Both the position numbers and the translations under genes were made by a program. A stretch of 64,000 bases of DNA, taken from Corallococcus soli (GTDB taxonomy: Bacteria; Myxococcota; Myxococcia; Myxococcales; Myxococcaceae). Each line of letters begins with the position of its first letter. Position 1 is the stretch's first letter. Where the stretch lies: NCBI RefSeq assembly GCF_014930455.1, contig NZ_JAAIYO010000005.1, positions 434,001 through 498,000 of the forward strand, in the 5' to 3' direction. This document shows positions 1 to 64,000 of the stretch, piece after piece. Under the pieces are notes generated by a model. It worked only from the letters and a program-made list of their open reading frames with translations, was not told the DNA's origin and searched no databases.

Positions 1-906
1 GCGCTCGCCGGGGACGCGGGCACGGACGCCGACGCGGGCACGGACGCTGACGCGGGCACCGCCGTCGCCGCGCTCGCCGGAGACGCCGGGCTGGAGGACG
101 ACGGGGGCACGGCCGCCGTCGCCGCCGCGACCGAAGCGCCGCTCGAGGGCCTGGACCGCGAGATGCGCGTGGTGGACTACCCCACGCGCCTGCTGGTGCT
201 GCGGCCCGTGTACAACGCCCTGCCCGTGCTGGAGTACACGCCGGCCACCATCGACGTGTCGCCGGGGACCGGCTACTCGGTGTGGACCGAGGGCAGCGCG
301 GCGTTCGAGAACGGCGACGGCACCGCGTCCGGCACGCTCATGTACTACGCGGAAGGGGAGCTGCCGGCCGACAACGCCGTGGGCTTCATCAGCGCCGCGC
401 CCCGCACCCTCAAGGGCGCCAAGCGGCTGCACTTCTTCGCGCTGGACGACACCGGCCCGGAGGACAACCGGGGCTCCATCCGCGTGCACCTGCGGCAGTC
501 CGTCTACGTGCCGCCGCGCTCCGTGCTCTTCGAGCCCCAGAAGAACGCCTTCCAGGTGAAGGCCCGGCACCAGATGCTGCTGCGGGGCATGGACCCCAAG
601 TCCACCTACCTCATCACCGTGCGCGACGACTTCGCCGAGGTGCGCGCCGGCGCCCAGGGCCGCGTGAAGACGGTGCTGTGCGTGGAGAAGGGCCGGGCCC
701 CGGAGGACGTGCGCCGCTCGCACCGCCTCTTCGAGGCGGGCAAGCGCTACCAGGTGTCTGGCGTCAAGGACCTGCGCTGCGTCTTCCCGGACACGAACCT
801 GGACGACAACAGGGGCGCGCTCGACTTCGACATCGTCGACGTGACGAACATGTCCCGCAAGGAGCGCGCCGAAGCGCTCCGCGGTGCCAGCCGCTCGGAG
901 CGGTAG
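1..906 (+). CDS. C-terminal part of an Ala/Asp/Gly-rich hypothetical protein (5' end outside window)
   Basis: The reading frame is open from the first base and ends in TAG, so the gene starts upstream of the window. The visible first 50 or so residues are low-complexity Ala/Gly/Asp/Thr, including tandem DAGTDA units. After that comes a folded-looking, beta-rich domain of about 245 residues with many aromatic residues and little repetition. An internal ATG at 163 exists but has no clear ribosome binding site, and the same low-complexity codon pattern continues upstream of it, so I read through it. I do not recognise the family. The composition suggests a linker followed by a C-terminal domain of a larger protein. 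A strong hairpin lies just after the stop. Confidence 0.75.
   Translation, partial: ALAGDAGTDADAGTDADAGTAVAALAGDAGLEDDGGTAAVAAATEAPLEGLDREMRVVDYPTRLLVLRPVYNALPVLEYTPATIDVSPGTGYSVWTEGSAAFENGDGTASGTLMYYAEGELPADNAVGFISAAPRTLKGAKRLHFFALDDTGPEDNRGSIRVHLRQSVYVPPRSVLFEPQKNAFQVKARHQMLLRGMDPKSTYLITVRDDFAEVRAGAQGRVKTVLCVEKGRAPEDVRRSHRLFEAGKRYQVSGVKDLRCVFPDTNLDDNRGALDFDIVDVTNMSRKERAEALRGASRSER
13..60 (+). repeat. 18-bp in-frame tandem repeat
   Basis: Two full copies and one partial copy of an 18-bp unit beginning GACGCGGGCACG sit in frame in the preceding CDS and encode DAGTDA. The copies differ at a single third-codon position (GCC versus GCT). A looser duplication of the flanking ALAGDAG coding segment is seen at 1-21 and 73-93. 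This looks like a coding linker that expands by slippage. Confidence 0.8.
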
Positions 907-924
907 CCTCCCCGCCGAAGGGCG

Positions 925-962
925 GCCGGACAGCCGGGCCCCCGCCCACGGGCCCGTCCGGC
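925..962 (+). terminator. Hairpin terminator after the first CDS
   Basis: The arms GCCGGAC plus GGGCCC pair with GGGCCC plus GTCCGGC around an 8-nt loop, with a 4-nt bulge in the left arm. It begins 18 nt after the stop. There is no clear T tract, which is usual in this GC-rich background. Confidence 0.55.
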
Positions 963-1069
963 AGGCAGGCTTCAAGGACACCCGGGACATGCCCCTGACG
1001 CACGGCTCCCATCCGGGAGGCAGTGCCTACCCTCACGGACATCCACTTCGTGTTTCCGGGAGTCCGTCC

Positions 1070-1627
1070 ATGATGCCTGTGCTGTCGTCGACTGGTCTGG
1101 TGCTGCACAACCTGGGTCTCGCCGCCGGTTTCGGTGGTTCGCTCTTCGGGAAGATTGCCCTCAACCCGGCCGTGGCCGTCATCGAGTCCCGCGAGGAGCG
1201 GGGCCAGGTGGTGAACGCCGCCTGGAACGGCTTCAACATCGTCAACGCGGCGTCGGTGGGGCTGGCGGCCGTCACCTGGCTGGTGGGCCGCTCGCGGCTG
1301 ACGGGCCGGGAGATTGACGGCACGACGCGCGGGCTGGTCATCGCCAAGGACGTGCTGCTGGGCGCCACCGTGGCGCTGGGTGCGGCCAACATCATTGGCG
1401 GGGCCTTCCTGGCGAAGCAGGCGCCCGAAGGCGCCGTCCCCTCGGAGACGGGCCTGACGCCCACCGCCAACACGCCCGAGGCCGCCGCCAAGACGATGAA
1501 GGCGCTCGACGCGGGCGGCATCGTCAACCTCATCTCCATGGCGGGCGTCATCGCCGTCACCGCCATCCTCAACATGCGCGCGGGCAGCTCCTCGCGCTGG
1601 TCGCTGGTTGCCAGGTTCCTTCCGTAA
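1070..1627 (+). CDS. Small integral membrane protein, function unknown
   Basis: A 185-residue protein starting at the first of two adjacent ATG codons. It has four hydrophobic, probably membrane-spanning segments, at about residues 8-30, 50-72, 90-115 and 160-178. A conserved-looking motif, REERGQVVNAAWNGFNIVNA, lies between segments one and two. A longer frame upstream to 884 exists, but it runs through the terminator hairpin of the previous gene and reads as low-quality sequence, so I start at 1070. No signal peptide or catalytic motif is visible. It converges on gyrB with a hairpin between them. Function unknown. Confidence 0.75.
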   Translation: MMPVLSSTGLVLHNLGLAAGFGGSLFGKIALNPAVAVIESREERGQVVNAAWNGFNIVNAASVGLAAVTWLVGRSRLTGREIDGTTRGLVIAKDVLLGATVALGAANIIGGAFLAKQAPEGAVPSETGLTPTANTPEAAAKTMKALDAGGIVNLISMAGVIAVTAILNMRAGSSSRWSLVARFLP

Positions 1628-1715
1628 GGGCTTCCGGGGGCCGCCTGCGGTGCGCCGCGGCCCGGCTCGACAAGGATGGGAAGGGCGCGTGGGCGCGGAT
1701 GCCTTGAAAGCGGCA

Positions 1716-1749
1716 CCGGGCCCACGGGTCTTTCCAACCCGGGGCCCGG
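1716..1749. terminator. Bidirectional hairpin between membrane protein gene and gyrB
   Basis: A 13-bp perfect stem (CCGGGCCC then CGGGT on the left, one bulged A) closes on a 7-nt loop, CTTTCCA. It lies between two convergent genes, 31 nt beyond the gyrB stop, so it can serve both strands. Confidence 0.65.
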
Positions 1750-1779
1750 CGCGCACTCCAGGAGGCCTTGCGTCAGGCC

Positions 1780-4347
<2,568 letters not shown>

Positions 4348-4354
4348 TCATGAA

Positions 4355-4810
4355 TCAGGCGTCGAAACGCGAGGGCGGGAGGCGGTCCTCCAGCGCCGCG
4401 AGCAACTCTTCATAAACAGCCTTGCGGGCGAAGAGATGCCGCGTCACGAGCACCCTTCCCTCCTCCTTCAGGAACAGGCCCAGCACGCTCCCCTTGCGGC
4501 CGACCCGGCGCACGGAATCAACCTGTCCCCAGTGCAGCTCCAGGGGCTTGCCGCTGAAGGGCCGGGCCACCCGCACCCCCGCGTTGTCCAGGGTGATGCC
4601 CCAGCCTTCACGGGGGCGCAGCCGGTGCACGGACACCAGGAAGGTCAGCATCAGGCCGGCGCTGATGCCGGCCCGCGCCATGGCGAGCAGCCCCCCGCCG
4701 CCCCGGTAGTCCGCCAGGGCCCAGGCGGTGAGGACCGCCAGCAGGCACGCACCCAGGAAGAGGGCAATCCGGGTAGGGCGGGGATCAAAGGGAAAGAAGC
4801 GCTGGCTCAT
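4355..4810 (-). CDS. Small PH-domain-like membrane protein
   Basis: A 151-residue protein with two adjacent hydrophobic segments near the N-terminus (about residues 14-30 and 37-57), followed by a basic, beta-rich cytoplasmic domain (GVRVARPF..KPLELHWGQVDSVRRVGRKGSVLGL). This layout is typical of bacterial PH-domain-like (YdbS/DUF304-type) membrane proteins, but the match is by architecture only. I chose ATG 4810 because the upstream frame is low-complexity and would run into the divergent acetyltransferase gene. It sits between gyrB and that gene with its own 105-nt divergent promoter region. Function unknown. Confidence 0.65.
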   Translation of the reverse strand: MSQRFFPFDPRPTRIALFLGACLLAVLTAWALADYRGGGGLLAMARAGISAGLMLTFLVSVHRLRPREGWGITLDNAGVRVARPFSGKPLELHWGQVDSVRRVGRKGSVLGLFLKEEGRVLVTRHLFARKAVYEELLAALEDRLPPSRFDA

Positions 4811-4915
4811 GGCGGACGTGGGGTTGGAACCTAATCCCCGGGCGCACGGTGTGCGCGTCCTTTCCTCCACGGCTGTTCTTTGGCGGTCGCCCCCGTGTCT
4901 AGGCTCGCCGCCCGC

Positions 4916-5686
4916 ATGACGGATGCCGAACTCACCTCGCGACTGCACACCAACCTCATCGCCTTCAAGCGCCTCCAGGCGGAGCGCGGCTCACTGCGCC
5001 ACCTGAGCCTCCCCGGGGTGGAGGCGTTCGCCCTGCCGGCCTACCAGGACGCGCACTTCCAGCAGGTGCTCTTCACCCACGCGGACGCGCTGTCCCAGGC
5101 GCTGCCCGCCGTCCGGGACTTCTACCGGGGCCTGGGCCTGTCGCGCTGGCGCGTCACCCTGACGCCCTGGCAGCGGGACGCGAAGGCCGTGCTGGCCGAG
5201 CAGGGCTACCGGTTCGACTTCACCATCCCCGCGATGGGCGCCTGGCTGAAGGACCTGCCGGACGCGGCGCCCGGGGTGCCGGTGGAGTCCATGGGGGACC
5301 TGACGGACCTGGTGGAGCTCAACGTGAGCGCCTACGGCCCCGAGTGGCGGGACATCCTGGCCACCTGGCGGCGCCCTCCCCCGCCGTCGGTGCACACGGT
5401 GGTGGCGCGCGACGCGGGCCGCCCCCTGTCCTGCGGGCTGGCGGTGGACGTGGCGGACACCGCGGGCGTGTACCTGGTGGCCACCCACCCGGAGGCCCGG
5501 GGCCTGGGCATGGCCACGGCGGTGATGCGCGGGCTCATCGCCGGGGCGCGGGCGCGCGGGTGCACCGCGACGGTGCTCCAGTCCACCGCCGCGGGCCTGC
5601 GCATCTACCGGCACCTGGGCTTCCGGGACCTGGGTGAGTGGGAGCACTGGGTGCCGCCGCCGGGCCAGGGCCGCGCTCTGGGGTGA
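4916..5686 (+). CDS. GNAT-family N-acetyltransferase
   Basis: A 256-residue protein. The C-terminal half carries the GNAT acetyl-CoA-binding pattern: YLVATHPEARGLGMATAVM (motif A, R/Q-x-x-G-x-G/A form), then a C-terminal ATVLQSTAAGLRIYRHLGF segment that matches motif B. The N-terminal half is a divergent domain of about 100 residues with many aromatics, as in two-domain GNATs. The substrate cannot be read from the sequence. Start ATG 4916 gives MTDAELTSRL; an in-frame ATG 12 codons earlier lies at the edge of the divergent promoter region. Its stop lies 4 nt from the stop of the convergent HTH-EIIA gene, so there is no room for a terminator between them. Confidence 0.85.
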   Translation: MTDAELTSRLHTNLIAFKRLQAERGSLRHLSLPGVEAFALPAYQDAHFQQVLFTHADALSQALPAVRDFYRGLGLSRWRVTLTPWQRDAKAVLAEQGYRFDFTIPAMGAWLKDLPDAAPGVPVESMGDLTDLVELNVSAYGPEWRDILATWRRPPPPSVHTVVARDAGRPLSCGLAVDVADTAGVYLVATHPEARGLGMATAVMRGLIAGARARGCTATVLQSTAAGLRIYRHLGFRDLGEWEHWVPPPGQGRALG

Positions 5687-5690
5687 GGCC

Positions 5691-6509
5691 TCAGCGCAGC
5701 GCTTCCAGCTCCTCCAGCGTCTCCAGCACCTGCCGGGCGTCCTCGGCGCCCTGGAGCCGGTCCGCCAGCCCCCGGCCCGCGAGCCGGGCCACGTGCGCCA
5801 GCCGCATCAGCCGGGCGCGCCCCCGGTGTCCGTCCACCAGCGCCACCACCAGCCGCAGGGGCTGGCCGTCCGGCGCGTCCGTCTTCAGCGGCCGGGCCAG
5901 CGTCACCAGCGCCGCCACCGGGGCCGCGCCTGACACGAAGGCGTGCGGCACCGCCACGCCGCTGCCCACCTGGGAGGGGGTCTCCCCCTCGCGCTGGCGC
6001 AGCCCCTGCGCCAGCGCCGCCGCGTCCAGGCCGGGCAGCGCGGAGGCCAGCCGCCCCGCCGCCACGTCGAGCGCGTCCTCGTAGTCCCCGCAGCTCAGCT
6101 GCACCACCACGCGCTCCGGGCTCAAGAGCGGCCCCAGGGCGGGGACGGGCTCGTCGCCGCGCGCTTCGCGCAAGGGGAACTCCGCGTCCAGGAAGGCCCG
6201 CACGCGCGCCAGCTGCGCGCCGGTGAGCTTGCGCCGCGCGATGTCCAGCAGCAGCGTCCCCGCCGCGGGCACGTCCTCCAGGTAGCCCGCGACGTAGGGG
6301 CTCACCCGGTTGGCCACGTCCATCAGCAGCGCCGGGGGCACGTCCAGCTCCCGCGCGATGGCGGTCAGCCGCTCCTGCGTGGGCGGCGCGTCCACGCCGT
6401 GCTCCACGCGGCTCAGGTACGCGCTGGAGACGCCAATGCGCCGCGCCAGGTCGCGCAGCGACAGCCCCGCGTCCACCCGCAACAGCCGCAGCGTGGCCCC
6501 CAGGTGCAT
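5691..6509 (-). CDS. XRE-type HTH regulator fused to a PtsN-like EIIA domain
   Basis: A 272-residue two-domain protein. Residues 5-60 are an XRE/Cro helix-turn-helix (LSLRDLARRIGVSSAYLSRVEHG). Residues from about 130 to the end are a PTS EIIA type 2 (fructose/nitrogen) domain with the phospho-acceptor context GSGVAVPHAF, His189. A helical linker joins them. In proteobacteria EIIA(Ntr) carries phosphoryl state and binds K+ transport proteins such as TrkA and KdpD; the DNA-binding fusion suggests a direct transcriptional output. The gene starts 4 nt after the stop of the K+/H+ antiporter gene, so the two are co-transcribed and probably linked in K+/pH homeostasis. That link is inference. Confidence 0.85.
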   Translation of the reverse strand: MHLGATLRLLRVDAGLSLRDLARRIGVSSAYLSRVEHGVDAPPTQERLTAIARELDVPPALLMDVANRVSPYVAGYLEDVPAAGTLLLDIARRKLTGAQLARVRAFLDAEFPLREARGDEPVPALGPLLSPERVVVQLSCGDYEDALDVAAGRLASALPGLDAAALAQGLRQREGETPSQVGSGVAVPHAFVSGAAPVAALVTLARPLKTDAPDGQPLRLVVALVDGHRGRARLMRLAHVARLAGRGLADRLQGAEDARQVLETLEELEALR

Positions 6510-6513
6510 GGCG

Positions 6514-8682
6514 TCAGCTCCTCGTCCCGGCCGCCTGCGCGCCGCCCGGCGTGGCGTCCCCACCCGGGGCCAGGCCTTCGCCCTGGACCCGCACGGGGGC
6601 CCCTTCCGGGTGGCGGACGAGCAGCAGTGAGGCGGGCGCGTCCCGCACGATGCGCTCGCGCTGCACGCCGAAGAGCCGGTCCTCCAGGCCCCACTCGGCG
6701 CCCAGGCCCACCACCACCAGGTCGTAGCCCGCCCGCACCTCCTCCAGCGCCGCCTCCTCCGGCGACGCGTGGCGCACCACCTTGAGCTTCACCGCCGCGC
6801 CCTCATCCGCGGGGAACAGCTCCTCCACCTGCGCCCGGCCCGACCCCGGCCCCTCCGGCGACGTCACGTGCAGCACCGTCACCTCCGCGCCGGCCTGCTT
6901 GAACAGCCGCCGCGCCAGCCCCAGCGCCGCGCGGTCGTGCCGGCTGCCCACGAAGGGCACCAGCACCCGCCGCACCTGCGACAGGCCCCGGTCCACCAGC
7001 ACCGCCACCGTGCCGGTGGACTCCTGCATCACCTCATGCACCGTGCCGCCCAGCACCGTCTGGCTGAAGAGCGGCTTGTGCCAGCCCAGCAGCACCAGGT
7101 CCGCGCGCTTGGCCTGCGCCGTGCGGCAGATGTCCCGCGCGGGCTCCGACGACACGAACGACAGCGTGCGCACCGACAGGCCCAGCTTCTCCGCCCGGCC
7201 CATGAGCGGCGTCAGCGCGCTGCCCGACGCGCCCGTCGCATCCAGGGCCTCCTCCGCGCGCGCCTTGAGCGCCCGGTCCGGCGACAGCAGGTGCAGCGCG
7301 TACAGGTTCGCCTCGTTGCGCTCGCCCGACAGCGCGCGCGACAGCACCGCCATGCCCGGCCCCGCCTGCCCGTGCGACACGCACAGCAGCACCGTGTACG
7401 CGGACGGGGCCAGCGCCGCGCCCGGCGTCTCGCGCGAGAGCTGGTCGCGCGCCTGCTGCTCCGGCGGATACATCCACTTGAGCAGCGGCGACGTCATGAA
7501 CGTGGTCACCAGCGCCATGATGACCATCATGGTGAAGAGCGTGGGGGAGATGACGCCCAGGTCCAGGCCCAGGTTGAGCACGATGAGCTCCATCAGCCCG
7601 CGCGTGTTCATCAGGACGCCAATGGCCCCCGCCTCGCGCCACCGCAGCCCCGTGAGGCGGGCGGCCACCGCGCTGCCACCGAACTTGCCCAGGCACGCCA
7701 GCAGGATGATGACCCCGCACGTCACCCAGGACTCCACGGTGTCCAGCAGGCCAATCTGCGTGCGCAGGCCGCTGAAGGCGAAGAACACGGGCAGCAGCAG
7801 CACCACCGTCACGTCCTCCAGCTTCTCCGCCAGCGCCGAGGCCAGCCCCCCCTCCTTGGGAATCACCGCGCCGAACAGGAACGCGCCGAAGAGGGCGTGG
7901 ATGCCAATGCGCTCCGTGGCCCACGCGGACGCCAGCAGCAGCAGCAGCGTGCCCGCCACCACGTTCTGCGTCAGGCCCTCGCGGCTGGCCACGCGCGCCC
8001 CCAGCCGGGCCAGGAACGGCCGCACCAGCAGCAACATGAAGCCGATGTAGAGCACCGCGAACAGCGTGGTCAGCCCCGCCTCCGCCAGGCTGGTCGCGCG
8101 CACCAGCGACACCACGAACGCCAGCAGGCACCACGCCGTCACGTCGTCCACCGCCGCGCACGCGATGGCGATGGCGCCCAGCTTCGACTGCATCAGCCCG
8201 CGCTCGGTGAGGATGCGCGCCAGCACCGGGAAGGCCGTGATGCTCATGGACACCCCCATGAACAGCACGAACGACGAGAACGGCACCGACGGGTCCGACA
8301 GCGACTTGTACAGCCACAGCGCCCCCGCCACCGCGCCCAGCGCGAAGGGGACGACGATGCTCGAGTGGCTGATGGCCACCGACGTGTGCCCCCGCCCCTT
8401 GAGCATCCGGGGGTCCAGCTCCAGGCCGATGAGGAACATGAAGAGCACCAGCCCCACCTCGGCCAGCATCTTCAGGAACGGCATCGACTCCGCGGGGAAC
8501 AGCCACTGCAGCGCCCCCGGCGAAATCAGCCCCAGCAGCGACGGCCCCAGCGCGATGCCCGCCACCACCTCCGCGATGACCAGGGGCTGGCCAATCCACC
8601 GCGCCCCACGCCCTATCAGCCGCGACAGGCCGATGATGACGATGAGCTGCACCAGGAGCTGGGCGAGCATGTGGGTGTTCAT
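6514..8682 (-). CDS. CPA2-family K+/H+ (or Na+/H+) antiporter with tandem Usp domains
   Basis: A 722-residue cation:proton antiporter of the KefB/GerN (CPA2) type. The first ~400 residues hold about 12 hydrophobic segments, with family hallmarks GPSLLGL, GLELDPRML, AIACAAVDDVTAW (the ion-binding DD pair) and RGLMELIVLNLG. The C-terminal ~300 residues form two universal-stress-protein-like repeats (TVLLCVSHG... and RRVLVPFVGS...), ending with the nucleotide-loop-like VVVGLGAEWG. There is no TrkA-N domain. It exchanges K+ or Na+ for protons across the inner membrane, and the Usp tail probably senses nucleotides. It is the first gene of a two-gene unit with the HTH-EIIA regulator. Confidence 0.9.
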   Translation of the reverse strand: MNTHMLAQLLVQLIVIIGLSRLIGRGARWIGQPLVIAEVVAGIALGPSLLGLISPGALQWLFPAESMPFLKMLAEVGLVLFMFLIGLELDPRMLKGRGHTSVAISHSSIVVPFALGAVAGALWLYKSLSDPSVPFSSFVLFMGVSMSITAFPVLARILTERGLMQSKLGAIAIACAAVDDVTAWCLLAFVVSLVRATSLAEAGLTTLFAVLYIGFMLLLVRPFLARLGARVASREGLTQNVVAGTLLLLLASAWATERIGIHALFGAFLFGAVIPKEGGLASALAEKLEDVTVVLLLPVFFAFSGLRTQIGLLDTVESWVTCGVIILLACLGKFGGSAVAARLTGLRWREAGAIGVLMNTRGLMELIVLNLGLDLGVISPTLFTMMVIMALVTTFMTSPLLKWMYPPEQQARDQLSRETPGAALAPSAYTVLLCVSHGQAGPGMAVLSRALSGERNEANLYALHLLSPDRALKARAEEALDATGASGSALTPLMGRAEKLGLSVRTLSFVSSEPARDICRTAQAKRADLVLLGWHKPLFSQTVLGGTVHEVMQESTGTVAVLVDRGLSQVRRVLVPFVGSRHDRAALGLARRLFKQAGAEVTVLHVTSPEGPGSGRAQVEELFPADEGAAVKLKVVRHASPEEAALEEVRAGYDLVVVGLGAEWGLEDRLFGVQRERIVRDAPASLLLVRHPEGAPVRVQGEGLAPGGDATPGGAQAAGTRS

Positions 8683-8799
8683 GGGATGGGCCTCGCGAAA
8701 CGGGTGTTAAGGAGGCACTTACCAGTCCGTCGCGCGCAGCGTCAACGCACGCGCGGGACGCCTGCCCGTTGGCGAGCAGACGTCAGGCCCCGGGGACCC

Positions 8800-9168
8800 T
8801 CAGGAAACCTTGTTGGAGGCCACCGCGCGCAGGAGGGTCTCCACGTCCACGGGCTTGCGCAGGTAGCCGCAGGCGCCCATCTCCTCGGCCACCTGGGCGG
8901 CGTTCGCGGAGGCGGAGAAGACGAGCACGGGGATGTCGCGCCACGCCTCCACCTGGCGCATCTGACGGCCGAACGTCGCGCCGTCCATCACGGGCATCAT
9001 CATGTCCAGCAGCACCAGCGCGGGGAGGCTCTGCTCCTTGCGCAGCACCTCCAGCGCTTGCAAGCCGTTGCCCGCTCCCAGCACGGTGTAGCCCGCGTCG
9101 CGCAGGACCTCCTCCAGCGCCTCCCGCAGGTCCGTGTCGTCGTCCACCACCAACAGCGGCCGGCTCAA
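8800..9168 (-). CDS. Single-domain response regulator (REC only)
   Basis: A 122-residue receiver with no output domain. The acidic pocket DDD (residues 9-11), phospho-acceptor Asp55 (LLDMMMPVMDG), the switch serine (VFSAS) and Lys (LRKPV) are all present. No ATG is available. The TTG at 9168 overlaps the stop of the upstream kinase gene as TTGA and has AAGGAG about 9 nt upstream, so translation is coupled. It is very likely the phosphorylation target, or a relay partner, of that kinase. With no DNA-binding domain, it would act through protein contacts or a phosphorelay. Confidence 0.88.
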   Translation of the reverse strand: MSRPLLVVDDDTDLREALEEVLRDAGYTVLGAGNGLQALEVLRKEQSLPALVLLDMMMPVMDGATFGRQMRQVEAWRDIPVLVFSASANAAQVAEEMGACGYLRKPVDVETLLRAVASNKVS

Positions 9169-10796
9169 TCTCGCGTCTCCTTCTCCAGCGGCAACTCCAA
9201 CGTGAACCGGGCGCCCTCCGCCTGGCCGGGCTCCGCCCAGGCCCTGCCGCCGTGCGCTTCCGCCGCGCGGCGCGTGAGGTACAGGCCCAGGCCCAGGCCT
9301 CCATACGAGTGCGAGCTGACGGCCCGCCCGAAGCGCTCGAAGATACGCTCGACCTGGTCCACGGGCACGCCGATTCCACGGTCCCGCACCTGGATCCGCG
9401 CGAAGCCCCCCGCGCGCCCCACGTCCACCTCCACCGGCCGCCCCGGACCGAACTTGAGCGCGTTGGAGATCAACGCCGCCACCGCCTGGTCCACCCGGAG
9501 CCGGTCCCACGTCCCCCACAGTCCCTGGCGCGCGGACTGGCGCAGTTCGCACCCCGCCGCCCGCGCCTCCGCCTGGTAGCGCTCCAGCACCTCCGCCACC
9601 AGCTCCTCCAGGTCGAAGCGCTCCGGCATCAGCGACAGCTCGCCGCTGGACAGCTGCGACACGTCCAGCAGCCCCTCCACCAGCGTGCCCAGCCGGCGCA
9701 CCTGCCGCACGCTGCGCTCCAGCCGCGTCACCACCTCCGGCTCCAGGTGGTGCGACTCCGAGCGCTGCAGGAGCGTGCCCAGCTGGAGCCGCAGCGTGGT
9801 GAGGGGCGTGCGCAGCTCGTGCGCGGCCACGGTGAGGAACTCGTCGCGCAGCCGCACCGCTTCGCGCGCCTCCTGGAACAGCCGCGCGTTCTCCATCGCG
9901 AGCCCCGCGCGCCGCGCCAGCTCCTGGGCCAGCGCCAGGTCCACCGGCCCCAGCGTGCGCTCACCCAGCGTGCCCAGCGACAGCACGCCCAGCGCGCCCT
10001 CGCGGCCGGGCAGGGGCGCGTTCACCACCGAGCGCAGGCCCAGCGCCTCCACCCCGCGCAGGTACGCCGCCGCGTCCGCGACGGGGGCGTGGGGGCGCTG
10101 ACGCACGTCCGGCACCAGCTCCGGCAGGCCCGTGCGCAGCACGTTCACGGGCCCCCCGGCGGCCTGGGGATCCAACGGGTAGCGCTGGTTCAGCTGCATC
10201 GCCAGCGTGCGCCGGGCCGGGTCCGGGTGCGCCAGCGCCACCATCCGCAGCCCGCCCCGCTCCAGGTCCTGCACGAAGAAGGCGCTCCAGTCCGCCACCT
10301 TCGGCACCAGCAGCTGGACCAGTTGATCCAACCGCGCCTCCTGCTCCAGCGACGCGGTGAGCATCTCGCTGGCGCGGGCGAGAATCTCCCGGTCCACCTC
10401 CGCGCGCGCGCGCTCGCGCCGCACGCGCGTCTCCTCCAGCTCACGCGCCACCGCCGGGCCCAGCCGCGCCAGCCGGTCCTTGGAGAAGCAGTCGCGCGCC
10501 CCCGCCTTCATCAGCGTGACGGCCTGCTCCTCGCTGAGCAGGCTGGACAGGACGATGAGCGGCACGTCCCGTCCCACCTCCTGGAGCACCGCCAGCACGT
10601 CCAGCGCGCTGAAGCGCGGCAGCCGGTAGTCGCACAGCACCAGGTCCCACGCGTCGGAGGCCAGCGCCCCGCGCAGCGACTCCAGCGACTCCACGCGGCG
10701 GGTCGTGGGCTGGTAGCCCGCCTGCACCAGCTCCGCCGTCACCAGCGCCGCGTCGTTGGCGCTGTCCTCCACCAGCAGCAGCCGGAAGGGCGTCAT
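9165..10796 (-). CDS. Hybrid sensor: REC - GAF - HisKA - HATPase histidine kinase
   Basis: A 543-residue cytoplasmic kinase with no membrane segment. Order: N-terminal receiver (Asp56 in CDYRLP, residues 4-120), GAF-like sensor domain (about 150-290; YLRGVEALGLRSVVNAPL), HisKA with the H-box AAHELRTPL, and HATPase with N box (ISNALKFG), DRGIGVP and GGLGLGLYL. The N-terminal receiver suggests it takes signals from another kinase. Start ATG 10796 (MTPFRLLLVED) begins the receiver directly; the longer frame upstream is Pro/Gly/Arg-rich noise. It is coupled to the single-domain receiver gene by a 4-nt overlap. Confidence 0.92.
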   Translation of the reverse strand: MTPFRLLLVEDSANDAALVTAELVQAGYQPTTRRVESLESLRGALASDAWDLVLCDYRLPRFSALDVLAVLQEVGRDVPLIVLSSLLSEEQAVTLMKAGARDCFSKDRLARLGPAVARELEETRVRRERARAEVDREILARASEMLTASLEQEARLDQLVQLLVPKVADWSAFFVQDLERGGLRMVALAHPDPARRTLAMQLNQRYPLDPQAAGGPVNVLRTGLPELVPDVRQRPHAPVADAAAYLRGVEALGLRSVVNAPLPGREGALGVLSLGTLGERTLGPVDLALAQELARRAGLAMENARLFQEAREAVRLRDEFLTVAAHELRTPLTTLRLQLGTLLQRSESHHLEPEVVTRLERSVRQVRRLGTLVEGLLDVSQLSSGELSLMPERFDLEELVAEVLERYQAEARAAGCELRQSARQGLWGTWDRLRVDQAVAALISNALKFGPGRPVEVDVGRAGGFARIQVRDRGIGVPVDQVERIFERFGRAVSSHSYGGLGLGLYLTRRAAEAHGGRAWAEPGQAEGARFTLELPLEKETRD

Positions 10797-11123
10797 GCCC
10801 GGGCCCCGGCCGTCACCGCCACCCGGGGCGGTCCCACTCCAGGCGCTGTCTGGACACGGCCGGGCACGCGGAGCCGTGCGCTCCACCCGGGGGCCCACCG
10901 CCGTGCCGGCCGGGAGCCTGGTGCTGCATCCATTCGCGTGACTCCTCCCGGGTGTGGCCGGAAAACCGCCTGCTTCCGGCAACGGGCCTTTCGCACGCAT
11001 GCTAGTGGCCCTGCCCGTCACCCCATCGGGAGAAATGGTGGGCGCTCCACCCCGACCGCTGGCTGGTGAACGTCCCGCGCCCCGGAGCCCCTGATTCCCC
11101 GTCCCAAATGGGACGGGCCGGGA
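10797..11123. other. Intergenic region, promoter of REC-GAF kinase operon
   Basis: No gene is supported here. It must hold the leftward promoter for the kinase and receiver genes, but no clear -35/-10 pair is visible. Its right end holds the terminator of the DUF2378 gene (separate entry). Confidence 0.5.
11098..11117 (-). terminator. Perfect hairpin after the DUF2378 gene
   Basis: CCCGTCCCA and TGGGACGGG pair perfectly around AA (in practice a 4-nt AAAT loop). It lies 7 nt past the stop of the leftward DUF2378 gene. Confidence 0.7.
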
Positions 11124-11753
11124 CTACCAGGAAACGTCGTATTCGGTGTCGAGCAGGGACACCTGACGCCCGTGCACGCGCACGTCCTGGGCGCCCACCG
11201 CCTCCAGCGCGCCCAGCAGGACGCCCTCGTGGTAGGGCGCGGGCATGAAGTCCCGGCGCATCACGAAGCGCGCGCTCCGGTCCCCGGTCCACAGCACGGT
11301 GCGCTCGCCGTAGCTCACCGCCGCGCTGTAGCCGTCCGCCAGGTGCTGCAGGAGCATGCGGGGATCACGCCGCGCCGCCTGCATCAGCTCCCGGCCGAAC
11401 ATGGAGGCCAGGAAGTCCACCGTGGCCTGCGTCCCGATGTAGTGCAGCGACTGCGCCCAGGTGCCCAGCTGCGGGCGCAAGAGCCGCGTCGCCTGGGACG
11501 TCATCGCCAGGAAGCGCGTCACCGGGTACAGCTCCGCGGGGTTCAGCTCGCGCAGGCCCGCCGCCTCCAGGCACCGGGCACCCGCGGCCTCCCCCTGGAG
11601 GAAGCCCACCACCCCCACCACGCCCTGGAAGAACATCCCCCGGGCGCCGTCCGCGGGGGTGGCCGCCCGGCATCGCTCCGCCAGCTGCCACTCCGCGCCC
11701 TCATCCACCCCACCCGCCACCCCTGTTGAACCCTCGAACGGTCCAAGCTGCAT
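11124..11753 (-). CDS. DUF2378 / TIGR02265 family protein (myxobacterial)
   Basis: A 209-residue protein with the features I know from the myxobacterial paralogous family TIGR02265/DUF2378: GMFFQGVVG near the middle, a YPVTRFLAM segment, ASMFGRELMQAA, DPRMLLQHLADGYSAAVSYG, the strongly conserved RRDFMPAPYHEGVL, and a terminal LLDTEYDVSW. Members are soluble, 180-200 residues and uncharacterised as far as I know. Start ATG 11753 (MQLGPFEGS) fits the family length; the frame upstream is Gly-rich and unlike it. It is monocistronic, with its own hairpin terminator and an upstream gap of about 260 nt that is less GC-rich than the coding DNA. Confidence 0.85.
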   Translation of the reverse strand: MQLGPFEGSTGVAGGVDEGAEWQLAERCRAATPADGARGMFFQGVVGVVGFLQGEAAGARCLEAAGLRELNPAELYPVTRFLAMTSQATRLLRPQLGTWAQSLHYIGTQATVDFLASMFGRELMQAARRDPRMLLQHLADGYSAAVSYGERTVLWTGDRSARFVMRRDFMPAPYHEGVLLGALEAVGAQDVRVHGRQVSLLDTEYDVSW

Positions 11754-11978
11754 ACCGACCTCCCATCCTCTGCTGGCGCCAGGAACGGGCCCCCCCCCGA
11801 CTTCAAGGTCCCTCCCCCGGCGCTGCCCTTCCCCCTCACTGGTGCCGGGGCCCACGCCCCGCCCACACCGTGCAGCCCAATCACACATTTCTACCGCACC
11901 GGCAAGAAATCCCAGTAAGCCCGGAAGTACCGGACATTATCCAGTAGCTTACATGAATCTAATGGGAGGGCCGATGAG

Positions 11979-11999
11979 TTTTCTCGCCGCACGAGAAAA
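11979..11999 (-). terminator. Hairpin terminator after the aminotransferase gene
   Basis: A perfect TTTTCTCG / CGAGAAAA stem with a 5-nt loop, 15 nt beyond the stop of the leftward aminotransferase gene. It has an unusual A/T content for this genome. Confidence 0.65.
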
Positions 12000-12014
12000 T
12001 GGGAGAATGGGCGT

Positions 12015-13175
12015 TCAGACGGAGAGGCTGGCCTGGGCGGCGGCGACGCCCGTCCCGGCGGCGCTGGCGCGGTGGCCGCCCGCGTGGAGGGCGCGCTCGA
12101 TGGCGCCCACCGTGGTGAGGACGTCCGCGGCGGTGACGCGGTTCATGTGGCCCACGCGGAAGTAGCGCGTCTTCAGCTCCGGGTGGAGCCCCCCGGCGAT
12201 GGCCACGCCCTGGGCCTTCACGCGGCCGACGAGCGAGGCGTCCACGCCCTCCGGGTAGTACAGCGCGCTCAGGGTGTTGGCGGCCACGGCGTCCGACGTG
12301 GGCAGCAGGCGCAGGCCCAGCGCGCTCCAGGCGGCGCGGAAGGCGCGGGCCATGCGGCGGTGGCGCTCGAAGCGGGCCTCCATCCCCTCCGCGAGGATGT
12401 GCCCCAGGCTCACGTCCAGCGCGCAGATGAGCGACGTGGGCGGGGTGGCGAAGTAGGAGGGCTTGCCGGCCTCGTACGCCTCCATCACCGGCAGCCACTC
12501 CGCCCAGTCCGCGTACACGCTGGCCACCGGCGCCTTGCGCTTGCGCCACGCGTCCAGCGCGCGCGGGCTCACCGTCAGGAGCGCCAGGCCCGGCGGCACG
12601 CCCACCGCCTTCTGGCTGGCGGTGAGGTACACGTCCGCGCCCCATGCGTCCTGCTGGAAGGACTCGCCGGCGGTGGCGCACACGCCGTCCACCACGCTGA
12701 GCACGCCGTGGTGGCGCGCGACCTTCAGCAGCTCCTCCACGGGGGCCAGCACCGCGGTGGACGTGTCCACGTGGGTGACGGTCATCAGCTTGAAGCCGCC
12801 CTTTCGCAGCTCCGCCTCCACCTGGCCCGCGTCCGGGGCGCCGCCCGGGGGCGCGCGCACGTGCGTCACCTTCGCGCCGTGGCGCTCCAGGATGTGGGCC
12901 ATGCGGTCGCTGAAGTAGCCGGTGTTCACCACCAGCGCGCGGTCCCCCGGCTCCACGAGGTTGGCCACCGCCAGCTCCATGGCCAGGGTGCCGCTGCCGG
13001 AGACGACGAAGGGCTGCGCGGACGGCGCGAGCGACACCTCCCGCAGGCGCTTCAGGGCCCGGCCGAAGGTGGCGATGAAGCCCGCGTCCAGGTGCCCGAG
13101 CACCGGCGCGGACAGCGCCTGCAACACCTCCGCGTCCACATCCACCGGCCCGGGAATCATCAACAGGTCTCTCAC
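12015..13175 (-). CDS. Class V PLP aminotransferase (alanine-glyoxylate / serine-pyruvate type)
   Basis: A 386-residue fold-type I PLP enzyme of the alanine:glyoxylate/serine:pyruvate aminotransferase group. N-terminal MIPGPVDVDAEVLQAL is the family start signature. SGSGTLAMELAV binds the cofactor phosphate, DGVCATAGE contributes the PLP-contacting Asp, and TASQKAVGVPPG holds the Schiff-base Lys. Start: the GTG at 13175 (VRDLLMIPGP) has AAGGAG 9-10 nt upstream and gives normal length; the ATG at 13310 would add 45 residues through an inverted repeat and the M43 gene's terminator. Likely role is amino-group transfer in glycine/serine or glyoxylate metabolism. The exact substrate is not determinable. 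Confidence 0.9.
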   Translation of the reverse strand: MRDLLMIPGPVDVDAEVLQALSAPVLGHLDAGFIATFGRALKRLREVSLAPSAQPFVVSGSGTLAMELAVANLVEPGDRALVVNTGYFSDRMAHILERHGAKVTHVRAPPGGAPDAGQVEAELRKGGFKLMTVTHVDTSTAVLAPVEELLKVARHHGVLSVVDGVCATAGESFQQDAWGADVYLTASQKAVGVPPGLALLTVSPRALDAWRKRKAPVASVYADWAEWLPVMEAYEAGKPSYFATPPTSLICALDVSLGHILAEGMEARFERHRRMARAFRAAWSALGLRLLPTSDAVAANTLSALYYPEGVDASLVGRVKAQGVAIAGGLHPELKTRYFRVGHMNRVTAADVLTTVGAIERALHAGGHRASAAGTGVAAAQASLSV

Positions 13176-13227
13176 GGCGCCACGCTCCTTGGGCGCCCGC
13201 CGGGCCTTCCGGAGGGCGGTCCCCCAC

Positions 13228-13257
13228 TGTGGACAACCCGGGCACGGCTTGTCCACG
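13228..13257. promoter_or_regulatory. Inverted pair of TTGTCCAC motifs upstream of the aminotransferase
   Basis: GTGGACAA and TTGTCCAC form a perfect 8-bp inverted repeat with a 12-nt spacer, 54-83 nt upstream of the GTG start. The 9-mers resemble DnaA boxes of the TTGTCCACA type. It may be an operator for the aminotransferase promoter, or DnaA-bound. Function is inferred from position only. Confidence 0.4.
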
Positions 13258-13294
13258 TTCGCGAGGAGCGGGCGCGGGCCCCCGCAATGGACGA

Positions 13295-13332
13295 CGCCGG
13301 AGCCCCCCATGTGGACTGGGGAGACTCCGGCG
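13295..13332 (-). terminator. Hairpin terminator after the M43 protease gene
   Basis: CGCCGGAG pairs with CTCCGGCG, and an inner CCCC/GGGG extends the stem. It starts 32 nt beyond the protease stop. Confidence 0.6.
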
Positions 13333-13363
13333 CCGGGGACGACAGGTGCTGGGAGGCGGCTGA

Positions 13364-14260
13364 CTAGCGGTACGTCGCGGTCAGGCTGTCCGCGCGGGCC
13401 ACCTGGCCGGCGCTGAACTGGTTCATGCAGCTGTCGTCGGTGTAGTCCATGAAGTTCAGGATGGGGTCCACGCCGCCGCCGGCGCAGGTGTCACGGCCCG
13501 TGGGGCAGCCGAACGCGGCCGAGGCCTCCGGAGGCGTGTCGCTGACGGAGTCGCCCGGGTTGTTACAGCCGCCCTGGAACGTGTGGTACAGGCCCACCCA
13601 GTGGCCGACTTCGTGCGTGGCCGTGTCGCCCTCGTTGTAGGGGACCGCCGTGCCGCCGGGGAGGCTGGAGTAGAGCAGCACCACGCCGTCCATCGACGGC
13701 TGGCTGGTGTAGCTGGAGGGGAAGGTCGCCCAGCCCAGCAGGCCGCCCTTGAGGTTGGCCGTGTAGACGTTCAGCGCCCCAGCGCCGCCCTTGCGCAGCG
13801 CGGCCTTCATCTTCTTCTCCGCGGACGTGCCCGAACCCAGCGCGAACCAGGTGCTGTTCGTCGTGCGGTCCGTGCCCGCCAGCGTGAACTTGAACGGGGT
13901 GTTGGAATACGCCGCGTTCAGCACGTTCATCTGCGCGGTGATCTGCGAGTCCGGGATGTCGCCGTTGGCGACGCCCGTGCCCTTGCGGATGACGTGGAAG
14001 TAGACGGGGACGTTCACCGAGCCCACCGCGCGCTTCGCCATCACGCGGTTCGCGAGCGCGGCTTCGATCTCCAGCTTCTCATCAGCGGACGGCTCGATGG
14101 TGGCGCAGCCGCGGTGCGGGAGCGCCTCCTGCGTCGTGGCCGTCTCCTCCGCCGGCTGCTCCTCCGGCGCCGGGGCGCTGCTGCTGCAACCCGCCAGGGA
14201 CATCAGCGTGCCAAGGACCACCGCGACACGGCTACCGCGCTGCGTGACGTTGCGAAGCAT
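13364..14260 (-). CDS. M43 (pappalysin-like) zinc metalloprotease, lipoprotein
   Basis: A 298-residue secreted metalloprotease. Residues 1-25 are a lipoprotein signal with lipobox LAGC (Cys25), followed by a Pro/Glu/Thr-rich linker. The catalytic zinc site is [11 protein letters not shown] (His216, Glu217, His220, His226), the extended metzincin motif of family M43. The following Cys-rich loop and [10 protein letters not shown] supply the Met-turn. It should be anchored in the outer membrane or exported as part of predatory or extracellular proteolysis, which is common in myxobacteria. GAGGAG precedes the ATG. The promoter region carries two GTGTTTC/GAAACAC palindromes. Family assignment is strong; substrate unknown. 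Confidence 0.93.
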
Positions 14261-14373
14261 TTTCCCAACTCCTCGGAAAAGTGGGGAGGTGGAAATACAT
14301 GTTTCAAACGTGTGAAGTCAACAGGGGCTGGAAAATTGAAATCCTGGCAAAGCCTGAGGTGGACCCACGGCCT

Positions 14374-14426
14374 GTGTTTCAGCGAAACACCTCATGTGTG
14401 TGTTTCGCCCGGGTGTCTTGAAACAC
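14374..14426. promoter_or_regulatory. Two GTGTTTC...GAAACAC palindromes upstream of the M43 protease gene
   Basis: GTGTTTC-AGC-GAAACAC (14374-14390) is a perfect palindrome with a 3-nt centre. A second GTGTTTC (14400-14406) and GAAACAC (14420-14426) repeat the same half-sites with a 13-nt spacer. They lie 114-166 nt upstream of the protease ATG. They could be regulator half-sites, and the second pair overlaps the Mla operon terminator. Confidence 0.45.
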
Positions 14427-14431
14427 CCGGG
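14408..14431 (-). terminator. Hairpin terminator of the Mla/MCE operon
   Basis: CCCGGGTGT and ACACCCGGG form a perfect 9-bp stem with a 6-nt loop, about 68 nt beyond the last stop of the leftward operon. Confidence 0.65.
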
Positions 14432-14498
14432 CACCCACGGTCGCGGACGCCGGTGGTGGCGCTTCGCCTGGGACCGCGGGGCCCCTTGCGCCCGGCGC

Positions 14499-15695
14499 TC
14501 AGGGCGCGGGGGTGGGCGCGGGCGTGGCGGGCGCGGCGGTGGTGTCCGAGGGCGTCAGGGGCGTGGGCACCGACTGGGGCTTCCCCACCTGCTCCAGGGC
14601 TTCGCCGTTGCTGACGGAGAAGCGCACCAGCGCGCGGAGGATGCGGTTGCGCTTCACGTTGCCCAGCACCTCGCGCAGGTCGTCGTAGACGGTGGGGTCG
14701 GAGACGAGCGCGCCCAGGGTTCCGTCCCCCTTGGCCACGGTGGCGGTGATCTGCTTGATGTCCGCGGCGGCGCTGCCCAGGTCGGCGAACATGCCCTTCG
14801 CGTCGCCGTAGACCAGCTGGTGCACGGCGCCGTTGGGGCTCTTCTTCGCGTCCTCGATGAGGCCTCCCAATTGGCCCGCGGCCTCGCCCAGCTCCTTGAG
14901 GGCCACCGCGCCGTCCTGGCCATAGATGAGCGCGTGCGCGGTGCCGTCGCCCCGGCGGACCTCGCCCAGGATGGCCTCCACGTGGGCCAGCGCGCCGTCC
15001 ATGCGCCGGGCCGCCCCGGACGCGCTGGCGAGCAGGGTGTTCACCTCCTGGCCCGTGCGCTTGTCGTAGATGAGCGCGTGCAGCGCGCCATCCCCCTTCT
15101 CTATCTCCTGCATGATGGCGCTCAGCGACGCGACGCTCCGGGCCAGGTCGCGCGACAGCTCCGGGTTGGCGTAGACCTTGATGGCGTCCTTGAGCGACGC
15201 GCTGATGGCGACGGAGTTCTCCATCACCTGGCTGGCGCTGCTCATGAGCTTGGACAGGTCCCCGCCGCTGCTGGACTTGACGATGCCGCCGGGCTCCACG
15301 GGCGGCTGGTCCGCGCTGCCCAGGGAGATGTCCACCGCCTTGTCGCCCAGGACGCCCATGCTGGTGAGCTTCGCGACGGAGTCCGCGCGGATGCGCTCCG
15401 TGTAGGCGCTGGCGACCTGGAACTGCACCTCCAGGCGGCTGTCCTTCAGGTCCTGGGAGAAGGCCACGCCGTTGACCCGGCCCACCTTCAGGCCGCCAAT
15501 CCACACGGGGGACTGGTCGCTCAGGCCGTCCACGCTGTCGAAATAGGCGCGGAAGACGACCTGGCGCTGGAAGAGGTTCGACTCGCGGCCGATGAAGAAG
15601 ACGACGACGCCGGCCACGGCGAGGCCGAGGGCGACGAAGGCGCCCGCGCGCACGGCCAGGCGCTTTTCCTTCGAGGTCGAGGTGAAGAGACTCAT
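14499..15695 (-). CDS. MlaD/MCE-domain lipid-binding protein
   Basis: Substrate-binding subunit of an Mla-type phospholipid transporter. The 398 residues contain one N-terminal membrane anchor (about 17-36), then the MCE domain (FRAYFDSVDGLSDQSPVWIGGLKVGRV). A long helical periplasmic region follows, with four copies of a KGDGTxHALIYD-like element, and a Pro/Ala/Thr-rich tail. MlaD of E. coli ends soon after the MCE domain, so this is a long form. The ATG overlaps the stop of the ATPase gene (ATGA). It should hold lipid in the periplasm for movement between membranes. Direction of transport is not readable. Confidence 0.9.
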   Translation of the reverse strand: MSLFTSTSKEKRLAVRAGAFVALGLAVAGVVVFFIGRESNLFQRQVVFRAYFDSVDGLSDQSPVWIGGLKVGRVNGVAFSQDLKDSRLEVQFQVASAYTERIRADSVAKLTSMGVLGDKAVDISLGSADQPPVEPGGIVKSSSGGDLSKLMSSASQVMENSVAISASLKDAIKVYANPELSRDLARSVASLSAIMQEIEKGDGALHALIYDKRTGQEVNTLLASASGAARRMDGALAHVEAILGEVRRGDGTAHALIYGQDGAVALKELGEAAGQLGGLIEDAKKSPNGAVHQLVYGDAKGMFADLGSAAADIKQITATVAKGDGTLGALVSDPTVYDDLREVLGNVKRNRILRALVRFSVSNGEALEQVGKPQSVPTPLTPSDTTAAPATPAPTPAP

Positions 15696-16522
15696 GGTGT
15701 TCTTTCGGGGTTCAGCTCCAGGCGGCGCGCGTCCAGGAAGGCCCGCACCTCCGGCACCGTGGAGCGGCGCATCTCTTCGGGGGTGCCCACCTGGACGATC
15801 TTGCGGTTGGCCAGCATGGCCATCCGGTCCGCCAGCACGAAGGCGCTCACCATGTCGTGCGTGACGACGATGGACGTGGCGCCCAGGCGCTGTTTCATCG
15901 ACTCAATCAATTCGTTGATGGTCTGCGTGGTGACGGGGTCCAGGCCCGTCGTCGGCTCGTCCCAGAGGATGACCTCCGGGTCCGTGGCGATGGCGCGCGC
16001 CAGGCCTACGCGCTTGCGCATGCCGCCGGACAGGTCCGACGGCATCAGCCGCTCCGTATTGGGCAGGTCCACCAGCTCCAGCTTCTCCGCCACGCGCTTG
16101 CGGATCTCCTCGCGGGACATCGTGGGGAAGTGTTCGCGCAGCGGATAGGCCACGTTCTCCGCGACGGAGAGCGAGTCGAACAGGGCCGCGCCCTGGAACA
16201 CCATGGCCACGTGCTTGCGCACCGCCAGGAACTGCTCCTCGGAGAACTTCGCGACGTCGTAGCCTTCAAAGAGGATGCGGCCGCCGTCCGGATGCAGGAG
16301 GCCGATGAGGCACTTGAGCAGCACGCTCTTGCCCACGCCGGAGCCGCCCAGGACGACCAGGGTCTCCCCGGCGCGCACGTCCAGGTCCACGCCGTCGTAG
16401 ATGCGCTTGGCGCCGAACTGCTTCACGAGCCCCTCGTAGCGGATGAGCTCCTCGCCCGGCGTGGGCTTGCGGAACTCGAACGGGGCGGGCGGGTCGACGT
16501 GGTGGGAGCGGGCCTTGCGCAT
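15692..16522 (-). CDS. MlaF-type ABC transporter ATPase
   Basis: A 276-residue ATPase of the lipid-transport (MlaF) ABC group. Walker A is GGSGVGKSVLLK, the Q-loop is FQGAALF, the signature is LSGGMRKRVGLARA, Walker B is VILWDEPTTGLDP and the switch His lies in VVTHDM. The LSGGMRKR variant is characteristic of MlaF. An N-terminal extension of about 25 residues precedes the core. It powers the MlaE permease encoded 13 nt upstream and is coupled by a 4-nt overlap to the MCE gene. Confidence 0.93.
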   Translation of the reverse strand: MRKARSHHVDPPAPFEFRKPTPGEELIRYEGLVKQFGAKRIYDGVDLDVRAGETLVVLGGSGVGKSVLLKCLIGLLHPDGGRILFEGYDVAKFSEEQFLAVRKHVAMVFQGAALFDSLSVAENVAYPLREHFPTMSREEIRKRVAEKLELVDLPNTERLMPSDLSGGMRKRVGLARAIATDPEVILWDEPTTGLDPVTTQTINELIESMKQRLGATSIVVTHDMVSAFVLADRMAMLANRKIVQVGTPEEMRRSTVPEVRAFLDARRLELNPERTP

Positions 16523-16535
16523 GGTCCGGGGCGCT

Positions 16536-17351
16536 TCAGAAGTAGAGCGTGATCTTCGTGATGAAGAAGTCCGCGAGGCACACGGACACGGAGGTGATGG
16601 CCACGGTCTGCGTGGTGGCGCGGCCCACGCCTTCGGTGCCGCCCTCCACCGCGAGCCCCTTGAAACAACCGACCAGCCCGATGACGAGCCCGAACACCGC
16701 GCCCTTGATGACGCCGGAGACGAAGTCCCCCATCATCACGGCGTCCAGCGCGCCCTGGAAGAACTGGTCCAGGGAGATGCCGTACTGCGAGCGCACCACC
16801 AGCGCCCCGCCGACCAGGCCCACCACGTCCGAGAACACGGTGAGCACCGGCATGACGATGAGGCACGCGAACACGCGCGGCACCACAAGCTTGCGCAAGG
16901 GGTCCGCGCCGAGCGCGCGGATGGCGTCCACCTGCTCCGTCACGGTCATGGAGCCCAGCTCCGCGGCGATGCCGGAGCCGATGCGCGCGCCCACGGTGAG
17001 CGCGGTGAGCACGGGGGCCAGCTCGCGGAACAGCGTGAGGATGACGACGCGGCCCACGGTGTACTGCACGCCGAAGCGGGCGAGGAAGTAGCCGAACTGG
17101 AGGGAGATGACGAGCCCGGCGAACGTCGCGGTGAGCAGCGCGATGGGCAGCGAGCGCACGCCCAGGGACTCGGTGTGGAAGACGAGCCCGGCCCAGTCAT
17201 AGGGCGGGCGCACGGCGCGGCTGAACACCTGCCCGGTCATCACCGACAGGGCGCCCAGGGACTCCATGCGCTCGCGGAGGCGCTCCTTGAGGGTGGGGCG
17301 CGGGGGGTGGTGGGCGGCCGCGGTGGCGGCGGCCTGGGCTTCGGCCCTCAT
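16536..17351 (-). CDS. MlaE-type ABC transporter permease
   Basis: A 271-residue inner-membrane permease of the MlaE/TrgD1 family, with an N-terminal amphipathic Arg-rich segment then five or six hydrophobic segments. The family hallmark is ELAPVLTALTVGARIGSGIAAELGSM followed by EQVDAIRALGADPLRKLVVPRV. It forms the dimeric channel core that works with the MlaF ATPase and MCE protein encoded next. Its ATG overlaps the stop of the upstream lipoprotein gene (ATGA), so all four genes appear to form one unit. Confidence 0.93.
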   Translation of the reverse strand: MRAEAQAAATAAAHHPPRPTLKERLRERMESLGALSVMTGQVFSRAVRPPYDWAGLVFHTESLGVRSLPIALLTATFAGLVISLQFGYFLARFGVQYTVGRVVILTLFRELAPVLTALTVGARIGSGIAAELGSMTVTEQVDAIRALGADPLRKLVVPRVFACLIVMPVLTVFSDVVGLVGGALVVRSQYGISLDQFFQGALDAVMMGDFVSGVIKGAVFGLVIGLVGCFKGLAVEGGTEGVGRATTQTVAITSVSVCLADFFITKITLYF

Positions 17352-17854
17352 CGCAGGCGCTCCGCGTGGAAGCCGGAGAAGAGGCCTTCGAAGTCGGCCA
17401 TGCGCGCGTCGGCCTGGCCCACGGGGGACACGTAGCTGAAGTCGAAGACGCAGTTGTCCTTCTTGAGGACCACCAGCTCCAGCGACACGGGGACGCCGTC
17501 GAGCTTCGCGACGTAGCGGCTGCGGAGGGCTTCGCGGCCGTCCAGGGTGAAGGTGCGCTGGCCCAGGTCCTGGCGCTCGGTGAAGCCCATGAGCAGGTGC
17601 TTCGTGAGGACGTTGAGGGCCGGGTCGTCGTGGTCCTTGCAGGTGGCGTTGGTGGCGATGACGCGGCCGGTGTCACCGCGCTCCACGAAGGCCAGGTCGT
17701 TGTCGTCGAACGAAGCGCGCTGCCAGACGTCGTTGGACAGGGGGCCGACGCGGTACTTCACGTCCTTCTTCTGGAGCACCGAGTCCTCGAACGTCGTGCG
17801 GTGGCACCCCGCGAGCAGGGCAGACATCCCGAGCGTCAGCAGCATCCGCGACAT
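17348..17854 (-). CDS. Lipoprotein of the Mla operon, function unknown
   Basis: A 168-residue protein with a short lipoprotein signal ending in LLAGC (Cys17). The mature part is a compact alpha/beta domain with two further Cys residues (NATCKDHDD and KKDNCVFDFSY) that could form a disulfide. No family is recognised. As the first gene of the four-gene lipid transport operon, coupled to mlaE by ATGA, it probably acts in the periplasm or at the outer membrane with the MCE protein. That role is inference. Confidence 0.75.
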   Translation of the reverse strand: MSRMLLTLGMSALLAGCHRTTFEDSVLQKKDVKYRVGPLSNDVWQRASFDDNDLAFVERGDTGRVIATNATCKDHDDPALNVLTKHLLMGFTERQDLGQRTFTLDGREALRSRYVAKLDGVPVSLELVVLKKDNCVFDFSYVSPVGQADARMADFEGLFSGFHAERLR

Positions 17855-18202
17855 GGCACCATTTCATGCGTCCCGAGGGCTCCCGGTGGGACGGCGCCCG
17901 TCATGGTGCAGGGCCGGCACGTCCGCAAGAACTTCGTCGGAGCAAACGTCGACTACAGCGCTCGCGCCGCCAGGGGGCGCCCGGCCCCCCGGAAGGACCC
18001 CGGGCGAGGGCGCGCGGATGATGGGAGCACGAAGCAGACACGCGGGGTGTGGCTGCATATTCCGGAGGCGCGGAGGGTGACGCTCTCCCGCCGTATCCCC
18101 GGTCGGACGCGGCGGTGACGCGCGGCGGAGGAGTGTCCGGGGACGGGGCCAGGACGCATGTTCAGCCGGGAGTCCCCAGGGGATTCTCACGAGGAGGATT
18201 CG
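17855..18202. other. Divergent intergenic region
   Basis: It holds the divergent promoters of the lipid-transport operon (leftward) and the small membrane protein (rightward). No coding region is supported and no clear promoter hexamers were seen. GAGGAGGA at 18191-18198 is the ribosome binding site for the rightward gene. Confidence 0.5.
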
Positions 18203-18586
18203 ATGGACGGCGGACTGGCGGTATTTGGATTCGGGCTGTTCCTGTTATCGATTGCCAACCTGTTCGCGCGCACGTCGTACTGGTTGGCGTGGCCGCTGCT
18301 GGCGATCTCCATGGTGGCCATGGGCATGGCCTTCAGCGAGTCCAAGAAGCGCGACACCGTGCCCCTGGCCCTGGCCGCGGTGCTGGGCGTGCTGGGCATC
18401 AGCGCGCTGGTGGTGGGCACGCCGTGGTGGCTGACGCTGGCGGTGTTCCTGTTCGCGGCGGCGTTCGGGCTGCTGTGGGCGGAGTTCCGCTACGAGTACT
18501 TCGGGAACGTCACGCGGGAGCAGGTTCCCCATCAGGCGAAGCGCGGGCCCATCCACTGGCCCTGGAACCGGCGGCACGTGCGCTAG
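18203..18586 (+). CDS. Small multi-pass membrane protein
   Basis: A 127-residue protein with four hydrophobic segments (about residues 5-22, 27-42, 50-68 and 74-92) and a basic C-terminal tail. GAGGAGGA 5 nt upstream supports the ATG at 18203 over the in-frame ATG at 18158. Its TAG shares the palindrome CTAG with the recF stop on the other strand, so the two genes overlap by 4 nt tail to tail. Function unknown. Confidence 0.75.
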   Translation: MDGGLAVFGFGLFLLSIANLFARTSYWLAWPLLAISMVAMGMAFSESKKRDTVPLALAAVLGVLGISALVVGTPWWLTLAVFLFAAAFGLLWAEFRYEYFGNVTREQVPHQAKRGPIHWPWNRRHVR

Positions 18587-19710
18587 GGAGCGGGCGTGTC
18601 TGTGTTCACCTGGCCTGCGTGGACGGTGAGCCAGAGGGAGTCACTGGCGGCGGCGGCCCGGACGAGCCCCGCGTCGGTGGTGGTGAGGAAGACCTGCGCG
18701 CCGCTCTGGGCCAGGTAGCCCATGAGGTAGGCATTGCGCTCCGGGTCCAGCTCGCTGGAGACGTCATCCAGCAGGAGCAGGGGGAGGAAGCCCATGGCGG
18801 CCTCCAGGTTCTCGATTTCAGCGATCTTCCAGCCGAGCACCAGGGCGCGCTGCTGGCCCTGGCTGGCATAGGCGCGGGCGCTGCGACCGCCGAGCGTCAC
18901 GGAGACGTCGTCCACATGCGGGCCCACGGAGGTGAAGCCGCGGTCCAGGTCCCGGCGCAGGCGGGCGGCCAGGGCTTCGCGCAGGGCGGTCGCGAGGGCG
19001 GCCTCGTCGGCCTGGGCGAAGTCGGTGCCGATATGGGCGGGGTGGTAGCCGTAGACGGCGGGGTCGGCCGTGCGGCCGATGGAGGCGAAGGTCGCCTGGG
19101 CGCGAGGCGCCAGCTCCGCCATCAGCGAGCGGCGGCGGGCGTAGAGGCGGGCACCGGCGCGGGCGAGCGTTTCGTCGTAGGCGTCCAGGTACGCGGCGTC
19201 GACGGTGGCGCCGTCGCGGAGCAGGCGGTTGCGGTTCTTGAGGGCGCGGGCGTACTCGCGGCTCTCCCGGAGGAAGGCGGGGTAGCGGTTGAACACGGCG
19301 CGGTCGAGGAAGGCGCGGCGTGAGTCGGGGCCGCCCTTGATGACCTCCAGGTCGTCGGGGGTGAAGGCGACGACGGAGACCCCGCCGAAGTAGTCCTCCA
19401 GGCTGGAGGCCTTCTTGCCGTCCACGAGGGCCTGGCGGGTGCCGCCGCCGACCTCGACGGAGATTTCGCGCTCGGCGCCCTTGAGGAGGAAGCGGCCGGT
19501 GACGCGGGCGGCCTGGGAGCCCCAGCGGACGAGCTCGGAGAGGCGGCCAGCGCGCAGGGGCTTGAGGGTGGCGAGGAAGTAGAGCGCCTCCAGGAGGTTG
19601 GTCTTCCCCTGCCCGTTCTGCCCCACGGCGATGGTCGCGTGGATGCTGGGCGCGAGCTGCACCAACGGGAGGTTGCGGAAGTCCTGGACCTGGAGTGAGA
19701 GGAGGCGCAC
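18583..19710 (-). CDS. recF: DNA replication and repair protein RecF
   Basis: A 375-residue SMC-like ATPase that binds gapped DNA and helps load RecA with RecO/RecR. It begins MRLLSLQVQDFRN, typical of RecF. Walker A is GQNGQGKTNLLEALYF; later come GPHVDDV, the signature-like SQGQQRALVLGWKIAE and Walker B LLLLDDVSSELD. Length matches the family. The start is GTG. It lies downstream of the putative immunity gene with a 41-nt gap, and is on the dnaN/gyrB strand, separated from dnaN by the toxin-like cassette and another gene. Confidence 0.96.
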   Translation of the reverse strand: MRLLSLQVQDFRNLPLVQLAPSIHATIAVGQNGQGKTNLLEALYFLATLKPLRAGRLSELVRWGSQAARVTGRFLLKGAEREISVEVGGGTRQALVDGKKASSLEDYFGGVSVVAFTPDDLEVIKGGPDSRRAFLDRAVFNRYPAFLRESREYARALKNRNRLLRDGATVDAAYLDAYDETLARAGARLYARRRSLMAELAPRAQATFASIGRTADPAVYGYHPAHIGTDFAQADEAALATALREALAARLRRDLDRGFTSVGPHVDDVSVTLGGRSARAYASQGQQRALVLGWKIAEIENLEAAMGFLPLLLLDDVSSELDPERNAYLMGYLAQSGAQVFLTTTDAGLVRAAAASDSLWLTVHAGQVNTDTPAP

Positions 19711-19751
19711 AGCGTCACCGGGGAGGGGCCCTTCGTACTACAGGCCTGCCC

Positions 19752-20105
19752 CTAGCCGATGAAGATATCCGCCTGCGGAAGGGTCGCTGCGTTTTCAAGA
19801 CTCACGAGCGCCGCATCCAGCCTGGAGCACACGGCGGCCTTGCCCTCGTCTGGAGGGCTGCTCATCCATTGGCGAAGCGCGCGCAACTCCGTGAGCACAG
19901 CACCCAGGTCCTCTTTCTGGAGGGGAACCCCGGTGCTGAACAAGGGGATCCATCGCAACCCCAGCGCATCACAACCTGGAACCCAGTAACGGCGGAAGGC
20001 GTCCTCCGTCGCCAGGGGAACCAGCTCCGCGTGGGCGTCAGGCTCCGGAAGCCGTTTCACGAGAATCGAGATCGACACGTCTGCTCCCCCATGGAGTCCG
20101 GTCAC
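19752..20105 (-). CDS. Putative immunity protein for the adjacent lipoprotein toxin
   Basis: A 117-residue soluble acidic protein with no signal peptide, expected in the cytoplasm. I chose the GTG at 20105, because it overlaps the upstream stop as GTGA like other coupled genes here; an ATG nine codons earlier (20132) is possible. No family is recognised. The small size, cytoplasmic nature, translational coupling to a gene with a nuclease-like C-terminus, and lower GC than the neighbours are what is expected of a cognate immunity (SitI-like) protein. The role rests on context only. Confidence 0.6.
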   Translation of the reverse strand: MTGLHGGADVSISILVKRLPEPDAHAELVPLATEDAFRRYWVPGCDALGLRWIPLFSTGVPLQKEDLGAVLTELRALRQWMSSPPDEGKAAVCSRLDAALVSLENAATLPQADIFIG

Positions 20106-21721
20106 GGACCATATGTCGCGCTGAAGGTCCAACCCGGGTTTTCTTCCGTCAGACGCGCAAGCTGACGCGTCACTGCTTCTTGCAACGCCGGCCTTCCCTC
20201 CTCAATCCTGAAGAGAAAGCGTCGATACGCTTTCAGCTCCGAAATCGCGGGTACGACCGGAGTTCCACCCACTGCAGGACGCGTGGCGTTGGCGCGGGTC
20301 ATGAGGTTCCTGAGCCGCACGGTCGTCTTCTCGTAGATCTGCTTCATCGCCCATTGTTCTGCTGTCTGCATGGGCTTCCCTGTCCGGGGATGCAAGACCT
20401 CCAGATTCCTCGCCGACTTGTCCTCGATGAACAGCCCAGGCTGGATTTCATCGAACTCGCCCAATGGATCGCCGCGAGCATCAACGATCTCCACGTTCTT
20501 GTAGCGTCCGTCCGTCGCAGAAGCGGAAGCGGAAGCATGAGGGTTACTCCCTGTACTGCTGGAAGCGCTCGACAGCACATAGAGCCCTCCCACGCCCGAC
20601 CTGACAGAGGAAGCCATTCCTCCCACCGGCACGGCGACGCGTTCCAGCACCAAGGCGCCCTGCGCGGAGAGCGACAGCCCCGGCACCATGGCCTCCGCGC
20701 CCCCCATCGCGGCGGTCACCGTGCTGGTCGTCCCCTTGGCGATACCACCGCAGGCATAGAGCGTCGTCACCAACTTCGCGACGGCCTGTATCTGCTCCCC
20801 GCGCGTCATGTACGTGAAGCGCTCCAGGTACTCTGGAGAAGCCGCGAGGAGGGCGGCGAGGCCCTCCGGGAGATGTTGGAGCGCGAGCACACTGTCCGTC
20901 GGAGCGGTGAAGAACTTTCCGACGGCCATGGCCAACTCAAAGAAGGCCTCTCCGGCGCCGTCCAGGGAACGATTGATGACGTCCGCGTCGTCGTACACCT
21001 CGACGACGAACGAGCTGAACACCGGCTGGAGGTGCTCGTCCGCGGGCCGGAACACTCCACCGGTATTGAGATAGAAGCGTCCCAATTCAAAGCCCAGCGC
21101 CCCAAACACACCCTCCTTCCACTCCACCGGGGCCACGCGCTGCTGCGTGCGTCCGGTGAGGACCCACGCGAGATAGCCATCCGGCCGCAGCACCACGGCC
21201 CGGTTGAAGCGCGCCACCCGGCGCAGCAGCTCCTCCCGCGACACGGTGCCGCCCGCGAGCACCTCCCGCAGCAGGAGGCTGGCCCCCATGCGCGGCGGAA
21301 AGTTGCCCGGTGTCACGGGCTTCTTCAGCAGCACCGACAGCAGCCGCTCCGCCTGCTTCGTCGTCAGAGGGGACTCACGCAATGGCATTTCATCCCAGGG
21401 CTCCAGGCCCGCGAACACTAGCAGGCGTTCGAAGGCGTCCGCCTCCACGGCACCACTGTCCACCGCCCGAACGGCGACCTCGGACCGGGCGACAGGGGCT
21501 GCTTCCGTCCCTTGAGGGCGCTCGCTCCGATGACGCCGCAGCCGCGAGGATTCTCCAGGCGACTGGCGGTGATCCACTTCGCTGACTGCGAGCCTCGGTA
21601 CGGGCGAAGGCGCGGCCCGCGCGCTGTCCTTCAGGACATGAGCATTGCCATACAGGGGGCGCACGGAGGCACAGCCCGTGATGAGCAGCACCACGCTCAA
21701 TACCCAAGCGTCAACGCGCAT
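20102..21721 (-). CDS. SitA-like lipoprotein with nuclease-like C-terminal domain (putative polymorphic toxin)
   Basis: A 539-residue protein with a lipoprotein signal (lipobox LITGC, Cys17), a long N-terminal domain with a Gly/Ser/Ala-rich hydrophobic stretch (about 320-390), a Ser/Ala hinge (SSASSSTGSNPHASASASA), then a C-terminal ~130-residue module. That module contains E422-F-D424 followed after eight residues by E433-D-K435, the spacing of a PD-(D/E)xK nuclease centre, and AEQWAMKQIYEKT. Long lipoprotein plus variable toxic tail plus downstream small gene is the architecture of SitA toxins passed between myxobacteria by outer membrane exchange. Start ATG 21721 overlaps the upstream gene by 11 nt. 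Toxicity is inferred. Confidence 0.6.
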   Translation of the reverse strand: MRVDAWVLSVVLLITGCASVRPLYGNAHVLKDSARAAPSPVPRLAVSEVDHRQSPGESSRLRRHRSERPQGTEAAPVARSEVAVRAVDSGAVEADAFERLLVFAGLEPWDEMPLRESPLTTKQAERLLSVLLKKPVTPGNFPPRMGASLLLREVLAGGTVSREELLRRVARFNRAVVLRPDGYLAWVLTGRTQQRVAPVEWKEGVFGALGFELGRFYLNTGGVFRPADEHLQPVFSSFVVEVYDDADVINRSLDGAGEAFFELAMAVGKFFTAPTDSVLALQHLPEGLAALLAASPEYLERFTYMTRGEQIQAVAKLVTTLYACGGIAKGTTSTVTAAMGGAEAMVPGLSLSAQGALVLERVAVPVGGMASSVRSGVGGLYVLSSASSSTGSNPHASASASATDGRYKNVEIVDARGDPLGEFDEIQPGLFIEDKSARNLEVLHPRTGKPMQTAEQWAMKQIYEKTTVRLRNLMTRANATRPAVGGTPVVPAISELKAYRRFLFRIEEGRPALQEAVTRQLARLTEENPGWTFSATYGP

Positions 21722-23078
21722 TGTCCACCCCCAGACCGAAGGAGGCGTAGGAACCCGGACGCAGTGCTCCATCCGCTTCCGGAAACAACTGCGTTCCGCC
21801 CTGCCCCAGTGCGTACAGATTCCCCGCGAAGCGCCAGCGCAGCTCCCCGGACACCAGGTAGCGGGTCCCCGGCTGGCCCAGGCCCACCGCGAGCGCACTG
21901 GCGGCGAGCTCAATGCTCCGGTCGAAGAGCTGCAGGGCGAGGCGCCCATCCGCGTCCACGCGTCCCCAGGTGAAGACCTCCGCCGCCCAGGACAGGCTCA
22001 GGTGGCGCTGCACCAGCCCGCCCAACCGCTCCGCGTCCCAACCGACGTTTGCTTCGGCATAGGCAGAGGCGCCGTATGGAAACAGGACTTCCGCCGAGGA
22101 CACACCGGAGCTCCCTGCCGCGTGAAAGCGCGCCAGTTCATGATCCGGACCGAAGAAGCCCTGACGGAAACCTCCGTGCTGTCGCCGCACCTCCAATCGA
22201 AGGCGTGCATTCAGCCGCGGCGTCTCCGCGTCAGCGCCCACCCCCGCCACCGCACCCCACGCACCTCCCATCCCCGGACGTCCACCCCAACCCGCGAACA
22301 GGTGCAGTTCAAAACCCGGCCGGACCAGCACCACCGCGGTGCCGTCCAGGTGGGCCAGCGTGACCTGTGGCGAAGAACCCTCGCCCTTCCCTCCGTCGTG
22401 AACGGCAGACACCGCCAACGTGTACCGCCCGGCCTGCCTCGGCCGACCGAAGAGGACGTGCTCCAGGTCCACCTCCGCCTCCGCCCCCAGGAGGCGTGCA
22501 CCCAGGACATCCGAAGCGAAGGCCTCCACGTAGAGCGGCCCCAGCGTCCCCGTGAGGAAGCCACCGGCCGGGTGGTAATCCGGGTTGCTCCGGTTGGAGT
22601 AACGCCGCACCAGGTGCGCGGACAGCAGGCTGTAGCTGTCCAGGGCCCCCACCCAGAGTCCCCAGGGCGCCTCATCCGAGCCCCATTTGAAGGCGCGCAC
22701 CAGCTGTCCCCAATCCGAAAGGCTGTCCCAGTCCTCCTTCCGGATGAGTCGCTCGCCCTGACTGCCGCCCCACAGTCGCAGCCGCACGGGAGCGCCCAGG
22801 TTGACGCCGAACTCCGCCCCACCGTCCACCACCAGGGTGGGAGTCACCTGCAAGAAGCCTTCGCTCTTCGCGGCGCCATTGCGAGGCAGCAGGGCCAGCG
22901 TCGTGACATCGAGCCGCGTCAGGTAATGCCAGTCATGCTCCGAAGCCAGGGCAGGTCCCCTGCTGACAGCCGGTGGGGCGTCGTCGGAGGAAGCCTCCAG
23001 CGGTGCCTCCTGGCTGGACGCCCAACCCACCCCGGGCCATGACAACAGCCAGAACACCACGACCCAGCTTCCCCTCAT
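21711..23078 (-). CDS. Secreted outer-membrane-barrel-like protein of the toxin cassette
   Basis: A 455-residue protein with a Sec signal peptide (MRGSWVVVFWLLSWPGVGWA). The rest is rich in alternating hydrophobic/polar strands, Gly, Trp and Tyr, and ends in a strand with a polar terminus (GSYASFGLGVDNAR), as expected for a beta-barrel, though the last residue is not the usual Phe. No family recognised. Its stop overlaps the start of the lipoprotein toxin-like gene, so it is the first gene of a coupled three-gene unit. It could export, display or receive the lipoprotein. Confidence 0.6.
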   Translation of the reverse strand: MRGSWVVVFWLLSWPGVGWASSQEAPLEASSDDAPPAVSRGPALASEHDWHYLTRLDVTTLALLPRNGAAKSEGFLQVTPTLVVDGGAEFGVNLGAPVRLRLWGGSQGERLIRKEDWDSLSDWGQLVRAFKWGSDEAPWGLWVGALDSYSLLSAHLVRRYSNRSNPDYHPAGGFLTGTLGPLYVEAFASDVLGARLLGAEAEVDLEHVLFGRPRQAGRYTLAVSAVHDGGKGEGSSPQVTLAHLDGTAVVLVRPGFELHLFAGWGGRPGMGGAWGAVAGVGADAETPRLNARLRLEVRRQHGGFRQGFFGPDHELARFHAAGSSGVSSAEVLFPYGASAYAEANVGWDAERLGGLVQRHLSLSWAAEVFTWGRVDADGRLALQLFDRSIELAASALAVGLGQPGTRYLVSGELRWRFAGNLYALGQGGTQLFPEADGALRPGSYASFGLGVDNAR

Positions 23079-23231
23079 GGACGTCCCTGTCTTTCGTGAC
23101 AGCCTTCACGCGGCCACCAGGACAAGGACTACCAGGAGGGTCTGACCTGAAGGAGTACCCCTGCCACGCCCTCACGTCACGGGAGCGCCGCCACATGCCC
23201 CATCAATCGCCCCCGGCGGATGTCTGTCTTT

Positions 23232-24422
23232 TCAGCCCTGCCGCAGGGCCGCGTGTCTCGCCGCCTGCACCAACGCGAGCAGGTCCCCCGCGGTCCCCAC
23301 GCCCAACGCGGCCGGCGTCGCGCGCTCCGGAGAGAACAGCCGCGCGGGCGTGCTCGTGCGTCCCCGCAGCAGCACGAAGAGGCGCAGCGCATCCCGCAGG
23401 GCCTCCACCTCCGGCCCCTCCTCGCGCCGCGCCCGGTGCGCCGCCTGCTCCAGCCGCGCCCACGCCGTCTCCTCGCGCCACGGCCCCACCGGCCGCGCTC
23501 GCGACAGCTCCGCCAGCGCCGCCGCCGCCTCCAGCACCCCCGCGCGGCCCTCCGTGAAGACGTCCCCCGCCTCCAGCCGCAGCTCCGGCTCCTCGGCGCG
23601 CCCGGCCCGCCAGGACAGCAGCGCCGGCAGCTCCGATTCGCGCGGCACCACCGGCGTCAGCTCCGCCTCCAGCACCGCGCGCACCCGCACCCGCGCCACG
23701 TCGTGCCAGAAGGCCGCGTGCAGCAGCAGCTCCGGCCCGCTGCGCGGCACCCGCATGGGCGCCCGGCGCATCCTCCGCTGGAGGAAATCCCGGATGCCGC
23801 CCCGCGAGTCGTAGCGCTCCAGCCGCTCCCACAGCGCCACCAGCGCGGCGGCGCCCAGGGGCAGCGCGCGGGCCAGCTCGCGCGCCTCGTCCCCGGTGAA
23901 CGACTGCGCCCCCTCCGACACGGGGCGCTTGAAGACCCGCTCGAAGACTTCCCCCGCGGCGCACGCGGCCCGCAGCTCCGGCAGGTTTCGCGGCAACAGC
24001 TCCACCGCCTGGGCCCAGACCCGGCCGCCGAGCAGCGGCCCCGCGTCCAGCACCTCGTTCTCCAGGAGCAGCAGCGCTTCACCCAGCGTGTCAGGTCCCC
24101 CGTCCCGCGCCGACAATCGCCGGCGCACCGCGCGGTCCACCGCCTCGCGCAGGCGGAACACGTCCAGCAGCAGCTTCACCGGCGCGGCGTCGCGCGGCCA
24201 GCCCTCCACCTCCGCGCGGCGCTTCACCGCCTGGAGCGTCGCGTCCACCTCCGGCTGGACCGCGGCCACTTCCCGCAGCAGCTCGAAGTGGTTGCGCAGC
24301 CGGTCCTTCCAGAAGAAGGACTCCAGGATGCCCTTGAGCGCGCGGTAGCGCAGGCGCGTGGCCTCCAGGAGGTCCGCTCGGTCCTCCAACCGCGCTCTCA
24401 GGTCATCCGGACGGGTCGCCAC
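23232..24422 (-). CDS. Hypothetical helical protein
   Basis: A 396-residue, almost entirely helical, Arg/Glu/Leu-rich soluble protein from a GTG start. No signal peptide, membrane segment or catalytic motif is visible, and no family is recognised. Codon use is typical of the genome, unlike the cassette to its left. It lies between dnaN and the toxin-like operon, on the same strand, with a 111-nt gap from dnaN, so it may be in a dnaN transcript. Confidence 0.65.
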   Translation of the reverse strand: MATRPDDLRARLEDRADLLEATRLRYRALKGILESFFWKDRLRNHFELLREVAAVQPEVDATLQAVKRRAEVEGWPRDAAPVKLLLDVFRLREAVDRAVRRRLSARDGGPDTLGEALLLLENEVLDAGPLLGGRVWAQAVELLPRNLPELRAACAAGEVFERVFKRPVSEGAQSFTGDEARELARALPLGAAALVALWERLERYDSRGGIRDFLQRRMRRAPMRVPRSGPELLLHAAFWHDVARVRVRAVLEAELTPVVPRESELPALLSWRAGRAEEPELRLEAGDVFTEGRAGVLEAAAALAELSRARPVGPWREETAWARLEQAAHRARREEGPEVEALRDALRLFVLLRGRTSTPARLFSPERATPAALGVGTAGDLLALVQAARHAALRQG

Positions 24423-24533
24423 GCCCCCATCATAAGGAGACCCCGCGCCGGGCGCAGGCCGTCCCCTGGCGCGGAGCGTCGAGCGTGAAACGGTGCGGCC
24501 GGAGCGACGTGGGAAGGTGGACGCCGGCCCCGC

Positions 24534-25640
24534 TCAAACGCGCATGGGCATGACCACGGCCGTGAAGCTGCGGTCGCCGGGGCCGTGCAGCACGCCCGGG
24601 CTGTGCTCGTCGCCCAGTTCGAAGCTGACCTCGTCCGTGTCGGTGACGCCCAGCACGTCCATCAGGTAGCGCGCGTTGAAGCCGATGGTGATGTCGTTGC
24701 CCTGGTAGTCCACGTCCAGCGCGTCGCGCGCCTCGCCCAGGTCCGGGTTGCTGGCGGTGATGAGCAGCTTGCCCTTCTCCAGCCCGATGCGGATCGCGTT
24801 GCTCTTGTCCGCCGACAGCAGCGCGATGCGCTTGAGCCCCTCCAGCAGGCGCGTCTTCGGCACGAGGACGACCTTCTCGCCCTCCTTGGGGATGACGCGC
24901 TGGTACTCCGGGAACTGCCCGTCGATGAGGCGCATCACCATGGTGAGGCCCGGCTTCTTGAACAGCGCCGAGTTCTCCGCGAAGCCCAGGTGGCACTCGG
25001 CGTCCGGCGCCTCGTCCAGCAGGCGCTTGAGCTCCATCAGGCCCTTGCGCGGGATGATGACGCCGCTCTTGAGCTTGAAGTCGCCCTTCATCTCCCGCTC
25101 GATGAGCGACAGCCGGTGACCGTCCGTGGCCACCATGCGCACCTTGCCGCTGGCCTGGGGCTCGAAGAAGACGCCGTTGAGGATGTAGCGCGTCTCATCG
25201 CTGGAGATGGCGAACTGGGTCTTCTTGATCATCTCCAGCAGGACGTTGCCGGAGATCTGCACCAGCGGCGCGTTCTCCTCCTTGGGCAGCTTCGGGTACT
25301 CCTCCGCCGCCATGCCGACGATCTTGAAGTGCGCGGAGCCGGAGCTGATGTCCACGTAGTTGTTCGCCAGCTTCTTGAGCGTCACCTCCGCGTCCGGGAG
25401 GTTCTGCACGATGTCGAAGACGTACTTCGCGCTCAGGGTGACGGCGCCCGGCTTGGACACGTCCGCCGAGTGCTCCGACACCACGCCGATGTCCAGGTCG
25501 AAGGCCGTGACGGTGACGCTGCCCTTGTTCGCCGTGAGCAGCACGTTGGCGAGGATGGGCATCGTCGTCTTGCGCTCCACGATGCCCTGGGCGCGATAGA
25601 GGGCCTTCTTCAGCTCGTCGGAGGCGATGCGGAATTCCAT
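24534..25640 (-). CDS. dnaN: DNA polymerase III beta subunit (sliding clamp)
   Basis: A 368-residue protein, normal for the beta clamp that tethers Pol III to DNA. It begins MEFRIASDELKKALYRAQGIVERK. Domain landmarks include MPILANVLL, the ATDGHRLSL element of the middle domain, LIDGQFPEY, and the C-terminal VVMPMRV, matching the hallmark MPMR end that forms part of the partner-binding pocket. The three clamp repeats are complete. It is on the recF and gyrB strand in the classical order, but here separated from recF by about 4.8 kb. No DnaA or obvious replication origin is in the window. Confidence 0.97.
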   Translation of the reverse strand: MEFRIASDELKKALYRAQGIVERKTTMPILANVLLTANKGSVTVTAFDLDIGVVSEHSADVSKPGAVTLSAKYVFDIVQNLPDAEVTLKKLANNYVDISSGSAHFKIVGMAAEEYPKLPKEENAPLVQISGNVLLEMIKKTQFAISSDETRYILNGVFFEPQASGKVRMVATDGHRLSLIEREMKGDFKLKSGVIIPRKGLMELKRLLDEAPDAECHLGFAENSALFKKPGLTMVMRLIDGQFPEYQRVIPKEGEKVVLVPKTRLLEGLKRIALLSADKSNAIRIGLEKGKLLITASNPDLGEARDALDVDYQGNDITIGFNARYLMDVLGVTDTDEVSFELGDEHSPGVLHGPGDRSFTAVVMPMRV

Positions 25641-25958
25641 CGTGGGCGTCCTTACAGGTCACGGCCCGGAAGGCCGATTGCGCGGGGCGGGTGTACAACG
25701 AACGCCATAGGGCTTCCACCGTCTTGGCGCCCCCTTTGTCCAGCCCCGGGGACCTGCCCGGACGTCCAGGTAGGATACCACCGAAATACCCGTGCCACCC
25801 TGGCCGGCGGGCGCCCGGCCGGGCAGAGTGGACCCGTCCGCGAGTCCCGGACGTTGAACAGGCGGCGGAAGGGCCCACCAGGGCCATCACCGCATCCGAT
25901 GTCCTGGAACCCGGCCCGGCGGCGAAGGACACTGCCGCCCCCCTCGAACGGAGTCGCC
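25641..25958. other. Divergent intergenic region between dnaN and a lipoprotein gene
   Basis: It must contain the leftward dnaN promoter and the rightward lipoprotein promoter. No gene is supported, no cluster of TTATCCACA-type boxes was seen, and no convincing promoter hexamers are visible. Confidence 0.5.
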
Positions 25959-26459
25959 ATGAACGTCCGCTCCCTGCTGCTCTCCGCCGTGCTCGTGTTC
26001 GGCTCCGTGGCATGCAGCAAGCCGCCCTCCTCCACCACCCCGTCGTCAGGTGACGAGTCCGGTGCGGCGGCGTCCGCCGACCTCAAGCCGACCGACGGCA
26101 CCCCGACCCCTGCCTCGCCCACCGGCAACGAGCCGGGAACGGCCGCCCCCACCCCCACCCCTGGAGATGCCACCATGAGCGCCACCTACATCGTCAAGGA
26201 CAACGGCAAGCGCTGCTTCGCCCCGCCCTGCGACCACTACGACGTCTTCCTCGCGGACAAGCCGGACGAGAAGCTCAAGTCCATCCACGAGGTGGACCTG
26301 AGCGCCGTCACCGGCGGCGACGACGCGAAGCAGGGTGAGCTGATGAAGCGGGCCTTCACGCCGGCAGGCCTGAAGCTGGAGGGTTCGCTGACCGAGGGCC
26401 CCAACGCCGTCCGCAACATCAAGCTGGACACGCTGCGCGCCACCCGCGTCATCGACTGA
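25959..26459 (+). CDS. Lipoprotein with DUF6748-like domain
   Basis: A 166-residue lipoprotein: signal with lipobox (SVAC), then about 45 residues of Pro/Thr/Ser/Gly linker, then a C-terminal domain starting SATYIVKDNGKRCFAPPCDHY. The K-x-CFAPPC-x-HY pattern resembles DUF6748-type domains that I recall from myxobacterial secreted proteins; this match is from memory. Two Cys may pair. It ends 80 nt before the convergent caspase gene, with a strong shared hairpin. Function unknown. Confidence 0.75.
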   Translation: MNVRSLLLSAVLVFGSVACSKPPSSTTPSSGDESGAAASADLKPTDGTPTPASPTGNEPGTAAPTPTPGDATMSATYIVKDNGKRCFAPPCDHYDVFLADKPDEKLKSIHEVDLSAVTGGDDAKQGELMKRAFTPAGLKLEGSLTEGPNAVRNIKLDTLRATRVID

Positions 26460-26484
26460 CGCAGGACGAAGGCTCCTGGCCCCG

Positions 26485-26511
26485 CCGGGACCGCGCCACC
26501 CGCGGTCCCGG
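26485..26511. terminator. Bidirectional hairpin terminator
   Basis: CCGGGACCGCG and CGCGGTCCCGG form a perfect 11-bp stem around a 5-nt CCACC loop between convergent genes. Confidence 0.8.
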
Positions 26512-26538
26512 TCGTGCGTGGCCGGAGCCCGCCGTTGA

Positions 26539-28818
26539 TCAGATGCGCACGCCCAGTTGGAAGCCCGGCCAGTGCTGCACGCGCCGCGTGGCGGTGATTT
26601 CGTGCGAGCGCACCGGCAGCGTGGACAGCTTCGCGAAGCCCGGCTCCCCCCAGGTGAACCAGGCGTTGTAGGTGGGGCCGCCGAACACGGCGAACCGGGA
26701 CATGACCTGGAAGCCCACCATGGCGCGCACCTGCGTCAGCAGGCTGCTGGAGTCCGCGGCGAAGGGGTCCTTCGTGGACAGCACGTTGCTGCCGGCCGCG
26801 TCCACGTCCACCCAGAAGCGCGAGCCCAGCGGGATGTGCCCGCCCAGGCCCAGGCCCAGGCTGAAGCGCTGGAAGCGGTCGTCCGGCCCGATGCCCGCGA
26901 TGAGCGTGGTGTACAGGTGCTTGCCGCCGAACTTCAACGCCACGTTGGTGAGCTGCAGGTCGCTGCCGAACACCTCCAGGTGGAGCTGGCCCTTCTTCTC
27001 GAAGGTGAGCAGGCCCAGCGGCACGCCGCTCACCTCCCGCGACACGTTGACGAGCCCCAGCTGCATGCCCCGCACCGCGCCCGCCACGTTGATCAACCCC
27101 AGCTGCATGCCCGTCACGTCGCCGCCGACGTTGATGAGGCCCAGCTGCATGCCAGTGACGGAGTGCGCGCGGTTGAACGCCAGCGCCCCCTGGAGGCCCT
27201 TCATGTCCCCCGCCACGGAGTTGGCGCCCAGCGTGAACTGCACGCCGTCGAGCCGTCCGTTCGCGTGGTTGACGCCCAGCGACAGCTGCATGCCGGTGAC
27301 GTCCTGAGTGGCGACGTTGAGGCCCAGCGTCGCCTGGATGCCCTGCATCCCGCCCCGCGCGATGTTCGACCCCAGCGACAGCTGCCCCACGCCGTCCACG
27401 TCCCCGTTGGAGAGGTTGAGCCCCAGCGTCGCCTGGAGGCCGGCCACCCCCGACCGCGCCACATTGGTGACCAGCGACAGCTGCGCGCCATGGACCTCTC
27501 CGCCCGCGACGTTGAAGCCCAGGGACAGCGCCCCGCCCTCCACCTCCGCGTCGTACACGTTGCCCAGGAAGCTCAGCGCCAGCCCGCCCCCCAGCGCCGT
27601 GCCGCCGTTGATGACGCCCAGCGCGAAGAGGTTCTCCACCTGCGCGTCGCCGGCCCGGAGCTGGTTGGTGCTCACCGCCGGGATGAGGCTCACGTTCACC
27701 GGCAGCCGCACCCGGCCCTCCGGCGTCATCGAAGGCAGCGGCATGCCGCCGCCACCGCCGCGCATCACGGTGGCCTCGCGGCCCACGCTCATGAAGTCGC
27801 CGGGGGACAGGGGCGTGCGCACGCCTTCCTTCAGCGTGAAGGCCGTCTCGGACACGCCGCCGTCCAGCTCGCGCCGCGCGCGGTAGGCGCCGGGGGCGAG
27901 CCCCAGCTCGGTGGAGCGGCCGGACACCTTCTGCACCTCCACCACCAGCGTGCCCACCGCGTCGCGCACGTACAGCCGGCCCTCCAGCGGCTCGGTGAGG
28001 AGCAGGCCCGCGGTGGTGGCGCGCAGGTCGGTCATCACCAGGTCGCCGGTGCCCGCCAGCTCGATGTCGTAGTTGGGGTGCTGCGCGCCGCCCCGCGTGC
28101 GCTCCGTGCGCGCGAGCGTTTCGTGGAAGGCGAACTGGTACGCCTCCGTGAGCGTGACGCGACCATCGTGGGTGACGTCCGCGGCGCCGCGCAGGCCGGA
28201 CACCAGGTGGTGGGTGAAGAACGAGCCGCCCAGCCGGTCCGACTCCTGCGACGCCTCGTCCGCGCTGGAGGAGGTGAGGATGGCGTGCCCCTTCACCTGG
28301 GTGCCGGAGTCCACGAGGAACGCGGGCCGGGCCACGCCGCCCTTGCGCCGGGCGAACGCGCCGGACGCGCACGAGTCCAGCACCGCGATGCGCACGTCCG
28401 CGGGCAGGCCCTTCAGCGCGCGGCGCAGCTCGCCGTAGTCCAGGCGCTGGCCCTTGAGCAGCAGGCCCTCGTCGTCCGAGTGGCCGGAGTAGTACAGCAG
28501 CACCTCCACGCGCCGGGCGCCGGAGGTGCGCGCGGCCTCCGCCATGCGGCCCATGCGCTCGAAGCCGGCCAGGACGCCCGCGCGGTCCACGTCCGTCAGC
28601 AGCACGCGGTCCTGGGGCAGCACGCCGCCCAGCTCCGACAGCACCTGGGAGAAGGCCCGCGCGTCGGTGTCCGCGTAGCGCAGCTTCACGCGCTCGGGGC
28701 CGCCGTCGTTGACGCCCACCAGCAGGGCCAGCCTCCGCACGGCGACGGCTTCGGCGGCGCGCGCTTCGTTCACGCCCGCGCACAGCGAGAGCAGCAGGAG
28801 CAGCAGGGGCGCTCTCAT
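26539..28818 (-). CDS. Secreted caspase-family protease with surface-repeat and barrel-like domains
   Basis: A 759-residue protein. It has a Sec signal (residues 1-21), then a caspase-like peptidase C14 domain (about 27-260) with catalytic His113 in YYSGHSDDEG and Cys150 in LDSCASGAF. After a beta-rich linker, residues ~400-640 form tandem ~13-15-residue repeats of the GMQLGLINVxG type, like LA_2272-type surface repeats, probably a beta-solenoid or barrel. The C-terminal ~120 residues look like outer-membrane strands. It is the last gene of an ECF sigma - anti-sigma - caspase unit with 4-nt overlaps, suggesting envelope-stress or surface proteolysis. Function is inferred. Confidence 0.85.
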   Translation of the reverse strand: MRAPLLLLLLSLCAGVNEARAAEAVAVRRLALLVGVNDGGPERVKLRYADTDARAFSQVLSELGGVLPQDRVLLTDVDRAGVLAGFERMGRMAEAARTSGARRVEVLLYYSGHSDDEGLLLKGQRLDYGELRRALKGLPADVRIAVLDSCASGAFARRKGGVARPAFLVDSGTQVKGHAILTSSSADEASQESDRLGGSFFTHHLVSGLRGAADVTHDGRVTLTEAYQFAFHETLARTERTRGGAQHPNYDIELAGTGDLVMTDLRATTAGLLLTEPLEGRLYVRDAVGTLVVEVQKVSGRSTELGLAPGAYRARRELDGGVSETAFTLKEGVRTPLSPGDFMSVGREATVMRGGGGGMPLPSMTPEGRVRLPVNVSLIPAVSTNQLRAGDAQVENLFALGVINGGTALGGGLALSFLGNVYDAEVEGGALSLGFNVAGGEVHGAQLSLVTNVARSGVAGLQATLGLNLSNGDVDGVGQLSLGSNIARGGMQGIQATLGLNVATQDVTGMQLSLGVNHANGRLDGVQFTLGANSVAGDMKGLQGALAFNRAHSVTGMQLGLINVGGDVTGMQLGLINVAGAVRGMQLGLVNVSREVSGVPLGLLTFEKKGQLHLEVFGSDLQLTNVALKFGGKHLYTTLIAGIGPDDRFQRFSLGLGLGGHIPLGSRFWVDVDAAGSNVLSTKDPFAADSSSLLTQVRAMVGFQVMSRFAVFGGPTYNAWFTWGEPGFAKLSTLPVRSHEITATRRVQHWPGFQLGVRI

Positions 28819-29678
28819 CGGGAGGACTTCTCCAGGAGGAAGGACGTCTGTCCCAGGCCCACATCCGCGGGCAGGGACAGCGGCGCGGTGCGCGCCTCGG
28901 GGGATGCGGCGAGGACGCGCGCGGCGGACAGCACGCCGTCCAGGTCGAAGGGCGCGTCGGCGGTGATGAGGAAGAAGCGCTCGAAGGCGGGCGCGTCATC
29001 CAGTTCGTAGGCGCGGGGCAGCAGGTGCGTGCCGGAGCGCTCCAGCGCGGCGGACGCGTGGCCGGTGTCCGGCTGGTGCACGGTGACGGCGCCGCGGCCG
29101 TCCACGGAGAGGATGACGCCGTGGGCCTTGCCGGCGGCGGTATAGGACAGCTGCACCACGTCACCGGCCCGGGCGGGGGCGCCGTCGGTGAGGCGCTCGG
29201 TGCCGGCGGCGGCCTGCCGGTGCACGTCGAGCCGAGGCTGGAGGCCCTTGATGCGGGTGGCCTCCAGGACGCCGGTGCCCCCCACCTCCGTCCACGCCTC
29301 CCGCGCCTCCCGCCCGTCGGTGGATGACAGGGGCCGCGCGATGACGAACAGGGTCGCGCCCGCGAGCACCGGCACCAGGAGGGGCAGGAAGCGCCACGTA
29401 GGGCGCGCGGCCAGGGGCTCCACCCGGGGTGGGGGCACGGCGACGAGGGCGCCTCCAGGACCGGAGCGGGCGAAGCGGGCTTTCACCTCGCGCGCCACGA
29501 CGTCAGGGGGCAGGGCCTGGAGGGTGGCGCGGGAGTCGGCCTCCAGGGCGGCGAGGCGCGAGGGCCCATCGGGTTCCTGGGCCAGGCGGGCGCGGGCGGA
29601 GGCGAGCTCGTCCGGGGGCAGCTCGCCCAGGGCAATGCGCTCCAGCAGCCAATCCGGGGTGCGGTGGGGGGACGTCAT
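28815..29678 (-). CDS. Anti-sigma-factor-like single-pass membrane protein
   Basis: A 287-residue protein. The N-terminal ~90 residues are helical and cytoplasmic (WLLERIALGELPPDELASARARLAQEP), like anti-sigma N-domains but without a zinc-binding HxxxCxxC. One transmembrane segment (about 95-115) follows. The periplasmic C-domain resembles DUF4384-type modules (AGDVVQLSYTA ... GVILSVDGRGAVTVHQP ... FERFFLITADAPF). It is coupled by ATGA overlaps to the sigma gene upstream and the caspase gene downstream, the usual arrangement for a sensor that holds its ECF sigma factor inactive. Confidence 0.8.
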   Translation of the reverse strand: MTSPHRTPDWLLERIALGELPPDELASARARLAQEPDGPSRLAALEADSRATLQALPPDVVAREVKARFARSGPGGALVAVPPPRVEPLAARPTWRFLPLLVPVLAGATLFVIARPLSSTDGREAREAWTEVGGTGVLEATRIKGLQPRLDVHRQAAAGTERLTDGAPARAGDVVQLSYTAAGKAHGVILSVDGRGAVTVHQPDTGHASAALERSGTHLLPRAYELDDAPAFERFFLITADAPFDLDGVLSAARVLAASPEARTAPLSLPADVGLGQTSFLLEKSSR

Positions 29679-30154
29679 GCGGCCTCCAGCTCCTGCAGGA
29701 CAGCGGACAGGGCCCGCAGGCGCTTGCGCACCCCGGACACGGACAGACCCACCTCGCGGGCGGTCTCCTCCAGCGTCATGCCGTCCACCAGGTGGAGCAC
29801 GGCGATGTCCCGGCTGGACGCGGGCACGCGGCCGAAGAGCCGGTCCAGCAGGCCCCGGGCGGAGGCGCGCGCCTCCAGGTCGCCGGAGGCGGCGATGCGC
29901 AGGACCAGCTCATCGTCCCGGTCCTCCGGGCGCCGCTTCGCGCCGCGAAGGCGGTTGAGGCACACGCGGGTGGCGATCTGATGCAGCAGGCTGGAAGGCG
30001 CGGCGTCCTTCAAGGCGGACTGGTAGCGAAGCAGTTGCACGAACACGTCCTGCATGGCGTCCACGGCCTGCTCCTCGTCGCGCAGCAGGAAGCGGCAGCG
30101 CCGGAGCACCTGGGGGCCATAGCGTCGGTAATAGGCCTCCACATCCACGGACAC
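29675..30154 (-). CDS. ECF-type RNA polymerase sigma factor
   Basis: A 159-residue sigma factor. Region 2 is YYRRYGPQVLRRCRFLLRDEEQAVDAMQDVFVQL-like (about residues 5-70) and region 4 is VDGMTLEETAREVGLSVSGVRKRL near the end (each written here only in part). I chose GTG 30154 because GGGAGG lies 8 nt upstream and the protein then begins at region 2; another GTG at 30187 would add 11 residues. It should direct RNA polymerase to its own operon and others. It is coupled to the anti-sigma-like gene by an ATGA overlap. Confidence 0.9.
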   Translation of the reverse strand: MSVDVEAYYRRYGPQVLRRCRFLLRDEEQAVDAMQDVFVQLLRYQSALKDAAPSSLLHQIATRVCLNRLRGAKRRPEDRDDELVLRIAASGDLEARASARGLLDRLFGRVPASSRDIAVLHLVDGMTLEETAREVGLSVSGVRKRLRALSAVLQELEAA

Positions 30155-30350
30155 CGCGCACGCCTCCCGGTCGGACCAGGGGAACACCGGTGCCCCGAAA
30201 TCCTGTCACCGGCTTTTTCAGCCACCGGCGTCCCTACCCCGTTTCCCCCCGCTCCGGCCACCCCACCCCAGGAGCCGGCGCGGTCAGCACGGCCGGTCGG
30301 CCCCCCTGGGCTGATGTGAGGGAGCACACCCACCCACCTGGGGACTCGAC

Positions 30351-30959
30351 TCAGCGCCCGTCCGGGGCTGGAGGTCGGGGATCCAGGCTGCCTGCATCCC
30401 CTGGCGGGACCTGGCGTCCGGGGGCGACCGGGAGGCCGCCGTCCACCGGGAGCGCCCCCATCGTTGGAGGCAGGAGGATGCTCCCCACCCCACCATCCGG
30501 CAGCAACACGCCCCGCCAGTCATCGTCCGCGTCCACGCCGTCAACGACACGCCGGAGGATGGTTCCGTCCGCGCGCAGGGCGTACTTCGCACTGGAGTCG
30601 AGCGCCGGAAACCGCCTGCCACACGCGGAGGGCTCCTCGTCCACGTAGACGAAGAGGAGCCCCTCCTGCCGGAGGACCCGGTACGTGAAGGACTCGGGCC
30701 GACTGTCACAGGAGATCGCCGCGCTCCCCATGGGAAACAAGTCTCGCGAGACGATCATCAGCGCACGCAGCGTCTCGCCATCCAGCGTGACGGAGACACC
30801 GGGCGCACCGACCTGGACGACTTCGGCCCCCGTGGACACCGGGAAGTGGACGGTCCGGTCGTCGAGGACAGGGGTCGAAAGGGGCTCGGGCCTCCGGGCA
30901 CAGCCCGGCAATCCCAACACCAGCACGACCGCGCTCAGCGTCCCGAACCGTCCTCGCAT
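30351..30959 (-). CDS. Putative lipoprotein, function unknown
   Basis: A 202-residue protein with a lipoprotein signal (lipobox GLPGC, Cys20). The mature domain has two further Cys (ISCDSRPESF and PSACGRRFP), is beta-rich, and ends in a Pro/Gly/Asp-rich tail that looks disordered. No family is recognised. It starts 9 nt after the stop of the frameshifted lipoprotein gene and is probably co-transcribed with it. Confidence 0.7.
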   Translation of the reverse strand: MRGRFGTLSAVVLVLGLPGCARRPEPLSTPVLDDRTVHFPVSTGAEVVQVGAPGVSVTLDGETLRALMIVSRDLFPMGSAAISCDSRPESFTYRVLRQEGLLFVYVDEEPSACGRRFPALDSSAKYALRADGTILRRVVDGVDADDDWRGVLLPDGGVGSILLPPTMGALPVDGGLPVAPGRQVPPGDAGSLDPRPPAPDGR

Positions 30960-30968
30960 GCAGCCCTC

Positions 30969-31614
30969 CTACCGCGCATCCAGACGATAGGTGCGCTCAT
31001 CGAGCCAGGTGACGATGCCATGGGAGTCCTGCCTCCAGCGGTCCCCGGTTCGCGTCCACGACATCATCTCCCGGGTGGCAGGGACGTACTGGTGGAAGCC
31101 GTCACACGTAGGGGCATTCGCATCCTTCGACCGCGAGAAGAACGCGATGATGGAGAGCCGGATGGCGCCCTCACGCGTCAGGATCTCCCAGTCGTGGACG
31201 CTGGCCATCGCTTCGATGAAGCGAAGATCCCGTGCGCAGGGCCGCGTTCCGAAGGCCACGCACTCCGTCCCCCGGACGGGACGAATCCGACAACATGCTC
31301 ATCTCGTAGTGTCCCTCCGGCGTGACGTAGAGCCAGGCGCAGTACTCCGTGGCCGCGCGCAGGGCCACCTCGGGTTGCGCCTCCTGCAGATGGACCACCG
31401 TGGCGTTCGGCTTGGAAAGGATGAGCGGGCATGCGGCCGTCAGCGCATCGGCGGCGAGGACATGGGGTCCGAAGTTCTTCAGGGGTCCAGGGATGGAGTC
31501 CCGCGACGCACCGGGACCTGGCCGCCAGACCCCTTCCACTGCGGGAGCCGGCGCGCATCCCAGCAGGCCCACCCCGCACATCGTCCGCAAAACCCTTGAA
31601 AAACAGTGAATCAC
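30969..31614 (-). pseudogene. Frameshifted lipoprotein gene
   Basis: Two overlapping frames join into one protein of about 214 residues if one base is removed from a C5 run at 31269-31273. The 5' part has a lipoprotein-like signal from GTG 31614 (RTMCGVGLLGC) and runs to YEMSMLSDSSRPG. The 3' part continues TECVAFGTRPCARDLRFIEA through to TWLDERTYRLDAR. Each part alone lacks either a signal or a normal end: the 5' frame turns to Arg-rich noise after the run. Relatives I recall carry a JAB-like HNHPFG segment here, which this copy lacks, so it may be degenerate as well as frameshifted. A sequencing error cannot be excluded. Confidence 0.65.
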
Positions 31615-31801
31615 TTGGCGCCCCCACCATGACGCCTCCCAGCGTCGCAACACCGTCATTCCCTCGTACAGCAAGCAGAAAGGCCTCCGCTTGCTTCGGA
31701 TGGCCGCCAAGTGTCGGGTTCTCGATGCGAGCGTGGGCCCCAGGGTTTATGCAAAGCAGGTTCCCCCCTACCCTGCCCCGTCCTCCCGGGAAGCCGATTC
31801 C

Positions 31802-32461
31802 GTGATCCACCAGACCCCTGCCATCGACTCGTTGCGGGAGCGCTATCTCGCGGCCCAGCTCTCTGGAAACCGCCAGGAGGCGCTGCGCCTGCTGGTGGAT
31901 GAAGGCCTGCTGTGCGGCGTCCCGCTCCAGGACCTGCACCTGGAGGTCATCCAGCGGGCCCAATATGAGATCGGCCGGCTCTGGCAGGAGAACCGCATCT
32001 CCGTGGCCCAGGAGCACATGGCCACCGCCATCTCCCAGTTCGTCCTGGCGCACCTGTACCGCCACCTGCCCCGCGACCCGTCCAACGGCAAGGTCGTGAT
32101 GATGGCGTGCGTGGAGGGCGAACTGCATGAGGTGGGCGCGCGCATGGCCAGCGACTTCCTGGAGATGGCCGGCTTCGACGTGCGCTTCATCGGCGCCAAC
32201 GTGCCCGCCGACCACCTGGCCCGGCTGGTGAGGGAAGCCCCTCCGCACCTCCTGGCCCTCTCCGTCACCATGCCCTTCCACATGCCCCAGGTGCGCGAGG
32301 CCGTCTCCAAGGTGCGGACGGTCGCCCCGCGGCTGCCCATCGCCGTGGGCGGACTCGCCTTCGACTGGGGCCCTGTCCTCCAGGAGGAGCTGGGCGTGGC
32401 CTTCTTCGGCAAGAGCGCCCGCGAGCTCGTCTCCGCCGCCTGCCGCACCCTGGGGGTCTGA
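31802..32461 (+). CDS. Stand-alone CarH-like cobalamin (B12)-binding protein
   Basis: A 219-residue protein with the B12-photoreceptor fold but no MerR DNA-binding domain. A four-helix cap carries the W-x9-EH motif (Trp61, Glu71, His72 in LWQENRISVAQEHM), typical of AdoCbl light sensors such as CarH and CarA. The Rossmann domain has E-x-H-x-x-G (Glu107, His109, Gly112), His109 being the expected lower cobalt ligand, then SVTMPFHMPQ and VGG. Start GTG 31802 gives a normal N-terminus. It heads an operon with an unknown protein and two hybrid kinases, so it probably passes a light or B12 signal to them. Confidence 0.88.
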   Translation: MIHQTPAIDSLRERYLAAQLSGNRQEALRLLVDEGLLCGVPLQDLHLEVIQRAQYEIGRLWQENRISVAQEHMATAISQFVLAHLYRHLPRDPSNGKVVMMACVEGELHEVGARMASDFLEMAGFDVRFIGANVPADHLARLVREAPPHLLALSVTMPFHMPQVREAVSKVRTVAPRLPIAVGGLAFDWGPVLQEELGVAFFGKSARELVSAACRTLGV

Positions 32462-32466
32462 ACACC

Positions 32467-33171
32467 ATGCCGCCCGTGAGCCAGACCCTCGACGCCCGGA
32501 TGCAGGCCATCGCCACCGCGTCCGCCCAGCCCCTGTACGCGGACCCCTTCTGGAGCGCCCGCTACGGTGAGCAGCGCGCCCGCCGCTTCGGCGACGAGGA
32601 CGCCGTCTTCCACGTGCGCTACCTGGTGCAGGCGCTGGACGCCGGCCGCCCCGCCACCCTGGAGGAGTACGCCCGCTGGCTGCGCACCCTGCTCGTCACG
32701 CGCGGCATGTGTTCGCGGCACCTGGACCAGCACTTCCAGGGCCTCCTGCTCGCCCTCCAGGCAGAGGGCCTTGGCCCGGACAGCCTGCCCGGCACTTATG
32801 TGCAGGCCGCCCGGGACGCCCTGCGCCACCCCACGGGGGCGGCCGGCCGGTTGGAGGACGCCGCGCCCTCGGTCGCGGAGGCCGTGGCCCAGCGACTCAA
32901 CGGTGAAGGCGTCCCCGAAAACCGCACGCGCCTGGAAGAAGAGACGCGCCTTCACCTGTCCTATCTCTCGGACGCGCTGGCCCTGGAGCGCGCCGACCTG
33001 TGGGAAGCCCACCTCCAGTGGTACGAGGGCTTCTGGCCCCAACGGGGGCTCGCCCCCCTGACCTTTCCCCACCTCCTGGGCGCCCTCAAGGCGGCCCTGG
33101 GACCCGAGCACGCGGAGGCGCGGACGTTGCTCGCGCGTGCGCCCGTTTCATGGGAGGAGCTTCCCTCATGA
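32467..33171 (+). CDS. Hypothetical helical protein of the B12-sensor operon
   Basis: A 234-residue, mainly helical, cytoplasmic protein with many conserved-looking aromatics (PFWSARYGEQRARRFGDEDA, HLQWYEGFWPQRG). No family is recognised. It starts 5 nt after the B12-binding gene and overlaps the next kinase by 4 nt (ATGA), so it is an integral member of the operon. It could link the B12 sensor to the kinase; that is inference. Confidence 0.75.
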   Translation: MPPVSQTLDARMQAIATASAQPLYADPFWSARYGEQRARRFGDEDAVFHVRYLVQALDAGRPATLEEYARWLRTLLVTRGMCSRHLDQHFQGLLLALQAEGLGPDSLPGTYVQAARDALRHPTGAAGRLEDAAPSVAEAVAQRLNGEGVPENRTRLEEETRLHLSYLSDALALERADLWEAHLQWYEGFWPQRGLAPLTFPHLLGALKAALGPEHAEARTLLARAPVSWEELPS

Positions 33172-35216
33172 TGCACTTGGATGACCGCGGCCCTGGGATC
33201 TTCGAATCCCTCAGTCGCGAGCTGGCCCTGGCCTGTGACGCGCAAGGCACGGTGGTCTGGCATGACGAGCGCGCCGCGCGCCTCCTGGGCCTCAAGACGG
33301 GGCAGAGCCTGCACAGCCTCGCCAGCGCCGGCAGCGAGGGCAAGGTGGAGAAGCTGCTCGTGCAGGCGCGCGACGAGGCGGTGGATGGCTGGGAGCTCAT
33401 CCTCGTGCGCGACCAGAAGCCGACCACCTTCGCCTTCCGCGCCCGGCCGCACGAGGGCGGCGTGGCCCTGGTGGGCAGCCTGGTGCCGGAGGACTACGGC
33501 GCCGCGCTCACCCAGGTGAGCACCACGCTGGGGGAGCTGACCGCGCTGCACCGCGAGACGGCCCGCCAGCAGTACGAACTCAAGCTGCGCGCGGAGGAGC
33601 TGTCCCGCCTCAACAAGGAGCTGGAGGAGTCCAACAAGGGCGTGCGCAGCCTGCACGCCGCCCTGGACGAGAAGGCGGAGAGCCTCCAGCGCGCCTCTGA
33701 AATCAAGAGCCGCGTGGTGGCCAACGTCAGCCACGAGTTCCGCACGCCGCTGCACTCCATCCTCGGGCTGTCCAAGGTGCTGCTCAACCCGCTCAACGGC
33801 AGCCTCGCGCCGGAGCAGGAGAAGCAGGTCCAGTTCATCCGCAGCTCCGCCGAATCGCTGTTCGAGCTGGTCAACGACCTGCTCGACCTGTCCAAGGTGG
33901 AGTCGGGCAAGACGACGCTGCGCCACAGCCACTTCGCGGTGTCCGACTTCATGAGCGCGCTGCGCGGCATGACCCGGCCGCTGCTGCCGCCGGACTCGCA
34001 GGTGGCCCTGAACTTCGAAACGCCGCCGGACGGCCTGGAGATGGAGACGGACGAGGCCAAGCTCAGCCAGGTGGTGCGCAACCTGGTCTCCAACGCGGTG
34101 AAGTTCACCGAATCCGGCTCCATCACCGTGGCCGTCGCCCCCGGCCCGCACGACACGGTGGAGTTCACCGTGAAGGACACCGGCATCGGCATCGCGCCGG
34201 CGAACCACGAGCGCGTCTTCGAGGAGTTCATCCAGGTGGACAGCCCGCTCCAGCGCCAGGTGAAGGGCACCGGCCTGGGCCTGCCGCTGGCGCGCAAGCT
34301 GACGGAGCTGCTGGGCGGCTCGCTGGGCGTGAAGAGCGCGCTGGGCGAAGGCGCCACCTTCACCGTCGTCCTGCCGCGCGTCCACGTGGAGGTGTCGGAG
34401 ATGACGGGGCTGGCGCTGCGCAGCCAGAGCCTGGACCCCTCGCGGGCGCCGGTGCTGGTGCTGGAGGACGACCGCCAGACGCTGTTCCTCTACGAGAAGT
34501 ACCTGGCGCGCTCCGGCTTCCAGGTGCTGCCGGTGCGCACGGTGGAGGACGCGCGCAAGATGATGCAGCGGGTGCGCCCCGCCGCCATGGTGCTGGACGT
34601 GATGCTGGAGGGGGAGACGAGCTGGAACTTCCTCGCGGAGATGAAGAACGGCGAGCAGACGCGCGACATCCCCATCCTCGTCGTCACCGTGACGGACCGC
34701 GAACAGAAGGCCCGCGCCCTGGGCGCCGACGAGTTCTGGCTCAAGCCGGTGGACGAGGTGCGCCTGCAGAAGAAGCTGTCCGCCCTGGCGCGTGTCGGTC
34801 CGGTGGAGCGGCTGCTCATCATCGACGACGACGACGTGCACCGCTACCTGCTCAAGCAGCTGCTCAAGGACACGCCCTACCAGCTCATGGAGGCCGCCGG
34901 TGGCCGTGACGGCGTGCGCCTGGCCCGCGAGCAGGCCCCGCACCTCATCTTCCTGGACTTCATCCTCCCGGACATCACCGCCTTCGACGTGCTGGACGAG
35001 CTGAAGGCGGATCCGCGCACGCGCGACATCCCCATCATCCTGCACACGTCCCACCAGTTGCAGGAGACGGAGCGCCTGCGGCTGTCGCGGGAGACGTCCG
35101 CCATCCTGGCCAAGCACACGCTGAGCCGCGAGGTCGCCATCACGCGCATCCGCGACGCGCTGACCAAGGCGGGCCTGGGCACCCGGGACCTGAGGGAGAC
35201 CAACCCCCGTGGCTGA
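33168..35216 (+). CDS. Hybrid histidine kinase: PAS-like - HisKA - HATPase - REC - REC
   Basis: A 682-residue cytoplasmic kinase. Residues 10-100 look PAS-like (LACDAQGTVVWHDERAARLLG). A coiled coil (about 115-180) leads to the H-box ANVSHEFRTPL (His189). The HATPase domain has NLVSNAVKF, DTGIGI and GTGLGLPLA. Two tandem receivers follow (MVLDVMLEG; IFLDFILPD), the first with an intact Lys (WLKPVDE). The first of two adjacent ATG codons overlaps the preceding stop. With no membrane segment it must take its signal from inside, plausibly from the B12 protein. Tandem receivers suggest a phosphorelay to the next kinase. Confidence 0.92.
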   Translation: MMHLDDRGPGIFESLSRELALACDAQGTVVWHDERAARLLGLKTGQSLHSLASAGSEGKVEKLLVQARDEAVDGWELILVRDQKPTTFAFRARPHEGGVALVGSLVPEDYGAALTQVSTTLGELTALHRETARQQYELKLRAEELSRLNKELEESNKGVRSLHAALDEKAESLQRASEIKSRVVANVSHEFRTPLHSILGLSKVLLNPLNGSLAPEQEKQVQFIRSSAESLFELVNDLLDLSKVESGKTTLRHSHFAVSDFMSALRGMTRPLLPPDSQVALNFETPPDGLEMETDEAKLSQVVRNLVSNAVKFTESGSITVAVAPGPHDTVEFTVKDTGIGIAPANHERVFEEFIQVDSPLQRQVKGTGLGLPLARKLTELLGGSLGVKSALGEGATFTVVLPRVHVEVSEMTGLALRSQSLDPSRAPVLVLEDDRQTLFLYEKYLARSGFQVLPVRTVEDARKMMQRVRPAAMVLDVMLEGETSWNFLAEMKNGEQTRDIPILVVTVTDREQKARALGADEFWLKPVDEVRLQKKLSALARVGPVERLLIIDDDDVHRYLLKQLLKDTPYQLMEAAGGRDGVRLAREQAPHLIFLDFILPDITAFDVLDELKADPRTRDIPIILHTSHQLQETERLRLSRETSAILAKHTLSREVAITRIRDALTKAGLGTRDLRETNPRG

Positions 35217-36756
35217 ACAGCGAATGGCCACGGTCCTCAACGTCAACGACGACGAGGCCAACCGGTACCTCGTCAACCGCATCCTGGAGATGTCCGGCTA
35301 CCACGTGCTGGAGGCCGCCACCGGCATGGCGGCGCTCCTGATGGCGGAGAAGCACCGCCCGGACGTCATCGTCCTGGACGTGAAGCTGCCGGACATCAGC
35401 GGCTATGAGGTGTGCGCCCGGCTGCGCGCCAACGCCGCCACGTCCGCCATCGCGGTGATGCACACGTCCGCGACGTTCATCACTCCGGACAAGAAGGTGC
35501 AGGGCCTGGAGGGCGGCGCGGACGCGTACCTCACCCAGCCCTACGAACCTTCGGAGCTCATCGCCACGGTGCGCTCGCTGCTGCGCCTGCGCCACGCGGA
35601 GCAGCAGGCCCGCCTGCGCACGGATCAGCTCATCGAGATGGACCGGCGCAAGGACGAGTTCCTGGCCATGCTGGGCCACGAGCTGCGCAACCCGCTGGCC
35701 GCCATCATGACGGCCATCGGCATCCTGGAGCGCAAGGGCCCGGTGGACACCAAGGAGGCGCGGATGCACGGCATCATCCAGCGCCAGACGCACCACCTGG
35801 CCCGGCTGGTGGATGACCTGCTGGACGTCAGCCGCATCACCCGCGGCAAGGTGGAGCTGCGCAAGGAGCCGCTGGACCTGGCGGAGAGCTTCCAGCAGGT
35901 GCTCTCCATCCTGCGGCCCCGGGTGGAGGGGCGCGGCCTGAAGCTGGAGGTCCGGCTGCCCCGGGCGCCCCTGTGGCTGGAGGGCGACGCCACGCGGCTG
36001 GAGCAGATCTTCACCAACCTGCTCGACAACGCGGCCAAGTACACGGACCAGGGCACCGTGTTCGTGGAGCTGCTCCAGGAGGGCGTGGACGGCACCGCGC
36101 AGGCGGTGCTGAAGGTGCGCGACACCGGCGTCGGCATCCCGCCGGAGAAGCTGCCCGGCGTGTTCGACCTGTTCTCCCAGGTGGACACGTCCCTGGAGCG
36201 CTCCCGAGGGGGTCTGGGCATCGGCCTCACCCTGGTGCGCACGCTGGTGCGGATGCACGGCGGCAGCGTGGAGGCCACCAGCGGCGGCTACGGCGAGGGC
36301 AGCGAGTTCGTGGTGAGGCTGCCCCTGCTCCCCCTGGAGCGCATCCCGGTGCTGAGCGGGGCCAACGTCGTGGAGGCGCGCCAGGCGCGGCGCATCCTCC
36401 TGGTGGAGGACAACTCGGACGCGCGCCAGTCCATGCGCGAGCTGCTGGAGCTGTGGGGCCACCAGGTGGCGGTGGCTCCGGATGGCGTGCAGGGCGTGGA
36501 GCTGGCGCTCGCGCACGCGCCGGACGTGGCGCTGGTGGACATTGGACTGCCGGGGGTGGACGGCTACCAGGTGGCGCAGGCGCTGCGCGCGCGCGTGGGC
36601 AACAACATCCGCCTGGTGGCGCTGACGGGCTATGGCGAGCTGGAAGCCCACGCCCTGGCCCTGAAGGCGGGCTTCGACCTGCACGTCACCAAGCCGGTGC
36701 GGCCGGCCGACCTGGAGCGCATCCTGTCGAATCTCCAGGGCAGCTCAGGGCCCTGA
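35209..36756 (+). CDS. Hybrid histidine kinase: REC - HisKA - HATPase - REC
   Basis: A 515-residue cytoplasmic kinase. The N-terminal receiver has Asp57 (IVLDVKLPD), but the usual Lys is replaced by Gln (YLTQPYEP). The H-box is LGHELRNPLA (His157). HATPase shows NLLDNAAKY, DTGVGIPP and GGLGIGLTLV. The C-terminal receiver has VALVDIGLPG and HVTKPVRP. Start GTG 35209 overlaps the previous stop by 8 nt with GGGAG upstream; ATG 35224 is an alternative. The N-terminal receiver can accept input from the preceding kinase. The final output regulator is not in this operon. Confidence 0.92.
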   Translation: MAEQRMATVLNVNDDEANRYLVNRILEMSGYHVLEAATGMAALLMAEKHRPDVIVLDVKLPDISGYEVCARLRANAATSAIAVMHTSATFITPDKKVQGLEGGADAYLTQPYEPSELIATVRSLLRLRHAEQQARLRTDQLIEMDRRKDEFLAMLGHELRNPLAAIMTAIGILERKGPVDTKEARMHGIIQRQTHHLARLVDDLLDVSRITRGKVELRKEPLDLAESFQQVLSILRPRVEGRGLKLEVRLPRAPLWLEGDATRLEQIFTNLLDNAAKYTDQGTVFVELLQEGVDGTAQAVLKVRDTGVGIPPEKLPGVFDLFSQVDTSLERSRGGLGIGLTLVRTLVRMHGGSVEATSGGYGEGSEFVVRLPLLPLERIPVLSGANVVEARQARRILLVEDNSDARQSMRELLELWGHQVAVAPDGVQGVELALAHAPDVALVDIGLPGVDGYQVAQALRARVGNNIRLVALTGYGELEAHALALKAGFDLHVTKPVRPADLERILSNLQGSSGP

Positions 36757-36770
36757 GGTCGCCAGGGCCC
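36748..36770 (+). terminator. Hairpin overlapping the kinase stop codon
   Basis: GGGCCCTG and CAGGGCCC form a perfect 8-bp stem with a 7-nt loop. The left arm contains the TGA region of the second hybrid kinase. It separates convergent genes. Confidence 0.5.
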
Positions 36771-36813
36771 CGCGGCCGCCGGGCGCGGGGATGGCGACCG
36801 CGCGCGGCGCGGA

Positions 36814-37179
36814 CTACCGCCGCGTCAGCGCGTTGGCCACCAGGCCCAGCAGCTTCACCTGGGCGGGATCGAGCTGCCGGACGCTGCGCAGCAGCCGGCG
36901 CACTTCCGGGCGCTCGGGCGTGGGCGGAGGTGCCTCGCTGGCGCGCGAAGGCGTGACGCCCTGCGCAGCCAGTCCGAGCAGCTCATCCGCCGAGACATGC
37001 AGCTCGTGGCACAACTTCAACAGGGTCTGGACGCTGGGGAGCATGCCGCCTCGTTCCAGGCGGCCATACACTTCCGTGGCCACGTCGATCCGCTCGGCCA
37101 CGTCGGCCTGCGTAAGCTCCATGCGGCCCCGGGCGACCCGTGCGGATGCGCCGATGGTGGTTGCGAGTTTCTTGTCCAT
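36814..37179 (-). CDS. XRE-family HTH transcriptional regulator
   Basis: A 121-residue protein with an N-terminal Cro/CI helix-turn-helix (residues 8-63; LTQADVAERIDVATEVYGRLERG) and a C-terminal helical tail with a Pro/Glu linker (EAPPPTPERPE) and LLRSVRQLDPAQVKLLGLVANAL, which may dimerise. ATG 37179 was chosen as it begins the domain directly; ATG 37218 is in frame but has no ribosome binding site. It lies between the kinase operon and the exporter operon, leftward. Target genes are not known. Confidence 0.85.
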   Translation of the reverse strand: MDKKLATTIGASARVARGRMELTQADVAERIDVATEVYGRLERGGMLPSVQTLLKLCHELHVSADELLGLAAQGVTPSRASEAPPPTPERPEVRRLLRSVRQLDPAQVKLLGLVANALTRR

Positions 37180-37503
37180 GCCTTTGCTTGCCGACCCGAA
37201 ACGTTTGGCCGACGGCATAGGACGTATAGAGGCAGACAGACAGAACTTGCCGGGTCAGCCTCCCATTGTTCACCCATAGGGTCGCTGCGCGGGAGGTGGA
37301 CTTTCGGAGTCCGGGCAACCCCGACACCCGGGGCTCTTCTGAGACGGGGCGCCCTCGGAGAATGCCCCGGTTCGGGTCCATCCACACGCTTTTTCGGGCT
37401 TGAATGGAGGTGACCCATCACGTTGGAGCTGGCGTTTCCTACGGTGTTCCGGCGTCCTGCCGCCACTGCCTCCCTTCCGGGTTGGCTCGTGTTTTCAGCC
37501 AGG
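37180..37503. other. Intergenic region upstream of the XRE gene and downstream of the tolC-like gene
   Basis: No gene is supported. It should hold the leftward promoter of the XRE regulator and the end of the exporter transcript. An imperfect GAGTCCGGG / CCCGGGGCTC hairpin near 37308-37337 may be a terminator, but the pairing is broken. Confidence 0.4.
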
Positions 37504-38918
37504 CTACCGGGCGGACGCCACCGTGCTCAGCTCCACGGTGCCCAGCGCGCGCGCCAGCTCCGCGCGCGAGGTGGCCAGGTCGTAGGTGGCCTGCACCTGC
37601 TGGGCGGCGGCGTTGGTGAAGGCCACCTGGGCGTCGCTCACCTCGATGATGTTGCCCACGCCCGCGCGGTAGCGCCCCTCGGCCAGCCGCAGCCGCTCGC
37701 GCGCGTTCACCTGCGCCTCGTCCGCGGCGGTGAGCGCCTCGCGGGTGGCCACCACGTTCAGCCGGGCCTGCTCCACCTGCAGCCGCACCTGCTGGCGCAG
37801 CGCGTCCTTCTGCGCCTGGATGTCGCGCAGGTTGGCGTTGGCCTCGCGCGTCTGCGCGTTGACGAGCCCACCCTGGAACAGGGCCCAGCTCAGCGACAGC
37901 CCTCCCGACACGCTCAGCGTGGAGCCGTTGAAGGGGTTCTCCCCCACGTCCGACGCGTTGCCCGTGGCGCTGAGGCTGGGCCAGTGGCCCCCCTTCGTCA
38001 CCTTCACCTGGAGCTCCTGCGCCCGCACCTGCCGCTCGCGCGCGGCGACGTCCGGACGGGACTCCAGCGCGCGCAGCACCAGCGCGTCCAGCAGCTCGTC
38101 CTCCCCCGGGATGGCCGCCACCGTCACGTCCTGCACGGTGTAGTCGGTGGAGCTCTCCACCCCCATGGTCTGGTTGAGCTGCGCCTTCGCGGTGGCGTAG
38201 GCGTTCTGCGCGCGGATGAGCTGCACCTGCGCGTTGGCCCTCGCCGTGCGCTGCTGGAGCAGGTCTATTTCGGGCCGGGTGCCCACCTGCACGGAGGCGT
38301 TCACCTGGTTGAGGCGGGCCTCCTCGCTCTGGAGCGTCTCCCGCGCCACGCCCAGCAGGGCCTTCTGCGTGAGGACGTTGAAGTACGCGGTGCGCACGTT
38401 GCGCAGCACGTCCTGGAGCACCTGCTGCCGCGACTCCTCCTGCGCGCCCGCGTTCTCCTTCGAGATGTTGTAGCGCCCGGAGGTGCGGCCGAAGTCGTAG
38501 ATGAGCTGGTTGGCGGAGATGCCACCGCTGAAGCGCCGCGTGGAGTTGGACACCACGGCGGTGTCGCTGCCAGGCACGTTCTGGATGACGGCGCGGTTGC
38601 TGGTGCCCAGCGTGTAGTTGGCGTTCGCGCTCACCTGCGGCAGGAAGCTGGAGAAGGACTGGTCCACCCGGGCCCGCGCCGCATCCGTCCCCGCCTGCGC
38701 CGAGCGCAGCGTCGGCTGGTGCTCGCGCGCCGCGGCCTCGGCCTCCGCCAGGGAGATGACGCGCCCCTCGGAGGCCGCCATCGACAGGGACTGCTGGACC
38801 GGAGCCGGCGTGGTGGGCGCCGCCCCGGGCTGGGCGGCAGGAGCCTGCGGGGCCGGAGCCTGGGCCCCCGCGACCACGGGCAGGACCCACAACGAGAGCG
38901 TCAACGGAAGCGCGCGCA

Positions 38919-38922
<4 letters not shown>
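37504..38922 (-). CDS. TolC-family outer membrane efflux protein
   Basis: A 472-residue outer membrane factor. It has a Sec signal (SLWVLPVVAGA), then a Pro/Ala-rich segment, then two OEP repeats with long helices (LRSAQAGTDAARARVDQSFSSF-type; YRAGVGNIIEVSDAQVAF near the end), typical of TolC. It forms the trimeric duct for the MacA-like adaptor and MacB-like pump encoded upstream. Start GTG 38922 overlaps the permease stop as GTGA, and an ATG follows immediately. It is the last gene of the four-gene exporter operon. Confidence 0.92.
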
Positions 38923-40147
<1,225 letters not shown>

Positions 40148-40151
<4 letters not shown>

Positions 40152-40894
40152 GTCCCCACCTCTTCCACCGGGACCACCGCCGGCTGCGGCGACTGGCGCT
40201 GGTCCTTCACGATGCGCCCGTCCTTCACCACCACCACCCGCTGCGTGTACTCGGCCACGTCCGGCTCGTGCGTCACCAGCACCAGCGTCATGCCTTCCTT
40301 CTGGAGCTGCTGGAACAGCGCCATCACCTCCACCGTGGTGCGCGAGTCCAGGTTGCCCGTGGGCTCGTCCGCCAGGATGACGCGCGGCCGGCCCACCAGC
40401 GCGCGCGCGATGGCCACGCGCTGCTGCTGCCCGCCAGAGAGCTGCTTGGGGTGGTGGTCCAGGCGCGCGCCCAGGCCCACGCGCTCCAGCGCCTCCTTCG
40501 CGCGCGCGCGCCGCTCCTTGGAGGGCACGCCCGCGTACAGCATGGGCAGCTCCACGTTCTCCAGCGCCGTGGTGCGCGCCAGCAGGTTGAAGCTCTGGAA
40601 GACGAAGCCCAGGGTGCGGTTGCGCACGCGCGCCAGGCCGTCCCGGTCCAGCCGCGCCACGTCCCGGCCGTTGAGCAGGTACTCCCCGCCGGTGGGCCGG
40701 TCCAGGCACCCCAGGATGTTCATCAGCGTGGACTTGCCCGAACCGCTGGAGCCCATGATGGAGACGAACTCTCCTGACTCCACCGTGAAGTCCACGCCCC
40801 GCAGGGCCCGCACCTCCACGTCACCCGTGCGGTACACCTTGCTCACGCCCCGGAGCTGCACGACGGGGGGCTGCTGTCTTGTCTCCGCGTCCAT
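40148..40894 (-). CDS. MacB/LolD-type ABC transporter ATPase
   Basis: A 248-residue ATPase. Walker A is GSSGSGKSTLMN, the Q-loop is FQSFNLL, the signature is LSGGQQQRVAIARAL, Walker B is VILADEPTGNLD and the switch His is in VTHEPD. The LDRPTGGEYLLNG segment is typical of the MacB/LolD clade. GGAGGAGAGG upstream is a strong ribosome binding site. It powers the MacB-type permease encoded next. Confidence 0.94.
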
Positions 40895-40932
40895 GTGCCT
40901 CTCCTCCTTCCCCGGATCCAGGTTGCGAGTGA

Positions 40933-42261
40933 CTAGAACGGCCCGCGGCGCATGCCACCGCCCCGGCCACCACCGCCCACGGGGCTCGCCCCCGCGGGAG
41001 TCGGAGACGCCGTGCCGGCCGGAACATTCTCCGCGGTGATGACGCGGTCGCCGTCCTTCAGCTCGCCCTCCACCACCTCCGTGTACGTGCCGTCCGTCAT
41101 CCCGGTGCGCACGCTCACGGCGGCGGGCTGGGGCGGCTGTCCCTCCTGGCGGCGCAGCACGTAGAGGGTGCGGGACCCCTTGGCGCCCGCCGGCTGCCCG
41201 GCCTGCGCGGGGGCTCCCTGCGCGGACGCGGGCCGGTAGCGCAGCGCCGTGTTGGGCACGGAGAGCGCCTGGTCCTTCTGCTGCGTGATGATGGTGACGT
41301 TGGCCGTCATGCCCGGCTTGAGCTTCAGCTCCGGGTTGGGCACGTCGAGCACGGCCAGGTACGTGACGACGTTCTGCACCGTGATGGCTTCGTTGCGGAT
41401 CTGCCGGATGACGCCCTGGAAGGCTTCGCCGGGGAAGGCGTCCACGTTGAAGGTCGCCTTCATGCCGGGCTGGAGCTTGCCCACGTCCGCTTCGGACACG
41501 CTGGTGTTGATCTGCATCTTGCGCAGGTCCTCCGCGATGGTGAAGAGCACGGGGGCCTGGAGGGACGCGGCCACCGTCTGGCCCACGTCCACGCTGCGCG
41601 AGATGACGATGCCGTCGGTGGGCGACACGATGGCCGTGTACTTGAGGTTCACCTCCGCCTCGTTGAGCGCGGCCTGCGCCTGGGCCACGGAGCCCTCCGC
41701 GGCCGTCACCTCCGCCTGTCCGCTGGCGGCGGCGGACTCGGCCGTCTCCAGCTCCGACTGGGAGATGAACTGCTGGGCGCGCAGTTCCTTCGAGCGCGCG
41801 GCCTGCTTCTTCGCCACGTCCGCGTTGACGCGCGCCTTCTGGAGGTTCGCGCGCGCGGCCGTCATGTTCGCCTTCGCCCGGTCCAGCGCGGCCTGCACCA
41901 GCTGCGGGTCGATGCGGGCGATGACCTGCCCCTTCTTCACCTCGGAGTTGTAGTCGACGAACAGCTCCTGGACGCGCCCGGACACCTGGCTGCCCACCTG
42001 CACCGTCACCAGCGCCGCCACGGTGCCGGTGGCCGTCACCTTGGACATGAGCTTCCGGGGCTCCGCCGTCGCCGTCTCATAGGTGATGACGTCCGCCTGG
42101 CGCGCGGCCCGCACGCGCCAGAAGCCCACCAGCGCGACCACCACCAGCAGCCCCAGCACCCAGGCCCAGCGAGGCACCCGGCGCTTGCGAACCTCGTCCT
42201 CTTCCAATGGCACCGGCGCCAGGGCCGGCGCTTCCCGCGGCATCTCGCTCAAGGCCTTCAT
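40933..42261 (-). CDS. MacA-like periplasmic adaptor (membrane fusion protein)
   Basis: A 442-residue adaptor with a cytoplasmic N-terminus, one membrane helix (WAWVLGLLVVVALVGFW), a lipoyl/barrel-sandwich domain (VTATGTVAALVTVQVGSQVSG), a long coiled-coil hairpin (about 110-220) and a beta-barrel. It ends in a Gly/Arg/Met-rich tail. It bridges the inner-membrane MacB-like pump and the TolC-like duct. First gene of the operon and only 46 nt downstream of the sensor kinase gene, suggesting that the upstream regulator pair controls the exporter or is co-transcribed. Confidence 0.93.
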   Translation of the reverse strand: MKALSEMPREAPALAPVPLEEDEVRKRRVPRWAWVLGLLVVVALVGFWRVRAARQADVITYETATAEPRKLMSKVTATGTVAALVTVQVGSQVSGRVQELFVDYNSEVKKGQVIARIDPQLVQAALDRAKANMTAARANLQKARVNADVAKKQAARSKELRAQQFISQSELETAESAAASGQAEVTAAEGSVAQAQAALNEAEVNLKYTAIVSPTDGIVISRSVDVGQTVAASLQAPVLFTIAEDLRKMQINTSVSEADVGKLQPGMKATFNVDAFPGEAFQGVIRQIRNEAITVQNVVTYLAVLDVPNPELKLKPGMTANVTIITQQKDQALSVPNTALRYRPASAQGAPAQAGQPAGAKGSRTLYVLRRQEGQPPQPAAVSVRTGMTDGTYTEVVEGELKDGDRVITAENVPAGTASPTPAGASPVGGGGRGGGMRRGPF

Positions 42262-42307
42262 GCCCCTTGTTGTACGTTTTGGAATGTTTCGGCGAATCTC
42301 GTCTCTA

Positions 42308-43756
42308 TTACGAAAGATGACCCGCGACGAGGCGGCCGTCCGGTGTGTCCGCCGCCCCGGTGGTTGGCAACAAGACGCGGGCGGTGGTGCCCTGCCCCGG
42401 CTGGCTCTCCAGCGTCAGGCGGCCCCCGTGCGCGGCGATGATGCGCCGGACCAGGGCCAGGCCCAGGCCCACGCCCCCCGTGGTGCGGGCGCGGCTGCGG
42501 TCGGTGCGGAAGAAGGGGGTGCCGACCCGCGCCAGGTCCTCCGCGTCGATGCCGATGCCCTCGTCGCGGATCTCCACCTGGAGGCCGTCGCCCTCCGGGC
42601 GGGCGAGCAGCCTCACGGTGGTGCCCGCCTCTGAGTATTTCCCCGCGTTGTCCAGCAGGTTGTCCAACACGCGCCGCAACAGGACGGGGTCCGCCTCCAG
42701 CCCGGGCAGCGCGCCGTCCACCTGGACCTCCAGGCGGTGCTGGGGCCGCGCGGCGCGGAAGCGGGCGGCGGCCTTGTCCAGCAGCGCGTTCGCGTCCACG
42801 TGCTCCAGGCGCAGGGGGGGTGCGGCGCCGCTGGCGCCCTCCGTCACCAGCTCCAGGCGCGACGTGGTGAGCACGTCCTGCACCAGGCGCTCCAGCTCCG
42901 CCAGGTCCTCGGTGATGTCGGGGAGCAGCTCGCGCGCCGTCTGGGCGTCACCTTCGGCGGCCAGGTCGAGCGCCACGCGGATCCGCGCCAGGGGCGTGCG
43001 CAGCTCATGGGACACGTTGGCCAGCAGCTCCTTCTGGGAGCGCAGCAGCTGGGTGATGCGGCCGGCCATCTCGTCGAAGGCCTCCGACACGAGGCCCAGC
43101 TCGTCGGTGCGGCGCAGGCCCGCGCGCACGTCCAGCCGGCCCGCGCCAAAGGCCCGGGCCGCGGAGGCCAGCTTCTCCAGCGGGCCCGCGAGCGTGCGCG
43201 CGAAGAGGACGGAGGTGATGCCGGTGCACGCCAGGACCAGGCCCACGACGATGGCCGTCTGGCGCTCGCCGTCCGGCGGCGGGGGCGGCGGGGGCAACGA
43301 CACGGAGGCATACACCTGGATGGGGCCCGGATAGGGGCTGACCACCAGGAGGCCCCTCCCCGCGCCGCCGTGGCCCGGGAAGGAACCCGGAGCCCCCTTG
43401 CGGGTGACGCGCGAGTTGACGCGCAGCTCGTCCGGGCCGAGCGCGGGCGCGGGCTCCGGGCGGGTGTTGCCGAGCAGCCGGCCCTCCGCGTCGCGCAGGG
43501 TGACGCGCATGCCCATGCGCTGCTGCGCGCGGTCGAGCGACGCCTGGAGCGCGGCGGGGTCGTCGCGCAGGGCGGCCCACTCGTCGACGAAGTAGGACAG
43601 CTCGTCATCGAAGCGGTTGCGCCAGGCCTCGTTGCGCAGGAAGTCCCGCGCGAGCGTGAGCGCGATGCCCACGAGGACGATCTGGATGACGCCCACCAGA
43701 TAGATGCGGGCGAGCAGACCGGTGGGGAGGCGGAAGAGGCGCCGGGCCTGCCTCAC
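42308..43756 (-). CDS. Membrane sensor histidine kinase
   Basis: A 482-residue kinase with two membrane helices (about 14-35 and 168-186) flanking a periplasmic sensor of about 130 residues that contains a Pro8 run. HAMP domain follows, then H-box ANVSHELRTPLARI, NLLDNAGKYS, DEGIGID and GGVGLGLALV. Start GTG overlaps the regulator stop as GTGA. It is the partner of the OmpR-type regulator, and probably senses an envelope or drug signal for the downstream MacAB-TolC exporter. Confidence 0.93.
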   Translation of the reverse strand: MRQARRLFRLPTGLLARIYLVGVIQIVLVGIALTLARDFLRNEAWRNRFDDELSYFVDEWAALRDDPAALQASLDRAQQRMGMRVTLRDAEGRLLGNTRPEPAPALGPDELRVNSRVTRKGAPGSFPGHGGAGRGLLVVSPYPGPIQVYASVSLPPPPPPPDGERQTAIVVGLVLACTGITSVLFARTLAGPLEKLASAARAFGAGRLDVRAGLRRTDELGLVSEAFDEMAGRITQLLRSQKELLANVSHELRTPLARIRVALDLAAEGDAQTARELLPDITEDLAELERLVQDVLTTSRLELVTEGASGAAPPLRLEHVDANALLDKAAARFRAARPQHRLEVQVDGALPGLEADPVLLRRVLDNLLDNAGKYSEAGTTVRLLARPEGDGLQVEIRDEGIGIDAEDLARVGTPFFRTDRSRARTTGGVGLGLALVRRIIAAHGGRLTLESQPGQGTTARVLLPTTGAADTPDGRLVAGHLS

Positions 43757-44490
43757 GGCTCCGCCTCGGTCCCGGTGGCCAGCATGTAGCCGGCGCCGCG
43801 GACCGTCTTGAGCAGGCGCGGGTTGCGGGGGTCCACCTCCAGCTTCTGGCGCAGGCGGAAGATGTGCACGTCCACGGAGCGGTCGAACACCTCGTCCGCG
43901 CTGCCCTTCACCAGGTCGAGCAGTTGCTCGCGACTGAGCACGCGGCCGGCGCGCTCCGCGAGCACGCGCAGCAGGCTGAACTCATAGGTGGTGAGGGTCA
44001 GCGGCTTGCCGTCCAGGGAGGCGCTGAGGCTGCGGGGGTCCAACACCAGCCGGCCCGCGTGCACGGGGTGGCTGGTGGGGCCCGCCTTGCCCCGGGCGCG
44101 GCGCACCTGGGCGCGGATGCGGGCGAGCAGCTCGCGCGACGAGTAGGGCTTGGGCAGGTAGTCGTCCGCGCCGGACTCCAGGCCCAGGACGCGGTCGGCC
44201 TCCTCGCCGCGCGCGGTGAGCATGATGATGGGCACGTCGGTGCGGGTGCGCAGCTCGCGGCACACCTCCAGGCCGTCGCGGCCAGGGAGCATCAGGTCCA
44301 GCAGGATGACGTCGTAGGCGTGGCGGGACGTCTGGGCGAGCGCGTCGGTGCCGGACGCGGAGACGGTGACGATGATGCCGTGCTCCTGGAGGTAGCGGGC
44401 GGTGAGCCGGGCCAGGCGTTCGTCGTCCTCGACGAGCAGCACCTGGATGGTGGCTTCCTCCGAAGGCGTGGGGCGGGGGGGCATCTCCAT
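43753..44490 (-). CDS. OmpR-family response regulator
   Basis: A 245-residue regulator: receiver (VLLVEDDERL; ILLDLMLPGRDG with the phospho-acceptor Asp; LPKPYSS Lys) and a C-terminal winged helix (TTYEFSLLRVLAERAG ... DRSVDVHIFRLRQKLE ... GAGYML). Start ATG 44490 has GGGAG 8 nt upstream; an ATG two codons later is possible. It heads a regulator-kinase pair just upstream of the exporter operon, all on the same strand, so it is the likely activator of that operon. Confidence 0.94.
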   Translation of the reverse strand: MEMPPRPTPSEEATIQVLLVEDDERLARLTARYLQEHGIIVTVSASGTDALAQTSRHAYDVILLDLMLPGRDGLEVCRELRTRTDVPIIMLTARGEEADRVLGLESGADDYLPKPYSSRELLARIRAQVRRARGKAGPTSHPVHAGRLVLDPRSLSASLDGKPLTLTTYEFSLLRVLAERAGRVLSREQLLDLVKGSADEVFDRSVDVHIFRLRQKLEVDPRNPRLLKTVRGAGYMLATGTEAEP

Positions 44491-44734
44491 GGGTCGGTCT
44501 CCCGGGATGCGGGCCAGAGGTGGAAGCGGGGACCCGGGCTTCTCTCCAAAAGACCGGAGCCCCGCCTTCCGCCTCCAGACCGCACCCACAACCTGTCACT
44601 CCCATATTTCCTGGGGGCTTCCGCTTCGTGACCAAATATTACGGGTTCGTGTCCGGCCGGACATGCAGGGGCCACCGGCCCGCCCTGGGGGTGCGCTCCG
44701 TGTCGGGACATGACGGCGGGGGTGGGTCCGGTAT

Positions 44735-46252
44735 TCAGTCCCCGCCGTGCGACAGGGCGAGGGCCCGCCGGTCCACCTTGCCGGCCGGGGTGCGCGGCAG
44801 GGCGGTCAAAAGGCGCAGCGTGCGGGGCAGCTTGTAGCGGGCGAGGCGGCCCTCGCAGGAAGCCAGGAGCGCCGCGAGCGTGGGGGCCGTCCCGGGCCGG
44901 GGGACGACGAGGGCCCGGGGGACTTCTCCCCACTTGGGGTCGGGGACGCCGATGACGCAGGCCTCCGCGACGTCGGGGTGGCCGGCGAGGACGCTCTCCA
45001 CCTCCGAGGGGTGGATGTTCTCACCGCCGGAGATGATCAGGTCCTTGCGCCGGCCCTCGATGCGGAAGAGGCCGGCCGCGTCGCGGGAGGCCAGGTCGCC
45101 GGTGTGCAGCCAGCCGTCCACGAAGGCGCGGGCGGTCTCTTCCGGGTTGCGCCAGTAGCCGGCGCACAGGTGGGGGCCCCGCAGCAGCAGCTCGCCCACG
45201 TCGCCGGGGTGTTGCTCACCGTCGATGCGAGCCTCGACATGGAACAGGGGGACGCCGACGAAGCCCGGGTGGGAGCGCACGGCGTGCGAGGGCAGGGAGA
45301 AGTTGTTGGGTCCCGCTTCGGTGAGGCCGTAGCCGGTGCGAAAGGGGATGTCGCGGGCGAAGAAGCGCTCGAAGACGGGGGCCGGACAGGGGGCGCCGCC
45401 GCTGATGAGGAGCTTCAGACGGGAGAAGTCCACCGAGTCGAAGCGCGGGTGGCGCTGCATCTCGATGAACATGGTGGGCACGCCGAAGACGACGCTGACG
45501 GTGCCCGAGTGGATGAGGTCGAAGGTCTGCTCCACGTCGAAGGCCCGGCACACGACGGAAGCGCCGCCCACGTACACGAGTGGCAGCGTGAACACGTTGA
45601 GGCCGCCGGTGTGGAACAGGGGCGCGTTGAGCAGGGCCACGTCGTCCTGGGTGAGGCCCCAGCTGACGACGGTGTTCGCGGCGTTCGCGGTGAGCGAGCC
45701 ATGGGTGAGCACGGCGGACTTCGGCAGGCCGGTGCTGCCCCCGGTGGAGCACAGCACCCACGGCGAGTCGGGCCCCACGTCGATGACGGGCAGCGTGCGG
45801 GACGAAGGCAGGTCATCCCGCGAAGCGAAGGAGCGTTCACCGGGCAGCGGATCCGCCAGGGGGATCCAGTGCCGGACCTGGGGCAGCAAGGGGCGCAGCG
45901 CGCCCACCTGGGAGCGGAACTCCGGACCGAAGCAGACGACCCGGGGTTCGACAGCCACAAGCAGCCCCCGCAGTTCCATCACACCCAGGCGCCAGTTGAG
46001 GGGCTGGAGCACGGAGCCCAGCTTCGCGCAGGCGAACAGCAGGTCCAGCGTCTCCACGCCGTTGTACGCGAGCACGGAGACCCGGTCCCCAGGAGTCACC
46101 CCCAGGTCGAGCAACAGCAGCGCCGTCCGGTGCGCCGCCGCGTTCCACTCGCGCCACGAGATGCGCCGGTTGTCACGGAGCGCGTCGATGAGCGCCACGC
46201 GCTCCGGGGCAAGCGACGCCCGCCGGGCCAGCCAGTCATGGACGATGGGCAT
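44735..46252 (-). CDS. AMP-dependent acyl-CoA synthetase
   Basis: A 505-residue member of the adenylate-forming superfamily. Motifs: STGGSTGLPKSAVLTH (P-loop), GYGLTEAGP, GWLHTGDLA, GRRKDLIISGGENIHPSEVE and the catalytic Lys in RTPAGKVDRR. It should activate a carboxylic acid to acyl-AMP and acyl-CoA. It is a paralogue of the ligase at 51.5-53.0 kb. ATG 46252 is preferred, and an in-frame GTG 11 codons upstream is possible. Its 5' end faces the AlbA_2 regulator gene across the inverted repeat, which may control both. Substrate unknown. Confidence 0.92.
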   Translation of the reverse strand: MPIVHDWLARRASLAPERVALIDALRDNRRISWREWNAAAHRTALLLLDLGVTPGDRVSVLAYNGVETLDLLFACAKLGSVLQPLNWRLGVMELRGLLVAVEPRVVCFGPEFRSQVGALRPLLPQVRHWIPLADPLPGERSFASRDDLPSSRTLPVIDVGPDSPWVLCSTGGSTGLPKSAVLTHGSLTANAANTVVSWGLTQDDVALLNAPLFHTGGLNVFTLPLVYVGGASVVCRAFDVEQTFDLIHSGTVSVVFGVPTMFIEMQRHPRFDSVDFSRLKLLISGGAPCPAPVFERFFARDIPFRTGYGLTEAGPNNFSLPSHAVRSHPGFVGVPLFHVEARIDGEQHPGDVGELLLRGPHLCAGYWRNPEETARAFVDGWLHTGDLASRDAAGLFRIEGRRKDLIISGGENIHPSEVESVLAGHPDVAEACVIGVPDPKWGEVPRALVVPRPGTAPTLAALLASCEGRLARYKLPRTLRLLTALPRTPAGKVDRRALALSHGGD

Positions 46253-46301
46253 CCTCAAGATTCTAGGTCTCCCAGTCGGTCGCACAGGAGCACGATTCGA
46301 C

Positions 46302-46368
46302 GGAGTTTGCGGCGAGTTTGCGGATACCCTACACTGTGAAGGGTACCCGCAAACTCACCGCAAACTCC
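46302..46368. promoter_or_regulatory. Large inverted repeat with four GAGTTTGCGG elements (operator or RNA hairpin)
   Basis: Two 29-nt arms (46302-46330 and 46340-46368) are complementary at 27 of 29 positions, with a 9-nt loop ACACTGTGA. Each arm contains two direct copies of GAGTTTGCGG 11 nt apart, giving four copies in mirror order. It lies 13 nt before the ATG of the AlbA_2 gene and 49 nt upstream of the divergent ligase start. It could be an autoregulatory operator, or an mRNA hairpin that hides the ribosome binding site. Confidence 0.75.
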
Positions 46369-46381
46369 CACGAGAATCAGC

Positions 46382-48193
46382 ATGATGCGGTACCTCCGTG
46401 AACAAGTAAGGACCGCGCTGGAGCAGGTCCACCAGGGGCGCCCCGCCCACCAGCTTGAAGGCACCACCCTCGACTTCAAGCGCGAAGGCCGCAGTCTCGA
46501 TGACTTCATGCGGGACCTTGCGAGTGATGCCATCTGCTTCGCCAATGCGAGTGGCGGGGCACTCGTCGTCGGTGTGGACGACAAGCAGGGAGGCTCGCCC
46601 GCCTTTCTAGGAACCCAGCTGGATATCGACCAGGTTCGCAGGCGGATCTATGAGTTGACCCGCCCGTCGCTGCTAGTCGAACTGGAGGAGCACCATTTCG
46701 CGGGGGTGCGCTTGCTCATTGCCTTCGTCCCCCAAGGGCTGGAAGTTCATTCGGACCCACAGGGACGCTCCCGTCGAAGGCTAGGCAACGACTGTCTCCC
46801 CATGAGCCCGGAGGACATTGCACGGCTGCGCGACGAGCGCCGTAGCTTTGACTGGTCGGCTCAGCCAAGCGGACGCGACATCCAGGAAGCCTCTCCCCTG
46901 GCCATCCAAGCCGCGAGGGAAAGCCTGGCTGCTCTCACCGACGAGCGCCGTGACTACGCACGCCTACGAAGCCCGCTGGACCTGCTGCGAACATTGGGGT
47001 TGGTCACCCAGGAGGGGGAATTGCTGAAGGCGGGTGAACTGCTCTTCTGCGATGCACCTCCTTCTCCAGCCATTCAGTACCAGTACCGACAGACGCCTGG
47101 CGGCGAGCCTCGTGCCATCCAGCGCATCAACGCTCCCCTCGTCTTGGCGTTCGACAAGGCGCTCGGGCTGATCAGGGCCCGGCTCAATCAAGTGCCTGTG
47201 TCACTCCCCAACGGGCAGCTCCTGGATGTGGCCGACTTCCCAGCGCTGGCCATCCGGGAAGCCCTCGTCAATGCGCTCGTCCATCGGGACTATCGACTCC
47301 AGGGCACGGTGCTCATTGAGCACTCCCCTCAAGTTTTCATCGTGACCTCCCCAGGGCCCCTTGTCGCAGGCGTCACCCCTGAGAACATCCTCACGCACCC
47401 GCCCAAGCCCCGGAATCCGGTCCTGGCCAAAGCATCGCGCACCCTCGGCTTCGCCGAGGAGGCTGGCCGTGGCATTGATCGCATGTACCGAGAGATGATC
47501 CGTTCAGGTCGTGACCTCCCTCACATCGAAACGTTCAGCGATCTGGTTCAAGTGAAGCTCGTGGGGGGAGCAGCCAGGACCCAGATCACCCGGTTCATCA
47601 CCCAGCTTCCCGAACATGAACGGGATGACACGGACACACTCCTCATCCTGTTCTGGCTGCGCCGCCGTCGAACAGTCACCGCCCTGGAGTCAGCCCCCTT
47701 GCTCCAGAAGTCAGCGTTGGAGACAGAAACCATCTTGCGGCGCTTGGCCAGCAATGAGGTTTCCATCCTGGAAGCCACGCGACAGACCGCACGCAACGCC
47801 CATCCCGCCTACCGCCTGCGTGGAGAAGTCCTCAGGGAACTCGGCCCCGCCGTGGACTACCAACGAAGGACGGTGGACGAGATGGACCGGAAAGTCATGA
47901 CCCACGTCCGCGAATATGGCCGGGTCAACAACCGAACCCTCCAGAACCTGTTCGACATCGATGTTCCCCGAGCGCGGGACGTCTTGTCGGACATGGTGGA
48001 GCGGCAGCTACTTGTGAAGACTTCCGCGCAGCAGCGGGGGCCATCCGTGGAGTACGGCCCAGGTCCGAAGTTTCCGGGAAAGGCTCGCGCGAAGAAGAGC
48101 GCAGCCTCCAAGAAGACGGTGGGAAAGCGCGCCGCGCAACAGGCCTCCCTGTTCCAAGCTTCGACACCGCGCAAGCCCCGCGGCCGCGCCTGA
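46382..48193 (+). CDS. AlbA_2-domain ATP-binding regulator (Schlafen-like/HATPase_c_4)
   Basis: A 603-residue protein. The N-terminus is an AlbA_2 (Schlafen-type) domain (TTLDFKREG; FANASGGALVVGVDD). The middle has the associated GHKL-like ATPase (AIREALVNALVHRDY; VTSPGP; LGFAEEAGRGIDRMYREM). The C-terminus has winged-helix-like segments (VNNRTLQNLFDIDVPRARDVL) and an Ala/Lys-rich tail. Such proteins are annotated as putative transcriptional regulators and sometimes occur in defence loci. GC is visibly lower than in neighbours, hinting at transfer. The strong inverted repeat 13 nt upstream may be its own operator. Function is not established. Confidence 0.85.
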   Translation: MMRYLREQVRTALEQVHQGRPAHQLEGTTLDFKREGRSLDDFMRDLASDAICFANASGGALVVGVDDKQGGSPAFLGTQLDIDQVRRRIYELTRPSLLVELEEHHFAGVRLLIAFVPQGLEVHSDPQGRSRRRLGNDCLPMSPEDIARLRDERRSFDWSAQPSGRDIQEASPLAIQAARESLAALTDERRDYARLRSPLDLLRTLGLVTQEGELLKAGELLFCDAPPSPAIQYQYRQTPGGEPRAIQRINAPLVLAFDKALGLIRARLNQVPVSLPNGQLLDVADFPALAIREALVNALVHRDYRLQGTVLIEHSPQVFIVTSPGPLVAGVTPENILTHPPKPRNPVLAKASRTLGFAEEAGRGIDRMYREMIRSGRDLPHIETFSDLVQVKLVGGAARTQITRFITQLPEHERDDTDTLLILFWLRRRRTVTALESAPLLQKSALETETILRRLASNEVSILEATRQTARNAHPAYRLRGEVLRELGPAVDYQRRTVDEMDRKVMTHVREYGRVNNRTLQNLFDIDVPRARDVLSDMVERQLLVKTSAQQRGPSVEYGPGPKFPGKARAKKSAASKKTVGKRAAQQASLFQASTPRKPRGRA

Positions 48194-48204
48194 GCCCCGA
48201 ACGA

Positions 48205-48233
48205 AGCACGGGCGCGAAGCGTGCGCCCGTGCT
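48205..48233. terminator. Bidirectional hairpin terminator
   Basis: AGCACGGGCGC and GCGCCCGTGCT form a perfect 11-bp stem with a 7-nt loop between convergent genes. Confidence 0.8.
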
Positions 48234-48250
48234 CCGGTGGCTACGTCACA

Positions 48251-50239
48251 TCAATCCCGCGAAACGAAGTGCGCGGAGATCTTGTTCCACACGGCCGGCG
48301 TGACACCCATGCTCAGGTGGTCGTACGCCATGCCCTCCTGCTTCGCGTCCGCGGTCTTCTTCGCCGCGGTCCAGCCCTGGGTGAGCTGGGGCATCGCCGC
48401 GATGCTCGCCTCGAACAGCACGCCGTCACCGCGCGGCGCGGACGTCGTGGACGTCATGCCGTCCGTCTCGTAGGGCGCCGCGCCGGCCGCCGTGCCGTAG
48501 AGCACGTAGAGCGACTTCAGGCGCGGATCCAGGCCGTGCTCCGCCAGCCGGGTGATGAACTTGCCGCCCATCTCCATCGCCGCCGCGATGCCCAGGCCCT
48601 GCATGATGCGGTACTTCGCGTAGTTGGAGATGTTGTAGCCCTCCGCGTTCTGGTTCGTGTTGTACGCGTGGTACGCGAAGCACGGCGAGCCCACGGGGTC
48701 ATACGCGGTGGTGCGGCACACGCGGTGGTCCGTCGCGGCCATGTAGCCCGCGGCGATGAACGGGTTCAACGGGTTGTAGATGAGCTTCGAATCCAGCCAC
48801 GGGAAGTAGCGGTTCTCGTTCGGATCCACGCTGTCCCACACGTACGAGCTGCGGTCCGGAATCGGGTACGTGCCGCGCAGGTCGTACGCCGCCTGGAGCT
48901 GGCCCGGGTACGCCGTGACGTACTTGCCGCTGTCGTTCACGGCGCCGAACAGGCTCATGTTGTACTCGTCGAAGTTGAACGCGCTCGCGGCCAGGCCCTG
49001 GGTGGTGTTCAGCGACTGGAGCGTGCTCGCGGACACCGGCGCACCCGTGCTGCTCAGGCCCGTGATGTTCGACAGGTAGATGCGGCGGAAGAAGTCCGGC
49101 CACATGCTGCCGGCGCCCTCACACACGCTCTCCGCATACGGGTTGTTGTACCAGGGCACTTCCGGGCCCCACGTCACGCACTGGAACGCGGAGAAGTACG
49201 TCCACGGCATCGGCCCACGGCCCACCGGCGCGTTCGACGACGTGCTCGCGATGGTCAGCGTGTGGATGGGGTGGCGGAAGTTCAGGTCGATGCCCTTGTG
49301 CGGCCCGGACAACGGCACGTACACGCGCACGGAGTCGTCATACGGCGGCACCTGCGACGCCTGCTCCTTCGCCAGCCGCTCGAAGAGCCGCGTGGTGCTG
49401 AAGCCACCCCACGTCGCCGCGTTCGCCAGCCACGGGTCCGCCGCCAGCACGCCCTTGCTCCACGCGACGATGTCCACCCGCGCCACGCCCGGGTGCAGCG
49501 CCTTGATGCGCTTCACCGCGTTGGCCACGTGGATGGCGTGGTTGTAGTTGTCGCCGTGGAACGAGCCGAACGTCACCGCGTACACGCAGCGGCCCTTCGA
49601 CTCCAGATCCTGCACCAGGCCCGTCTTCTGGGCCGCGTTCTCGTACGTGCCGCCCGAACCGTTGTTCCCGTTGGGGAACATCCAGACGTTCGCGTCCTGG
49701 ATGGCGCCGTGCACCAGCAGCGTCGGCGTCAGGTTCACGTTGCAGGTGCGCGCCGCCGTGGCCCGCCCCTTGTGCAGAAGCACGTAGCGCGCCGCCGGCT
49801 TCGTGGGCCCCGGCGAAGGACAGGTGCTGCCCGCCGCCGTGGCACAGCTGTTCCCGTAGGCCAGGTTGAAGGCGTCCACCAGCTGCTGGTTGAGCGAACC
49901 GAAGTACGTGGCCAGCGGGTAGTCGCTGGACTGGTACGTGTCCTGGTAGCGCAGCTTCTGCGTGCGCGGGTTGTAGTACTCGCTGCGGAAGCGCTGGCGC
50001 CCCTCCAGCAGCTCGATCTGTCCCCAGGACCACGAGGGCGGCGTCAGCGTGCCCACCACGTTGTATCCATTGGTCGGCGTGGTGACCGCGTCGAAGTACG
50101 GCGCCAGGTCCGCGTCCAGCGCGGCCTCCGCCGTGCCGACGGCGGCCTCCACCGGAGGCGCCTCCGACGCGGGGGGTTCTGCCCCGCAGCCTGCCATCAG
50201 CAATGCGGCCGTGAGCGACAACGTCCAGGTGCTTCGCAT
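48251..50239 (-). CDS. Secreted lipoprotein with lipase-like alpha/beta hydrolase domain
   Basis: A 662-residue protein with lipoprotein signal (lipobox LMAGC, Cys18). LLVHGAIQDANVWMF supplies the oxyanion-loop HG. The nucleophile elbow appears as VAWSKGVLAAD (Ser in A-W-S-K-G instead of G-H-S-x-G), and a late His (YDHLSMG) could complete the triad. Several Cys pairs suggest disulfides. It resembles large secreted triacylglycerol lipases or esterases of myxobacteria. GGAGG precedes the ATG. It lies downstream of the hydrolase-ligase-ketosynthase run with a 132-nt gap, so may be separately transcribed. Confidence 0.8.
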   Translation of the reverse strand: MRSTWTLSLTAALLMAGCGAEPPASEAPPVEAAVGTAEAALDADLAPYFDAVTTPTNGYNVVGTLTPPSWSWGQIELLEGRQRFRSEYYNPRTQKLRYQDTYQSSDYPLATYFGSLNQQLVDAFNLAYGNSCATAAGSTCPSPGPTKPAARYVLLHKGRATAARTCNVNLTPTLLVHGAIQDANVWMFPNGNNGSGGTYENAAQKTGLVQDLESKGRCVYAVTFGSFHGDNYNHAIHVANAVKRIKALHPGVARVDIVAWSKGVLAADPWLANAATWGGFSTTRLFERLAKEQASQVPPYDDSVRVYVPLSGPHKGIDLNFRHPIHTLTIASTSSNAPVGRGPMPWTYFSAFQCVTWGPEVPWYNNPYAESVCEGAGSMWPDFFRRIYLSNITGLSSTGAPVSASTLQSLNTTQGLAASAFNFDEYNMSLFGAVNDSGKYVTAYPGQLQAAYDLRGTYPIPDRSSYVWDSVDPNENRYFPWLDSKLIYNPLNPFIAAGYMAATDHRVCRTTAYDPVGSPCFAYHAYNTNQNAEGYNISNYAKYRIMQGLGIAAAMEMGGKFITRLAEHGLDPRLKSLYVLYGTAAGAAPYETDGMTSTTSAPRGDGVLFEASIAAMPQLTQGWTAAKKTADAKQEGMAYDHLSMGVTPAVWNKISAHFVSRD

Positions 50240-50371
50240 GCGGACCTCCGGTTGGGTGAAGGGGTGCGGCGACAGCAGACGCGCGACGGGGGAACCCGGG
50301 CGCGGGATGCGCCAAGGGCCACCGGGGTCGTCCCGGGAGGCCCTCCGCGCCTCACCGCGCGTCAGGGATGG

Positions 50372-51427
50372 CTAGCGGGCGTGCTCGCGCAGGAAGGGCG
50401 TGAGCAGGGCCTCGAACTCCTGCGTCTTCTCCAGGTGCGGGCTGTGGCCGGTGTCCTGGAGGACGACCTCGCGGTAGCGGCCACCGTTCTTCGCGTAGCG
50501 CTCCATCACGCCGCGCATCTGCGACACCATGGGCTGCGGCGGGTACTTCTCATCCCCGGGCCAGCCAGGCACCGCGCCCACCTTGCCCAGGAAGCCGAAG
50601 TCGAACAGTGACGTGTCTGAAACGATGGCGTCGTCCGCGCCGCGGATCCACAGCACGTCCGGCCCGTTCTTCAACGCCGCGAAGGACGACGTGTTGTAGT
50701 AGCGCGGCGCCATGGCGTTGTTCATGCCCGTGGTGCCCGGCGCCACGCCCGGCCAGTTGTCGGACTTGGTGAAGTTGCCCGGGTACAGCTCATCCGACAC
50801 GTGCGTGTTCAGCACCGAATCCAGGAGCATCTCCTCGTCCGGGTGGCGGAACGGGGGCTTCACGTAGCAGCCGTTCATCACGTTGCGAGGCGACGTGGGC
50901 ACCTCCGTGGAGCGGTCCTTCGACTTCAGCCGCTGCACGAAGTCCGGGTTGGCCGTGCCACCGCCGGAGCCCGCGAAGTCCGCCCAGCACGGCGTGCCGT
51001 CCGCGTCCTTCGTGCCGCCGAAGCCATAGGGCGACAGGGGCGCCTCCACCACGAGGCCCGCCACGCGCTCCGGGTGGTCCAGGGACAGCTGCATCACCAT
51101 GCCCGCGCCGGCCGAGTGCGCCACGAACACCGCGCGCTGGAGCGACAGCGCGTCCATCAGCGCCACCAGGTCGTCGCTGAAGTCACGCATGCCGCGCGTC
51201 GCGTCGATGGCCTTGGGCTCCGTCTCCCCGTAGCCGCGCATGTCCGGCGCGATGCCCCGGAAGCCCTCGGGCAGCGTCTTCAGCAGCGATTCGAAGAACG
51301 CGGAGGAGGAACAATTACCGTGCACGAAGATGACCGGAAAGCCCTCCTCGCCCACGAGCCTCGCGCGCACCGCGAGCCGTGCCGTGGGGATGTCCCGCTT
51401 CTCGACCTTCCTGGAACTGTCAGCCAT
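50372..51427 (-). CDS. Alpha/beta hydrolase
   Basis: A 351-residue cytoplasmic hydrolase. VIFVHGNCSSSAFFESLL is the oxyanion region, the nucleophile elbow is VFVAHSAGAGMV (Ser in A-H-S-A-G), an acid lies in IRGADDAIVSD, and the catalytic His is in QDTGHSPHLEK. AGGAG precedes the ATG. It is 45 nt downstream of the acyl-CoA ligase gene, so is probably co-transcribed with the ligase and ketosynthase-like genes. Substrate unknown; an acyl ester or thioester would fit the neighbours. Confidence 0.9.
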   Translation of the reverse strand: MADSSRKVEKRDIPTARLAVRARLVGEEGFPVIFVHGNCSSSAFFESLLKTLPEGFRGIAPDMRGYGETEPKAIDATRGMRDFSDDLVALMDALSLQRAVFVAHSAGAGMVMQLSLDHPERVAGLVVEAPLSPYGFGGTKDADGTPCWADFAGSGGGTANPDFVQRLKSKDRSTEVPTSPRNVMNGCYVKPPFRHPDEEMLLDSVLNTHVSDELYPGNFTKSDNWPGVAPGTTGMNNAMAPRYYNTSSFAALKNGPDVLWIRGADDAIVSDTSLFDFGFLGKVGAVPGWPGDEKYPPQPMVSQMRGVMERYAKNGGRYREVVLQDTGHSPHLEKTQEFEALLTPFLREHAR

Positions 51428-51472
51428 GTGCGCCGCTCCTGGTTGTATTGTTTGAAGAGAGGATACTGCCCG

Positions 51473-53029
51473 TCACGAAGCGTCTCGCGCGTCCGCCGCG
51501 ATGGCCTGCTCGCGCAGCTCCCGCTTGAGGATCTTCCCGGCGGGCGACACCGGCAGGGCCTTCACCAGCTCCACGCGCTTGGGCACCTTGAAGCGCGCCA
51601 CCCGCCCCTTCAGGTGCTCCAGCAGCGACTCCGCCGTGGCCTGCGCGTCCGCCTTGAGCACCACGAAGGCCCGGCCCGCCTCGCCCCACTTCGCGTCCGG
51701 CACGCCCACCACCGCGCACTGCTGCACTGCGGCGTGCTCGTAGAGCACCGACTCCAGCTCCAGCGGGTACACGTTCTCCCCTCCGGAGATGAACATGTCC
51801 TTCTTGCGCCCCGCGATGGTGAAGAAGCCTTCGGCGTCCACGCGCGCCAGGTCCCCGGTGTGGAACCAGCCGTCCGCGTCGATGGCCTCCCGGGTCGCGG
51901 CGTCGTCCTCGAAGTAGCCCGAGCACATGGACGGGCCCTTGAGCACCAGCTCGCCCACCCCGCCCACGGGCACGTCCTGGCCCGCGTCATCCACCAGCTT
52001 CGCGTCGATGAAGTAGTTGGGCCGGCCGATGGAGCCCGCCTTCGACACCGCGAACTCCGGCCCCATGCTGAAGATGCCGGGGCCGAACTCCGTCATCCCG
52101 AAGCCCTGCTTGAAGGGCACCGGGTGCACCGCCTGCCACGCCTGGAGCAGCGGCACCGGCAGGGGCGCCCCGCCGCTGGTGACGAAGCGCACGGAGGAGA
52201 AGTCCGTCCCGCGCCAGCGCGGTGAGTCCATCATCTGCTGGTACTGCGTGGGCACCGCGAAGAAGAGCGTCACCTTCTCCTTCGCCACGAGGCCGAGCAT
52301 CTCCTCCGCGTCCCACCGCCGCATCAGCACCACGGTGCCGCCCACGGTGAGCAGCGGCAGCGTGTACACGAGCAGTCCGCCGGTGTGGAACAGCGGCGTG
52401 TGCGTCACCGTCACGTCGCCCTGCCGGATTTCATGCACCAGCGTGTTGAGCGTGTTCCACGCCACCATCCGGTAGGACACCTTCGCGCCCTTGGACTTGC
52501 CGGTGGTGCCGCCGGTGAAGATGAGACAGAGGATGTCCTCCTCGCTCACCGCTTCGTTCGTGACCGGGGCCGCGGTCACGTGCTCCAGCACCTTCGCGTA
52601 GGCTTCCGCGCCGGGCAGCCCCTGCGCATCCAGCGCCACCAGGCGCAGGCCGTCGCCCACGTGCTCGCGCACCTGCGCCGCCGCATCCCGGAAGTCATCC
52701 CCGAACAGCAGCACGCGCGGGCGGATGGAGCGCACGCCCTCGGCCAGCTCCGCCGCGTGCAGCCGCCAGTTGTAGGGCACGAAGATGGCGCCCAGCTTCC
52801 CGCACGCGAAGAGGGCGTCCAGGTGCTCCACGCCGTTGAGCGCGACGATGCCCACGCGGTCGCCGCGCTGCACGCCGGCCACGTCCCGCAGCCAGCCCGC
52901 GAGCGCCGTGGCGCGCGCGTTCATCCGCCGGTAGGTGAAGCGGCCCGCGTCCTTGCGGGCCACGTCCACCACGGCCACCGCCTCCGGCCAGTAGAGGGCG
53001 CCCCGCCCCATCCAATCCCCGATGAACAT
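51473..53029 (-). CDS. AMP-dependent long-chain acyl-CoA synthetase-like protein
   Basis: A 518-residue adenylate-forming enzyme. P-loop FTGGTTGKSKGAKV, then GFGMTEFGPG, GWFHTGDLA, GRKKDMFISGGENVYPLE and the catalytic Lys in VSPAGKILKRE. A very good AGGAGGTA site precedes the ATG. It activates a fatty or related acid to acyl-CoA. It sits between the ketosynthase-like and hydrolase genes in a leftward run under the TetR gene, suggesting that it supplies or removes acyl-CoA for them. Confidence 0.93.
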   Translation of the reverse strand: MFIGDWMGRGALYWPEAVAVVDVARKDAGRFTYRRMNARATALAGWLRDVAGVQRGDRVGIVALNGVEHLDALFACGKLGAIFVPYNWRLHAAELAEGVRSIRPRVLLFGDDFRDAAAQVREHVGDGLRLVALDAQGLPGAEAYAKVLEHVTAAPVTNEAVSEEDILCLIFTGGTTGKSKGAKVSYRMVAWNTLNTLVHEIRQGDVTVTHTPLFHTGGLLVYTLPLLTVGGTVVLMRRWDAEEMLGLVAKEKVTLFFAVPTQYQQMMDSPRWRGTDFSSVRFVTSGGAPLPVPLLQAWQAVHPVPFKQGFGMTEFGPGIFSMGPEFAVSKAGSIGRPNYFIDAKLVDDAGQDVPVGGVGELVLKGPSMCSGYFEDDAATREAIDADGWFHTGDLARVDAEGFFTIAGRKKDMFISGGENVYPLELESVLYEHAAVQQCAVVGVPDAKWGEAGRAFVVLKADAQATAESLLEHLKGRVARFKVPKRVELVKALPVSPAGKILKRELREQAIAADARDAS

Positions 53030-53065
53030 GCGCGTACCTCCTGGCTGTGTCTTCGAGGGTGGGAC

Positions 53066-54061
53066 CTACGCCGTCCAGCGGTACAGCGCGGACGCCATGG
53101 CCAGGCCACCGCCGCTGGCGCAGAAGGCCACGAGGTCGCCCTTCTTCACCTTGCCCTGCACCACCGCGTCATCGAGCGTCATCGGGATGCAGGCGGAGCC
53201 CGTGTAGCCCCACTTGTCCATCGTGTAGTGCGCCTTGGCCATGGGCTGGTTGAGCGCCTTCATGGTGGCTTCGATGGTGCGCAGGTTCAGCTGCGTGAAG
53301 ACGAACAGCTTCACGTCGTCCAGCGTCTGGTCCGCGCGCTTGAGCAGCGTGTCCAGCAGCATGGGCCAGCGCTCGGTGTTGAACGTGGAGGGGAACTTGC
53401 GCACGAACTGCACCGCGGGCTTGCCGTCGGTGAGCTTCAGCGTCTCCGCCGTGGCGGGCCGGTTCGTGCCGCCCGTGTAGATGCCCAGCGCGTCGTGGTA
53501 CTCGCCGTTCGCCAGCAGCTTCGCGCCCAGGAAGCCCGGCGCGTCGGACGCGCCCAGCACCACCGCTCCCGCGCCGTCCGCGAAGAGCGTGCAGGTCTTC
53601 TTGTCCTTCCAGTTCACGTACCGGGTCATCCCGTAGGCACCCACCACCAGGATGCGCTGGTAGCTGTCGTCCGCCGAAATCGTCTTCGACGCCACGTCCA
53701 GCGCCGTCACCCAGCCCGCGCACGCCGCGTTGATGTCGTAGGTGCCCGCGTTGATGGCGCCCAGCTTCGCCTGCACCACCGACGACGTGCCGGGGCTCAG
53801 GTAGTCCGGCGTGTCGCTGGCCACCAGCACCAGGTCCAGGTCCTTGGGGTCCACCTTCGCGCGGGCCAGGGCCTCCTTCGCGGCGGCCACGGCCAGGTCG
53901 CTGGTCGCCTGATCATCCGCCATCACGTGGCGCTGCTTGATGCCCACGTTCGTCTGGAGCCACTCGTCCACCTTCTCGCCCAGGATGGCCTCCACGTCGG
54001 CGTTGGTGAGCAGCTTCTCGGGGACGTAGCGGCCGGTGGACAGGATGTTCGCGTAACGCAT
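53066..54061 (-). CDS. Ketosynthase III-like protein with altered catalytic triad
   Basis: A 331-residue FabH/OleA-like thiolase-fold protein. The nucleophile region INAACAGWVTALD keeps the active Cys, and DGAGAVVLG and the C-terminal ASGGGLAMASALYRW are typical. The usual His (HQAN) is replaced in FTQLNLRTI, and the usual Asn (GNTSSA) is replaced in GYTGSACIP. With Cys but neither His nor Asn, decarboxylating condensation is unlikely; acyl transfer or thioester handling is more plausible. It follows the TetR gene by 9 nt and precedes an acyl-CoA ligase. Family is sure, reaction is not. Confidence 0.88.
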   Translation of the reverse strand: MRYANILSTGRYVPEKLLTNADVEAILGEKVDEWLQTNVGIKQRHVMADDQATSDLAVAAAKEALARAKVDPKDLDLVLVASDTPDYLSPGTSSVVQAKLGAINAGTYDINAACAGWVTALDVASKTISADDSYQRILVVGAYGMTRYVNWKDKKTCTLFADGAGAVVLGASDAPGFLGAKLLANGEYHDALGIYTGGTNRPATAETLKLTDGKPAVQFVRKFPSTFNTERWPMLLDTLLKRADQTLDDVKLFVFTQLNLRTIEATMKALNQPMAKAHYTMDKWGYTGSACIPMTLDDAVVQGKVKKGDLVAFCASGGGLAMASALYRWTA

Positions 54062-54070
54062 GGCGGTGTT

Positions 54071-54796
<726 letters not shown>

Positions 54797-54975
54797 CTTT
54801 CAGGACGGGTAACACCCGCCCGACAACCTTGTCAAAAGCCGAAGGTTGGCTCCCTGCGTCAAAGACAGACATGAACGCAGGGCGTCAAAGGCCGGGCGGG
54901 CAGGCGCAGGAACGCGACGCGCCAGGTTGGGAATCCGACCCTTCGACCAGGCTCACAAGTTTGCGCACCAACGGA

Positions 54976-55038
54976 CTTGCAATCCTGGAGCAGGGCATAT
55001 AACTTCAACGCCACCTGCCCGGGCGACCTATAAATATA
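54976..55038 (+). promoter_or_regulatory. AT-rich promoter region of the Lrp/AsnC gene
   Basis: CTTGCA (54976-54981), a 16-nt spacer and TATAAC (54998-55003) form a plausible sigma-70 promoter. A second AT-rich element, TATAAATATA (55029-55038), lies 15 nt before the ATG. Such AT-rich DNA is rare in this window and may also be an Lrp-binding site. Confidence 0.45.
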
Positions 55039-55052
55039 AGGCCAAACACCCC

Positions 55053-55523
55053 ATGGACGCCCTGGATTATCGCATCTTGGACCTGCTTCAACGCGATGGC
55101 CGGGCCACGCAGCTGGAGCTGTCACGGCGGGTGAAGCTGTCCCAGCCGGCGGTGGCCGAGCGCATCCGCAAGCTGGAGGAGCGCGGGGTCATCACCGGCT
55201 ACACGGCGCGGGTGGACGCGACGCAGCTGGGCAAGGACATCACCGCCTTCATCGGGGTGAGCATTGAACACCCCAAGCACTTCGAGGGCTTCGCCAAGAA
55301 GGTGGCGGAGATGCCGGACGTGCTGGAGGCGCACCGGGTCGCGGGTCAGGACTCGTACGTGCTGAAGGTGAAGACGGACAACACGCGGACGCTGGACTCG
55401 CTGCTGGTGGAGACGCTGCGCACCATCCCGGGCGTCACCCGCACGAGCACCACCATCGTCCTGTCGACCCTGAAGGAGGACACGCACGTGCGTGTCCCCG
55501 AAGCGAAGTTGAACGGAGCATGA
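55053..55523 (+). CDS. Lrp/AsnC-family transcriptional regulator
   Basis: A 156-residue regulator. It has an N-terminal HTH (MDALDYRILDLLQRDGRAT; LSQPAVAERIRKLEERGVI) and a C-terminal RAM/AsnC ligand domain (AFIGVSIEHPKHFEGFAKKV; AGQDSYVLKVKT). Length is standard. Its TGA overlaps the ATG of the aminotransferase gene (ATGA), so it almost certainly regulates that gene in response to an amino acid, and itself through the AT-rich upstream DNA. Confidence 0.94.
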   Translation: MDALDYRILDLLQRDGRATQLELSRRVKLSQPAVAERIRKLEERGVITGYTARVDATQLGKDITAFIGVSIEHPKHFEGFAKKVAEMPDVLEAHRVAGQDSYVLKVKTDNTRTLDSLLVETLRTIPGVTRTSTTIVLSTLKEDTHVRVPEAKLNGA

Positions 55524-56743
55524 ACATGAGCGCGGACGCAATGAGTGCACCCCTGCCCCCTCCTCCGGCCTACCGGCTGTCCCAGCGCATGTCCCGGATG
55601 AAGACGTCCGCGGTGCGTGAAATCCTCAAGATCGCGGAGCGCCCGGACATCCTGTCCTTCGCGGGCGGGCTGCCCGCCCCGGAGCTCTTCCCGCTGGACG
55701 CCATCGCCAAGGCGTTCGAGGAGACCTTCGCCGCCGAAGGTCGCCCGGCGCTCCAGTACAGCACCACGGAGGGCTTCGCCCCCTTGCGCGAGTGGATCTC
55801 CGCGCACCTGGCCCGGAAGGGGCACCACACCCACGCCGACCAGGTGCTCATCACCAGCGGTTCGCAGCAGGGCCTGGACCTCGTGGGCAAGGTGCTGCTG
55901 GATCCGGGCGACCTGGTGGTGGTGGAGGACCCCAGCTACCTGGCGGCGCTCCAGACCTTCGGCGGCTACGAGGTGGAGTTCGCCACCGTGCGCAGCGACG
56001 ACGCGGGCATGGACACGGACGACCTGGCCGCGCTGGTGAAGAAGCGCCAGCCGAAGCTGCTCTACGTCATCCCCAACTTCCAGAACCCCAAGGGCACCAC
56101 CCTGTCGCTGGAGCGCCGCAGGGCGCTGGTGCGGCTTGCGCAGGAGCACCGCTTCATCATCCTGGAGGACGACCCGTACGGCGAGCTGCGCTTCAAGGGC
56201 GTCCACCTGCCGTCGCTGGCGTCGATGGACGACCAGGGCGTGGTGCTGTCGCTGTCCACCTTCTCCAAGACGCTGGCCCCCGGCCTGCGCCTGGGCTGGG
56301 TGACGGGGCCGCGCCCGCTGCTCAAGGCGCTCACCATCGCCAAGCAGGCCACCGACCTGCACACCGCCACGCTCGCGCAGCGCGCCACCGCGCGCCTGCT
56401 GGCCACCTTCGACTACCCGGGCCACATCGCCGCGCTGATGCCCGTCTACGCCGAGCGCGCCAACGCGATGCTCGCCGCGCTGGAGCAGCACATGCCCCAG
56501 GGCACGAAGTGGACCCGGCCCGACGGCGGCATGTTCCTCTGGGTGGAGCTGCCGGGCGGGCTGGACGCCGCCACGCTGCTGCCCCGCGCCGTCGAACAGA
56601 AGGTCGCCTTCGTCCCCGGCGCGCCCTTCTTCGCCAACGCGCAGCAGGCCCAGTTCATGCGCCTGAACTACTCCAACCGCCCGCCCGACCTCATCGCCGA
56701 GGGCATGCGCCGGCTGGGCTCCGTCATCTCCGACGCGCTCTAG
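55520..56743 (+). CDS. PLP-dependent aminotransferase (class I, 2-aminoadipate/LysN-like)
   Basis: A 407-residue class I aminotransferase. DILSFAGGLPAPELFP, YSTTEGFAPLREWIS, ITSGSQQGLDLV, YVIPNFQNPKGTTLS and LEDDPYGELRF are typical of the 2-aminoadipate/valine-pyruvate/MocR-aminotransferase clade. The Schiff-base Lys is in STFSKTLAPGLRLGW. Translation is coupled to the Lrp gene. Likely substrates are 2-aminoadipate, aromatic or branched-chain amino acids; the sequence alone does not decide. Confidence 0.93.
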   Translation: MNMSADAMSAPLPPPPAYRLSQRMSRMKTSAVREILKIAERPDILSFAGGLPAPELFPLDAIAKAFEETFAAEGRPALQYSTTEGFAPLREWISAHLARKGHHTHADQVLITSGSQQGLDLVGKVLLDPGDLVVVEDPSYLAALQTFGGYEVEFATVRSDDAGMDTDDLAALVKKRQPKLLYVIPNFQNPKGTTLSLERRRALVRLAQEHRFIILEDDPYGELRFKGVHLPSLASMDDQGVVLSLSTFSKTLAPGLRLGWVTGPRPLLKALTIAKQATDLHTATLAQRATARLLATFDYPGHIAALMPVYAERANAMLAALEQHMPQGTKWTRPDGGMFLWVELPGGLDAATLLPRAVEQKVAFVPGAPFFANAQQAQFMRLNYSNRPPDLIAEGMRRLGSVISDAL

Positions 56744-56948
56744 CCACACGCCCACCCATCCCGGAAGCACGCCCCGCCCCCCAACGCACCGCGTTGATGG
56801 TCGGGGTGAATCCGGCGGGTGAAAAAAGTTGAAGGCCGATTCAGGTTTCAGCCTCCTCGGCGCTGGAAAGCGCCGGGGGGGTGTGCGTACCCTGCGCGCC
56901 GTTTTCGATGGGCGGATCGCCGCCCTTGCGACGCTCAAGGAGAGGCAC

Positions 56949-57695
56949 ATGCAGCTGAAGGACCTGAAGATCATCGTGACGGGTGGCGCGCAGGGCATGG
57001 GCGCGCACTTCGCCCAGCGCATCCACGAAGCGGGCGGCCAGGTGGCCGTGGGCGACGTCAACGAGGAGCGACTGGCGGAGCTGCCCCAGGGCATCCACCG
57101 CCGCAAGCTGGACGTGTCCAACGAGCAGGACGTCATCGACTTCGTGCAGTGGGCCCACGGCGCGATGGGCGGCCTCAACGGCCTCATCAACAACGCGGGC
57201 ATCCTGCGCGACGCGCTGCTGGTGAAGAAGGACCGCACCACGGGCCAGGTGAAGAAGCTGTCCACCGCGGACTGGAACGCCGTCATCGGCGTCAACCTCA
57301 CGGGCGCCACGCTGATGGTGCGCGAGGTGGTGACGAAGATGGTGGAGACGGACCAGCGCCCCGGCGTCATCGTCAACATGTCGTCCATCGCGCGGCACGG
57401 CAACCGCGGCCAGTCCAACTACGTGTCCGCCAAGGCCGCGCTCGCGGCGAACACCGTCACCTGGTCGCGCGAGTTCGCCCCCTTCGGCATCCGCGTGGGC
57501 GCCATCGCCCCGGGCATGATTGAAACGCCGATGACGCAGGGCATGAACCAGAAGGCCCGCGACGCGCTGGTGGCCTCCATCCCGGTGAACCGCATCGGCC
57601 TGCCGGAGGACATCTGGGTGGCGGTGAAGTTCGTCATCGAATGCGACTACTTCAACGGGCGCACCATCGACGTGGACGGCGGCCTCAACTTCTAG
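56949..57695 (+). CDS. Short-chain dehydrogenase/reductase (FabG-like)
   Basis: A 248-residue classical SDR. It has the Rossmann motif TGGAQGMGAHFAQRI (T-G-x3-G-x-G), NNAG, the catalytic Ser in NMSSIA, and YVSAK (Tyr and Lys). The C-terminus IDVDGGLNF is typical of FabG-like reductases. AAGGAGAGG lies just before the ATG. It would reduce a ketone or oxidise an alcohol with NAD(P)H. It is monocistronic by position, 24 nt from the convergent HxlR gene. Substrate unknown. Confidence 0.93.
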   Translation: MQLKDLKIIVTGGAQGMGAHFAQRIHEAGGQVAVGDVNEERLAELPQGIHRRKLDVSNEQDVIDFVQWAHGAMGGLNGLINNAGILRDALLVKKDRTTGQVKKLSTADWNAVIGVNLTGATLMVREVVTKMVETDQRPGVIVNMSSIARHGNRGQSNYVSAKAALAANTVTWSREFAPFGIRVGAIAPGMIETPMTQGMNQKARDALVASIPVNRIGLPEDIWVAVKFVIECDYFNGRTIDVDGGLNF

Positions 57696-57719
57696 GCCCG
57701 CCCCACCCGCTCCGGAAGC

Positions 57720-58142
57720 TCAGGCCGTCTTGCGCTTCCGGGGCGCGGCCCGCGCGGACTTCGCGCTCGCGCCCTTCTTCTCATCCCGGCCCGCCGGCTT
57801 CACGTCCGGCTTGGGCGCGGGCTTCACGTCCGCCCACTGCTCCGCCCACTGGCCCAGCTCGTGGATGACCTTCCAGAGCGCCTGCCCCTTCTGCGTCAGC
57901 CGGTACTCGGAGCGGATGGGCGGCCCCGGGTCCACGTGGCGCTCGATGACGCCCTCGGCCTCCAGCTCCTTGAGCCGCTCCGACAGGACGCGCTCGCTGA
58001 TGCCGCCAATGCGCTCCGTCAGCTCCCCGAAGCGGCACGGCCCGTCCATCAGGATGCGCAGGATGATGCCCGTCCACCGGCGGCCCAGGAGCTCGGCCGC
58101 CGTCAGGAACCGCTCGCACAGCGGATGTAGGTCGTCATGCAT
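57720..58142 (-). CDS. HxlR-family transcriptional regulator
   Basis: A 140-residue winged-helix regulator: [59 protein letters not shown]. Note that the usual N-terminal redox Cys is present (PLCERF). A Lys/Pro/Ala tail is added. It is divergent from the nitroreductase gene with a palindromic site between, the typical layout of HxlR/YodB-type quinone or aldehyde sensors. Confidence 0.93.
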
Positions 58143-58211
58143 CGTCGCGCCTCCTGCCCGAGTATAGCGCCGCCCCTCCCCTCCCCGCAGGAACCCGGCA
58201 CGGGCCTTCAC

Positions 58212-58228
58212 TTACTTTTTAGAAGTAA
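58212..58228. promoter_or_regulatory. Palindrome, likely HxlR operator
   Basis: TTACTT-TTTAG-AAGTAA is a perfect 6-bp inverted repeat with a 5-nt centre in the intergenic region between the HxlR and nitroreductase genes. Operators of HxlR/YodB proteins are similarly AT-rich with TACT/AGTA half-sites. Confidence 0.6.
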
Positions 58229-58310
58229 CTTGCAAATCAAAAGCGTCACCGCTACCCATGGGCCATGGCGGGCGCGCAAGAAGCGTCCGCTCCGCGAAGG
58301 GGACACACCG

Positions 58311-58913
58311 ATGGCAGCGACGAACACCGCCCTGGACGCAGGCGCCCTGGCGCAGCTCTTCACCGAGGCCCGCACGCACAACGGCTGGCTGGACAGGCAG
58401 GTGCCGGACGACACCCTGCGCCGCGTCTACGAGCTGGCGAAGATGGCGCCCACCGCGGCCAACACCCAGCCGGTGCGCCTGGTGTTCGTGAGGAGCCGCG
58501 AGGCCAAGGAGCGGCTCAAGCCCCTGCTGGCCGCGGGCAACGTGGACAAGACCATGCAGGCGCCCGTGACGGTCATCGTGGCGCACGACACCGCGTTCCA
58601 CGAACAGATGCCCAAGCTGTTCCCCGCGCGCGACATGAAGGGCCACTTCGCGGGGCTGCCCCCCGAGGCGCGCGAGTACAGCGCCGTCCAGAGCGGCACG
58701 CTGCAGGCCGCGTACGTCATCCTCGCCGCCAGGGCGCTGGGGCTGGACTGCGGCCCCATGGGCGGCTTCGACAAGGCGAAGACGGACGAGGCCTTCCTCC
58801 AGGGCACCGGCTGGAAGTCGGACCTGCTCATCAACCTGGGCTACGGCGACCCGGCGAAGCTCTTCCCGCGCAACCCGCGCCTGGCTTTCGAGGACGCCTG
58901 CCGCCTGGACTGA
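58311..58913 (+). CDS. Nitroreductase-family NAD(P)H:flavin oxidoreductase (RutE/HadB-like)
   Basis: A 200-residue FMN-dependent reductase: [17 protein letters not shown] is the FMN site, [25 protein letters not shown] the middle helix, and [16 protein letters not shown] the C-terminal signature of the malonic semialdehyde reductase (RutE) branch. GAAGGGGA precedes the ATG. It probably reduces a reactive aldehyde, quinone or nitro compound, under control of the divergent HxlR regulator. Confidence 0.92.
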
Positions 58914-59228
58914 ACCGTCCAATCCCAGACGGAAGAATCCAACCCCGGTGCAGTGGCTTTCAGGCGCCACAATCCTGAGTTTCTAGGTTAATCAGGAAGA
59001 AGCGGCCCCGTCGTCGGTTCCACCGGGACGAACATGGCGCGGGGCTTCCTTCCAGGCGAGATGAAGCGCTCCCCCAACGCGAGCGGCTTCTTTCGCGACG
59101 GCGGTTAGACCGCCAGGGGGCCGCCTTCCGTTACAAGGGAAGCGGGGCCCGCAGTCTGAAGGAAGCACGCCGGCCGCGCCCATGGAGGACGCGGGGCATG
59201 TGACTGGAGGCTTGCGGCAGGGACCTGA
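58914..59228. other. Intergenic region between nitroreductase and the small protein gene
   Basis: It lies between the ends of two convergent genes. No gene is supported. A weak TCCTGA / TCAGGA inverted repeat at 58973-58997 (13-nt loop) and CCGTC / GACGG nearer the nitroreductase stop could terminate transcription. Confidence 0.45.
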
Positions 59229-59699
59229 CTAGTACTGACGTTCGAGCGGCATCATCGTGCCCGCCTCGAACTCCGGCGCGCGGCGCAGCTGGTCCAGCAC
59301 GCGGGGAGCACAGCGCACGTGGAGCATGGGCAGGGAACCGCCCGGCTCGCTCATGGCGCGCACGGACCCCATGAGCTTGTTGGCCTCCAGCCAGTGCATG
59401 AAGCTCTCGCGGAAGCGGGCGCTCTCTGCCTTGCCTGCTTGATAGACCTCCGCGCGCGAGCGCACGGGTGCCCGCGCAGCCGCCGCGCGTCCCCGGGGGG
59501 CCGCGGCTTCGCGGGGCATCACCGTCACGTCGATGTCGCCGCCCTGATGGGCGTCGCGCTCCGGGGCGCCATGGCCGGAGCCCGGCAGCATGCGCACGGG
59601 ACCGCCGCCGCTGCCCGGCAATGGACGCACCGCCGCCACGGAGGACATCCGGGTCGTCATCTCACCCGGATCGCCCGGCACGTCGTTCTTCCTGCCCAT
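59229..59699 (-). CDS. Small protein downstream of subtilisin gene, function unknown
   Basis: A 156-residue soluble protein: a Gly/Pro/Ala/Arg-rich N-terminal half and a compact C-terminal domain (RFRESFMHWLEANKLMGSVRA ... LHVRCAPRVLDQLRRAPEFEAG, quoted in part). GAGAGG sits 9 nt before ATG 59699, while for the earlier ATG 59708 it directly abuts. No signal peptide. It follows the subtilisin gene by 60 nt on the same strand, so may be a partner, inhibitor or substrate. The C-terminal domain length and layout are inhibitor-like, but that is only a suggestion. Confidence 0.65.
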   Translation of the reverse strand: MGRKNDVPGDPGEMTTRMSSVAAVRPLPGSGGGPVRMLPGSGHGAPERDAHQGGDIDVTVMPREAAAPRGRAAAARAPVRSRAEVYQAGKAESARFRESFMHWLEANKLMGSVRAMSEPGGSLPMLHVRCAPRVLDQLRRAPEFEAGTMMPLERQY

Positions 59700-59759
59700 G
59701 GCCAGCATCCTCTCACGGGTCCGGTGCTCACCTGGCACCGGCCCCGGTCAACTAAGGCG

Positions 59760-61181
59760 TCACCTGAAAACAGCCAGGCCCTTCCCCGTCCGGTGATTCG
59801 CCGAGCGAGGAAGCTTGATGGCGTTGGCCAGAATCAAATCCCTCACTTCCAACGCCGTCAAGTCAGGGGCACGGCAACGATACAGTGCAGCGATACCCGC
59901 GACATAAGGCGCCGCCATGCTCGTGCCACTCATTCGTTCATAGAACGCCTGATTGTTGCAGCGGCGTTCAGTAGACGAATACACATTCACCCCGTAGCCC
60001 ATGACGTCAGGCACGAAGCGCCGACCCACGGCGCCGCTGGCCGAGAAAGTGGCCACGGTGCGCTCGAAGTCGACTGCCCCCACAGCCAGTGCTTCAGGAA
60101 AGGCCGCTGGGTAACCAACCGTGTTCGGCCCAGTGTTACCCGCCGCGACAACCGGCAGCACGTTGCTGTCCAGCAGTCGACGCAACATGGTTTGCAGGGC
60201 GCGCTGATTCAGCAGGTAGTCCGCTTCGGAGATGCCCGGGGGCGGCTGCAGCGGGAAGCCCAGCGACAGGTTGACGACGGCGGGACGTGAGGCGTTCTCC
60301 GGAGCGCTGAACTGGTGCAGCAGCCACTCCATGCCGGCGGCCACGCGACCCAGGCTGGTGCGGATGGTCTCCGATTCGATGACGGACGCGGCGTACAGGT
60401 CCACCTCCGGCGCGACGCCGTGGTGCACGCCCGCGGCGATGCCGCACACGTGGGTGCCGTGGCCGTCCGGATCAAACCCGCGCACGTCGCGGGCCGGGTT
60501 GTGGGGCGAGTTGGGGAAGAGCGAGACGTAGCGGAACTGGATGGTCTTGCTCGCGTGCTCCGGGTGGTCCGCGTCCACGCCGGTGTCCAGGATGCCCAGC
60601 ATCACGCCGGCGCCCCGGATGCCCTGGGCGTGCGCCAGGGGGACGCCGGATTCGTCAGGCCATTCACGCTGCGCGAGCGAGCTCATGCCGCGGTTGCGCG
60701 GTCCCGTCTGTCCGGCCGACACCGGGCCCGGGAAGGACAGGGGCACCACGTCCGGGATGAACTCGAAGTCCTCCGACAGCTCCCCGCGGGCCGCGTTCTC
60801 CGCGTCCACGGAGTAGAAGTGCGCCATGGTGGCGCCGATGAGGGGCATGAACCGGTAGCTGCCCGCCTCGGAGCCCGTCTGCTCCGTCACGGCCGCGCCC
60901 GGCATGGGCACGGTGCTGGAGTCAGCGCCGCGCGTGTCCGGGACCCTGCGGCCTCCGCGCTTGCGGCCCCTGGGCTCCTGACCGCTGATGGCCGGCTTCA
61001 TGCCGGGCAGGGTGGCCGAACGCAGCCCGAGGGCCGTGAGGGCATCCGGTGCCTTCTGCGCGCCGCTGAAGCGCAACGCGGTGCTGCGAACGAGGACGCG
61101 CTCGCCCTGTGCCGTGCCACGAACGCCCGGCCGGGCCTGCGTCTCGATGGACTCCCTGGGTACCAAGAGAAATGACTTCAT
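59760..61181 (-). CDS. Subtilisin-like serine protease (S8)
   Basis: A 473-residue peptidase S8. The catalytic triad is Asp199 (GILDTGVDADH), His241 (GHGTHVCGIAAG) and Ser in MSGTSMAAPYVAGIAALY; the oxyanion Asn is in VAAGNTGPN. About 180 residues precede the catalytic domain and look like a poorly structured propeptide. No Sec signal or lipobox is visible, so it may act in the cytoplasm or leave by another route. Start ATG 61181 has AAGGAG 10 nt upstream. It is probably co-transcribed with the small protein gene. Confidence 0.93.
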   Translation of the reverse strand: MKSFLLVPRESIETQARPGVRGTAQGERVLVRSTALRFSGAQKAPDALTALGLRSATLPGMKPAISGQEPRGRKRGGRRVPDTRGADSSTVPMPGAAVTEQTGSEAGSYRFMPLIGATMAHFYSVDAENAARGELSEDFEFIPDVVPLSFPGPVSAGQTGPRNRGMSSLAQREWPDESGVPLAHAQGIRGAGVMLGILDTGVDADHPEHASKTIQFRYVSLFPNSPHNPARDVRGFDPDGHGTHVCGIAAGVHHGVAPEVDLYAASVIESETIRTSLGRVAAGMEWLLHQFSAPENASRPAVVNLSLGFPLQPPPGISEADYLLNQRALQTMLRRLLDSNVLPVVAAGNTGPNTVGYPAAFPEALAVGAVDFERTVATFSASGAVGRRFVPDVMGYGVNVYSSTERRCNNQAFYERMSGTSMAAPYVAGIAALYRCRAPDLTALEVRDLILANAIKLPRSANHRTGKGLAVFR

Positions 61182-61725
61182 GGGTGGTGTGCTCCTTGAA
61201 CTCCCAATCCGCTCCAGGGCCCCGAAGGAGGGGAGCACCCGAGTAAGGACCGCGCCCACCTGGAGACCCTGACAAGCCCCTTCGGGTCCGGTGGTTTGGG
61301 CTCACGGGCGTCGCCCATGAACCATGTCATCCGCTGCCCTCCTCTCTCCCCTCTCGTGGGGTCAGCCGTGTGATTGGACCGCATCCCCCTGACAAAAGTT
61401 CACGGGATTTCCTTAATAGACACCTCTTGTCTGGGGTCTCGGTCCTCACTCGGCTTCCTCGAACCTCCGGAAAGGCAACGGATTCCCTCCGCGGGACGAG
61501 GGGAGTGCCCGGGGGCGCACAGGGGCTCTGTCCACCAGCGGATGTGGGGAACGGGCAGGCAGGGGGGGCGGGGGCGCGAGGAGGCGGAGGTGGGGGGGCT
61601 TCACGCGTGGCGGGCGTGGGGGCAGCAAGAAAGAGGTGGAGGGAAGCCCGGGATGCGCCGATTGTTCGCGTTCGACCCTTCCCGCGTCCATCCTGGGCGG
61701 GGTCCTGGCCTTTTCCGGAGCCCCC
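61182..61725. other. Long divergent intergenic region
   Basis: A stretch of 544 nt without a supported gene, holding the leftward protease promoter and the rightward promoter of the Lgt-like gene. The right half (about 61540-61625) is strongly G-rich on the + strand, with several GGGG runs that could form a G-quadruplex. An AGACA-CCTCT-TGTCT inverted repeat lies at 61418-61432, just after the candidate promoter. Confidence 0.5.
61389..61418 (+). promoter_or_regulatory. Candidate sigma-70 promoter upstream of the Lgt-like gene
   Basis: CTGACA, an 18-nt spacer and TTAATA. It lies about 310 nt upstream of the start, implying a long leader, so the assignment is tentative. Confidence 0.3.
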
Positions 61726-62529
61726 TTGATTCCCTATTGGCATGCCCCCTCGTTCAAGCTGGGGCCCCTGGAGCTGAACCCCTTCAACGTCTTCGTGGCG
61801 GCGGGCATCCTGCTGGCCGCGCGACTGCTGACGAAGCAGGCGGAGCGCGAGGGGCTGGACCCGAACCCGCTGGCGGACTTCGCCATGTGGGGCGTGGCGG
61901 CCGGCATGCTCTTCGGCCACTGGGTGCACCTGTTCTTCTACCACCCGGAGGAGCTGTCCAAGAGCCCGTTCCAGATTCTGCGCTTCTGGGACGGCCTGTC
62001 GTCCTTCGGCGGCCTGCTGGGCGGCATCTTCGCGGCGGTGGTGTTCTTCCGGGTGAAGAAGCTGCGCTTCAACGACTACGCGGACAGCTTCGCGCTGGGC
62101 GTGGCGCCGGGGTGGGCGGTGGCGCGGCTGGGGTGCTTCGCGGTGCACGACCACCCGGGGCGGCTGACGGACTTCTTCCTGGCGGTGCAGTTCCCCAACG
62201 GCAACCGGCACGACCTGGGCCTGTACGACGCGGTGGTGCTGTTCGCCATCTCCGGCCTGCTGTACGGGCTGCGCAACGCCGGGAAGCTGAAGGGCCGGCT
62301 GCTGCCGCTGTTGGCGCTGCTGTACGCCATCTCCCGCTTCAGCCTGGACTTCCTCCGGGCCACGGACCTGTCGTACGTGGACGCGCGCTACTTCGGCCTG
62401 ACGCCCGCGCAGTACGGCAGCATCCTGCTGGTGGCGTACGGGGTGTGGGGCCTCCTGCGCAAGCAGGCGCCGAGCGCTTCGGCCCAGAAGCCGCCACCGT
62501 CGTCGGGGCGGGTGGAGGCCGCGCGCTAG
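61726..62529 (+). CDS. Lgt-like prolipoprotein diacylglyceryl transferase (divergent)
   Basis: A 267-residue membrane protein with about seven hydrophobic segments. The N-terminal LIPYWHAPSFKLGPLELNPF matches the Lgt start pattern (P-x-I/W-H-P-x-LGPxxI). Later comes the HWVHLFFYHPEEL region, SSFGGLLGGI, then GVAPGWAVARLGCFAVHDHPG where Lgt has G-R-x-G-N-F-x-N-G-E. TTG 61726 is preferred because GGAG lies 5 nt upstream and the protein then starts at the Lgt N-terminus; the longer GTG 61636 would add a non-homologous 30 residues. It would transfer diacylglycerol from phosphatidylglycerol to prolipoprotein Cys, but see the findings. Confidence 0.82.
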   Translation: MIPYWHAPSFKLGPLELNPFNVFVAAGILLAARLLTKQAEREGLDPNPLADFAMWGVAAGMLFGHWVHLFFYHPEELSKSPFQILRFWDGLSSFGGLLGGIFAAVVFFRVKKLRFNDYADSFALGVAPGWAVARLGCFAVHDHPGRLTDFFLAVQFPNGNRHDLGLYDAVVLFAISGLLYGLRNAGKLKGRLLPLLALLYAISRFSLDFLRATDLSYVDARYFGLTPAQYGSILLVAYGVWGLLRKQAPSASAQKPPPSSGRVEAAR

Positions 62530-62572
62530 CGGGTGTGCTTCGCTTCAGGCTTCGTGAGGCCGGGGGGTTCGC

Positions 62573-63145
62573 ATGAAGGCGTTGGCGTATGACGCGGTGA
62601 TGGCGCCGCTGGGGTGGGTGGGGCTGAACGCCGCCCGCCGCCAGCTGGTGGACGGTCTGTCGGGCCGGGTGCTGGAGGTGGGCGCGGGCACGGGCCTGTC
62701 GCTGCCGGGCTACCCGGACACCGTGACCTCCGTGACGGCGGTGGACGTGGACCTGGGGGCGCTCCTGCGCGCCCGGGCCCGCCGCGCCGGCGTGGCGCTG
62801 CTCCAGGCGGACGCGCAGGCGCTGCCGTTCCCGGAGGCGTCGTTCGACGCGGTGGTCTCCAGCCTGGTGTTCTGCTGCGTGGACGCCCCGGCCACGGCGC
62901 TCGCGGAGGTGGGGCGCGTGCTCCGGCCGGGAGGGGAGCTGCGCCTGCTGGAGCACGTGCGGGCCCCGAGCCCCGTGCTGGCGCTCGCCCAGGACCTGCT
63001 GACCCCCGCGTGGCACCGGCTGTCCGGCGGCTGCCGCCTCAACCGGGACACCTTCCGGCTGGTGGAGAACGCGGGCTTCCAGGTCCTCCGCAGGGAGCAG
63101 CGCCTGGGCGGCGTGGGCGAGTTCATCCTCGCGCGGCGGCCCTGA
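62573..63145 (+). CDS. Class I SAM-dependent methyltransferase
   Basis: A 190-residue methyltransferase of the UbiE/Methyltransf_11 type. Motif I is VLEVGAGTGLSLPGY, the acidic residue follows in AVDVDLGALLRA, motif II-like is ADAQALPFPEASFDAVVSS, and LRPGGELRLLEHVRA is motif III. The C-terminal GFQVLRREQRLGGVGEFILA matches phosphatidylethanolamine/menaquinone-type methyltransferases. It follows the Lgt-like gene by 43 nt and may be co-transcribed. Substrate unknown, a lipid being plausible. Confidence 0.9.
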   Translation: MKALAYDAVMAPLGWVGLNAARRQLVDGLSGRVLEVGAGTGLSLPGYPDTVTSVTAVDVDLGALLRARARRAGVALLQADAQALPFPEASFDAVVSSLVFCCVDAPATALAEVGRVLRPGGELRLLEHVRAPSPVLALAQDLLTPAWHRLSGGCRLNRDTFRLVENAGFQVLRREQRLGGVGEFILARRP

Positions 63146-63164
63146 GTCCGGAATGAGCCCGGCG

Positions 63165-63182
63165 GGTGGGGGACAACCCACC
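63165..63182 (+). terminator. Short hairpin after the methyltransferase gene
   Basis: GGTGGG / CCCACC stem with a 6-nt loop, 20 nt after the stop. The stem is short, so confidence is limited. Confidence 0.35.
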
Positions 63183-63277
63183 GCATCGGGTTTTCGGATG
63201 GAATGTCAGAGGTCACCTTAGGATGACGGGCACGCTGGCGGAACCACCCGCCACGTCCCATCCCAAGGCCCTCACGC

Positions 63278-64000
63278 ATGACCCGTTCCCTCCCCTGCCT
63301 CCTCGCGCTGCTGTCCGTCGTCGGCTGTGGCCCCGCCACGGACACGCCGCCGGACCTTGAGAGTGCTCCCGCCGCGCTGGAGACGTCCGACCACCATGGC
63401 GGCTCCGCGCCCCGCGAGGGCTCCGTGCGGCTGTCCACCGGCGTCACGCTCCGCTACGTGGAGCAGGGCCGCCGGGACGGGCCCGTCGTCGTCTTCCTGC
63501 ACGGCTACACGGATTCGCACCACACCTGGGACCTGGACCTGCCGCGCTTCCCGCGCGACCTTCACGTCTACGCGCTGGACCAGCGCGGCCATGGGGACTC
63601 GTCCCGCCCGGCGTGCTGCTACACACAGCAGGCGTTCGCCCGGGACGTGGTGGCGTTCCTCGACGCGAAGCGCGTCCCGCGCGCCATCCTCGTGGGCCAC
63701 TCCATGGGCAGCTTCATCGCGCAGCAGGTGGCGCTGGACGCGCCCTCCCGCGTGAAGGCGCTGGTGCTCGTGGGCTCCGCGCCCACCGTGGCGGGCAACG
63801 AGGTGGCACTGGGGCTCAAGTCCGCCGTGGACACGCTGACGGACCCGGTGGACCCCACGTTCATCCGCGAGTTCCAGGCCAGCACCTTCGTCCGGCCGGT
63901 GCCCGCGTCCTACCTGGACACCCTCGTCGCGGAGAGCGCCAAGCTGCCCGCGCGCGTGTGGCAGGACTCGCTGGACGGGCTCATCGCGGAGGACCACTCG
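63278..64000 (+). CDS. Secreted alpha/beta hydrolase lipoprotein (3' end outside window)
   Basis: 241 codons are visible and the frame is open at the window edge. A lipoprotein signal (LLALLSVVGC, Cys17) is followed by a short linker and an alpha/beta hydrolase fold: VVVFLHGYTDSHHTWD (oxyanion HG), LDQRGHGDSSRP, and nucleophile elbow LVGHSMGSFIAQQVA with Ser in G-H-S-M-G. The late Asp and His must lie beyond the edge. It resembles haloalkane dehalogenase/epoxide hydrolase-like esterases. It would act at the cell surface or periplasm. Confidence 0.85.
   Translation, partial: MTRSLPCLLALLSVVGCGPATDTPPDLESAPAALETSDHHGGSAPREGSVRLSTGVTLRYVEQGRRDGPVVVFLHGYTDSHHTWDLDLPRFPRDLHVYALDQRGHGDSSRPACCYTQQAFARDVVAFLDAKRVPRAILVGHSMGSFIAQQVALDAPSRVKALVLVGSAPTVAGNEVALGLKSAVDTLTDPVDPTFIREFQASTFVRPVPASYLDTLVAESAKLPARVWQDSLDGLIAEDHS

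Follow-up and report, generated by a model that had tools for sequence, protein, structure and literature searches.

Proteins that combine an AlbA_2 domain with a GHKL-type ATP-binding domain occur in very different bacteria, where they are annotated as helicases or ATP-binding proteins, and little was found in the literature on how they are controlled. Here we describe one such gene in a window of Corallococcus soli DNA (the whole stretch that was analysed, 64,000 nucleotides), whose product, P0001, carries an AlbA_2 and a HATPase_c_4 domain, a combination that we take to be the COG2865 type. Its closest solved relative is DIP2311 of Corynebacterium diphtheriae (PDB 3lmm, from structural genomics), which shares its protein family over most of the length (E 2.3e-69 for profile 2-451; VIA Z 34.2 with rmsd 16.8 over 452 residues) at 25-29% identity, and whose C-terminal domain also aligns with that of P0001 (Z 8.8, rmsd 6.4 over 73 residues). 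To our knowledge, no DNA site is known for this protein, which PMC8780604 also names. Photorhabdus TrlG has the same two Pfam domains and is likened to P0001 by domains alone. TrlG restricts growth at 36 °C, as mutations relieve the arrest and the wild-type allele restores it, and its operon is induced by a temperature shift (PMC7554251, in part). Unlike P0001, it belongs to a putative operon of three genes, with TrlR as a small, separate protein predicted to be a regulator, and the sections of PMC7554251 at hand describe no palindromic operator for it. The N-terminal domain of P0001 aligns with the Schlafen core domains (SLFN11, SLFN13 and SLFN14), and AlbA_2 domains fused to or near argonautes are mentioned in excerpts of PMC6299218. 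In the open literature, judged by titles and abstract starts among the matches listed, no operator is reported for the AlbA_2 / HATPase_c_4 family.

Repressors that work on several half-sites are known outside this family. TtgV on its operator (2xro) is one, and a structural neighbour of a predicted winged helix in P0001; DeoR/CggR of the SorC family and the AbiEi antitoxin may work in a similar way, as oligomeric or autoregulatory repressors on several half-sites (SorC tetramers on DNA, PMC11229326; AbiEi and inverted repeats, PMC7319586; both sources in part). No relationship of these three systems to P0001 was found beyond the winged-helix fold, and the oligomeric state of P0001 is a proposal.

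Upstream of the P0001 gene lies a palindrome with arms at 46302-46330 and 46340-46368, in which 27 of 29 positions are paired across the 9-nt loop ACACTGTGA. The symmetry extends into the loop, where CAC-T-GTG is centred on T46335, and 30 of 33 positions per side pair in total. Each arm holds two copies of GAGTTTGCGG 11 bp apart, and all four copies are identical over 10 nt. The pairing count and the four identical copies bear out the first-pass annotation, which had described a near-perfect inverted repeat with each arm itself a direct repeat; its placement of the repeat 13 nt before the ATG and between divergent genes also agrees with the coordinates (palindrome end at 46368, ATG at 46382). 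Folded as a single strand, the palindrome reaches -66.8 kcal/mol (z -9.6), and none of 200 shuffles was as low, though a strong fold relative to shuffles is expected of any such palindrome. In the 9.4-Mb genome, GAGTTTGCGGNGAGTTTGCGG occurs solely in the two arms, and allowing up to two mismatches in AGTTTGCGNNNAGTTTGCG again yields just the same two arms; the genome search for element pairs that had been proposed earlier thus gave no second paired site here. Across 16 genomes of the genus, the two-mismatch scan of AGTTTGCGNNNAGTTTGCG matched six, with true sites in four (G000, the own genome, G008, G012 and G015); the remaining matches are three single-arm ones in G001 and G005, and the reversed control pattern gave 10 matches. 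Two further candidates were rejected: a dispersed repeat (REP, MITE), for there is one site in the genome, and an intrinsic terminator, of which none was found in 46200-46420, where the stem has no T-run. The features are collected in Table 1.

Table 1. Features of the P0001 locus, in window positions.
Feature	Position	Strand	Basis
Candidate palindromic operator, 29-bp arms, 9-nt loop, dyad 46335	46302..46368		Pairing and layout conserved upstream of relatives
Outer left half-site GAGTTTGCGG	46303..46312	+	Sequence reads
Candidate -35 TTGCGG inside outer left half-site	46307-46312	+	Inference
Inner left half-site GAGTTTGCGG	46314..46323	+	Sequence reads
Candidate -10 TACCCT	46325-46330	+	Aligns with the TANNNT of 13 of 17 actinobacterial loci
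Candidate -10 TACACT, 17 bp from TTGCGG, overlaps TACCCT	46330-46335	+	Alignment
CACTGTG at dyad	46332..46338		Symmetry reads, own locus and relatives
Inner right half-site, inverted	46347..46356	-	Sequence reads
Outer right half-site, inverted	46358..46367	-	Sequence reads
AlbA_2 / HATPase_c_4 / predicted winged-helix gene, 603 aa (P0001)	46382..48193	+	ORF, Pfam, structure prediction
SLFN_AlbA_2 domain, aa 26-141	46457..46804	+	Pfam
HATPase_c_4 domain, aa 320-392	47339..47557	+	Pfam
Predicted C-terminal winged helix, aa 497-560; residue 529 codon 47966-47968	47870..48061	+	AlphaFold2

We consider it probable that the palindrome is a four-half-site operator through which the P0001 gene is negatively autoregulated, being read by the protein's own winged helix. 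The AlbA_2-HATPase-winged-helix protein, as a dimer of dimers or a tetramer, would bind the four half-sites, with the two half-sites of each arm, about one helical turn apart, contacted by the C-terminal winged helix. Once bound, the protein would cover the promoter and a transcription start at the palindrome's centre, repressing its own gene, until the AlbA_2 and ATP-binding parts sensed a ligand or event that released it. The computed findings are the element and how it recurs with the gene, the agreement among half-sites, the promoter-like elements in relatives and the predicted winged helix; from them we infer P0001 as the reader, its oligomer, the repression and the signal. That four half-sites bind an oligomer, plausibly the AlbA_2 protein, had been suggested before, and it gains support from the layout, the half-site agreement, the predicted winged helix and the promoter-like elements of the relatives.

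Relatives were collected from several genome sets. The near-genome search covered 98 genomes (36 with any match); genome contigs gave 17 loci; the phylum search found a relative at E 1e-80 in 11 of 195 genomes; and overlapping actinobacterial samples at E 1e-120 gave 12 of 394, 10 of 297, 4 of 8, 15 of 297 and 1 of 5 genomes. The upstream regions of 47 loci were read and given a sequence-blind four-site score (two 7-mers 10-12 bp apart, then two inverted copies), which was compared with 60 dinucleotide shuffles of each. The own locus scores 42 of 42, with 0 of 60 shuffles as high. It turned out that 25 of the 47 loci, from Myxococcota and Actinomycetota, exceed all their own shuffles, including 7 of 7 in the own family (scores 39-42 of 42); the other 22 do not exceed all of theirs. 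A layout of paired half-sites about 11 bp apart in each arm, with the arms inverted and adjoining the start codon, thus does recur upstream of homologues, where a lack of conservation would have spoken against the earlier proposal. Between the inner cores the spacing is 34 at the eight best loci of the myxobacteria, and 32-36 in those actinobacteria whose cores are clear. L009, L010, L011 and L063, which make up a second family in the myxobacteria, are degenerate, scoring 25-32 with 0 of 4 above all shuffles, and upstream of L052 and L053 (31-35% identity) and L095 we found no such element. Given its recurrence with the gene, the palindrome is, as judged from sequence, under selection. Besides, L067-L071 carry a variant in which a single long palindrome, near-perfect and made of AGTTTTATATCACCCTGTC and its mirror (with small differences in L069 and L070), lies 4-5 nt ahead of the start codon, and neither arm has a second half-site.

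The letters of the half-site differ from group to group, and within a locus the copies agree. In the own family the word is GTTTGCG in L003-L005, GTTTGTG in L006 and L008, and GTTTGAG in L007 and L060; all four copies are alike in five members, and in two (L005 and L008) three of the four are alike and one deviates by a single base. All four cores read ACTTT in Pseudonocardia (L036); CTTTGAG or CTTTGGG is the word of a large actinobacterial group, and ACTGAG that of a more distant one (about 40% identity). When half-sites were exchanged between loci within a clade, agreement of the half-site flanks was higher within loci than between them for all six half-site pairs, the direct repeats included. 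In permutations that ignore ancestry, outer and inner copies agreed in the myxobacteria (n=7) at 0.79 vs 0.65 on the left (p 0.0008) and 0.81 vs 0.65 on the right (p 0.0028), and in the actinobacteria (n=17) at 0.56 vs 0.41 on the left (0 of 5000) and 0.60 vs 0.43 on the right (p 0.0004). This test left out L004, L075, L080, L067-L071, L009, L011, L063 and L081, and kept L076, L077 and L083 despite imperfect right cores. Since left-right complementarity is all that a hairpin needs, the agreement between neighbours on the same arm suggests that a single kind of domain reads the site repeatedly. In the actinobacteria, the comparison with the highest agreement among the six is inner with inner (0.72, vs 0.56 for outer with inner), so the half-sites are not fully equivalent and palindromy adds something beyond four equal sites, which a hairpin would predict as well.

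Promoter-like elements are placed inside the repeat in relatives. When 17 actinobacterial loci are aligned by the left inner core, 13 of them share TANNNT at a single offset (mean 0.21 per offset), the anchors having been set by eye on the TTT core after the run of TANNNT had been noticed; no offset upstream of the arm has TANNNT in two loci. This alignment omitted L075 and L080 (near-duplicates), L067-L071 and L073. The picture is weaker in 10 myxobacterial loci (near-duplicate L004 omitted), where TTGNNN lies in the outer left half-site in 8 and TANNNT follows 17 bp on in 3. In the group with ACTGAG half-sites, TANNNT precedes the start codon at -12/-13 in all eight loci and TTGNNN at -35/-36 in four of them, with start codons picked by eye and L095 omitted; five of the eight score above all shuffles. 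Such spacing fits leaderless transcripts, so the palindrome would not be transcribed there. At the own locus, the consensus promoter scan found no promoter. TACACT at the dyad was rejected as a conserved -10, for its second base varies among relatives, and it remains a candidate.

The product itself has a part that could read the half-sites. Both domains of P0001 are well above their curated cut-offs in Pfam (SLFN_AlbA_2 53.7 bits against 25.3, HATPase_c_4 52.7 bits against 26), and the NCBIfam search of the protein gave no match. AlphaFold2 on 44 aligned rows (mean pLDDT 85.9) predicts the C-terminal winged helix, with helices at 497-512, 517-524 and 528-540 and a two-stranded wing, and aa 481-566 folded alone gave the same helices and wing. 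Its structural neighbours are MarR and IclR regulators, some of them DNA-bound, and also Z-alpha, eS25 and SelB domains; for instance, 7el3 matches with Z 8.6 (rmsd 4.2 over 73 residues) and 2xro with Z 8.4 (rmsd 2.1 over 66 residues), and neighbours at Z of about 8-11 are in the range where unrelated folds occur too. From the prediction, the half-sites are more likely read by the C-terminal winged helix than by the AlbA_2 domain. E293, N297, H301, G325, G364 and D366 are invariant across the 44 rows. Positions 26, 31 and 67 align with acidic residues of Schlafens, and we presume that they are the Schlafen nuclease residues; among the 42 rows with letters there, position 26 is E in 42, position 31 is D or E in 42, and position 67 is acidic in 41.

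Within the predicted recognition helix, the second residue, 529, varies with one base of the half-site. In 11 myxobacteria, P or T at 529 goes with C at the variable base of the left inner half-site, Q with T, and I or V with A. The base classes are separated by 24 of 585 columns for the seven closest loci, by 6 of 548 for the 11 myxobacteria and by 3 of 542 when L073 is added, with the classes of L009-L011, L063 and L073 taken from the left inner half-site; column 529 is in all three lists, and the tree needs two changes for three classes. L064, L065 and L075 break the rule, and in L009-L011 the base of the outer left half-site differs from that of the inner one. That residue 529 sets the half-site base is therefore a lead, confounded by ancestry. 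A coevolving residue was also sought for the first half-site base (G vs C), and this candidate was rejected, as 0 of 560 columns separate the 31 loci of the whole set; 21 of 560 do so once the mixed locus L066 is dropped.

The reader of the palindrome was assigned by computation alone, and the site could instead serve another regulator or control the divergent gene, which encodes a putative acyl-CoA ligase on the minus strand (start at about 46252, read from the ORF). On that strand TAGAAT (46260-46265) stands 7 nt before the ligase start codon, and TANNNT-like words occur there in several relatives. This could be a leaderless promoter of the ligase next to the palindrome, in which case the operator might act on the ligase too. 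We regard this alternative as unlikely: the element stays with the gene where there is no ligase neighbour (L006-L008 and the actinobacteria), P0001 has a predicted winged helix of its own, and a wider regulon is not suggested by any further paired site in the genome.

A hairpin in the mRNA is also improbable as the main explanation. The transcribed palindrome would fold and block or gate translation, perhaps with protein bound, and the folds are indeed very stable at the own locus and several relatives. Some actinobacteria have a ribosome-binding sequence inside the right arm; for example, L084 has a perfect palindrome of nearly 60 bp upstream of the gene, with AAAGGAG in the right arm and -57.8 kcal/mol. 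Besides, left-right agreement tops the six half-site comparisons in actinobacteria, and the winged-helix fold resembles RNA-binding domains (SelB on SECIS RNA, eS25); Schlafen-type and winged-helix domains can bind RNA. However, selection on RNA pairing should spare G-U, and the arm mismatches of 31 loci, read as RNA, are 42 G-U vs 52 A-C (p 0.35), with five of 36 loci skipped for poor right cores and the register of L067-L071 unsure; by subtraction, 38 G-U and 42 A-C remain without L067-L071. This absence of a G-U bias, together with the promoter placement, makes the hairpin the weaker reading. Also against it are the agreement of same-arm copies beyond chance, which pairing does not need, the actinobacterial promoter-like elements inside the palindrome and not upstream, and the weak folds of some relatives (L036 -14.8 and L077 -16.0 kcal/mol). 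The RNA family search gave no family at gathering score; its seven sub-threshold matches are all microRNA precursor models. An mRNA fold that blocks translation, the other option of the first-pass annotation, is disfavoured, since there is no G-U bias and the predicted transcript of the ACTGAG group starts at the start codon; at the own locus, where the promoter is poorly defined, it is still conceivable. Where strong folds bury the ribosome-binding sequence, as in L084, an effect on translation is possible. A DNA operator is favoured by the promoter-like elements inside the repeat, the lack of G-U bias and a damaged operator without its gene in one genome.

That structural or mobile DNA without a control role (a dispersed repeat, terminator, or recombination or insertion end) accounts for the palindrome is very improbable, for although the gene is lower in GC and patchily present (3 of 16 genus genomes), the site is single in the genome, has no T-run, keeps its position by the start codon in relatives, and has no copy at the other end of the gene (48193-48260 read).

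The damaged operator belongs to the history of the gene. GC is 63.3% in the P0001 gene vs 70.3% in the window, so the lower GC given in the first-pass annotation is true, and third-position GC is 0.74 vs 0.93 and 0.95 in two neighbouring genes; the low value suggests a different origin. The three genus genomes with the gene, G008 with its orthologue being one of the genus, each have it beside the same ligase gene, as does L060 from another genus. Among 18 ligase loci, 3 have the gene, 7 lack it and have an adjacent lipase-like gene, 7 have another neighbour, and 1 has an orphan operator. In this last one, L101 of the Corallococcus genome G015, the palindrome is kept just beyond the ligase start, the gene is absent, and 11 nt including one half-site are missing. 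The same ligase neighbour in another genus and an orphan operator in a gene-less Corallococcus make an arrival here look not recent, and the gene looks like an older resident with repeated loss. Of the suggested transfer with its own control element, the part that stands is the joint occurrence of gene and element in different contexts; a recent-looking arrival does not fit L060 and L101. The plasmid collection (16 records, 27-35% identity, E limit 1e-20) and the phage collection (17 records, 24-27% identity, E limit 1e-10) hold distant relatives only.

Autoregulation of this kind is ordinary; the noteworthy part is the family, the rewriting of the four copies and the Schlafen-type product. 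A more far-reaching picture, which we hold to be doubtful, is that a Schlafen-type domain, an ATP-binding sensor and an own repressor domain would form a one-gene self-silencing module for defence or growth arrest, kept off through the four-site operator until a nucleic-acid trigger, with the operator code rewritten several times and residue 529 setting the variable base. In PADLOC, three matches to argonaute-associated models fall within aa 209-393; as they are partial, we claim no defence system. The 67-bp candidate operator exists in natural variants, with half-sites and a recognition-helix residue that differ between lineages; it offers a direct assay of when the protein leaves its own promoter, hence of what it senses, and a test case for a joint change of specificity in a self-regulator and the four copies of its site.

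Finally, two other stretches of P0001 were observed. Before the C-terminal winged helix, aa 417-479 (47630-47818) form a second winged-helix-like run of helices and strands, and by this model one monomer may carry two winged helices. At the end of the protein, aa 568-603 (48083-48190) make a Lys/Arg-rich tail of low prediction confidence that is variable among relatives.
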